Source of the DNA: Candidatus Saccharibacteria bacterium RIFCSPHIGHO2_12_FULL_47_17
Lineage (GTDB): Bacteria > Patescibacteriota > Saccharimonadia > Saccharimonadales > UBA10212
Assembly (NCBI GenBank): GCA_001790575.1
Contig: MGCV01000015.1
Coordinates: forward strand, 1-33,351
DNA length: 33,351 bases
Direction of reading: 5' to 3'
Shown piece after piece: positions 1 through 33,351 of this stretch (position 1 is the stretch's first letter; each line of letters begins with the position of its first letter). Under the pieces are notes generated by a model that made no database searches, had not been told where the DNA came from, and saw nothing but the letters and a program-made list of their open reading frames with translations. A program made the translations under genes and the position numbers.

Positions 1-969
1 GTTTTCGCGTAGGAATTTTTTGGCGGCTTCACGGCCTTGAGCGATTTTTTCGCCCTTGTATTCGTACCAGGCGCCGCTTCTTTCGACCACGCCGTGAGTG
101 GCGGCCAGATCCAGGACATCCCCCTCGCGGCTGATGCCTTCGTTATACATGATGTCGAACTCGGCTTCGCGAAACGGCGGCGCCACTTTATTTTTAACTA
201 CCTTGACGCGGACACGACTGCCGATGACTGCCTCGGCGGTTTTTATCTGCGAGATGCGCCGGATGTCCATGCGCACGGATGAGTAAAACTTCAAGGCCTG
301 GCCGCCGGTGGTCGTTTCGGGATTGCCAAACATGATACCAATCTTCATCCGCAGCTGGTTGACGAACATGACTGTGCATTTGGTGCGACTTATCACACCG
401 GTCAGTTTGCGCATGGCCTGACTCATCAACCTAGCCTGCAAGCCCATTTGGGCATCGCCCATGTCACCCTCGATTTCGGCCTGCGGCACTAGCGCCGCCA
501 CCGAATCAACCACGATAATGTCAACCGCGTTACTCCGAACCAATGTCTCGACGACCTCCAGGGCTTGTTCGCCGCTATCGGGCTGGGAAAGCAGTAAGTT
601 ATCGATATTCACACCAATGCGTTTGGCATAAGGCGGATCAAGAGCATGTTCGGCGTCAACGTAGGCGGCCGTGCCGCCGGCTTTTTGGACCTCGGCCACA
701 GCATGCAAACAAACAGTGGTCTTGCCAGAGGCTTCTGGACCAAAGATCTCAATAATCCGGCCTTTGGGCAGACCGCCGCCCAAAGCAATGTCCAAACTTA
801 AGGCGCCGGTTGGGATAGTTTCTACATTAACTTTATGGGCGTCCCCCAGGCGCATAATCGAGCCAGAACCAAACTGTTTTTCGATTTGATCAAGCGCCAA
901 TTTTAGGGCCTGTGTTTTACCGCTGGTGGCGGTCATTTTTTTATCGTCTGGTTTATCAGTTTTTGCCAT
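1..969 (-). CDS. recA: RecA recombinase, 5' part (C-terminus cut by window edge)
   Basis: Recombinase A forms filaments on single-stranded DNA, drives strand exchange and triggers SOS-type self-cleavage in the cytoplasm. The reading frame is open from an ATG at 969 down to base 1, 323 codons. The family is usually 340-360 residues, so only the C-terminal tail is missing. The Walker A motif GPEASGKT is at residues 77-84. It is preceded by the usual RecA N-terminal text ([17 protein letters not shown]) and followed by [18 protein letters not shown] and the [19 protein letters not shown] region. A strong Shine-Dalgarno AGGAGG (rc of 979-984) lies about 8 nt before the ATG, so this gene has a normal leader. 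A TATACT -10-like box is further upstream. The assignment is secure. Confidence 0.97.
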
Positions 970-1070
970 TTGTAAAAGCCTCCTAAAAATTCAACCTATT
1001 GGAAATACAGTATAGCAAGCGTACAGGCATGATAAAAATGCTGGCGTTTAGTATGCTATATTCGTAGATA

Positions 1071-1367
1071 ATGGTGCAATGGATTTCCCACTCTAGACAT
1101 CGATTTTTTCTAAGTTTTCTTGGCTTGATTGCTGGTTTCTTTTTTGCTGGGTTATGGCTAAGTGGTCAAGGTCCCGATGCCGGTATGGCGACCATTTTCT
1201 TCGGCCCAATATTCGCAATACCAATTATTCTTTTAATTTTGTTGGCAGAGGAAAGATCTTTTAAAAGAAGTGTTAGTCAAGAGACTGTCTCACGGCGCTT
1301 TTGGATTATTTTATTTTCGGCACTTGCAACTCTATTATTTATCTTCTGGTTAATCTGGCTCTTCTAG
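1071..1367 (+). CDS. small three-helix membrane protein, unknown function
   Basis: A 98-residue protein made mostly of three hydrophobic segments (about residues 11-31, 40-60 and 76-97), joined by short basic loops (SHSRHR near the start, ERSFKRS in the middle). I recognise no family. It lies between divergent recA and the pilB operon and could be transcribed into the latter. There is no Shine-Dalgarno. Instead an extended -10 box, TGC followed by TATATT, ends 8 nt before the ATG, suggesting a leaderless message. A role in the membrane is all the sequence supports. Confidence 0.7.
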   Translation: MVQWISHSRHRFFLSFLGLIAGFFFAGLWLSGQGPDAGMATIFFGPIFAIPIILLILLAEERSFKRSVSQETVSRRFWIILFSALATLLFIFWLIWLF

Positions 1368-1391
1368 GTTATTCCGCTTATACTTAAGGGT

Positions 1392-3203
1392 ATGCGCATC
1401 AACGACGCTATGGTGGTTGAATTACTAAAAGCCAACCACAAAGTGAGCGACGAACAATTAAAAGGCTTGCTAGACCAGCAAAAAACAGATAAACGCCCCT
1501 TGCAAGATTTGGTACTGGCGGATAATTTAATTTCTGAGAAAGATTTTGTCCAAGCTTATGCCGACCGGGTTGATGTACCGTTTGTGGAGGTCATCCCCAA
1601 AAATATTCGCAAGGAAGTCCTCCGCCTCATTCCGGAGCACATTGCCCGCCAGTACAACGCCGTGCTGTTTGACGTAACCGAAGACGGCACCAAACTGCTG
1701 GGCATGGAAGACCCTGACGACGTCCAGGCTATTAACTTCCTGCAGAAACAACTGGGCACCAATTTAAAAATCTACATTGCCACTCGCTCTAACATTTTGG
1801 CAGCCCTAGATCAATACCGCACCAATCTATCAAGCGAACTAACTGAAGTTATTGCCAGCCAGAGTTCGGCCGCACCCGAGGGGGCCGAAGCCGAAGAAGA
1901 GGTTAGTGAAGAAGATGTGGCCGAAGATAGTCCGGTGGCCCAGACCGTTAATTTGATTATCGAAGATGCCATTAAACAAAATGCTAGCGACATTCACATC
2001 GAACCACGCGAGGATTATGTGACAGTTCGCTACCGTATCGACGGTCAGCTGCGTGAAACTAATCGCTTGCCCAAGAAAGTAGTGCGATCGCTAGTTAGCC
2101 GAATCAAGATTTTGTCTAATCTCAAAATTGATGAGCGCCGAGCGCCCCAGGACGGACGTTTTAAAATTACCGTTGGCAGCGGCCAGTATGCCCTGCGTGT
2201 CAGCACCCTGCCGATAGTCGAGGGCGAAAAGGTGGCGATGCGTATTCTAAACGAATCATCCAAGCCGGCTACTTTGGAAGAGCTCGGTTTCTGGGGCAGC
2301 ACTCTCGAGCGCTTAGAGCATGCCCTGACCCGCCCACACGGCATGATTTTGTTTACCGGCCCAACCGGCTCCGGCAAATCCACCAGCTTGTTTAGCATTC
2401 TGTCGCGCCTCAACCAACCGTCGGTTAATATCTCGACGGTTGAAGATCCGGTGGAGTATAAAATTCCGGGCACAAACCAAGTCCAGGTCAATCCGGTAGC
2501 CGGCATGACTTTTGCCAATGGCCTGCGGGCGCTGCTGCGCCAAGACCCCAACATCATCATGGTCGGTGAGATTCGCGATGGCGAAACGGCCAACTTGGCC
2601 GTCCAGGCCGCGCTGACCGGCCACTTGGTATTTAGTACCCTGCACACCAATAATGCCGCTACTTGCCTGCCGCGCTTGCTGGATATGGGCATTGAGCCGT
2701 TTTTGATTGCCAGCACCGTCCGGGCAGTGGTTGGCCAGCGTTTGGTTCGCAAACTGGTGCCCGACAGCATCGAAAGCTATAAGCCGGATGAGGCGACCCT
2801 AAAGCGGATTCACACTGCCTTTGGTATAGAGGACGAGGCTGGTATGCAGCACATTCATGAGCTGGAACTGCAAGCCATGAAGAGTCGCATCGGTCTGGGT
2901 GAATCAACCGATCAGGCCGGCCAAACTGATCAGCCATCAACCACCGCCAAAAGCATTGAGCGTCTATGGCGGCTCAAGAGTTCGCCCGGCACCAGCGCCT
3001 TCCGTGGCCGAATGGGCATTTACGAAGTGCTAACCATGGGCTCGGAAATTCAAAAAATGGTGGTGGCTGGTGCCACTTCCGAGATCATCCAGGATCAGGC
3101 TATTAAAGAAGGTATGGTCACCATGCAGACCGATGGCTTTATTAAATCGCTGCGCGGCCAGACCACACTGGAGGAAGTCATGAGGGTAACCATCGAGCGC
3201 TGA
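1392..3203 (+). CDS. pilB: type IV pilus assembly ATPase PilB/GspE
   Basis: Cytoplasmic hexameric ATPase that powers pilus extension at the inner-membrane platform. The 603-residue protein has an N-terminal MshEN/T2SSE-N domain (to about residue 150), an acidic linker (about 155-180), then the secretion ATPase core. Walker A GPTGSGKST is near residue 323, the Walker B region with NIIMVGEIRDGETA at about 385-398, and the His box LVFSTLHTNNA follows. In most PilB/GspE proteins two CxxC pairs bind zinc after the RLVR motif. Here that stretch reads RLVRKLVPDS and SSPGTSAFRGRMGIYEVL, so all four cysteines are absent. TATACT ends 7 nt before the ATG, suggesting a leaderless transcript. The stop overlaps the pilC start (TGATG), so the two are translationally coupled. 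Confidence 0.95.
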   Translation: MRINDAMVVELLKANHKVSDEQLKGLLDQQKTDKRPLQDLVLADNLISEKDFVQAYADRVDVPFVEVIPKNIRKEVLRLIPEHIARQYNAVLFDVTEDGTKLLGMEDPDDVQAINFLQKQLGTNLKIYIATRSNILAALDQYRTNLSSELTEVIASQSSAAPEGAEAEEEVSEEDVAEDSPVAQTVNLIIEDAIKQNASDIHIEPREDYVTVRYRIDGQLRETNRLPKKVVRSLVSRIKILSNLKIDERRAPQDGRFKITVGSGQYALRVSTLPIVEGEKVAMRILNESSKPATLEELGFWGSTLERLEHALTRPHGMILFTGPTGSGKSTSLFSILSRLNQPSVNISTVEDPVEYKIPGTNQVQVNPVAGMTFANGLRALLRQDPNIIMVGEIRDGETANLAVQAALTGHLVFSTLHTNNAATCLPRLLDMGIEPFLIASTVRAVVGQRLVRKLVPDSIESYKPDEATLKRIHTAFGIEDEAGMQHIHELELQAMKSRIGLGESTDQAGQTDQPSTTAKSIERLWRLKSSPGTSAFRGRMGIYEVLTMGSEIQKMVVAGATSEIIQDQAIKEGMVTMQTDGFIKSLRGQTTLEEVMRVTIER

Positions 3204-4417
3204 TGGCTGAATTTTCCTACGTTGCAACAACGTCCGACGGCCGGCAATCTAATGGCACGATTAATGCTGCCAGCCGTCAGGCGGCGATTGCCACGCTGCG
3301 AGCTCAAGGCCTAAAACTGCTTAACATTAAAGAAGCCGGTGCTGCCAAAAAGCGCTTTAGCTTGGGCAAGAAGGTTAAACTTAAAGATCTAGTTATTTTC
3401 ACCCGCGAGCTATCGACTATGATTAGCGCCGGCGTGCCACTACCCCGAGGACTGGCAACCTTATCCGAGCAAACTGATAACAAATATTTTAAGGAAGTAA
3501 TAATTTCGGTTACCCGTGATGTGGAAAGCGGTATGCCTCTTGCCGATGGCATGGCCAAGTTCCCTCACGTTTTTAGTGATGTCTATGTCAATATGATCAG
3601 AGCTGGTGAAGCCGGCGGGATTTTGGACGACATTCTAAAACGTCTAGCCTTGCAGGTCGAAAAGGATGCTGCTATCCGCCACAAGATCCGCTCGGCTATG
3701 GCCTATCCGGTAGTGATACTGACCATCACCGTGGTTGCCTTCTTTGGCATCATGGTTTTCATCATGCCCAAAATTGGCAAAATCATTACAAGTCTTGGCG
3801 GGCCGAATGCCGAACTGCCAATTTACACTCGGGCGATGCTTAGTGCCAGCAACTTTATGCAAAAATATTTTATTTTCATTCTGGCATTTATATTCTTGGC
3901 GTTTTGGCTATTTAGGCGATATATCCGAACGGACAAAGGCAAATTCTGGTGGCACCATACGCTGCTTAGAACGCCGGTCATTGGCAAGGTGCTTTTAAAA
4001 ATTGCTGTGGCCAGATTCTCCAGAACTTTTTCCTCTTTGATGGGTTCGGGCGTAACCGTGCTTGAGGCGTTGAATGTAACCGGTAAAGCCGTTGGCAACA
4101 AAGTTATCCAGGCCGAACTCGAAAAAATTGCTAATGCAGTCAAGAACGGGCAAAGCTTAGGCAAGCAAATGACGGCCGCGGCTTACTTTCCGCCGATAGT
4201 TGGCCAAATGATAACGGTTGGCGAAGAGACCGGCAAAATCGACGAAATACTTGTTAAAGTTGCCGACTTTTACGAGGAGGAGGTTGACGCCGTAATAGAT
4301 GGGTTGGCCAGTATCATTGAACCGATTATGATAGTTGTACTTGGCGGAATGGTGGGAATGATTGCTGCGTCCGTCATGGGTCCAATTGCTGGTCTGTCCA
4401 AAAACATCGGCGGCTAG
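3203..4417 (+). CDS. pilC: type IV pilus inner-membrane platform protein PilC/GspF
   Basis: Polytopic inner-membrane protein that couples PilB to pilin extraction from the membrane. The 404 residues contain an N-terminal segment (EFSYVATTSDGRQSNGTI), then two T2SSF domains, roughly residues 60-185 and 265-390. Each ends in long hydrophobic helices (YPVVILTITVVAFFGIMVFIMP, then the final helix near PIMIVVLGGMVGMIAASVMGPI). The RAGEAGGILDDIL and VGEETGKIDEIL sequences are the matching signature of each repeat. Its ATG shares one base with the pilB stop. It is a full-length member of the family. About 26 bp after its stop comes the promoter of the major pilin. Confidence 0.95.
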   Translation: MAEFSYVATTSDGRQSNGTINAASRQAAIATLRAQGLKLLNIKEAGAAKKRFSLGKKVKLKDLVIFTRELSTMISAGVPLPRGLATLSEQTDNKYFKEVIISVTRDVESGMPLADGMAKFPHVFSDVYVNMIRAGEAGGILDDILKRLALQVEKDAAIRHKIRSAMAYPVVILTITVVAFFGIMVFIMPKIGKIITSLGGPNAELPIYTRAMLSASNFMQKYFIFILAFIFLAFWLFRRYIRTDKGKFWWHHTLLRTPVIGKVLLKIAVARFSRTFSSLMGSGVTVLEALNVTGKAVGNKVIQAELEKIANAVKNGQSLGKQMTAAAYFPPIVGQMITVGEETGKIDEILVKVADFYEEEVDAVIDGLASIIEPIMIVVLGGMVGMIAASVMGPIAGLSKNIGG

Positions 4418-4443
4418 TGAACTTCTTCGGTGTGGATATATTG

Positions 4444-4471
4444 TTGACAAGGTAACGCTTATGGTTATAAT
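4444..4471 (+). promoter_or_regulatory. consensus promoter of the major pilin
   Basis: A perfect -35 TTGACA (4444-4449) and perfect -10 TATAAT (4466-4471) with a 16-bp spacer. The predicted start near 4478 gives a leader of about 60 nt that ends in the Shine-Dalgarno region AAGGGTGGG before the ATG at 4538. It is the best match to the housekeeping promoter consensus in the window, consistent with high expression of an abundant pilin. Confidence 0.85.
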
Positions 4472-4537
4472 CAAGTTCAGGAACGATCTAGTTCTAGCAC
4501 ATAATTAATTAACAAATAAAGCAAGAAGGGTGGGACT

Positions 4538-4984
4538 ATGATCTCATTTAAAAAAGCTCGATCAAGCGGTTTTACAATAGTTGAACTGTTGATTGTAATC
4601 GTGGTTATAGGTATCTTGGCCGCACTAGTGGTTGTTACTTATAACGGCATTCAACAGAAAGCGCGTGACACAGAGCGCAAGACAGACATTAACGCCATTC
4701 ATGGCCAACTGGAGGCATACAATGCTCAAAACGGCAAGTATCCAACCAAGGCCAACGTTAATGACTCTGACTGGCGCAGCACCAATATGAAGGGTCTTGA
4801 TGGTGCAGCTCTCCAGGATCCAAATGGTGACGCCCAAACACTAGAGGATGCCACAGATGCTGATGACTACGGCTATGCGCCAACTCCAGCTGACTGTGAC
4901 AACTCTACTGCTGACTGTACTGGCTATGCTTTAGCGGCAACGCTTGAAGCCGGTGGCACCTACACCAAGAACGATCTAAACTAG
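4538..4984 (+). CDS. pilA: type IV major pilin (prepilin)
   Basis: Structural pilus subunit. The 148-residue precursor has an 11-residue basic leader (MISFKKARSSG) and the prepilin peptidase site G/FTIVEL with the conserved Glu at mature position 5. A 22-residue hydrophobic helix then continues into an amphipathic stretch (YNGIQQKARDTERKTDINAIHGQLEAYNAQNGKYP), which is typical of CPR and Gram-positive pilins. The C-terminal globular part holds two cysteines ten residues apart (around DCDNSTADCTG), a likely disulfide. The gene has its own consensus promoter, a good ribosome site and a strong terminator. It therefore appears to be a monocistronic, highly expressed unit inside the pilus locus. 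It is called major pilin from this context. Confidence 0.92.
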   Translation: MISFKKARSSGFTIVELLIVIVVIGILAALVVVTYNGIQQKARDTERKTDINAIHGQLEAYNAQNGKYPTKANVNDSDWRSTNMKGLDGAALQDPNGDAQTLEDATDADDYGYAPTPADCDNSTADCTGYALAATLEAGGTYTKNDLN

Positions 4985-5003
4985 AACTTTAGTATCAGTT
5001 CAA

Positions 5004-5032
5004 AAAAACCCCGGGACAGTCCGGGGTTTTTC
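5004..5032 (+). terminator. intrinsic terminator of the major pilin gene
   Basis: An 11-bp perfect stem (AAAAACCCCGG with CCGGGGTTTTT) around a GACAGT loop ends in a T-run, 20 nt after the pilin stop. The A-tract on the left makes it plausible in both directions. Confidence 0.93.
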
Positions 5033-5060
5033 ATTTGCTGGCAGCCGCCTATAATAAGCT

Positions 5061-5140
5061 TAAGCCCAGCACTAGACTTTCGAGTCTATCCGCTGTGGCG
5101 GATACTATTGCAAAAACTCGAAGCTAGGTGCTAGGTAAGC
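5061..5140 (+). repeat. small palindromic element, copy B (MITE/REP-like or structured RNA)
   Basis: A 70-bp palindromic unit (5066-5135) is flanked by a direct repeat TAAGC (5061-5065 and 5136-5140). Its arms CCAGCACTAG and CTAGGTGCTAGG pair. Inside lie conserved blocks TAGACTTTCGAGTC and CTCGAAGCT and a hairpin ATCCGC/GCGGAT. It shares architecture and core blocks with copy A at 13099-13177, while the outer arms differ yet still pair. It sits between a TATAAT (5050-5055) and the start codon at 5141. Without it the -10 would be 10 nt from that ATG. Confidence 0.65.
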
Positions 5141-5572
5141 ATGAAAGAAATATCGGTGGGTAAATTTTCCAAAGAGAAGCAATCGGGACAAAGACAACAA
5201 GGCTTCACAATAGTCGAGCTAGTGATAGCGATAATTGCCGGCTCGGTTTTAGTCGGTGGCATCCAAGTCGCCAGCTCAAATTATGTACACCTCAATCAGA
5301 AGGGTCGTAACCTTGCCTTAACCAATTCGTATGTTGAGGCCAAAATTGAATCACTTCGAAACGTTGGCTATTTAAGCTTGGCAAATGGCACGACAGATCT
5401 TTCTGGCGAACTGCCGGGCGGCTTGCCGTCGCCCAAGAGCGGCTCGATGACAGTAACTGATCAAGGCTCAGGCCTTAAGAAGGTCGTTATGTCTGTCACC
5501 TATAACGATAAGGGTGTTGATAGAACCTATTCGTACAGCACGCTGGTAGGAGAGCTTGGTGTTGGCAATTAA
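5141..5572 (+). CDS. minor pilin-like protein (PilV/GspI type)
   Basis: A 143-residue prepilin-like protein, probably a minor subunit that primes pilus assembly. It has a long 21-residue basic leader ending QRQQG, then FTIVELVIAIIAGSVLVGG with the Glu at +5 and one hydrophobic helix. A small C-terminal domain with beta-rich text follows (SGSMTVTDQGSGLKKVVMSVTYNDKGVDRTYSYST). The ATG at 5141 directly abuts the palindromic element, with AGGT 5 nt upstream. A GTG at 5156 would give a 16-residue leader and is an alternative start. Its end overlaps the start of the next minor pilin, so the two are probably translated together. Confidence 0.85.
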   Translation: MKEISVGKFSKEKQSGQRQQGFTIVELVIAIIAGSVLVGGIQVASSNYVHLNQKGRNLALTNSYVEAKIESLRNVGYLSLANGTTDLSGELPGGLPSPKSGSMTVTDQGSGLKKVVMSVTYNDKGVDRTYSYSTLVGELGVGN

Positions 5573-6236
5573 AGCGGCTTCGCCTTATAAAGGGTTTACT
5601 ACTGTTGAGTTAATAGTAGTGGTAAGCGTTACCTCAATTATGTTTTTGGCTTTTTTGGGTATCTTTACCAATTATTTCGTCATTATTACCAAAAACAACG
5701 CCCAGATGGACATGACCGTCAACTCCCAGAACTTACTGCGCTCAACTGTTGATACACTGCGGGTGGGTGGCGGAGTGCGCCAATCCAACACTATTGCCGA
5801 CGCCAATGCCCCGCCGGGTGGCTGGAATACTTCTAACGACGATTTTGTAATCGTCATTGCCTCGCCAGCATTGGATAGTAATCGTAACTACATTATTAAT
5901 GAGGATACCGGCAGCCCGTATATGAACGAGCTGGTTTACTTTAAAGACGGGGATCGTTTGACGCAAAGAGCTCTGGCCCATCCAGACGCCGCCGGCAATT
6001 CTCTGCAAACTTCCTGTCCGCAAGCCCAGGCTTCACCGACCTGCCCGGCCGATAAGACACTGGCCGAGTACGTCAAGACAATGGTCTTCACTTTATACGA
6101 CCAAGATAACAATTCAACCAACGATCCTTTGGCAGCCCAATCGGTCAAGATTGATTTAGGCATGGAGCGAACATCGTTTGGTTCGACTTTCTCTTTGGAT
6201 AATAGCATTAGGGTAACGTTAAGGAACAGGTTTTAG
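5559..6236 (+). CDS. minor pilin-like protein (PilW/GspJ type)
   Basis: A 225-residue prepilin-like protein. A short leader ends SPYKG, followed by FTTVELIVVVSVTSIMFLAFLGIF with the conserved Glu at +5. A globular region of about 190 residues contains a two-cysteine segment (TSCPQAQASPTCP) and a final VTLRNRF strand. The start is a choice among TTG 5556, GTG 5559 and TTG 5562, all inside the previous gene. AGGAGAG at 5548-5554 best fits GTG 5559 (about 6 nt spacing), so I used it. The stop is one base before the next ATG. The PilW name is by position and shape only. Confidence 0.82.
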   Translation: MLAIKAASPYKGFTTVELIVVVSVTSIMFLAFLGIFTNYFVIITKNNAQMDMTVNSQNLLRSTVDTLRVGGGVRQSNTIADANAPPGGWNTSNDDFVIVIASPALDSNRNYIINEDTGSPYMNELVYFKDGDRLTQRALAHPDAAGNSLQTSCPQAQASPTCPADKTLAEYVKTMVFTLYDQDNNSTNDPLAAQSVKIDLGMERTSFGSTFSLDNSIRVTLRNRF

Positions 6237-6237
6237 A

Positions 6238-7608
6238 ATGAAATTGAATAAAATCCTAAAACCTGACGGCCAAGTTTTAATCTCGCTACTGGTAGTCTTA
6301 CCATCACTAATTTTAATCGTCGCGGCTTATTTGAGCCTATCGGCTAACAGTTTTAGCTTGTCGCGCCAAGATCAGCTGCATAGCCATGCCCAGTTGGCAG
6401 CCGATGCCGGTGCTGATTATGCCGTCGAGCAAATCAAAGCCGACGCCAACTGGAACAGTACTAGTGGTGAAACCGAACTACACAACGACGGCTCAATAAA
6501 AGTTACTTACTCTGCAACCTCGGTCGATAACAGTCCGTCTAGTAAAACCGTAACCATCATCGGCCGCAGTTACTGGCCAGCCGATTCTGTCAACCCTTCA
6601 TCTTCCGTCACGATCAAAGTTGATTTGCGGCCGTCGGAGTCTGGTAACTATAGTGTGGTTAGCGGTCAAGGCGGTCTGATTATGAGCAACAGCTCCAAAA
6701 TTACTGGTGGAGATGTGCTGATAAACGGCGAAATAACTCTGTCCAATAGCTCCCAAATAGGCCTTAGTAATGAATCGGCTAATATCGATGTAGCCAATCA
6801 AATTTGTCCGATTCCAGCTGATGCTACCTATCCACGGCTTTGTAACGCCGGCGAGAACGACAACCCGATTTCTATTTCTAACAGCGCTAAAATTTACGGT
6901 ACGGTTAAGGCCAACCATCAGTCCAATGGCTCCGGAATGAGCAACCCGGGCCTAACAGCTAGCTCGGGCGTAACTCCGCAAGCCCTGCCGGCTTATGATA
7001 GAGACGCCCATAAAGCAGCTGTGGCTACCACCATTACTGGTTCGGCTGCTTCCTGCTCTGGCAGCCAATCCAAAACCTGGGCAGCCAACACCAAGGTCAC
7101 TGGCAACGTAACAATGAGTAATGGCTGTCAGGTCACAATTGAAGGCAATATTTGGATTACCGGTAATCTCAGTGTTTCCAATTCTTCAAAAATAAAAGTA
7201 GCCGATTCGCTCGGCGGCACTCAGCCAGTAATTATGGTAGATGGTTCTACTGGCGTCAGTCTTTCCAATGGCTCCAAGATTGTATCCAACGCCAGTAGCA
7301 CAGGCGCTAAGCTTATAACTTACTGGAGTTCTGCCAGTTGTTCACCAGACTGTACCGATGTGATTGGTACTGACTTAAATACCTCTCGGGACATCAGGAC
7401 CATCCATCTAAGTAATTCCTCTGAAGGCGCCCAGTCAGTCTTTTATGCCCGTTGGACAAAGCTACATCTATCAAACGGTGGCCAAGTCGGCGCGGTAGTT
7501 GGCCAAACTATCTACATGACTAATTCCTCGACTGTCACTTTTGGTACTTCAACTGGTGGTGGTGGCAGCACTACATGGGTTCCGAGCGGCTACCGAAGAA
7601 GTTTCTAA
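6238..7608 (+). CDS. PilX-like surface protein with SNSSKI-type repeats
   Basis: A 456-residue protein. Its N-terminus (DGQVLISLLVVLPSLILIVAAYLSL) is a hydrophobic anchor of the PilX kind, without the G/FxxxE cleavage site. Residues from about 145 onward carry roughly nine copies of a short motif of the form (L/M/I/V)SN(S/G)(S/G/A)(K/Q)(I/V): MSNSSKI, LSNSSQI, ISNSAKI, MSNGCQV, VSNSSKI, LSNGSKI and others. Spacing and alternating hydrophobic residues suggest a right-handed beta-helix or bactofilin-like solenoid. Paired cysteines (CPDC, CSGS) may form disulfides. It lies in the pilus operon one base after the minor pilin and could be a tip or accessory adhesin; that role is inferred. Confidence 0.8.
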   Translation: MKLNKILKPDGQVLISLLVVLPSLILIVAAYLSLSANSFSLSRQDQLHSHAQLAADAGADYAVEQIKADANWNSTSGETELHNDGSIKVTYSATSVDNSPSSKTVTIIGRSYWPADSVNPSSSVTIKVDLRPSESGNYSVVSGQGGLIMSNSSKITGGDVLINGEITLSNSSQIGLSNESANIDVANQICPIPADATYPRLCNAGENDNPISISNSAKIYGTVKANHQSNGSGMSNPGLTASSGVTPQALPAYDRDAHKAAVATTITGSAASCSGSQSKTWAANTKVTGNVTMSNGCQVTIEGNIWITGNLSVSNSSKIKVADSLGGTQPVIMVDGSTGVSLSNGSKIVSNASSTGAKLITYWSSASCSPDCTDVIGTDLNTSRDIRTIHLSNSSEGAQSVFYARWTKLHLSNGGQVGAVVGQTIYMTNSSTVTFGTSTGGGGSTTWVPSGYRRSF

Positions 7609-7612
7609 CTTA

Positions 7613-7680
7613 AGGAACTAGAAATTAGGAATAAGAAATTAGCAATTAGCTAGTTCCTATTTCCTAGTTACTAATAACTG
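7613..7680. repeat. degenerate A/T-rich short repeats before pilM
   Basis: The gap between the PilX-like gene and pilM is built of variants of AATTAG/GAAATTAG, followed by their complement. It includes the perfect inverted pair GGAACTAG (7614-7621) and CTAGTTCC (7650-7657). A TATACT at 7688-7693 could be a -10 box for pilM. Confidence 0.55.
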
Positions 7681-7694
7681 GAATTGATATACTT

Positions 7695-8801
7695 TTGGTA
7701 AGGATAAGCGTAAATAACAAAGTGGGCACCAATTCTCAAACAAGTTTTTATCACGACGAGCCATTTTTTGGTCTTGATATCGGCCATTCCAGTATGAAGG
7801 TTATGCAGCTCGATAAAAACCATGGCCACTCGCCGAGAGTTTTAGGTTACGGCGTCAGTAATTACTACCATAACGAAGCTATCAACAACGGCGTGATAGT
7901 CGACTTTGCTGCACTGGGTAAAGCCATGCGCGAACTTTTTAAAGAGCGACTGGTGGGCACCATCAATACTCGCCGGGTAGCCTGCACCATTCCCACAGCC
8001 CACACCTTTTCTCGGCCAATGATTCTGCCGCCAATGGACAAAAAAAAGATACAAGAAGCTGTCAAACTAGAAGCTGAACAATATATCCCTGTACCGATTG
8101 ATAACCTCTACCTGGACTACGATATATCGCGCCAAGACAAAGACGGCATTGACCTTCTAATGGTGGCTACCCCCAAAAACGTGGTTGACAGCTGCGTCAA
8201 TTTTTTAGAATCGGTCGGACTGGAGCCAGTGACTATGGAGCCGACTATGAACGCCTCGGCCCGGCTGTTCTCGATTGCTGATGTCCGCCGCGAGGAAGCT
8301 TCTATTTTAATTGACTTCGGCTCGGTGGCTATTGATGTGGCCATTTTTGATCAGGCCATGTTCGTTAACAGCACCATCCAAGGCGGCTCCGACACCCTGA
8401 CCAATATGATCGCACAGCAGCTTGGTATTAGCCCGGCCGAGGCCTACGTGCTCAAGAGTCAGCACGGCATTGCTGCCGACTCGTCAATGCCCAGCGTTGG
8501 CTTGGCGGCCAGACCAATCCTGGAATCGCTGCTTAAGGAACTACACCGCATTATTCGCTACTATGATGAACGCTCGGCTACCAGACATCGTAAAATCAGT
8601 CAAATTATTACCACTGGCGGTGGGGCGACTACTCACGGATTAGACAAATATTTGACCGCCGAGTTAAAATTGCCAACCCGGCGCCTAGACCCCTGGCGTC
8701 ATATTAACTTCGGTGACCTGCAGCCGCCGAGTGATCTGGCCCGCTCCATGTATATAACAGTGGCTGGTGTGGCAATCTTAAGGCCAGAGGAAATTTTCTG
8801 A
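7695..8801 (+). CDS. pilM: type IV pilus actin-like ATPase PilM
   Basis: Cytoplasmic actin/FtsA-fold protein that binds PilN's N-terminus and links the PilNO alignment complex to the assembly motor. The 368 residues show the phosphate-1 motif FGLDIGHSSMKVMQL, the middle EAVKLEAEQYIPVPIDNLYLDYDI segment typical of PilM, the phosphate-2-like ILIDFGSVAIDVAIF, and the adenosine motif IITTGGGATTHGLDKYL. Length fits the family. The start is uncertain. TTG 7695 gives the longest frame but lies one base after a TATACT; GTG 7722 is the next candidate, and neither has a clear ribosome site. The stop overlaps the pilN ATG by one base (TGATG). Confidence 0.92.
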   Translation: MVRISVNNKVGTNSQTSFYHDEPFFGLDIGHSSMKVMQLDKNHGHSPRVLGYGVSNYYHNEAINNGVIVDFAALGKAMRELFKERLVGTINTRRVACTIPTAHTFSRPMILPPMDKKKIQEAVKLEAEQYIPVPIDNLYLDYDISRQDKDGIDLLMVATPKNVVDSCVNFLESVGLEPVTMEPTMNASARLFSIADVRREEASILIDFGSVAIDVAIFDQAMFVNSTIQGGSDTLTNMIAQQLGISPAEAYVLKSQHGIAADSSMPSVGLAARPILESLLKELHRIIRYYDERSATRHRKISQIITTGGGATTHGLDKYLTAELKLPTRRLDPWRHINFGDLQPPSDLARSMYITVAGVAILRPEEIF

Positions 8802-9394
8802 TGATAAATCTAATCCCGCCAGCTTACGGTCAGGCTATCCGTATTGGGCGTACCAACACCAGGCTGATGCGCTGGTTACTGAGTGTTACCGCCGCCGCCG
8901 CCGGATTGATAGTTATTGTCGGCGTTGGTTGGCTGTATCTCAACCATCAGAATTCCAAATTAACCAAAGATATTAGCAGCGTCCAGCAACAATTAGATGC
9001 CCAAAATCTAGGCGAGGTTCAAAAACAAGCCCAAACCATCAACTCTAATGTCAAAGTCATCAACCAAGTGCTTAACCGCGAGATTCGCTTCTCAAACCTT
9101 ATCCAAGAAATCGGCTCGGTCTTGCCCAATGGCAGCGTCCTCAACAGCCTGACACTTAGCAAGGTAGACGGTGCGGTCGATCTTTCGACCGGCACTCGCG
9201 ACTACACGGCAGCCAGCCAAATAGCGGTTAACTTAAGCGACCCCAAAAATAATATTTTCGAGAAGGTAGATATTGTTAATATCACTTGCGACGCCAGCCC
9301 AACTTCGACCTACGCCTGTAATGCCAACTATAAAGCCCTATTTTCCAAAACTACTAAGAACCGCTTTCTGAACGCCGCCACAGGAGGCCAATAA
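8801..9394 (+). CDS. pilN: type IV pilus alignment protein PilN
   Basis: Bitopic inner-membrane protein whose short cytoplasmic tail docks on PilM and whose outer part pairs with PilO. The first residues MINLIPPAYGQAIRIGR match the PilN docking motif (INLLPP type). A transmembrane helix is at about 25-47, followed by a coiled-coil (NSKLTKDISSVQQQLDAQNLGEVQKQAQTINSNVKVINQVL) and a ferredoxin-like lobe (LIQEIGSVLPNGSVLNSLTLSKVDGAVDLSTGTRDY). A C-terminal extension has two cysteines (NITCDASPTSTYACN) that could form a disulfide. It overlaps pilM by one base. Confidence 0.9.
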   Translation: MINLIPPAYGQAIRIGRTNTRLMRWLLSVTAAAAGLIVIVGVGWLYLNHQNSKLTKDISSVQQQLDAQNLGEVQKQAQTINSNVKVINQVLNREIRFSNLIQEIGSVLPNGSVLNSLTLSKVDGAVDLSTGTRDYTAASQIAVNLSDPKNNIFEKVDIVNITCDASPTSTYACNANYKALFSKTTKNRFLNAATGGQ

Positions 9395-9505
9395 GTGAAT
9401 TACCCATTTATCAATTCACATTTACCAATTAAGTATCATTTATCATTTGCCAAATGGTTAATGGTCAATAATTCGGCTAATGGTAAATGGATAATGGTTA
9501 ATGAA
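9395..9505. repeat. A/T-rich imperfect inverted repeat between pilN and pilO
   Basis: The gap is made of short variants such as ATTTATCATTT and TTAATGGTAAATGG, with the left half roughly complementary to the right. One perfect pair is CATTTACCA (around 9419) and TGGTAAATG (around 9481). It resembles the degenerate repeat before pilM. No gene is visible; it ends at the pilO ribosome site GGAGG. Confidence 0.5.
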
Positions 9506-9519
9506 GCCGGAGGCGCCTC

Positions 9520-10161
9520 GTGAGTAGTTCTCGAATGCGCCTAGTCTTAATGGCCGGCCTTGGTTTGGCGGTGGTCATTTTTCTATTCATCGGCTTTGGC
9601 GGCAAAAACATCGTCGCTACCCAGAGCCAAAAAATGGTTGAGCTGAAACTTAAAAGCCACACCGCAAATGCTCAACTGGCCAATCTGGCTTCGGCTAAAA
9701 AACAAGTCGAGCAGTATGCTTATTTTAACGATGTGGCCAAGACAGTGCTGCCGAGCGACAAAAATCAAGCGCAGGCGGTATTGGATATTTCTCAGATGGC
9801 CAACGAATCAGGCATTGCCATACAGAGCATAACTTTTCCAACCAGCACGTTGGGGGCGCCCGAAACTAAAAAAACCGACAAAGATGTGGCCACCGCCTCA
9901 CCTTCAACCGTCATCACCCAGGCCAAGCCGGTAGAGGGTATTTCCGGACTTTACAGCCTATCGCTGACCATTAAACCTCAGACTGACCCAGGCACGCCAG
10001 CCAGCAAACAAGTCACCTACGGCAAGTTTTTAGATTTTCTATCAAGGATCGAAAACAACCGGCGGACAGCCCAGATAGCCTCTGTTACTGTCAACCCTAC
10101 TGCCGGCGCGGGCGGCCAGTTCAGCTTCCAAATATCAGTTAACATATTTATAAAGCCATGA
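9520..10161 (+). CDS. pilO: type IV pilus alignment protein PilO
   Basis: Partner of PilN in the periplasm-side alignment complex. The 213-residue protein starts with a GTG at 9520, preceded by GGAGG at good spacing. It has one membrane helix (about residues 8-26, LVLMAGLGLAVVIFLFIGFGG) and a coiled-coil to about 75. A flexible linker rich in Thr, Ser and Pro follows (TKKTDKDVATASPSTVITQAKP). The C-terminal PilO/T2SSM-like lobe is KFLDFLSRIENNRRTAQIASVTVNP. Length and order fit PilO. The following gap is filled with RNA-like inverted repeats. Confidence 0.85.
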   Translation: MSSSRMRLVLMAGLGLAVVIFLFIGFGGKNIVATQSQKMVELKLKSHTANAQLANLASAKKQVEQYAYFNDVAKTVLPSDKNQAQAVLDISQMANESGIAIQSITFPTSTLGAPETKKTDKDVATASPSTVITQAKPVEGISGLYSLSLTIKPQTDPGTPASKQVTYGKFLDFLSRIENNRRTAQIASVTVNPTAGAGGQFSFQISVNIFIKP

Positions 10162-10229
10162 CCCCGATTATAAGTAGTATGACAAAGACATCTTCTGATT
10201 TGTTCACAAATCAGACTTCTAACGGGGTC
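10160..10229. repeat. stem-loop unit just after pilO
   Basis: GACCCCG (10160-10166) pairs with CGGGGTC (10223-10229). It encloses an 8-bp perfect hairpin CTGATTTG/CAAATCAG (10195-10214, loop TTCA). The right arm reads CTAACGGGGTC, close to the CTAACGGGAT arm of the leader element that follows and of the ftsH leader. It may therefore be a third, diverged member arranged in tandem. There is no T-run, so it is not an obvious terminator. Confidence 0.5.
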
Positions 10230-10232
10230 TAT

Positions 10233-10339
10233 CTCGTTAGACCTCACCTAGTATCTTTTGTATATTTGGGTGCGTTGGAAATCATTGATGATTTTGATAA
10301 TAAACTAACTTTAAAATTGAAGGCTGAGGTCTAATCGGG
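10233..10339 (+). promoter_or_regulatory. leader hairpin that pairs the ribosome site (copy C)
   Basis: CGTTAGACCTCA (10235-10246) pairs with TGAGGTCTAATCG (10325-10337, one bulged T), closing an 80-nt loop directly before the ATG at 10340. The only Shine-Dalgarno-like sequence, GAGG at 10326-10329, is inside the stem. The same arms and start-codon position recur in front of ftsH (25306-25411). The architecture suggests translational control or a mobile palindrome; that is inference. Confidence 0.6.
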
Positions 10340-10651
10340 ATGAAAAAGAATATTAAAATCAACCTCGGTAGTCTTAAGTCCCAGCTGGACAAACTAAAGC
10401 CGTTCTTCAGCAAACATGGCTCGTTTATGGCAATTCTGTTTGTCCTTTTAATTTATCTATTTATCGTCTGGCGGATTAGCGCGCTGGCCGCCGCCGAGCC
10501 GGAAATTGAGGCCATTGATGCAGCGCTAACTTCCTCGGCCGTACCCAAGATTGATAGTAAAGCCATCGAGCAGATTCAACAGTTAGAGCAAAATAGCCCA
10601 CAGGTTCAAGCCCTATTTAATCAAGCCCGCAACAACCCCTTCCAAGAGTAA
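10340..10651 (+). CDS. small bitopic membrane protein ending the pilus locus
   Basis: A 103-residue protein with a basic N-terminus (MKKNIKINLGSLKSQLDKLK), one transmembrane helix (about 29-46, FMAILFVLLIYLFIVWRI) and an outward segment of about 55 residues. The outward part is rich in Gln, Glu and Asn (AIEQIQQLEQNSPQVQALFNQARNNPFQE). I do not recognise a family. It follows pilO on the same strand, is membrane-anchored like PilN/PilO, and may occupy the PilP-like or accessory slot; this is a guess from position. Its start codon abuts the leader hairpin that shares arms with the ftsH leader. Confidence 0.7.
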   Translation: MKKNIKINLGSLKSQLDKLKPFFSKHGSFMAILFVLLIYLFIVWRISALAAAEPEIEAIDAALTSSAVPKIDSKAIEQIQQLEQNSPQVQALFNQARNNPFQE

Positions 10652-10673
10652 TTCCTCAGATAGTGTTTAAAAG

Positions 10674-10687
10674 GCTTGTGCTTGGTG
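10674..10687 (+). promoter_or_regulatory. possible sixth copy of the shared extended -35 motif
   Basis: GCTTGTGCTTGGTG matches the first 11 positions of GCTYNTGYTTGCAA, seen upstream of orphan genes on the other strand. The -35 would be TTGGTG, with a weak -10 (CTAAAA/TAAAAA) around 10706-10712, about 11 nt before the ATG at 10724. It is the weakest of the set. Confidence 0.4.
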
Positions 10688-10723
10688 CTACAATGCAACC
10701 ACAGGCTAAAAAGAAAGATTGAA

Positions 10724-10942
10724 ATGACAAAAGCTATTAATTATGAAGGTATCGCTGCCGACGAAGGCGTTGTAGCCGCCCATCCCGAACTATTTAGGTG
10801 CCGTAGATTACCGAGAGGTATAATCGGCCGCTTGATCGAAAACTTTCGCGACCACCCTGTCCGCGACAGTGCGGCCGGCGGCGTAGCCCTGGCCGGGGTC
10901 GGCTTCGTTGCTGCTGGGCTCACCTTTCGCTACCGACATTAA
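10724..10942 (+). CDS. orphan 72-aa protein with a C-terminal hydrophobic segment
   Basis: Starting at ATG 10724 the protein is MTKAINYEGIAADEGVV..., 72 residues, ending in a moderately hydrophobic glycine/alanine segment (AAGGVALAGVGFVAAGLTF) that could insert in the membrane, then a basic tail RYRH. An earlier ATG at 10676 is in frame but would add an unlikely basic extension and lies within the probable promoter. I recognise no family. The upstream motif suggests co-regulation with other orphans. A small AGCAT/ATGCT hairpin follows the stop. Confidence 0.5.
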   Translation: MTKAINYEGIAADEGVVAAHPELFRCRRLPRGIIGRLIENFRDHPVRDSAAGGVALAGVGFVAAGLTFRYRH

Positions 10943-11015
10943 GCATTTTTATGCTCTCACTTTTACCGCTTTACGAAACTCAATTATCTTTGCTTTAACC
11001 AAGGCCAACAACGTT

Positions 11016-11031
11016 ATGACGTCATGACGTC
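11016..11031. promoter_or_regulatory. tandem ATGACGTC palindrome
   Basis: ATGACGTC occurs twice back to back (11016-11031), containing a 12-bp perfect palindrome ACGTCATGACGT (11019-11030). It lies between two convergent genes. It could be a protein-binding site, but no gene start is adjacent. Confidence 0.3.
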
Positions 11032-11077
11032 GTCGCGAATCGTGGAATCCAAGAGTTTAAGGAAAGAAATTGCTAGC

Positions 11078-11320
11078 TTAGACTTCGAATTTTTCGAGGT
11101 GGTCGTTGATGGTCTTTAGAAAGTCTTTGGCTTGGGCTTTGGTCATGGCCACTCGGGCGACAATGTTTTGCTGGTTCGGGCCCGGCAGCGCTTGGGCAAA
11201 GCTGAAAGTCACCGCGTGGTCGTTGTTACTAATCAAATACGAGTCTACATAAAGTACCGGCGTCCGGTTTGGGTTCAGATTAAAGTTTATGTTCGCCTGC
11301 TTCTTGGTGTTGTCCGCCAT
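11078..11320 (-). CDS. DUF3467-like small protein
   Basis: An 80-residue cytoplasmic protein that fits the DUF3467 pattern. A short polar N-terminus is followed by VLYVDSYLISNNDHAVTFSFAQALPGPNQQNIVARVAMTKAQAKDFLKTINDHLEKFEV. The family reads as strands with a P-G turn, then V-A-R-V-x-M-(S/T)-x-x-x-A-K and a closing helix. Its function is not established. The start ATG has a strong AGGAGG upstream, and a TATAAT about 25 nt further up, so it has an ordinary leader. Upstream (11321-11597) lie repeats that may control it. Confidence 0.8.
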   Translation of the reverse strand: MADNTKKQANINFNLNPNRTPVLYVDSYLISNNDHAVTFSFAQALPGPNQQNIVARVAMTKAQAKDFLKTINDHLEKFEV

Positions 11321-11461
11321 ATCCCCTCCTTATCACCTTCATTATACCTTGCCCTGTTTTTTGCTTGCCCCGTTAAATCCCCATCAGGGTGGATTTATAT
11401 GGGGGGTTCGAAGAGAGAAATTTCTAGGCTAATGGGTGATCTTATCTAGAACTTTGGCTTT

Positions 11462-11524
11462 CCATTTCTTACACACCATACAGTAATACCGTGTCGGGTG
11501 TTATAACACTACCATTTCTTACAC
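11462..11524. repeat. direct repeats around a palindrome upstream of the DUF3467 gene
   Basis: CCATTTCTTACAC occurs at 11462-11474 and 11512-11524, 50 bp apart. Between them is a perfect 12-bp palindrome GTGTTATAACAC (11498-11509). The 277-bp gap 11321-11597 otherwise holds a short AAATCC/GGATTT hairpin (about 11375-11398) and no gene that I can support. It may be an operator or a remnant. Confidence 0.4.
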
Positions 11525-11597
11525 TAGGGCCCACGCCTAAGGAAACCAGGTTTTATCCCTGCCCTGCCTGCGTAGCATTTGATCTAGAGGCAGCGGT

Positions 11598-11975
11598 TTA
11601 GTAGGTTCTTGACTGGCTAACGTTGTCAAAAACCTTTTCATGTCTTTTAATAGTTTGAACTCGGCTGGTCGTAAGCTCAAATCGTCGGCCGTTTGATATA
11701 TCCAGAGCAGTTATTTCTACTTTCTCACCTACGGCGATAAATCCGGCTCTACCGGCAGAAACAACCGATGCATCGACGGCCACTAGTGTACCTTCCGCAC
11801 CTGCTTGCTTTCTTGTTAGGTGAAAACGAGCTGAACCGGCAGCCACAGCATGAGGAATAATCTTATACCGCGCGCCGCCTTCGGTAAAAAAACGAAAATT
11901 CGCACTTGCATCAAGAGATACTTCTCTGAGTCTTTGACTGTCCGGTGGTAGAGGAGCACCTTCTGCAGCAAACAT
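11598..11975 (-). CDS. orphan 125-aa soluble protein (member of shared-promoter set)
   Basis: A 125-residue protein with no signal peptide or membrane segment. It alternates short polar and hydrophobic stretches suggestive of beta strands (FRFFTEGGARYKIIPHAVAAG, GTLVAVDASVVSAGRAGFIAVGEKVEITALDI, RRFELTTSRVQTIKR). I recognise no family. The gene has a clear promoter: extended motif GCTCGTGCTTGCAA (12006-12019), 16-bp spacer, TATAAA (11984-11989). The -10 ends 8 nt before the ATG with no ribosome site, so the message is probably leaderless. Confidence 0.65.
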   Translation of the reverse strand: MFAAEGAPLPPDSQRLREVSLDASANFRFFTEGGARYKIIPHAVAAGSARFHLTRKQAGAEGTLVAVDASVVSAGRAGFIAVGEKVEITALDISNGRRFELTTSRVQTIKRHEKVFDNVSQSRTY

Positions 11976-12005
11976 AGATATTATTTATATATTAATTTTA
12001 AGAAA

Positions 12006-12019
12006 TTGCAAGCACGAGC
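12006..12019 (-). promoter_or_regulatory. shared extended -35 motif, gene at 11598-11975
   Basis: Minus-strand GCTCGTGCTTGCAA, containing the -35 TTGCAA. It is followed by a 16-bp spacer and TATAAA at 11984-11989, which ends 8 nt before the start codon. Confidence 0.65.
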
Positions 12020-12106
12020 GTCATTAGCGAGCGAAGAATACAGGGCTAAAGGGATTTATAGCATTTTTGGATATTTATAAGCCTTCGAAACTCCAATTTG
12101 GCTAAA

Positions 12107-12712
12107 TTATAACTTGTTGGGGTAAATTGAACTAACCCCGGTTTGGGCTCTAGCGGCGTAACGCTCCGCCTGGGCTGTAAGTTCAGGATGACACTCCTCT
12201 AGGTGTTGACCAACCCTTTGCACAAGTCGGTCGACTGGTAACGCACCGTTAAGGTTTACCCCTAGCTCATATTTAGGCCATTCTATATCGCCGCTGGCTC
12301 TAAGCACGTTTTCCCGAGCCTCCGGAAAAGTTTTATGCTCATCGTTACCGGTGGCGTACCTTAATTCCAGCCGCTGCAAAATATTATCAATCCGCATCTG
12401 AGCCACCAAAAGGACAGGAATAGCACCAGCGGCGGCCGCCAGTTCCCTAATCTGTTCACGCTGCGCAAGCCTGTTTAGCAATGCCTTATAAACCACGCTG
12501 AAGCCGTCCTCCAATGAGCCGTATGTCAGATCAAGCATCTCTTTTTTCGCCTGTTTTCTTGGCCGAGAGCCTTGGCGACCATGGATCACTTTTTCTCGAA
12601 CTTCGGCATAATCATAAACGTTAGCATCAAACTCCTCGGCTAAAGCCTTGCAAAAACCTTGCGGCTCGGCATAGGGCAAGCCAACGCGCATAAAAAGATA
12701 CGGCTCAGTCAT
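12107..12712 (-). CDS. P-loop kinase-like protein with a degenerate Walker A
   Basis: A 201-residue soluble protein that follows the layout of AAA_33/zeta-type small-molecule kinases. It has an N-terminal strand and glycine turn (LFMRVGLP, residues 6-13) and a helix (FCKALAEEFDANVYDYAEVREKV). The middle is DGFSVVYKALLNRLAQREQIRELAAAAGAIPVLLVAQMRIDNILQRLELR, matching the usual 'G.SVV.D.....R..R..L...AG' segment. Where GLPGSGKST is expected it has GLPYAEPQGF, so the Gly, Lys and Ser/Thr that hold phosphate are gone; it is likely a non-catalytic relative. The homology is my reading of the pattern. The promoter carries the shared motif, and the ribosome site is AAGGA about 8 nt before the ATG. 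Confidence 0.6.
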   Translation of the reverse strand: MTEPYLFMRVGLPYAEPQGFCKALAEEFDANVYDYAEVREKVIHGRQGSRPRKQAKKEMLDLTYGSLEDGFSVVYKALLNRLAQREQIRELAAAAGAIPVLLVAQMRIDNILQRLELRYATGNDEHKTFPEARENVLRASGDIEWPKYELGVNLNGALPVDRLVQRVGQHLEECHPELTAQAERYAARAQTGVSSIYPNKL

Positions 12713-12754
12713 TTAGAGAATCCTTAACACATATTTAAGCAGAATTTGCCTAAT

Positions 12755-12768
12755 TTGCAAGCATGAGC
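12755..12768 (-). promoter_or_regulatory. shared extended -35 motif, kinase-like gene
   Basis: Minus-strand GCTCATGCTTGCAA, 17-bp spacer, then TAAATA (12732-12737), 19 nt before the ATG at 12712. Unlike several other members, this gene keeps a short leader with a ribosome site. Confidence 0.65.
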
Positions 12769-12784
12769 AAGAGTTGAATAAACT

Positions 12785-13060
12785 CTATCCACCTAACTTA
12801 ATTTTCGATAGCAAAAACTCGGTAACTTTTCTTCTCTCTGATTCATTAAGTGCGTTTGTTGGACGATTTGCCCGTTCATCTATCGCAACTGTAGTTTCTG
12901 TAGTAGTTGATCCTAATCCGCCCTTGATTAATCCTAGCCGCTCTGAAGCTGTAGGTAGTCCAACGTCTTGCCAATCGCCAATTTCCCAGTCATCGGGGGT
13001 CAGAGTATCAGCTTCTGAATCAACAAAAGGGTTTTCTCCAAAAGGTATCCCTGGCGTCAT
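12785..13060 (-). CDS. orphan 91-aa acidic protein
   Basis: From ATG 13060 the protein is MTPGIPFGENPFVDSEADTL..., 91 residues, hydrophilic and probably disordered in its first two thirds, with a closing helix (NESERRKVTEFLLSKIKLGG). An in-frame TTG at 13069 overlaps the -10 box and cannot be used if the promoter is right. The promoter is TTGCTA (13091-13096), 16-bp spacer, TATAAT (13069-13074), with the -10 ending 8 nt before the ATG (leaderless). Its motif half GCTCATGC is displaced upstream by the palindromic element at 13099-13177. No family is recognised. Confidence 0.6.
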   Translation of the reverse strand: MTPGIPFGENPFVDSEADTLTPDDWEIGDWQDVGLPTASERLGLIKGGLGSTTTETTVAIDERANRPTNALNESERRKVTEFLLSKIKLGG

Positions 13061-13068
13061 ATTCGCCA

Positions 13069-13096
13069 ATTATACAAAGTCAATGTCTAATAGCAA
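13069..13096 (-). promoter_or_regulatory. promoter of the 91-aa orphan, split by an inserted palindrome
   Basis: -35 TTGCTA (rc of 13091-13096), 16 bp, -10 TATAAT (rc of 13069-13074). If the element 13099-13177 plus one GCAAGC copy is removed, the upstream GCTCATGC joins to give GCTCATGCTTGCTA, restoring the shared motif. Confidence 0.65.
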
Positions 13097-13183
13097 GCCC
13101 GGTAGTAGACTTTCGAGTCGGCCCCGATGCAATCGGGGCCCAGCGCCAAAGGCGAATTCTCGAAAGCTCACTACCGGGCAAGC
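13093..13183 (-). repeat. small palindromic element, copy A, with 6-bp flanking repeat
   Basis: A 79-bp unit (13099-13177) lies between two copies of GCAAGC (13093-13098 and 13178-13183). The outer stem is CCGGTAGT/ACTACCGG, extended to 10 bp with the flanking GC, then CTTTCGAG/CTCGAAAG. Inside are a 9-bp perfect hairpin GGCCCCGAT/ATCGGGGCC and a CGCC/GGCG hairpin. Core blocks TAGACTTTCGAGTC and CTCGAA(A)GCT match copy B (5066-5135), whereas the outer arms differ but still pair. This points to a conserved fold and probable mobility. Confidence 0.7.
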
Positions 13184-13266
13184 ATGAGCAATTCCTTGGT
13201 TGACATATTTTGCTAATGGTTTAACCTATTACGGTAACTTTGTGAAGATAAAAAGGGAGAAAACAA

Positions 13267-13383
13267 ATGATTCAGCGACTACTAAGTCTGTTTAAACATA
13301 ACGCAGAAGAAACGCCCGAGTTCCTGACCGATGCCAAGCCGGATAAGAAAATCTGGAACGAACTGCTAAAAGAAATCGATTAG
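13267..13383 (+). CDS. 38-aa small protein
   Basis: Reads MIQRLLSLFKHNAEETPEFL, then TDAKPDKKIWNELLKEID and a stop. It has an amphipathic N-terminal helix and an acidic/basic C-terminus. GGGAG lies 8 nt before the ATG, a good ribosome site, and TTGACA is present at 13200-13205, though no good -10 follows at standard spacing. Its stop overlaps the stop of the convergent methyltransferase by 4 bp. No family recognised. The ribosome site and clean codon use argue it is translated. Confidence 0.5.
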   Translation: MIQRLLSLFKHNAEETPEFLTDAKPDKKIWNELLKEID

Positions 13384-14255
13384 TCTGCCAGCCTTGTATA
13401 AATCGTGGTGTGGCCTTCTTGGGAATAGCTTTTGAGTCCACTAGCGCTAGCCGCCCGCTCAACGGCTAAAGAACAGCCGGGGTGCCACTGATCATGAGTC
13501 TCAATCATCAAAACATCGACTAGATCAAGCAAAGGCTTAGCTGCCTGTGAGCGGAAAAAACCGATTTCAGCCCCCTCGATGTCCGCCTTGAAAATGCCAA
13601 CCCTATTACCCCTACCAACTAAATCAATTATGCCAGATGGTGTAATTGCCGGGGCAAATACGTTTGGATGACCGACTCTAAAAAAATCATTTGAGTATAA
13701 ATAACAATTGTGAGCACCAAAGGTTAGGGCTTCCTCGTTGACCAGCCCGATACTACCAGCTTCGGCAGCCAAAGCCGCCTTAACTGTATGTACTCGGCTA
13801 CCATATGGTCTAGAATTTTTTTCCAAATAGTCATAGTTTCGTCCGTTGGGTTCGATAGCAAAAATTGTTGAATCTGGGTAACGGCTTGCAAGATAAGTCG
13901 TGGAGGTGCCCTCGCTTGCTCCAGCGTCAACAACTGCCAGACCATTTAGTTCTCTGCCGTTGCCACCGGAGTATTCCCAAACCCTTTGAAATAAAACTTC
14001 GTTGAACGTGCCGACGTCTTTATCCGTACAATCAATCGGAAAGTTTAGATCTGGATGTTCAAGTCTCAAAGGGACTTCAGCCATTCCCATTGCTTTTTTG
14101 CCAAAAACAACCTTGGCCGTTTTGCCTAAACCTATTGTCCCAAGCAACATATCCAGAAAATGCAAACGGTTATGCTGACGCCTAGCAAAGTTTCCGAGCA
14201 TAGAAGCCCGCTCGACTGGCATGCCTGCAACTGGTAAAACTTCGGAGCCGCTCAT
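13380..14255 (-). CDS. FkbM-family SAM-dependent methyltransferase
   Basis: A 291-residue cytoplasmic protein with the class I methyltransferase fold. Motif I VVDAGASEG is at residues 108-116, the acidic end of strand 2 in TIFAIEPNGRNYDYLEKN, and the FkbM hallmark KADIEGAE with MIETHDQWHPG near the end. FkbM enzymes O-methylate sugars or secondary metabolites; the acceptor cannot be read here, but nearby carbohydrate-active genes make a surface sugar plausible. The promoter is excellent: GCTTATGTTTGCAA, 17 bp, TATAAA, ending 7 nt before the ATG (leaderless). Confidence 0.82.
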   Translation of the reverse strand: MSGSEVLPVAGMPVERASMLGNFARRQHNRLHFLDMLLGTIGLGKTAKVVFGKKAMGMAEVPLRLEHPDLNFPIDCTDKDVGTFNEVLFQRVWEYSGGNGRELNGLAVVDAGASEGTSTTYLASRYPDSTIFAIEPNGRNYDYLEKNSRPYGSRVHTVKAALAAEAGSIGLVNEEALTFGAHNCYLYSNDFFRVGHPNVFAPAITPSGIIDLVGRGNRVGIFKADIEGAEIGFFRSQAAKPLLDLVDVLMIETHDQWHPGCSLAVERAASASGLKSYSQEGHTTIYTRLAD

Positions 14256-14262
14256 TTATATT

Positions 14263-14299
14263 TTTATACTACATTACTCTGACTTTTGCAAACATAAGC
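14263..14299 (-). promoter_or_regulatory. shared-motif promoter of the FkbM methyltransferase gene
   Basis: Minus-strand GCTTATGTTTGCAA (14286-14299), 17-bp spacer, TATAAA (14263-14268). It shows the allowed pyrimidine changes (C to T) at two motif positions. Confidence 0.65.
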
Positions 14300-14427
14300 A
14301 GCGTGACTCTCAAAGAGAATCAGGTTAGACGGTTGTTTAGCATTAGCAGATTGATTGTGGCGCGCCTTAATTGGCGAATTTGTAGACCAAAAGTCAGTTG
14401 TCGGTAGTCGGTGTTAATTTTAAAAAG

Positions 14428-16041
14428 TTACCGGTTTTGGTTAACTACTGCGTTCCACTTTCGCCATAAATCTTCGGCTGGCTGGCCGCGGACCGACAAA
14501 TCCGGCGCCAGCGGATTTTCCCAATGGCTGTAGCCAAATTGAGCATAGCCAATAACCCACGACCGCTCGGCAATAGACCGCCAGAACGCATTGACTACCC
14601 GTGCCTGGTCGTGCGACCCAAATTGATACTGGCTATTTGCCAGTTCTTTCTCCTCCGAACCGTACCACGGAACAGAAGCGATATTATAGAAGCTATTGCC
14701 CCTCCAAGTTTGCTTGACCTTAAAGTAAGTGGTGCGCACAAACACCGGTTTTTGATACTTATCGTATAGTTTTTTTGCGCCGTCTAGCATGGTGTCAGCA
14801 CCGGCTTTAAGCTCATCGTCGGTCGGCTCATCCTTGGTCGAAATCGGCGTGTCAATGGCGATATAAAAGTAATCCAGCACCTCACCCCAAGTAATGGTGT
14901 TCTCATCCGGAATGATGAACCCGGGCGTTGAGCCAGAATTCCAGACCATCTGTCCTACCTCGCCGGAAAAGTGTTGCTTGATGGTCTGAAAAACCTGCCG
15001 CCAGCGACTAGCGTGCTGGGCTTCCCAGCTACCGACAGCGTAATGCAAAGAGTCAACATCGCTGGATTCGGCCAGTTTGGCAAAGTGCACTAAAAAGTCA
15101 GTTGTTTCGGCAAAATACTGGTTCCACCAGTCCGCTGAGCGATTTTCGGTGTTAAGTTGGGTGCAGCAAAGCTGCGGGCCGAGCGTGACTTTTAGGCCGG
15201 CTTGCTTATAGGCTTTAATTTCCTCGATCAGTTTTGCATCACTGGGGTAGTTGGGGTTATCGTCAAACAGATTCTTAACTTTCGGCAGACCATTTTCTTC
15301 GGTCCACTGCCACGGCGGATCGATCTCTACTCCTGAATAGCCCATTTTTTTCAGATGTTGAGCGGTGCTGGTAAAAGCGCTGTCAAAGGCCGGAGTGTAA
15401 AAATCTTCAATAATTTGGCCTGAACGGAATGCTATATCTTTGACCCGCGGCAAAAACTGGCCGCTCGGCGCCAGCTGCGTGGTTTTAACCAGAGGCTCAT
15501 TTCCCGGTGGGAACCAGCGCCAGCGCATAATAGTATCGGTCTGGGTTTGACCGGCGGCAAATTGTACCTTTCGCCCCCTTTGTGTCCAGAAGTAATCGTC
15601 AGTATCAAGCTCGAGATATTCGGCTGTTCGAAAGTCATTGCCATTACGAACGTAGCGATACCTCACCGTTCCATCCGGACCGGTAGGTAGCAATTGCTGC
15701 TCGTTAAGATCAACAGAGTAAGCAAAATCTGACTGACGTTGCATCTTGTATTGCTCCTTTGTTGCTGTCTGCGGATGAATGTAAATGCTGTCCTCTGGCG
15801 GCGTGTTAACCGGGATCCTGACGACAAAGCGCATATGGCCAGCCGGAATTTTCTGGGTATCCGTCTGGTCTGACTTTTGATCTGATAGTGGCCCCCACCA
15901 GGCCAGCAGCAGGACTATCGAGGTTACTGACACCAGACCGAGTGACACCTTATGCCAGCGCGGCATTGCCAGCAACTTATCACGCCAAGATCCAAGCCGG
16001 GCCAGAATGTTTCTAGACCAAATTGTAAGGCGCGGACGCAT
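14428..16041 (-). CDS. membrane-anchored glycoside-hydrolase-like protein
   Basis: A 537-residue protein with a basic N-terminus and one membrane helix (about 31-50, SLGLVSVTSIVLLLAWWG), so the rest faces outward. Residues about 68-185 look like a small beta domain of the starch-binding kind (MRFVVRIPVNTPPEDSIYIHPQ...RYRYVRNG). From about 195 a TIM-barrel-like region follows (SAFTSTAQHLKKMGYSGVEIDPPWQW, IEEIKAYKQAGLKVTLGPQL, DVDSLHYAVGSWEAQHASRW, WVIGYAQFGYSHWENP). Glu340 in GSWEAQ sits where many clan GH-A type enzymes carry the acid/base. The family is not certain (GH113-like is possible). It lies 8 bp after the propeller gene and is probably co-transcribed. Confidence 0.65.
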   Translation of the reverse strand: MRPRLTIWSRNILARLGSWRDKLLAMPRWHKVSLGLVSVTSIVLLLAWWGPLSDQKSDQTDTQKIPAGHMRFVVRIPVNTPPEDSIYIHPQTATKEQYKMQRQSDFAYSVDLNEQQLLPTGPDGTVRYRYVRNGNDFRTAEYLELDTDDYFWTQRGRKVQFAAGQTQTDTIMRWRWFPPGNEPLVKTTQLAPSGQFLPRVKDIAFRSGQIIEDFYTPAFDSAFTSTAQHLKKMGYSGVEIDPPWQWTEENGLPKVKNLFDDNPNYPSDAKLIEEIKAYKQAGLKVTLGPQLCCTQLNTENRSADWWNQYFAETTDFLVHFAKLAESSDVDSLHYAVGSWEAQHASRWRQVFQTIKQHFSGEVGQMVWNSGSTPGFIIPDENTITWGEVLDYFYIAIDTPISTKDEPTDDELKAGADTMLDGAKKLYDKYQKPVFVRTTYFKVKQTWRGNSFYNIASVPWYGSEEKELANSQYQFGSHDQARVVNAFWRSIAERSWVIGYAQFGYSHWENPLAPDLSVRGQPAEDLWRKWNAVVNQNR

Positions 16042-16049
16042 GGTATCAA

Positions 16050-17066
16050 TTAGCTGGCAGCTTTATAAACCATCAGCCAGCTGCCGTCGTCAAGCTGAAT
16101 GGGCGATGGGTCGCAGATGATTTTACCAGCCGGCGCGGCCAGATTAACGCCTTCGTCCATCCAGTTGATACCGTCAGAAGTAGTTGAACTGCTAATACCA
16201 TCGGCACAATAAAACTGCCGGTATTTACCGTCAGACAGAGCAATTGTTTTGGAAACCGAGCCTTTTTGGCGAGTCACGCCTTTGTAGGTAAAGCTCGAAC
16301 CATTGGTGGAGGTAGCATAAATTTGCGTTTGCCCTTGGGCAGCATACATGAACCAAGTCGTCCCAATCTTGATCACATCCGGATCAGTGATTTGGGCGTA
16401 TTCAAAGCGAACTCCCTGCTCTTCGGTGAAGTTGAGGCCATCGCTAGATGTAGCACTATAGACCTTATTAACAGAAGTTGGCGGTTGTCCGGAAGTTGGC
16501 GGACCGGGAAAAACCAGATAATAAAGCCTCAGTTTACCATCATCAGTCAGCAGAACTTGTGGATCGGCACCAACGCTATAGGCAGTTCTGGAAGTTTTAA
16601 CTTGCAGCGAACCGGCCTTCCAAGTTTTGCCGTTATCGTCAGATGCCGCCACCAGCAGGCCAGAAACTGAGCGTTGGCCGCCGTCAACGGCATAGATGAC
16701 CAGCTGACCGGCAGGCAGTTTGATGGCATCTGGCACTGAAGCTTTACTGATAATTTGTTGCTGAGAATTTGAGAAATGAACTCCGTCAGTCGAACTAGCC
16801 AAGTAGACATCATGGTAAAAAGGACCCTTTCTATCGTTGAACGGGTCGCTGGTGGCCGCTGGTTTATCAAAAGCCAGTTTGGAAGTGTCAATTTTGTCTA
16901 TTTTGCCGGTCTCTGTTTTTGTCTGATTTGAACTTGACGTAGAGCCAGTTTGTGTCTTTTTGTCGCTACCGATTACTCGCCAACCGACCAGACCGCCAAT
17001 AGTCACAACCAGCACTAAAAGAAATAAAACAAGATGCCCAATGCCGTTTTGGTTTTTACTAACCAC
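16050..17066 (-). CDS. membrane-anchored beta-propeller, glycosidase- or sialidase-like
   Basis: A 338-residue protein with an N-terminal anchor (about residues 10-30, IGHLVLFLLVLVVTIGGLVGW), then a Ser/Thr/Lys-rich linker and a repeat domain. The repeats carry signatures such as YLASSTDGVHFSNS, VAASDDNGKTWKAG, YSATSSDGLNFTEE, YATSTNGSSFTYKG and SSTTSDGINWMDEG. These match five-bladed propellers of the GH43/GH32-like or BNR class. The substrate is unknown, and catalytic acids (e.g. DPDVIK, CDPSPIQ) can only be guessed. The start is GTG 17066. TATAAT ends 6 nt before it with no ribosome site, so it is probably leaderless and heads the operon with the hydrolase-like gene. Confidence 0.68.
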   Translation of the reverse strand: MVSKNQNGIGHLVLFLLVLVVTIGGLVGWRVIGSDKKTQTGSTSSSNQTKTETGKIDKIDTSKLAFDKPAATSDPFNDRKGPFYHDVYLASSTDGVHFSNSQQQIISKASVPDAIKLPAGQLVIYAVDGGQRSVSGLLVAASDDNGKTWKAGSLQVKTSRTAYSVGADPQVLLTDDGKLRLYYLVFPGPPTSGQPPTSVNKVYSATSSDGLNFTEEQGVRFEYAQITDPDVIKIGTTWFMYAAQGQTQIYATSTNGSSFTYKGVTRQKGSVSKTIALSDGKYRQFYCADGISSSTTSDGINWMDEGVNLAAPAGKIICDPSPIQLDDGSWLMVYKAAS

Positions 17067-17084
17067 AAGCTTATTATAGCTAGT

Positions 17085-17756
17085 TTAATCGTGGAGCGGT
17101 ACTCGAAAGTTCTGAAGATATGCCCGGCGAGCCTCGACGATGATGTCGGCGTATTTGTTCGGATTCGGGCAGTATTTGAAGATAAAGTTCTCGAGCGTGC
17201 CGGCCGTCTGAACCGTCAACGTACCATAGTTAAAAATCGTCGATAAAATACCAAGTTGCGCGGCCGTGACATCCTCGACGTTCTCAAAATTAAGCCGCGA
17301 AATTCGCCGTAAAAACAGGCTTCGCTGAGAAATTTCCACCAAGCTGCGATCAGTTATCAATATCCGGTTGAGGCGGTAGACGTAGGTGGCCACAAACAAG
17401 AAGAAAATTAGCGCTGCCAGTCCAAAAATAATGCCGGCTACCAGCCATCTATTCCCCTGCCTGGTCAGATCCTGGAAAGTTTCCGGGGCGACAGTTACAA
17501 ATAAGGCAATAATAGCAATAACTCCGGCCAAGGCTTCAAGATAAACAAAAAAAATGCCGATAGGGTGGCGATGGACAACGGCTAGTAGTTTTTCGCCCGG
17601 CTCCATCAGATCTTCGGATTGACTGAATGTTAGGTGATCGGTTGGCCGTGGTGGCGATGGCGGTGCCATCGGTGGATTTGGCAAATTGGGCGGCGAAAAT
17701 CGTGGCGGTTGCTCTGGCTCATTCGGCGGCGCATCTGGAGGTGACTCTGGTGGCAT
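17085..17756 (-). CDS. bacterial PH-domain membrane protein (bPH2/DUF304-like)
   Basis: A 223-residue protein. Residues 1-45 are strikingly proline-rich ([18 protein letters not shown]...). Two membrane helices follow (about 66-90 and 103-128). The C-terminal half then shows the bPH pattern: YVYRLNRILITDRSLVEISQRSLFLRRISRLNFENVEDVTAAQLGILSTIFNYGTLTVQTAG. Such proteins are thought to bind membranes or partner proteins; no specific role is known. Its ATG shares one base with the ruvB stop (TAATG), so translation is coupled to ruvB. Confidence 0.8.
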   Translation of the reverse strand: MPPESPPDAPPNEPEQPPRFSPPNLPNPPMAPPSPPRPTDHLTFSQSEDLMEPGEKLLAVVHRHPIGIFFVYLEALAGVIAIIALFVTVAPETFQDLTRQGNRWLVAGIIFGLAALIFFLFVATYVYRLNRILITDRSLVEISQRSLFLRRISRLNFENVEDVTAAQLGILSTIFNYGTLTVQTAGTLENFIFKYCPNPNKYADIIVEARRAYLQNFRVPLHD

Positions 17757-18790
17757 TACAATAACTCCGATTGCTTTTTAGATGAAGGCTTTTTACCCAG
17801 ATGTTGCCAAGCTTTAGGCGTGACCTTGCGACCACGCGGCGTTCGTTCCAGCAGGCCGATTTGCATCAGATATGGTTCATAAAAATCTTCAATCGTGCTG
17901 CGTTCTTCGGCAATCAGCGCCGACATGGTATTGACCCCCACCGGCCCGCCTTTGTAATGCTCAATCATGGCTTCCATAAATTGCCGGTCGGCCGGATCCA
18001 GACCGAGTTCGTCAATTTCCAAAAGTTCCAGAGCTTGGAAGGCCGTTTGTTTATCGATTATGCCGTCGCCGTTAATATCGGCATAATCGCGCACTCGGCG
18101 AAGTAAACGGTTGGCAATCCGCGGCGTCAACCGCGCCCTTTGAGCCAAAATGCCGGCTGCCGGATCATCGATCTTAACCTTTAAAATACTGGCTGAGCGT
18201 TTAATAATCTGTTTGATCTCGTCGGGCGTATAAAATTCCAAGCGGTGGATCATGCCAAAGCGGTCGCGCAGCGGCGCCGCCAGCAAGCCCGTCCGGGTGG
18301 TCGCGCCAATAATGGTAAATTTGGGCAGATCGAGACGTAAACTTCTGGCGCTCGGTCCTTTGCCCAGCATGATATCAAGCTTAAAGTCTTCCATGGCGGC
18401 ATAGAGCACTTCTTCGATGACCCGGCTCAAATGATGAATCTCATCGATGAACAAAATATCGCCGTCTTGCAAATTGGTCAGTAGGCTGGCCAAATCACCG
18501 GCTCGTTCAATGGCCGGACCGGAAGTCACCTTAATCTGAGCGCCCATCTCGTTGGCGACCACCGTCGCCAGAGTCGTCTTGCCCAGCCCTGGCGGGCCAT
18601 AGAGCAAGATATGATCAATCGGCTCGCCCCGTTTTTTGGCGGCCGAAATGGCCAGTTTTAAGTTTCTCTTAATTCTTTCTTGGCCAACGTAATTGGCAAA
18701 ATCCCTCGGTCGCAGTGTTTGCTCAAATTCTTGCTCAGCCTCATCGGCCGGATCAGGCCCTGAAGTATTTATAATTCTATCTATTGCCAC
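17756..18790 (-). CDS. ruvB: Holliday junction branch-migration ATPase RuvB
   Basis: Motor of the RuvAB complex that migrates Holliday junctions. The 344-residue protein has Walker A GPPGLGKT at 65-72, Walker [11 protein letters not shown] at about 112-121, sensor 1 [11 protein letters not shown], the arginine-finger region PLRDRFG, and the C-terminal winged helix ([40 protein letters not shown]). It is full length. The start is GTG 18790. TAAAAT ends 6 nt before it and no ribosome site is visible, suggesting a leaderless message. Upstream is a structured region shared with divergent guaB. Confidence 0.97.
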
Positions 18791-18841
18791 ATTTCCATTT
18801 TACACTGTCAAGGAGCACTTTGTTGCCATTGTTTATGTAGC

Positions 18842-19007
18842 CACACATTTCGCACTTGGATGCAGTACAAGGAAGAGCCGAGGACTGGACTGAGGCGTAC
18901 GGGATGGTACGTTGAAGGTGTACCGCAGACTCTGACGCCGTAATGCGCCAAAAGCCGTCGGTGCAGCCGGCTTCGCCGGTTGGCAGGACGGCGGTGCGAG
19001 ATGTGTG
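18842..19007 (+). ncRNA. structured 166-nt region between ruvB and guaB (candidate RNA or element)
   Basis: The ends CACACATTTCGCAC and GTGCGAGATGTGTG pair over 14 bp with one T.G, which favours plus-sense RNA. Inside are GCCGTC/GACGGC closing a helix capped by AGCCGG/CCGGTT, and CGTAC/GTACG. No family signature (RNase P, tmRNA, SRP, 6S) is clear. The right arm overlaps the extended -10 of guaB. Near the left end it shares ACTTGGATGCAGT with ACTTGATGCAGT of the element in the guaA terminator. Confidence 0.35.
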
Positions 19008-19019
19008 TTATAATTGGAC

Positions 19020-20153
19020 ATGGTAAAGGCAATAGTTGCTCTAACCTTTAACGACGTCTTACTAAGTCCCGGTTATGCCGGGTTTTTTAGATCCGAAATT
19101 TCGCTTAAAACCAAGTTGACCCGCGATATTCAGCTTGATATTCCGCTAGTTTCTTCGCCAATGGACACTGTTACTGAGAGTGAACTGGCCATCGCTTTAG
19201 CCAAGCTCGGCGGCTTTGGCTTCATCCATCGAAATTTGACTATTGCCGACCAAGCCAAAGAAGTTAAAAAGGTTAAAAGCCAAGGACTGCGAGTTGGCGC
19301 AGCCGTTGGTTCTAGTATTGGTTATGAACCGCGAATTAAAAGTCTGGTTAGCGCCGGCGTGGATGTAGTCTTAATTGATTCGGCTCATGGTTTCTCCAAA
19401 CAAGTTTTAGAGGCGCTCAAAACCATCAAGCAAAAATACCCTAAATTGCCAGTCATTGCCGGCAATGTCGCCACAGCCGAAGGAGCTGAAGCCTTAATCA
19501 AGGCTGGAGCCGACGGCCTAAGGGTTGGTATGGGCCCCGGCGCCATTTGCTCAACCCGCATAATTTCCGGTATGGGCGTACCCCAGATTACGGCCATTTT
19601 TGAGGCTACCGAAGCCGCTAAAACTCGCGGAATTCCGGTAATTGCCGACGGCGGTATCGTCAACTCTGGCGATATTACTAAAGCCTTAGCAGCCGGCGCC
19701 AGCACGGTGATGCTAGGGCGTCTGTTTGCAGCTTGCCTGGAGTCGCCAAGCCAAATTGTTCATCTTAAACCGCAGGAAGTTCCGGCCCGCTTTAGGAGCA
19801 TTATTAAAGGGCAGAAGGCTTACGGTTTTAAACGGTACCGTGGCATGGGTTCGATCGGAGCCATGAAGCGAGGCATCGCCATCAGCTCGGAAGACGAATT
19901 CCACGGCAAAAAATACAGCGGCGAAGTTTTAATTGCCGAGGGCGTAGAAGGCTTGGTGCCATCGTCCGGACCGCTGGAAGATACGGTTGCCCAGTTGATC
20001 GGCGGCCTGCAATCAGGCCTGTATTACGTCGGCGCCAAAACTATCCCAGAACTAGCTCGCCAGGCCAAATTTATCCAAATAACTCAAGCGTCATTGATCG
20101 AGAGTCACCCGCACGATCTCTTTATTACCGATACCGGCGGGAATCTGTATTAA
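19020..20153 (+). CDS. guaB: IMP dehydrogenase lacking the CBS (Bateman) domain
   Basis: Oxidises IMP to XMP with NAD+, the committed step to GMP. The 377-residue barrel has [12 protein letters not shown], the catalytic loop GPGAICSTR with Cys177, [13 protein letters not shown] for IMP phosphate, and the flap motif [10 protein letters not shown]. Usual enzymes are about 490 residues because a two-CBS insert follows the second barrel strand. Here [28 protein letters not shown] runs straight through, so the regulatory insert is missing. ATG 19020 lies 5 nt after a perfect TATAAT with an extended TG, suggesting a leaderless mRNA. A TTG at 19014 is in frame but overlaps the -10. guaA follows after 4 bp. 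Confidence 0.95.
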
Positions 20154-20157
20154 AGCC

Positions 20158-21690
20158 ATGGGCGAGCACGAAACACTCGTCATCCTAGATTACGGCTCGC
20201 AATACACTCAATTGATTGGCCGGCGGGTGCGAGAACTGGGCGTCTTCAGCGTCATATTGCCTTTCAACAAGCCGCTGGCAGATATCAAAAAACTTAAGCC
20301 CAAAGGGTTAGTGTTATCAGGCGGCCCGAACTCGGTTTATGAAAAGGGTGCGCCGAGCCTCGATAAAAAACTGCTTGAACTGGGAGTGCCGGTACTCGGC
20401 ATCTGTTATGGCCTGCAGTTGTTCGCTCTGAACCTTGGTGGTCAAGTGGCACCGTCCAAACAACGCGAATACGGTCTAGCTAAGCTAAAGCTGAGCGGTA
20501 AAAGCACTTTACTACCAGCCAAAGTTGATGGCAGCCGAATCTGGATGAGCCACGGCGACCATGTGGCCATACCGCCCACGGGATTTAGTGTGACGGCCAA
20601 AAGTGGCGATATAATTTGCGCTGCCGAGAACGCTAAGCGCCAACTTTTTGGCATCCAGTTCCATCCCGAGGTTAGCCATACCGAGCACGGCCGCGACATT
20701 CTCGAATCCTTCTTAAAAACCTGCGGCTTTAGGTTTGACTGGAGCTCAAAATCGTTCATTGAGGAAACGACGGCTAATATTAAACAACTGGTTGGCGACG
20801 CTAATGTCGTCTGTGCCCTGTCTGGCGGTGTTGATTCATCGGTGGCCGCCACCTTGGTAAATCAGGCTATCGGCGACCGCCAAACCTGCATTTTCGTTGA
20901 AACGGGCTTGCTGAGGCGGGGCGAATTTGAAGAAGTACTGGCGATTTATAAGAATGTTGGCTTGAACGTCAAAGCAGTTGATGCCTCGAAGCAATTTCTG
21001 ACGGCCCTCAAGGGTGTTGAGGATCCGGAAGCCAAACGTAAAATCATCGGCCGGGAGTTTATCAAGGTTTTTGAAACCGAGGCGGCCAAGATAAAAGGTG
21101 TTAAATTCCTAGTCCAAGGCACACTTTATCCTGACGTAATTGAATCGGTTTCCGTCCACGGTCCATCGGTAACCATCAAATCGCACCATAACGTCGGTGG
21201 CTTGCCGGAAAAAATGCATCTAAAATTACTGGAACCGCTACGCGACTTGTTTAAAGACGAGGTACGAATTATTGGTAAAGAGCTTGGCCTGCCGGATGTA
21301 ATAACTGGTCGTCAACCCTTCCCCGGTCCCGGCTTGGCCGTGCGGATAATTGGCGAAGTCACGCCGCAAGCACTGGAACTTTTGCGCCAAGCCGATGCTA
21401 TCGTTCGTGAAGAGGTTATCAGTGGTGGAGCTCACAAGCATCTTTGGCAGTACTTTGCCGTGCTTTTACCAATAAAATCGGTCGGCGTGATGGGTGATGG
21501 TCGTACCTATGAGCAAGTCATTGCCATCAGGGCCGTGGAATCAAGCGATGGCATGACGGCCGATTGGGCCAAATTACCACATGAACTTCTCGAAAAAATT
21601 TCATCTCGGATAGTCAGCGAAGTCCGCGGCATCAACCGCGTCGTCTACGACATCACCTCCAAACCCCCCGGCACCATCGAATGGGAATAG
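20158..21690 (+). CDS. guaA: GMP synthase (glutamine-hydrolysing)
   Basis: Converts XMP to GMP with ATP and glutamine. The 510-residue protein has a class I amidotransferase domain with the triad Cys83 (GICYGLQ), His169 and Glu171 ([11 protein letters not shown]). The ATP pyrophosphatase domain carries the PP-loop SGGVDSS at 222-228, and the C-terminal dimerisation domain includes [16 protein letters not shown] and ends KPPGTIEWE. It is full length with all key residues. It starts 4 bp after guaB, giving a two-step IMP-to-GMP operon. Its terminator hairpin appears split by a 159-bp element just downstream. Confidence 0.97.
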
Positions 21691-21696
21691 CCGCTT

Positions 21697-21899
21697 ACCC
21701 TTCTTTCTTCAGACGTTCAGCTTACTTGATGCAGTCACTAGTCAAAGCGTACAACAGCCTGCGGGACTCCCTTCGGTCGGTCTCGCTCTTTATTTCCTTA
21801 AAGGAGTCACTCGACAAAGTCCTCGGCTTAGTAGTTGTCCTTTTGAAGTGGCTGCTCAGGTAGGCTTCTCATTTCTTCAGAAAGAAGGGTTCGCTTTTT
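21697..21899 (+). terminator. guaA terminator split by an inserted element
   Basis: ACCCTTCTTTC (21697-21707) and GAAAGAAGGGT (21880-21890), followed by TCGCTTTTT, would form an 11-bp perfect stem with a TTCA tetraloop if 21713-21880 were removed. TTTCTTCAG is present at both junctions (21704-21712 and 21872-21880), like a 9-bp target duplication. Confidence 0.65.
21713..21871 (+). mobile_element. 159-bp RNA-like element within the guaA terminator
   Basis: The element lies between the two TTTCTTCAG copies. Near its ends, AGCTTACTTGATGCAGTCAC (21719-21738) pairs with GTGGCTGCTCAGGTAGGCT (21848-21866) over 19 bp with one bulge. Three of the pairs are T.G, all compatible with plus-sense RNA. 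Inside are GCGGGAC/GTCTCGC with a TTCG-capped loop, CCT/AGG and GAC/GTC mini-hairpins, and ACAAC/GTTGT. It has no coding capacity I would support. It is either a small mobile element or an ncRNA gene; the wobble pairs suggest that RNA folding matters. Confidence 0.5.
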
Positions 21900-21938
21900 A
21901 AAAACTAGGAGTTTGATTGTTACAAGACTTAGCATATA

Positions 21939-22349
21939 TTAATTTTGCGATTGTGGCTCTGGAAGCCCATCTATTACTTCAACTAAATTCCGAGCACCAT
22001 GCCCCTTGCCAACATCAGCGTCTACTTCTATTCCATAGTAGGACATCTCATGTGCAGATAAGCCAATCGTTCTTACAGGCAAGTCTAACTCTTTAATGCG
22101 TCCCATAATTAACTGCGAGTCATGAGCGCCTGTTCTTGAGCCTTTAGTTAAGCTTCCTCCAAGAATAACTAAGTTAGCATCTATTTCTCCTCTGTGCATA
22201 CGCTCCAATACATCCATAGCCTCTTGGCTTGAACTAGCTTGCGCCACTAGTTTGTGTGCAGAATTACCGAGCCTGAATTGAACGACCCGCTGCCAGTCAA
22301 GATCATCTTCGAAATGAACTACTTTACCTTCGTGCACAGAAAACTCCAT
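21939..22349 (-). CDS. receiver-like (pseudo-response-regulator) protein lacking the phospho-Asp
   Basis: A 136-residue protein that reads as a single receiver domain. Strand 1 ends in the acidic pair region VVHFEDD (residues 10-16). Next are a helix and HKLVAQASSSQEAMDVLERM, then strand 3 ANLVILGG, a TIGLSAHE segment with Ser98 in the usual Thr/Ser place, and DVGKGHG with Lys115. The phospho-acceptor Asp expected after strand 3 is Gly64, so classical phosphorylation seems impossible. Similarity is by pattern. There is no output domain. The promoter has the shared motif (GCTCCTGCTTGCAC), 17 bp, TATTGT, 11 nt before the ATG. Confidence 0.6.
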   Translation of the reverse strand: MEFSVHEGKVVHFEDDLDWQRVVQFRLGNSAHKLVAQASSSQEAMDVLERMHRGEIDANLVILGGSLTKGSRTGAHDSQLIMGRIKELDLPVRTIGLSAHEMSYYGIEVDADVGKGHGARNLVEVIDGLPEPQSQN

Positions 22350-22360
22350 TAATTAATTTG

Positions 22361-22397
22361 ACAATACTACTATTTAATTGTCTGTGCAAGCAGGAGC
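22361..22397 (-). promoter_or_regulatory. shared-motif promoter of the receiver-like gene
   Basis: Minus-strand GCTCCTGCTTGCAC (22384-22397), 17-bp spacer, -10 TATTGT (22361-22366). It lies 8 kb from the other members of the set. Confidence 0.6.
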
Positions 22398-22400
22398 GTT

Positions 22401-23099
22401 TTAGAGGCGCTCTTCTTTTTGGGCGAGGAAGCCGGCGTATTCGGTGTAAGTATTTTTGCCAACAAGATATGGGTAGCCGCCTAGCTTTTTGTTAAAAACA
22501 TAATTTTCTAACTTGATGCCGGCGGCTTCGTTATTGCCTATGCAGCGGGTTTTGGAATAGACTTTTAGTTTGACCTTGGGGGCAGGTTCATCTGTTAGCA
22601 AATCAGCGATCTTCCTGGCCACTCCTAGCGCCAGTTGGTCGGAGCGCAAACCACGACCAAACTCCAGAATAATCGATTTATCGGGGTTCTGGCCGACCAA
22701 ATTTTGACGGCTGATAGTCGGCACATTCTCAAAAACATAGTCCATACCGAGCCGTTTGACGATATCAAGGCATTGCCTGTTAATCTGGCAAATGATAGCG
22801 CTTTTACCGACGGCACATTCGGCCGTGTGGATGTCAATAATTAAATCTGGCTGGTGTGCCTTGATATCTCGCAAAATGTGCTTGGCAATTCGGGCTTCTT
22901 TTGATGGTGGCGCATCCGGGCCAAAACTACGGTTGAGATTAGCCTCTAAAAACTCTTTGCGTTTGGCTAGGGCTTCCGGGTGTCCAACTTGCCTTATTAT
23001 CCGCTCATCACCAACCTGTCTTAGATGAGCTAGAACTTTCAAACCAAACGGCTCATCACCATGCAAACAGGCAATCACATAAATTTTTTTGATTCTCAC
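22401..23099 (-). CDS. AstE/AspA-like zinc carboxypeptidase (M14-type)
   Basis: A 232-residue cytoplasmic protein of the succinylglutamate desuccinylase/aspartoacylase type. The zinc ligands are visible: His13 and Glu16 in ACLHGDEPFG and His91 in IDIHTAE. EANLNRSFG matches the substrate-binding NxNRxF segment, and Glu146 in ILEFGRG is the likely general base. The true substrate is unknown (an amide or N-acyl amino acid is expected). The start is GTG 23099. TAGAAT ends 6 nt before it with no ribosome site, so it is probably leaderless. Family placement is good, specificity is not. Confidence 0.8.
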   Translation of the reverse strand: MRIKKIYVIACLHGDEPFGLKVLAHLRQVGDERIIRQVGHPEALAKRKEFLEANLNRSFGPDAPPSKEARIAKHILRDIKAHQPDLIIDIHTAECAVGKSAIICQINRQCLDIVKRLGMDYVFENVPTISRQNLVGQNPDKSIILEFGRGLRSDQLALGVARKIADLLTDEPAPKVKLKVYSKTRCIGNNEAAGIKLENYVFNKKLGGYPYLVGKNTYTEYAGFLAQKEERL

Positions 23100-23109
23100 A
23101 CCACTATTC

Positions 23110-23436
23110 TACAAAAAAAAGGGAAAGGTAGTAGCCGGTTTGGGTCTTTGCCGAGACCCGAGTAGATATTGTTCTTAAGTTCGGACATGGCTACCTAGTC
23201 AGAGCAGATCGGGTCCGGGCATCAGCCAGAAACAGATGAAGTTAGGTTGAGCGAAAACCGAATCAAGCCGAAACCCAGTCCTAAGCCTCCGATAAAAAAA
23301 GCGAAGGGCCGCTTGCGTCGTTTCGGCGCGGTTTGAGACAACCTAATTTCAATTTGCTTTTTCTGGCGCGTCCGGTGGTTTTGGTTACTTTTGCCATCAA
23401 AAGTAATAAGAATAGCTTTAGTTCTTTGGAAAAGAA
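23110..23436 (-). other. 337-bp structured gap downstream of ftsH; possible small RNA or terminators
   Basis: On the minus strand, two hairpins follow the ftsH stop: AGTTCTTT/AAAGAACT, and TTACTTTTG/CAAAAGTAA around ATGG. Next comes a weak terminator AAGCG/CGCTT plus T7 (23294-23314). An inverted pair GAAGTTAGGTTG (23238-23249) and CAACCTAATTTC (23339-23350) encloses it. Further on, GGTAGCC (rc 23189-23195) pairs with GGCTACTACC (rc 23127-23136) around a 6-bp hairpin GGGTCT/AGACCC, followed by T8 (23113-23120). This last unit could be a terminator or the 3' end of a small RNA. I see no supported gene. Confidence 0.35.
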
Positions 23437-25305
23437 CTAGTAGAGAGCTGCCTCTTTGGGCATAACCGAGCCCTCAAGGACTTTGATGACCTCTTCAGCT
23501 TCCAGCGTCTCTTTGGCTAGCAGCTCGTTTTTCAACTCTTCAAGTTTCTTCATATTGCTCTTCAAAACTATTCGGGCTCGCTGGCCGGCTTCCTTAATAA
23601 AGCCCTCTACCTCATCATCAATCAGCTTGGCCGTGTCATCGGAATATTCGCGCTGGTGGACCAGCCGTTCGATCATCATGCCTTCATCGACATGAAAAAC
23701 TTGGTCGCGCAGCGCTTTACCCATGCCCTGATTAACCACCATGTCGCGGGCCAATTCAGCGGCTTTTTGCAGATCGTTTCCAGCCCCTGTTGTCACCCTG
23801 TCCGGTCCGTAAACCAGCTCCTCGGCTATCCGACCACCCAGCATTCGAGCCAGCACATCCTTAAATTCGATAATGCTGTGATAACTCTTGTCTTCGGGTG
23901 GAATAAACCAAGTCACGCCGCCGGTGGGGCCGCGCTGGATAATTGTTACTTTATGGACCATGTCGCTGTCTGGCAGCACATGGCCAACCACGGCGTGGCC
24001 AGCCTCGTGATAAGCGGTCAGTTGCTTTTCTTTCTCACTCAAAATCTTGCTTTTGCGCTCCGGGCCGATGGCCACCTTCTCAAAAGCCGCCACTACATCA
24101 CCGTTTTCAATAACTTTGCGGTTTTGGCGAGCGGCGACAATGGCTGCCTCGTTGGCGATATTAGCCAGATCGGCACCAGATGAGCCGGCGGATTTGGCAG
24201 CCAAAGCTTCCAGATCGACATCTTTACCAACTGGTTTATCTTTAAAATGTGTCTCTAAAATGGCCCGCCGGTCCTTGCGGTCTGGCAGATCGATGGTGAC
24301 TTTGCGGTCAAAGCGGCCGGGGCGTAGTAGCGCCGGATCGAGCACGTCGGACCGGTTAGTGGCCGCCAGTACAATAATGTTCACACCCTGTTCAAAGCCA
24401 TCCATTTCCACCAGAATCTGATTCAAAGTCTGCTCGCGCTCATCATGACCGCCGCCCATGCCAGAGCCGCGGCGACGGCCAACAGCGTCGATCTCATCTA
24501 TAAAAATGATGCACGGCGAGTTCTTTTTAGCCTTATTAAACAGATCGCGCACCCGGCTGGCGCCAACTCCTACGAACATTTCAACGAATTCCGAACCACT
24601 GATGCTAAAGAAAGGCACATTGGCTTCGCCAGCTACCGCCCGGGCCAGCAAAGTCTTACCAGTTCCCGGCGCGCCAACCAACAGCACACCTTTGGGAATT
24701 TTGGCCCCTACCCCCTCAAACTTCTTGGGGTATTTCAAAAATTCGACTACTTCCTCAAGATCCTGTTTAGCTTCAAGGGTGCCAGCCACATCCTTAAACG
24801 TCACCTTACCCTTCTCTGTACCATAAAGCCGGGCCCGGCTTTTGCCAAAACTCAAGGCCTGCTGACCTTGGCCTTGGGCACTTCTAAACATAAAAATCAA
24901 GATCAAGGCGATAAAAATCACCGGTATGACATTGACCGCCAGGGTTGACCAAAAGCTGTTACCACCACCGCCTGGTTTATTTGACAGTTCTACTTTATTT
25001 TGCTGCAAGCCCTGCTCAAAAATGCTCGATCCAGCCTCCTTAAAAGCTTTTTCTGTCGGCTTGGTTTGGTTTTGGCGGGTTATCTGCAGTTCTTCGCCTT
25101 TAATGGTTATGGATTTGATCTTACCAGTATTGGCATCAGATATAGCTTGCGAAAAAGGTACTTCCTTTAGTTGAGTCGGTTGTCGAAAAGCGGCAAAAAA
25201 GATCATACCAAACAGAATCAACAGGGCAATAAAACCGATGTTCCTAAAACGGCTCCGTCTGTCAGGTCCACCGCCCGGGCCGACCTTAAACTGCTTTCCA
25301 TCCAT
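23437..25305 (-). CDS. ftsH: ATP-dependent zinc metalloprotease FtsH
   Basis: Membrane-bound AAA+ protease that degrades misfolded membrane and regulatory proteins. The 622 residues contain membrane helix 1 (about 23-41), an extracytoplasmic domain, and helix 2 (about 123-143). The AAA module has Walker A GAPGTGKT near 210-217, Walker [11 protein letters not shown] near 263-272 and the second region of homology [20 protein letters not shown]. The zinc protease motif HEAGH is at 433-437. The C-terminal helical part is complete. The ATG at 25305 is immediately preceded by a leader hairpin that hides the Shine-Dalgarno region, a layout shared with the gene at 10340. tilS lies upstream on the same strand. 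Confidence 0.97.
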
Positions 25306-25411
25306 CCCGTTAGAACCTCACCCTTGATATACAATAATCATCTATCGTTGGCAGCCCCAAGTAGCTCCCACGTAAAACAAACTTGAAAGTTTCAGGCTGA
25401 GGTCTAACGGG
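25306..25411 (-). promoter_or_regulatory. ftsH leader hairpin that pairs the ribosome site (copy D)
   Basis: On the sense strand CCCGTTAGACCTCA (25411-25398) pairs with TGAGGTTCTAACGGG (25320-25306, one bulged T), and the ATG follows at once. The GAGG ribosome site is inside the stem. A small AAACTTTCAAGTTT hairpin lies near the 5' arm. The arms match copy C at 10235-10337 while the loops differ. It could act as a thermosensor-like or autoregulatory switch for ftsH; this is inference. Confidence 0.6.
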
Positions 25412-25449
25412 ATCCATACTCAAGCTATTATAACAGGCTAATTTAACTG

Positions 25450-26376
25450 TTAAGCAAAGCCGGCGTAATCCTTTTCCAGCTTGATTTTGCTAGTACCTTT
25501 TACAGATGCCGTTGTGCCCGGCTTACCGGTCTTAATAAAAACCGCTACCCGGCTTACGCTATGACTATCAATTTGAGCAATGCCATGTTGTCTTAGCCAA
25601 TAAACAACTAACTCCTGAGTTACCTCTGTTGGCAAAAGAGCAAATTTGGATCGTTCAATTCGGCCGTCTTTAACTATTAATTGAGAAAGCGTCGCAATTT
25701 GGCTATCCACGACAATATTAATTTTTGCGACATTATCGATATTTTTCAGTATTTTCCCTCTTTGGTGAACCGTCATCTTCGGAATAATTCTAAGCCTCAA
25801 GTAGTTACGCAGGATTTTTGTATCGAGGTTGCTGGGATCTTCGCGCCACTTAAGTTTATGCTCGTGAGCGTAGTTCAAGACTTCTTTCTTAGCAATTTTT
25901 AAGAGAGGTCGAATGATCCGAATATTGGAAGCGATAGCGCTCAAACCCTTACGTTTAGTGCCACGGATAATGTTCAGAAGCGCCGTTTCAATCAGATCGT
26001 CCTGATGATGGGCAGTAATAATAGCTTTGGCCTTATGTTGTTGACGTACAGCTTCCAGGAACTGATAACGAGCCTTGCGGGCTGCGTCTTCACTAGCACT
26101 GGGGCCTAAATGGCCGTGGCCGACTTCAAAAGACAGGCCGTATTTTTTGGCTGTAACTCTAACCAATTTTTCATCCTCATCTGAATCATTCCTAATGCCA
26201 TGGTCAAAGTGAGCCACCACAAGCTGTAAGTCCCTAGCTGAAAGCTCAATGCCGCTGCTTTTGGCTTTTAGCTCTTGGCTCTTAGCTTGCTTGACCAAAA
26301 GGTCAAGCAGAACCATCGAGTCCACTCCGCCAGAAACTGCTAAAATATACTTCCCTTGAGGAATATTCACTTTCAT
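25450..26376 (-). CDS. tilS: tRNA(Ile)-lysidine synthetase TilS (short form)
   Basis: Modifies C34 of the CAU-anticodon tRNA-Ile2 to lysidine, changing it from Met to Ile decoding. The PP-loop SGGVDS is at residues 15-20. Other matches are VVAHFDHGIRNDSDEDE, AHHQDDLIETALLNIIRGT, IRPLL and WREDPSN. At 308 residues it lacks much of the C-terminal TilS domain of longer homologues. Residues about 30-49 (KQAKSQELKAKSSGIELSAR) sit where most TilS proteins have a short turn. Their DNA is a degenerate AGCTAAAAGCCAAAAGC-type repeat, apparently a repeat insertion that stayed in frame. The matching tRNA is at 29812-29887. Confidence 0.9.
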   Translation of the reverse strand: MKVNIPQGKYILAVSGGVDSMVLLDLLVKQAKSQELKAKSSGIELSARDLQLVVAHFDHGIRNDSDEDEKLVRVTAKKYGLSFEVGHGHLGPSASEDAARKARYQFLEAVRQQHKAKAIITAHHQDDLIETALLNIIRGTKRKGLSAIASNIRIIRPLLKIAKKEVLNYAHEHKLKWREDPSNLDTKILRNYLRLRIIPKMTVHQRGKILKNIDNVAKINIVVDSQIATLSQLIVKDGRIERSKFALLPTEVTQELVVYWLRQHGIAQIDSHSVSRVAVFIKTGKPGTTASVKGTSKIKLEKDYAGFA

Positions 26377-26407
26377 CGCTTATAATCTTATCAGGTATAG
26401 CTTTTTA

Positions 26408-26451
26408 CAATTTTACAAAAACACGCATTGCTGCAGGTTTTTGTAAAATTG
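26408..26451. repeat. 15-bp perfect inverted repeat upstream of tilS
   Basis: CAATTTTACAAAAAC (26408-26422) and GTTTTTGTAAAATTG (26437-26451) pair perfectly around a 14-nt loop containing CTGCAG. It lies 32 bp upstream of the tilS ATG and before tRNA-Met. It may be a bidirectional regulatory hairpin. It is not followed by a clean T-run. Confidence 0.6.
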
Positions 26452-26531
26452 AGAGGAGCAACATAGCGCTAAGCCGAAGCTTTTGGCTGACTTAGACAAA
26501 ACGAGGGAGGCAGGCGCGTAAGTTGCGACGA

Positions 26532-26608
26532 GGCAGCGTAGCTCAGATGGTTAGAGCGCGGGACTCATAAGCCCGAGGTCACAGGTTCGATCCCTGTCGC
26601 TGCTACCA
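26532..26608 (+). tRNA. tRNA-Met (CAU), elongator type
   Basis: 77 nt with encoded CCA. Acceptor GGCAGCG/CGCTGCT (G1.U72 wobble), D-stem GCTC/GAGC with GG in the loop, anticodon loop CTCATAA, T-arm ACAGG-TTCGATC-CCTGT. The G-rich start and CGCTGCTACCA end resemble elongator tRNA-Met of Gram-positive bacteria. The anticodon stem has an A31/G39 mismatch. An Ile2 identity is less likely than for the tRNA at 29812. Confidence 0.9.
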
Positions 26609-26621
26609 AATTCTGAATTTT

Positions 26622-26702
26622 CTAATCTTCAGCTTCTAGTATTTCGTCGACCGCTAACACCTGCGGGTCTTCCGTCGTTGCCACCTCATAGATAATGTCC
26701 AT
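26622..26702 (-). CDS. possible 26-aa small protein
   Basis: Reads MDIIYEVATTEDPQVLAVDE then ILEAED and a stop. AAAGGAG lies 6 nt before the ATG (26702), a good ribosome site. The frame stays open upstream to a TTG near 26777, giving up to 51 residues, but that start overlaps a -10-like sequence and has no ribosome site. It is acidic with no recognised family. Support is only the ribosome site, so it is tentative. Confidence 0.3.
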   Translation of the reverse strand: MDIIYEVATTEDPQVLAVDEILEAED

Positions 26703-26888
26703 TAGTTGCTCCTTTGGCCGCAAAAATTTCGTCAGAAACTTCGGTGGCCTATTTTTTGTTTTACGAACCTGCGCCAATCATAAGCATTTATGACCGTCAA
26801 CGCAAGAACTTTTATGTTGTAATTAAGGCAGCTTTATGCTTAACTGGCTGCGTTAGGATCTTATCTGTTCTTGTAGAGAGAACGTTCG

Positions 26889-26949
26889 AGGTACGGCCCA
26901 AACCGAACCGATCGAGTTCGACCAACCAAGACTGTAAGGGGTCGTACCT
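26889..26949 (+). promoter_or_regulatory. structured 5' leader of the RRM gene
   Basis: AGGTACGGCCC pairs with GGGGTCGTACCT over 11 bp (one G.T) just upstream of the ribosome site. It encloses a smaller CGAAC/GTTCG hairpin. Further upstream GCAGC/GCTGC forms another stem (about 26827-26852). A folded leader before an RNA-binding protein gene suggests autoregulation or cold response, by analogy only. The gap 26703-26979 holds no other supported gene. Confidence 0.45.
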
Positions 26950-26979
26950 ACAAATTTTAAGTAAAGGAATCGAAAATCA

Positions 26980-27234
26980 ATGTACAAACTATTTATCGGT
27001 GGATTACCATTTTCCACCACCGATGACGAGCTAAAAGAAGCCTTTGCCGCCCACGGCACAGTTGCTTCAGCCGTTGTCATCCGCGACCGCGATAGCGGCC
27101 GGTCCAAAGGCTTTGGTTTCGTCGAGTACGAAAGCGACGAAGAAGGCAAAGCCGCCGAGGCTGCCATGAATGGCAAGGACTTAGGTGGACGCAGTATTAG
27201 CGTTGCCCAAGCCCGCCCTCGCGAAGAACGCTAA
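26980..27234 (+). CDS. RRM-type RNA-binding protein
   Basis: An 84-residue protein made of one RNA recognition motif plus a short basic tail. RNP2 is LFIGGL (residues 4-9) and RNP1 is KGFGFVEY (43-50), with the aromatic residues that stack on RNA bases. The helices ELKEAFAAHG and EEGKAAEAAMNGKDL complete the fold. Bacterial single-RRM proteins of this size (cyanobacterial Rbp type) bind U-rich RNA and are often cold-induced. Its partners here are unknown. AAAGGA lies about 11 nt before the ATG, and a strong terminator follows. Confidence 0.93.
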   Translation: MYKLFIGGLPFSTTDDELKEAFAAHGTVASAVVIRDRDSGRSKGFGFVEYESDEEGKAAEAAMNGKDLGGRSISVAQARPREER

Positions 27235-27254
27235 ATTTAAGCCGACTTCAAAAG

Positions 27255-27283
27255 AAAAAGCGCCCAAACTTTGGGCGCTTTTT
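27255..27283 (+). terminator. intrinsic terminator of the RRM gene
   Basis: A 13-bp stem AAAAAGCGCCCAA (27255-27267) with TTGGGCGCTTTTT (27271-27283), loop ACT. The flanking A- and T-tracts make it bidirectional. Confidence 0.93.
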
Positions 27284-27315
27284 CATGGTAGCGGGGACAG
27301 GATTTGCCCATCGTA
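27280..27315 (-). repeat. inverted partial copy of the initiator tRNA 3' end
   Basis: The reverse complement of 27280-27296 is CCCCGCTACCATGAAAA, identical over 17 nt to 27499-27515, the end of the initiator tRNA and its downstream bases. The adjoining 27298-27315 is the inverse of 27645-27662 (TACGATGGGCAAATCCTG). It looks like a tRNA 3'-end remnant. Confidence 0.65.
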
Positions 27316-27339
27316 GCAAGCAAAAAGCAAAACTACAGA

Positions 27340-27368
27340 TTGACATTTCCTGCTTAACAGATTAGAAT
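27340..27368 (+). promoter_or_regulatory. promoter of the initiator tRNA
   Basis: Perfect -35 TTGACA (27340-27345), 17-bp spacer, -10 TAGAAT (27363-27368). The 5' flank of the tRNA then folds (CCCC...GGGG and GCGCC/GGCGC hairpins at about 27391-27433). Confidence 0.8.
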
Positions 27369-27434
27369 AATTAGTCGGTCAAATTAATCGCCCCTCGACT
27401 TTGCTCGGGGTGGCTCGCGCCTATCGGCGCTCGC

Positions 27435-27509
27435 CGCGGGGTGGAGCAGTAGTAGCTCGCGTGGCTCATAACCACGAGGTCGGTGGTGCAAATCCACCCC
27501 CCGCTACCA
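27435..27509 (+). tRNA. initiator tRNA-fMet (CAU), atypical loops
   Basis: 75 nt with encoded CCA. Initiator features: unpaired C1 (C1 x U72), the A11-U24 D-stem pair, anticodon loop CTCATAA with G30-C40 and G31-C39. Odd features: the third stem pair 29-41 is U-A rather than G-C. The D-loop is only AGTAGTA, lacking the G18-G19 dinucleotide. The T-loop is TGCAAAT, so position 55 is G instead of U. Both partners of the usual G18-U55 contact are therefore changed. The same GCAAATCC text recurs in the nearby copies, arguing against a read error. Confidence 0.88.
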
Positions 27510-27511
27510 TG

Positions 27512-27542
27512 AAAATCGACTCACATTTGTGGGTCGTTTTTC
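27512..27542 (+). terminator. terminator of the initiator tRNA
   Basis: Stem CGACTCAC (27517-27524) with GTGGGTCG (27529-27536), one T.G pair, loop ATTT, with A-tract and TTTTT flanks. Confidence 0.85.
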
Positions 27543-27553
27543 GTGCATACGAA

Positions 27554-27602
27554 GGTGGATTTGCACCGGTAGGCATGAACAGCCGGTGGCTGTTCATGTT
27601 TT
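27554..27602. repeat. inverted T-arm copy followed by an 11-bp hairpin
   Basis: GGTGGATTTGCACC (27554-27567) is the exact inverse of the tRNA T-arm at 27485-27498. Just after it CATGAACAGCC (27574-27584) and GGCTGTTCATG (27588-27598) form a perfect 11-bp hairpin with loop GGT, then TTTT. The hairpin could be a second terminator. Confidence 0.6.
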
Positions 27603-27644
27603 CCTTGCTTGGCCACTTGAGAAGGTTTATCTTCGAAAGTACAT

Positions 27645-27662
27645 TACGATGGGCAAATCCTG
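27645..27662 (+). repeat. right member of an 18-bp inverted repeat around the initiator tRNA
   Basis: TACGATGGGCAAATCCTG is the perfect inverse of 27298-27315. With the adjoining CCCC/GGGG the match is about 22 bp with one extra base. The two frame a 365-bp segment containing the initiator tRNA gene. The span 27543-27728 holds only these repeats and hairpins. Confidence 0.65.
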
Positions 27663-27728
27663 CCCCACAGCTTAAAAGCCCCTAGTATGCTAGAGATTAT
27701 GTGGTGAGTTTATAATAGTCCTATAACG

Positions 27729-28547
27729 ATGGCTGAAACCAATACTCATATAATTTCCATAGTTTTATTAAAGAAATTTGGCGATAAGCATAAACAAATA
27801 GTTGTTTCAGATAAGGATAAAGGAATTACATACCTTGAGCGGGTAAAAGATATTGCATTCGCTGAGCATACTAAACTTATAGAAGAAGCGGAGCGTAAAT
27901 GGCATCAGACTGAAACGCATGTAATATCTGCTTACAAGAAGTTGAGAGAGGGTAAATTACTCGAAAGTCCATTTCATACAGACGTTATTAAAAATTTAAT
28001 AGCAGTTCATTACGTAAGATGTTTCCCGTTTTATGCTATAAAACACCGATTCGAAGAAGAGATGTTCCATAAGATAAACCTCAATGTTATAAAAAAACTT
28101 GGGAGACCACTAACCATTGAAGAAAAAGAATGGGGAGCAGGAGAATGGCTACAGAAAGTCGAGGAGACTACTCCCAAAATTTTTATTTCTACTTTCGAAA
28201 AGGTATTTGATCTGGTATCTAGGACAGGGCTAGAAGTAGGGGTGGCGCCAGATGGAGCTGAATTTCTAATTGGCGACACTCCGGTAGTAACAATCGGTGA
28301 AAAGGGAAAGATGGGTATTATGCAAGGGGTTACAATTGATATTGCTTCGGGTGTAGGGATGCCATTAAGTCCTCAACATATGGTTGCTCTCAAAAAAGAT
28401 GCCAAAGAAACTCGATATACGACATTAAACGTCAGACAAGTAAATGCGGCTAATGAAAAACAAGTGAGGCAAGCGCTTAGATTTTATTGCTATAAACCGG
28501 CGGGTATTAATGATAAAACAAATGTAAGTTCAAATGTTGAGCGATAG
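27729..28547 (+). CDS. DUF4238-like protein, A/T-rich, next to the tRNA
   Basis: A 272-residue soluble protein. Its layout recalls DUF4238: an N-terminal HIISIVLLKKFGDKHKQIVVSDKDKG, then VKDIAFAEHTKLIEEAERKWHQTE, a helical middle (TDVIKNLIAVHYVRCFPFYAIKHRFEEEM), and a late EFLIGDTPVVTIG with GMPLSPQHMVALKK. DUF4238 function is not established; members are often in accessory or defence-type regions. Its base composition is clearly more A/T-rich than neighbouring genes. It also sits beside a repeat-rich tRNA site, so recent acquisition is likely. TATAAT ends 12 nt before the ATG. Family match is by pattern only. Confidence 0.6.
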   Translation: MAETNTHIISIVLLKKFGDKHKQIVVSDKDKGITYLERVKDIAFAEHTKLIEEAERKWHQTETHVISAYKKLREGKLLESPFHTDVIKNLIAVHYVRCFPFYAIKHRFEEEMFHKINLNVIKKLGRPLTIEEKEWGAGEWLQKVEETTPKIFISTFEKVFDLVSRTGLEVGVAPDGAEFLIGDTPVVTIGEKGKMGIMQGVTIDIASGVGMPLSPQHMVALKKDAKETRYTTLNVRQVNAANEKQVRQALRFYCYKPAGINDKTNVSSNVER

Positions 28548-28564
28548 AGTGAACCAACAGATTG

Positions 28565-28903
28565 TCAAAGTCGGTTTATCTTATGTATCGTCCAGGCTGT
28601 GTCTTCAGTATCTACACAACCAAAATCCTCTGAACACGTAAAATGTAAACTACCGCCATTCGAAAAATACAGCGTACCTTCTGCGGCCCTCCATTCAGCA
28701 CTAAGCTTTGCCCTAAGCGTATAGCATTTATCGGTATTATTGTTACAGGCTTGAACCATAAATGTGCCACCACGGTTACTCCAAAGATAGATAAGTACTA
28801 TTAGGGATATAATCACCATAATGGTGGCTGTTAATACCTTTTTATCGTGCTGAAGTTCAGCAAGTTTTCCCCTTAAAGACTTCGTTTCAGTTGGTTCATC
28901 CAT
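28565..28903 (-). CDS. small bitopic membrane protein with outward cysteines
   Basis: A 112-residue protein with a charged cytoplasmic N-terminus (MDEPTETKSLRGKLAELQHDKK) and one membrane helix (about 24-42, LTATIMVIISLIVLIYLW). The outward domain of about 65 residues has four cysteines (QACNNNTDKCYTL, HFTCSEDFGCVDTE) that probably form two disulfides. I recognise no family. TATACT (rc 28912-28917) ends 8 nt before the ATG, so the message is probably leaderless. This -10 overlaps the -10 of the divergent ncRNA candidate. Confidence 0.65.
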   Translation of the reverse strand: MDEPTETKSLRGKLAELQHDKKVLTATIMVIISLIVLIYLWSNRGGTFMVQACNNNTDKCYTLRAKLSAEWRAAEGTLYFSNGGSLHFTCSEDFGCVDTEDTAWTIHKINRL

Positions 28904-28919
28904 TGATTATGAGTATAGT
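28891..28919 (+). promoter_or_regulatory. promoter of the ncRNA candidate
   Basis: -35 TTGGTT (28891-28896), 17-bp spacer, -10 TATAGT (28914-28919), predicted start near 28927. It overlaps the first codons and -10 of the divergent small membrane protein, so the two units may exclude or regulate each other. Confidence 0.5.
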
Positions 28920-28926
28920 GCAAAGT

Positions 28927-29073
28927 TCGAGTCAAACTAGGCAGAGTAAGTAAACAGCTTACCGTCTCTAGTTAGAGATAACCATCTGCTTAATTCCTCA
29001 CGGAGTACGTTGCAATTCAAATGAACTTGGGCTACCAAGTTATCAATAGCCTAGTTTGCCTGGACGTTTTTTT
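28927..29073 (+). ncRNA. candidate structured small RNA, about 147 nt
   Basis: The ends CAAACTAGGC (28933-28942) and GCCTAGTTTG (29049-29058) pair perfectly over 10 bp, followed by a T7 run (29067-29073). Inside, GCAGA/TCTGC encloses two hairpins, GTAAG/CTTAC and TCTCTA/TAGAGA. Further on are CTC/GAG and a perfect 7-bp AACTTGG/CCAAGTT with loop GCTA. A promoter precedes it. No coding frame is convincing, and I recognise no known family. Confidence 0.5.
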
Positions 29074-29074
29074 G

Positions 29075-29530
29075 TTAGTCATTAAGGAGTCGACGCCCCA
29101 GGAGGAAGTCGCGCCAGTCGTGCAGGTTTCTGACAATTTTGGAACGATCATCCGGTGGTGCTTGGGCAATAGTTTTGGCGGCTAATTTTTGGTCAATATG
29201 TTTAAGCGCCACTTCTTTGGATATCAACAGAATTTTCTCGCCGGGTGCCGCCAGACCCAAGCTTTGGCGAGCAGCCAGTTCCAAATACTGGTCGGTCTCA
29301 AAATATTTATTCTTGAGCTGTATATTTTCAGTTAGTAGCTTAAGCACTTTATTCTGTTGTTCCAAAACAGCAACTTTTTCTTGAAGCTGATAATTAGTCT
29401 GAATGGTTTTAACTGTGCTCCAGCTGATTGCTAAAACAATAACCGTAAAAATATAAAGTCCGATGTTACGAGGGTCGGTAATTTGCTTTCGAGCTCGAGC
29501 GTTCCAGAAGTTTTTTAGTGTTTGCAGCAT
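29075..29530 (-). CDS. FtsB/DivIC-like septum formation protein
   Basis: A 151-residue bitopic division protein. A basic cytoplasmic segment precedes one membrane helix (about 24-42, IGLYIFTVIVLAISWSTV). A coiled-coil follows (QTNYQLQEKVAVLEQQNKVLKLLTENIQLKNKYF), then the DivIC/FtsB signature with tyrosine-rich entry and LELAARQSLGLAAPGEKILLI. The C-terminal tail of about 45 residues is longer than in E. coli FtsB. It likely bridges early and late divisome proteins. TATAAT ends 6 nt before the ATG with no ribosome site, a clear leaderless arrangement. Confidence 0.8.
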   Translation of the reverse strand: MLQTLKNFWNARARKQITDPRNIGLYIFTVIVLAISWSTVKTIQTNYQLQEKVAVLEQQNKVLKLLTENIQLKNKYFETDQYLELAARQSLGLAAPGEKILLISKEVALKHIDQKLAAKTIAQAPPDDRSKIVRNLHDWRDFLLGRRLLND

Positions 29531-29552
29531 AGCCTAATTATAGCTAAGCGGC

Positions 29553-29792
29553 TTAAATATTTTCGGTGTAAGTGTTGTCCGGCGTGCGGCAAACTCGGGG
29601 ATATGATTCCTGGATAGGGTAGCCAGCCGCAGCACAATCTTCGAAATTCTTAATGTCTGCCTTCTTGGTACTGTCGCTGTTTGTTGAGTAGTTCTGTTGC
29701 TTCTCGTAACCAACGTCATAGCCGATATAATAGCCCGCCCCCAATCCTATCAAGAGACAAATTATGCCTACTGTAATTGTTTTTTGCTTCAT
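29553..29792 (-). CDS. small anchored protein with a two-cysteine C-terminal motif
   Basis: A 79-residue protein with an N-terminal membrane anchor rich in glycine (TVGIICLLIGLGAGYYIGYDVGY) and a short polar linker. The outward motif FEDCAAAGYPIQESYPRVCRTPDNTYTE is a small domain I have seen at the ends of many CPR and other bacterial surface proteins (pattern C-x3-G-x-P-x2-E-S-x-P-x2-C). Its function is unknown; the two Cys likely pair. TAAAAT ends 6 nt before the ATG, again suggesting a leaderless message. Confidence 0.7.
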   Translation of the reverse strand: MKQKTITVGIICLLIGLGAGYYIGYDVGYEKQQNYSTNSDSTKKADIKNFEDCAAAGYPIQESYPRVCRTPDNTYTENI

Positions 29793-29811
29793 ATAACTAT
29801 TTTAGCGATTA

Positions 29812-29887
29812 TGGTGGGGATGCCTGGATTCGAACCAGGGACCAATCGGTTATGAGCCGACTGCTCTAACCACTGAGCTACATCCCC
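29812..29887 (-). tRNA. tRNA with CAU anticodon, probably tRNA-Ile2 (lysidine type)
   Basis: 76 nt with encoded CCA. Acceptor GGGGATG/CATCCCC, D-arm GCTC-AGTGGTTA-GAGC, anticodon arm GTCGG-CTCATAA-CCGAT, T-arm CCTGG-TTCGAAT-CCAGG. The GTGGTTAGAGCAG...CTCATAA...TTGGTC text closely resembles bacterial tRNA-Ile2, the substrate of TilS, which is encoded 3.4 kb away. Elongator Met is the alternative. Confidence 0.88.
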
Positions 29888-29963
29888 TCAATTGACGTGA
29901 CAAAAACAGTATAACAGATGTAGCTGGCTTCTTATTTTGGTTCAGAAGGGTTATTATTTTGAT

Positions 29964-30590
29964 ATGAAAAGCGTTTTGGTTGTATCGCATCCGTTAATCG
30001 AACACTCTATGACCGTATTGCGTGATAAGCAAACCCGCGCCGATGAGTTCCGCCGTCACGCCGATATTGTGGCTAAGCTGCTTTTAATCGAGGCGGCTAA
30101 AGATCTTACTACCGGAAAATTGACGATCGACACGCCTCTAGCACCGTTTGACGGTCAATCGTTAAAATCGCGTGTGATTGTGGTGCCGATCCTGCGGGCC
30201 GGTATCTCGATGCTTAGCGCCGCCTACGAGCTTCTGCCGTCCATTGCCGTCGGCTTCGTTGGTTTGGTCCGCGACGAAAAAACAGCCATCGCCGATAAAT
30301 ATTACGAGAAAATTCCTAAAATTAACTCTGATGATAACATATTTGTGGTTGACCCGATGCTGGCCACCGGCGGCTCGATGGATGAAGCCTTAAATATTGT
30401 CAAAGCTGGCGGTGCCAAAAAAATCACAGTTGTAACGATCGTCTGCGCGCCAGAGGGACTGGAGCGAGTCGCTAAAAACCATCCTGATGTACCAATCATT
30501 ACAGCGGCTGTCGATGAGAAGCTGGATTCCAAAGCCTACATCGTGCCGGGTCTTGGTGACTTTGGCGACCGCTATTTTGGCACCGAATAA
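29964..30590 (+). CDS. upp: uracil phosphoribosyltransferase
   Basis: Salvages uracil to UMP using PRPP. From ATG 29964 the protein is 208 residues, the exact usual length. It opens with MKSVLVVSHPLIEHSMTVLRDKQT, has VVPILRAGISMLSAAYELLP in the middle, the PRPP-binding loop VVDPMLATGGSM near 125-140, and ends with the GLGDFGDRYFGTE signature. An upstream TTG at 29937 is in frame but unlikely. TATTAT ends 6 nt before the chosen ATG, suggesting leaderless initiation. Confidence 0.96.
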   Translation: MKSVLVVSHPLIEHSMTVLRDKQTRADEFRRHADIVAKLLLIEAAKDLTTGKLTIDTPLAPFDGQSLKSRVIVVPILRAGISMLSAAYELLPSIAVGFVGLVRDEKTAIADKYYEKIPKINSDDNIFVVDPMLATGGSMDEALNIVKAGGAKKITVVTIVCAPEGLERVAKNHPDVPIITAAVDEKLDSKAYIVPGLGDFGDRYFGTE

Positions 30591-30626
30591 CATAACGCTA
30601 GAGCATTAGGGTATGATGGCTTTATA

Positions 30627-31361
30627 TTGGATTACCTGATTGTTCTAATTGTCGGGCTGGCTACCAGTTTTGCGGCCAACATCACCGGCGGCGGCGGCGC
30701 ATTGATTATGCTGCCGGTCTTAATTGGGCTGGGTTTAAGTCCAATCGATGCCATCGGCACTATAATTCTCGGTGCCGTTGGCTTTGTTATTGGTTCGGCG
30801 GTTAGTAGACACGCCCGCGGCATAGTCCGGCGCGACCATATCGTGCCTATGATATTTATAGTGGCCGCCGCTAGTCTTATCGGACCATTCATATCTGTGA
30901 ATTTATCGCAAAACACTGTCAAAGCCATTAGCGGCTCAATGATCATCCTTACAGCCGTTGTTAGTTTGTTGACTTGGAGCAGAGCTTCGCACTCGCGCAG
31001 CGTCAGTCTGTCATCGCGTTATTTTGGCTACAGTCTTTATTTTGTGACTTCAACCTTGCTAGCCGGCTTTTCTTCCGGAATTGGACTACTAAGTAATTAT
31101 ATTTTGGTTGGGCTTGTCGGTATGAGTGCTATCGAGACTATCGCCACCCGCCGGATCGCTGGCTTAATTGGCGTGCCAATCCAGCTTGGCATCTATGCCA
31201 CGACTGGCCACGTTCATCTCGTCTTTGGTCTACTGTTGAGCCTAAGCAGTTTTTTTGGTGCCTACTTTGGAATTAATTACGCCATTAAAAAGGGTAGCGA
31301 CTTTGTCAAAAAAGCCATGGCCGCCACCGCCATCGTTTTGGTTATCCTAACCTTCATGTAA
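30627..31361 (+). CDS. TSUP (TauE/SafE) family permease
   Basis: A 244-residue polytopic membrane protein with about eight hydrophobic helices. It has the family's glycine-rich start ATSFAANITGGGGALIMLPVLIGLGLSPIDAIGT and its internal echo LLAGFSSGIGLLSNYILVGLVGMSAIETIATRR. TSUP members move sulfite, sulfonates or related small acids; the substrate cannot be told. The start is TTG 30627. TATGAT ends 9 nt before it with no ribosome site, so it may be leaderless. It ends base to base with the convergent gene at 31362. Confidence 0.85.
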   Translation: MDYLIVLIVGLATSFAANITGGGGALIMLPVLIGLGLSPIDAIGTIILGAVGFVIGSAVSRHARGIVRRDHIVPMIFIVAAASLIGPFISVNLSQNTVKAISGSMIILTAVVSLLTWSRASHSRSVSLSSRYFGYSLYFVTSTLLAGFSSGIGLLSNYILVGLVGMSAIETIATRRIAGLIGVPIQLGIYATTGHVHLVFGLLLSLSSFFGAYFGINYAIKKGSDFVKKAMAATAIVLVILTFM

Positions 31362-31625
31362 TTAAGAGCTGGGACTTTTGTCTTCCACGGCTTGGATAGC
31401 CTTATCTCTTTTGGAAGGCCTATCAGCTCGTCGATAACCTTCTGGTGGTTTAGATGGTTCTATGCCCTCAATGACTCGCATGGCTGCTTGCGTGGCTTCA
31501 GTTGAGTCAAAACTAACAGTTCCTGGTGGATTGACAATACCAGCCAGTCCAAGGGTATCACTACCAAGTCTCTCAACTCGTCGGCTATGTATATTTGTTT
31601 TTGGATCGTCTTTTTGTTCTGTCAT
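31362..31625 (-). CDS. orphan 87-aa hydrophilic protein
   Basis: From ATG 31625 the protein is MTEQKDDPKTNIHSRRVERL..., 87 residues, charged and mostly disordered, ending SKRDKAIQAVEDKSPSS. One short segment (TVSFDSTEATQAAMRVIEGIEP) could form a strand and helix. An in-frame TTG at 31643 gives a longer form, but a -10-like TAAACT lies 8 nt before the ATG. No family recognised. The upstream gap 31644-31848 is A/T-rich and holds an AATACTT/AAGTATT hairpin. Confidence 0.5.
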   Translation of the reverse strand: MTEQKDDPKTNIHSRRVERLGSDTLGLAGIVNPPGTVSFDSTEATQAAMRVIEGIEPSKPPEGYRRADRPSKRDKAIQAVEDKSPSS

Positions 31626-31848
31626 ATCCGATAAGTTTAACAATTATTCCGCAGTTCGGCTAGCAGGGAAGTACCTGATTTTAGTTATTAATTTTCAACT
31701 AGTTAAACAAAAAGTTAACTTAGATTTAAATTAAATACTTAACAAGTCAAGTATTGTCCTGAGTGGGTTCAATTAACTTAGAACGACTGTTGTAAATCCT
31801 ACAAAAAATAGTTAAAAGTAGCGGGGAGTAATCTGCTGTTTTCTCTGT

Positions 31849-32097
31849 TTATTTCTGTGTTGGGTTCCCGTGACCGTAGCGATTTTGCAGTATTTCAAGC
31901 TGCTGAGTTCTCAACGCTCTTTCGTCTAGTGTCTCCGGTTCTGCGCGAATCAGCCTTTCGGCTGCTTGCCTTGCTCTTTGTTCTACTGCTCCAATATCAC
32001 CATCAGCGATATTCAATTCCCCGCTTGTAGGTGGAGTTTCTGGGTGTGGATCGAACGCTCCTTGGACTCTTGGTGCTTCAAATCTTGGTGTTTTCAT
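31849..32097 (-). CDS. orphan 82-aa hydrophilic protein
   Basis: An 82-residue protein with a proline-rich N-terminal third (MKTPRFEAPRVQGAFDPHPETPP). A predicted helical part follows (GAVEQRARQAAERLIRAEPETLDERALRTQQLEILQNRYGHG). It has no membrane segment and no recognised family. A perfect TATAAT ends 6 nt before the ATG, inside the tail of the upstream gene, so it is probably a separately transcribed leaderless unit. Confidence 0.55.
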   Translation of the reverse strand: MKTPRFEAPRVQGAFDPHPETPPTSGELNIADGDIGAVEQRARQAAERLIRAEPETLDERALRTQQLEILQNRYGHGNPTQK

Positions 32098-32109
32098 AAT
32101 TTTATTATA

Positions 32110-32721
32110 CTAGGCCGCTATTCTTTCTTGAGCTTGTTTTGGCTTCCTTGTCTTTTTCTGTCTCAAGGGATGCTCTTTTGGTAAGAATTTCTTCTGGACT
32201 TCACGGTATTTATTTCGAGCGTCACTAATTCTAATGGGTGGGCCGTACTCTGCTTCAAAATCACGATCATTTTTTTCAATCTTAGTCCGGACCTCGCCCG
32301 TTGTTAATAACCTCAACCCTTTAATTTTGCTATAGCCGGAGAGTGCTACAAGGCCAAATGTAATTTCATCGTCCAGTCGCTCCACTTTAGATGCTGCATT
32401 GTTAATAATTCTAGGGGTGCCGTCTAAATATCTTTCCCATATTGCTTTTTTATACTTCCTATCTCGAGAGGCATAGTCAAACGCTTCTAGTTTATTTCGG
32501 GTAGCCATGTTATTCATTATTTTTATTAACCTCTCGGCACGTTCAACTACACTAGTGTGAGGGCCAATATTATCACCAACCAAATCTGCCATTAGTGCGG
32601 TTGGGCTACGCTCTGCTTCCTGCCAAGTTTGACTTATCTGACCAGCTTTAGCTTTACCTTCTCGCTCAACTAGGAAAAGGTGACGTTCACCATGGAGTGG
32701 TTTTGATCGCCTAGGAGTCAT
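32110..32721 (-). CDS. orphan 203-aa basic soluble protein
   Basis: A 203-residue, strongly basic and helical protein with no signal or membrane segment. Its tail is very Lys/Arg-rich (KFLPKEHPLRQKKTRKPKQAQERIAA), which suggests nucleic-acid contact, but I recognise no domain. The promoter is TTGCCA, 17 bp, TAAAAT with extended TGC, ending 9 nt before the ATG (probably leaderless). The promoter spacer contains TTTATGCT, which is repeated as a palindrome 90 bp upstream, so an operator is possible. Confidence 0.55.
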   Translation of the reverse strand: MTPRRSKPLHGERHLFLVEREGKAKAGQISQTWQEAERSPTALMADLVGDNIGPHTSVVERAERLIKIMNNMATRNKLEAFDYASRDRKYKKAIWERYLDGTPRIINNAASKVERLDDEITFGLVALSGYSKIKGLRLLTTGEVRTKIEKNDRDFEAEYGPPIRISDARNKYREVQKKFLPKEHPLRQKKTRKPKQAQERIAA

Positions 32722-32734
32722 ATTGGGCTTATTT

Positions 32735-32828
32735 TAGCATAAAAGCTTATGTTTGGCAATCTACATTGCAGTTCTCCTGGCTCAAGATTATTGAGCATAA
32801 ACGTAAAAACTTTATGCTATAGCATAAA
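32735..32828. promoter_or_regulatory. repeated AGCATAAA sites with an 18-bp palindrome
   Basis: TTTATGCTATAGCATAAA (32811-32828) is a perfect palindrome. AGCATAAA half-sites also occur near 32736 (inside the promoter of the 203-aa gene) and near 32794. This spacing fits an operator for a dimeric regulator. No regulator gene is evident in the window. Confidence 0.4.
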
Positions 32829-32857
32829 ACTTTTATAGATTTTAAGGAGTTAGGTAG

Positions 32858-33351
32858 TTAGAGAAGTTTAGTGCTCTGGCCGTTCAGCGGCTGGTCTTTG
32901 CGAGCTACAAATTCCTGCCACGATTTCGGCTCGGGCTCACGACCGTAGATTTGAACCAGGCTTAAAAGCAAATCTTTGGCAATCGATATGTTCGTCACCA
33001 GCGCTAAGTGATTATCAACGCACAAGCGGCGGATCTTGTAGGCATCGATGTCGTCATAAGTATGTGATGGGATATTAATGGCCAGCTGGAATTTTTTGCC
33101 GATTATCGAAGAAGCCACACCTGGTTCCTTGCGCTCAACAATCTTATAAAGTCGCCGAGTAGCAATGCCGTGTTTAGCAAGATATTTATGAGTGCCTTCG
33201 GTCGTGTAAAAGTGCCAGCCGCGGGCGGCTAGCTCCTTGACCTCACCAATTAACTTGGGTTTGTGTTCATCAGGAATACTCAAAAAAATGCTTTTGCCCC
33301 TGACCGATTGATCGGCTGCCAGCCACGACGCCCAAAAGGCTTCCAGTAAAT
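32858..33351 (-). CDS. carB: carbamoyl-phosphate synthase large subunit, C-terminal end (partial)
   Basis: The frame is open from the window edge to a stop at 32858, 164 codons. It begins LLEAFWASWLAADQSVRGKSIFLSIPDEHKP, matching the linker of CarB just before its allosteric MGS-like domain. ELAARGWHFYTTEGTHKYLAKHGI and AINIPSHTYDDIDAYKIRRLCVDNHLALVTNISIAKDLLLSL then follow as that domain. CarB makes carbamoyl phosphate for pyrimidines or arginine. An internal TTG at 33283 is not the true start. The ATP-grasp parts lie outside, so another MGS-bearing protein cannot be fully excluded. Confidence 0.72.
   Translation of the reverse strand, partial: LLEAFWASWLAADQSVRGKSIFLSIPDEHKPKLIGEVKELAARGWHFYTTEGTHKYLAKHGIATRRLYKIVERKEPGVASSIIGKKFQLAINIPSHTYDDIDAYKIRRLCVDNHLALVTNISIAKDLLLSLVQIYGREPEPKSWQEFVARKDQPLNGQSTKLL

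Follow-up and report, generated by a model that had tools for sequence, protein, structure and literature searches.

A family of small palindromic repeats in Saccharibacteria, one copy of which lies 3' of guaA

The 33,351-nucleotide stretch of Saccharibacterial DNA that we analyzed (the window) carries a 159-bp insert between convergent genes, in the region behind guaA, and the question that it raises is what kind of element this is and what, if anything, it interrupted. The insert is a real feature and the positions first assigned to it are correct (Table 1); no ORF or other protein-coding content was found in it. A preliminary description took it for an RNA-like element, perhaps a mobile non-coding RNA, that had split the terminator of guaA. 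Positions 21697–21890 are instead one copy of a repeat family; we think it likely that they are not an insert within a terminator, and that this family is a non-autonomous, hairpin-forming repetitive DNA (MITE/REPIN/ERIC/RPE-like) of Saccharibacteria whose palindrome is a property of the DNA.

Table 1. Parts of the guaA-proximal element, in window positions.
Feature	Position	Strand	Basis
Left outer arm, pyrimidine-rich	21697..21713	+	Inverted repeat with 21874–21890, 88% complementary
Right outer arm, pairs with left arm	21874..21890	+	Inverted repeat, 88% complementary
Core palindrome	21721..21864	+	Match to the R1 and R2 covariance models; covariation in 85 copies
Internal loop, 5' strand, GCGGGACTC; family form GCGGAACTC	21761..21769	+	Nearly invariant across the family
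Variable apical part, long form	21770..21812	+	Alignments of long and short forms
Internal loop region, 3' strand, GACAAAGTCCTCGG; short forms in the family TCARACAGTCCTCGG	21813..21826	+	Alignments
9-bp direct repeat TTTCTTCAG, left copy	21704..21712	+	Sequence; read as not a target-site duplication
9-bp direct repeat TTTCTTCAG, right copy	21872..21880	+	Sequence

The outer arms include an 11-bp pair in which ACCCTTCTTTC (21697–21707) is complementary to GAAAGAAGGGT (21880–21890), and the core scores 155.5 bits with covariance model R1, in which the window copy is included, and 106.8 bits with R2. Elsewhere in the window, a 53-nt imperfect inverted repeat (72%; 27255–27540) spans the tRNA at 27435–27506; a second inverted repeat, I11 (27485–27498/27554–27567), is found at the same tRNA.

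The proposal of a small, non-coding, structured element is borne out, and a covariance-model search of its own and related genomes shows it to be dispersed: its own genome (769 kb) has the element at four loci, a model built from 14 copies detects it in 30 of the 198 genomes of Saccharimonadales, and the same locus in a species of the same genus lacks it. The 14-copy model identifies at least 16 copies in G077, and R2 identifies at least 23 in G558, which belongs to another order of the same class; outside the class, R2 has matches in our phylum sample only in G527. The version in G558 (L291–L307) is a high-copy one with pyrimidine-rich terminal inverted repeats of ~75 bp, and, as many of its copies sit at the ends of contigs, the real copy number is probably higher. 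Copies are dispersed within genomes and mostly intergenic; by a rough, ORF-based assignment of 48 copies, the spacers are divergent (1), convergent (11) or between genes in the same direction (17), with 19 lacking a call. Seven loci with copies have no family match in Rfam 15 (E ≤ 1), and no report of such repeats in these phyla was found in the literature searched; the family is apparently undescribed.

Each unit (110–250 bp) is a long imperfect palindrome centered on an asymmetric, nearly invariant internal loop (CGGAACTC/TCARACAGTCCTCG), and the stems around this loop vary in sequence between copies. The core has two helices, CTTGATGCAG/CTGCTCAGG and GTCAAAG-ACAACA/TGTTGT-TTTGAC. When long-form and short-form copies are aligned, the apex is seen to range from only 7–8 nt in the short forms (e.g., GCTACGC or GCTTCGC) to a hairpin of 37 nt, unrelated in sequence, on the same loop. 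Outside the core, some units have a GCCC stem together with a hairpin of the CTACTTTTG..CAAAAGTAG type, and others, including the window copy, have a pair of pyrimidine-rich arms instead; several copies possess an outer CTAC..GTAG hairpin. Copies occur as monomers (175 bp in G009) or, in several genomes, as inverted doublets of ~480–600 bp that have inverted ends and are head-to-head in every case.

That the element landed in the loop of an intrinsic terminator belonging to guaA, generating a 9-bp target-site duplication, is a reading that the window itself invites: deleting 21713–21880 on paper does restore a perfect 11-bp, TTCA-capped hairpin, and TTTCTTCAG does flank the insert on both sides. 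The T-run attributed to this hairpin is also present (21895–21899), but it begins only after TTCGC, that is, 5 nt from the stem, which would leave the restored terminator weak; a terminator scan scored no hairpin at the window site. The interpretation of the repeat as a duplication fares less well, because only the window copy has the 9-bp repeat, other copies with comparable arms lacking it, and the recent paralogues in G009 have no target-site duplication. As for the arms, in five further copies (L004, L009, L010, L011 and L013, representing at least four other loci, since L010 and L011 appear to be orthologues at a single site), arms that are 68–84% identical to the window left arm flank the core at the equivalent place, with a self-complementarity of 72–79% over the compared stretch (79% in the window). 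Arms that differ in sequence and are nonetheless complementary thus recur at other loci, which argues that they belong to the element and not to a host terminator; they thus travel with the element or are regenerated by it. Finally, an uninterrupted strain would be expected to carry ACCCTTCTTTCTTCAGAAAGAAGGGT directly 3' of guaA. In the same-genus species the ruvB-guaB-guaA-...-aspA-ftsH order is kept, but the interval 3' of guaA differs and contains neither the element nor that hairpin, so the anticipated empty site with an intact terminator did not materialize; this comparison is one of presence and absence and not of a base-precise empty site, of which none was found. We consider a split terminator very improbable.

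The window guaA shares 90% identity with that of RIFCSPHIGHO2_12_FULL_47_16b; a strong full-length match to it (window 20158–21690) is found in only 4 of 16 genomes of the taxonomic family (G000, G001, G006 and G009), and the spacer 3' of it varies, with differing small ORFs. Directly 3' of guaA in G006, a long hairpin of similar layout (L266; arms 85% self-complementary) shares the short motif GGAACTCA..TTCAAACA with the family; L266 has no R2 match at E ≤ 1, and we claim similarity in layout, not homology.

With no base-precise empty site, movement is inferred from paralogues and from copies within genes. Two paralogues in G009 match over 175 bp and have unrelated flanks and asymmetric ends. 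In genus g239, the element is located in-frame in the DNA-repair gene recJ, twice in G527 (L320 and L322; G527:C5:51947 and 52724) and also in G674, G695, G697, G702 and G706 (L323–L327); RecJ chains from the PDB, when aligned, have no residues corresponding to it. The palindromes at one recJ site shared by several species have a common 31-nt motif and arms that differ yet are complementary: left arms are 55–85% identical between species, and the arms are 73–89% self-complementary. In G702, the element at this shared site is inverted.

Is the conserved structure that of a transcript or of the DNA? The suggestion that an RNA fold is under selection was correct in that the fold is strong and the covariation massive. 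As RNA, 220 nt of the window folds with z-scores of −6.5 on the plus strand and −4.8 on the minus strand relative to shuffled sequences; as single-stranded DNA, the two strands have z-scores of −4.5 and −4.0. Among 85 copies, 32 of 37 pairs vary on both sides and 567 double-change cells are observed (178 ± 13 in shuffles); slid structures fail. The mismatch counts, however, point to DNA. If a transcript were under selection, G.U should be tolerated and A.C should not; in 58 non-redundant copies, with one column pair set aside (U.G in 45 of the 58), we count 75 G.U and 85 A.C cells, a near-equality that could stem in part from sequence relatedness and imperfect alignment. These similar counts are one reason that we take the palindrome to be maintained as DNA, and they do not agree with the proposal that G.U wobbles reveal selection on a plus-sense RNA. 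Likewise, the wobbles were said to fit the plus sense only, whereas the core takes either orientation at a single recJ site, which also points to a DNA palindrome. The control, 19 tRNAs, gave 25 G.U and 0 A.C, an outcome that the tRNA finder itself favors. A gene, or group of genes, for a structured non-coding RNA that multiplies within the genome under selection on its transcript would account for the fold, stronger on the plus strand, for the covariation and for the single conserved U.G pair in the plus orientation; apart from the pair counts and the two orientations, it has against it the lack of an Rfam family and of a recurrent promoter upstream of the copies that we inspected by eye, and we regard it as improbable. 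The nearly invariant U.G pair may instead be a recognition feature. Some copies could still have a function in transcripts: other palindromic repeats are reported to affect transcript ends or stability (PMC10969869), and by analogy the window element may do so as well.

If the unit is mobile DNA, what moves it? One candidate is the Saccharibacterial Y1 (RAYT/TnpA_REP-like) transposase, with the element as a REPIN proper, that is, a cargo whose folded strand is cut and pasted. RAYT-type Y1 transposases are encoded by 51 of the 198 genomes of the order, and Y1_Tnp is matched in 16 of 30 carriers of the element and in 35 of the 168 genomes lacking it (p 0.0005 by Fisher test, uncorrected for kinship); the inverted doublets, the intergenic location, the absence of target-site duplication and the outer CTAC..GTAG hairpin of several copies are also as such an enzyme would have it. 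However, RAYT-like genes bear other flanking palindromes, no core is found beside 47 Y1/RAYT loci (E ≤ 5; flanks of ~1.2–1.5 kb a side), and several carriers, including the high-copy G558 (84% complete), have no Y1_Tnp match; for these reasons the link between RAYT and the element is a hypothesis, possible but in our estimate unlikely. The match to NCBIfam REP_Tyr_transpos is 41.7 bits, under its cut-off of 80. The RAYT-like genes (~205–230 aa) have the same short palindrome on both flanks, e.g., GCTCCGGGTCGTACCCGGAGC in G000 (loci L224, L228, L229, L237, L241, L244 and L245), and so present REP/RAYT pairs in a phylum of tiny genomes.

Other candidates were rejected. Only 2 of the 8 element genomes searched have a match to RVT_1, for a reverse transcriptase; a tyrosine recombinase gene of Xer size (~305–377 aa) is present in 11 of 11 genomes, mostly as the sole one, and is uninformative. 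With respect to phages, one copy was unmatched in phages and the short motif was unmatched in viral contigs. Copies are isolated and lack the end boxes of integron attC sites (by eye). No parent transposon was seen between or beside the inspected copies: the 7–8 kb between inverted copies in G010 (C34) contain ordinary and restriction-modification-like genes, and none lies between the copies in G051.

The family resembles several known systems without coinciding with any. Like REP/REPIN with RAYT (PMC3116915, PMC6006769), its copies are extragenic palindromes with conserved imperfections that form inverted doublets with a spacer and lack target-site duplication, and many carriers encode RAYT-like Y1 transposases; in contrast, its units are 110–250 bp instead of 20–40 bp, the GTAG-type foot tag is missing (some copies have CTAC/GTAG, but in the outer hairpin alone), conservation centers on an internal loop close to the apex, the palindromes that flank RAYT genes here are not those of the element, and some copies are intragenic. 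ERIC- and MITE-like palindromes (PMC10969869), likened here by description, share the size of ~100–200 bp, the imperfect pairing, the intergenic, non-coding location and a copy number that varies between related genomes; unlike those, the element has arms that vary from copy to copy around a fixed internal loop, and neither a target-site duplication nor, between or beside the copies inspected, a parent transposon was seen. The classical definition of a MITE, terminal inverted repeats plus target-site duplication, does not describe the asymmetric, unduplicated G009 paralogues. The RPE of Rickettsia (PMC10969869) are likewise palindromes in-frame in protein genes, as are the recJ copies (not the window copy), but this likeness is one of description and not of sequence, the phylum is another, and most copies of the element are intergenic.

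For the non-autonomous DNA repeat that we favor, we envisage that the unit would be recognized as folded single-stranded DNA, that a putative trans-acting single-strand DNA enzyme would copy or move it, and that the complementarity of the arms would be kept by selection at the DNA level or by template-switch repair, not by selection on a transcript. A more far-reaching version, which we put forward tentatively and think rather doubtful, is a class of mobile DNA, present in two or more classes of Patescibacteria, that is constrained in sequence mainly at the internal loop, read by a putative single-strand DNA enzyme; the arms would be rewritten at each site, and the palindrome maintained or regenerated by arm-to-arm copying through hairpin-primed or template-switch synthesis.

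The kind of element is known (REPIN/ERIC/RPE-like); this family is apparently new, and dispersed repeats are unexpected in the sub-megabase genomes of Saccharibacteria. The comparison of G.U with A.C, a test of strand asymmetry, indicates that hairpins in DNA can give rise to covariation, which is usually read as evidence of RNA, and a repeat whose internal loop is invariant while its arms vary and stay complementary provides a case in which the upkeep of palindromes in DNA can be tested.
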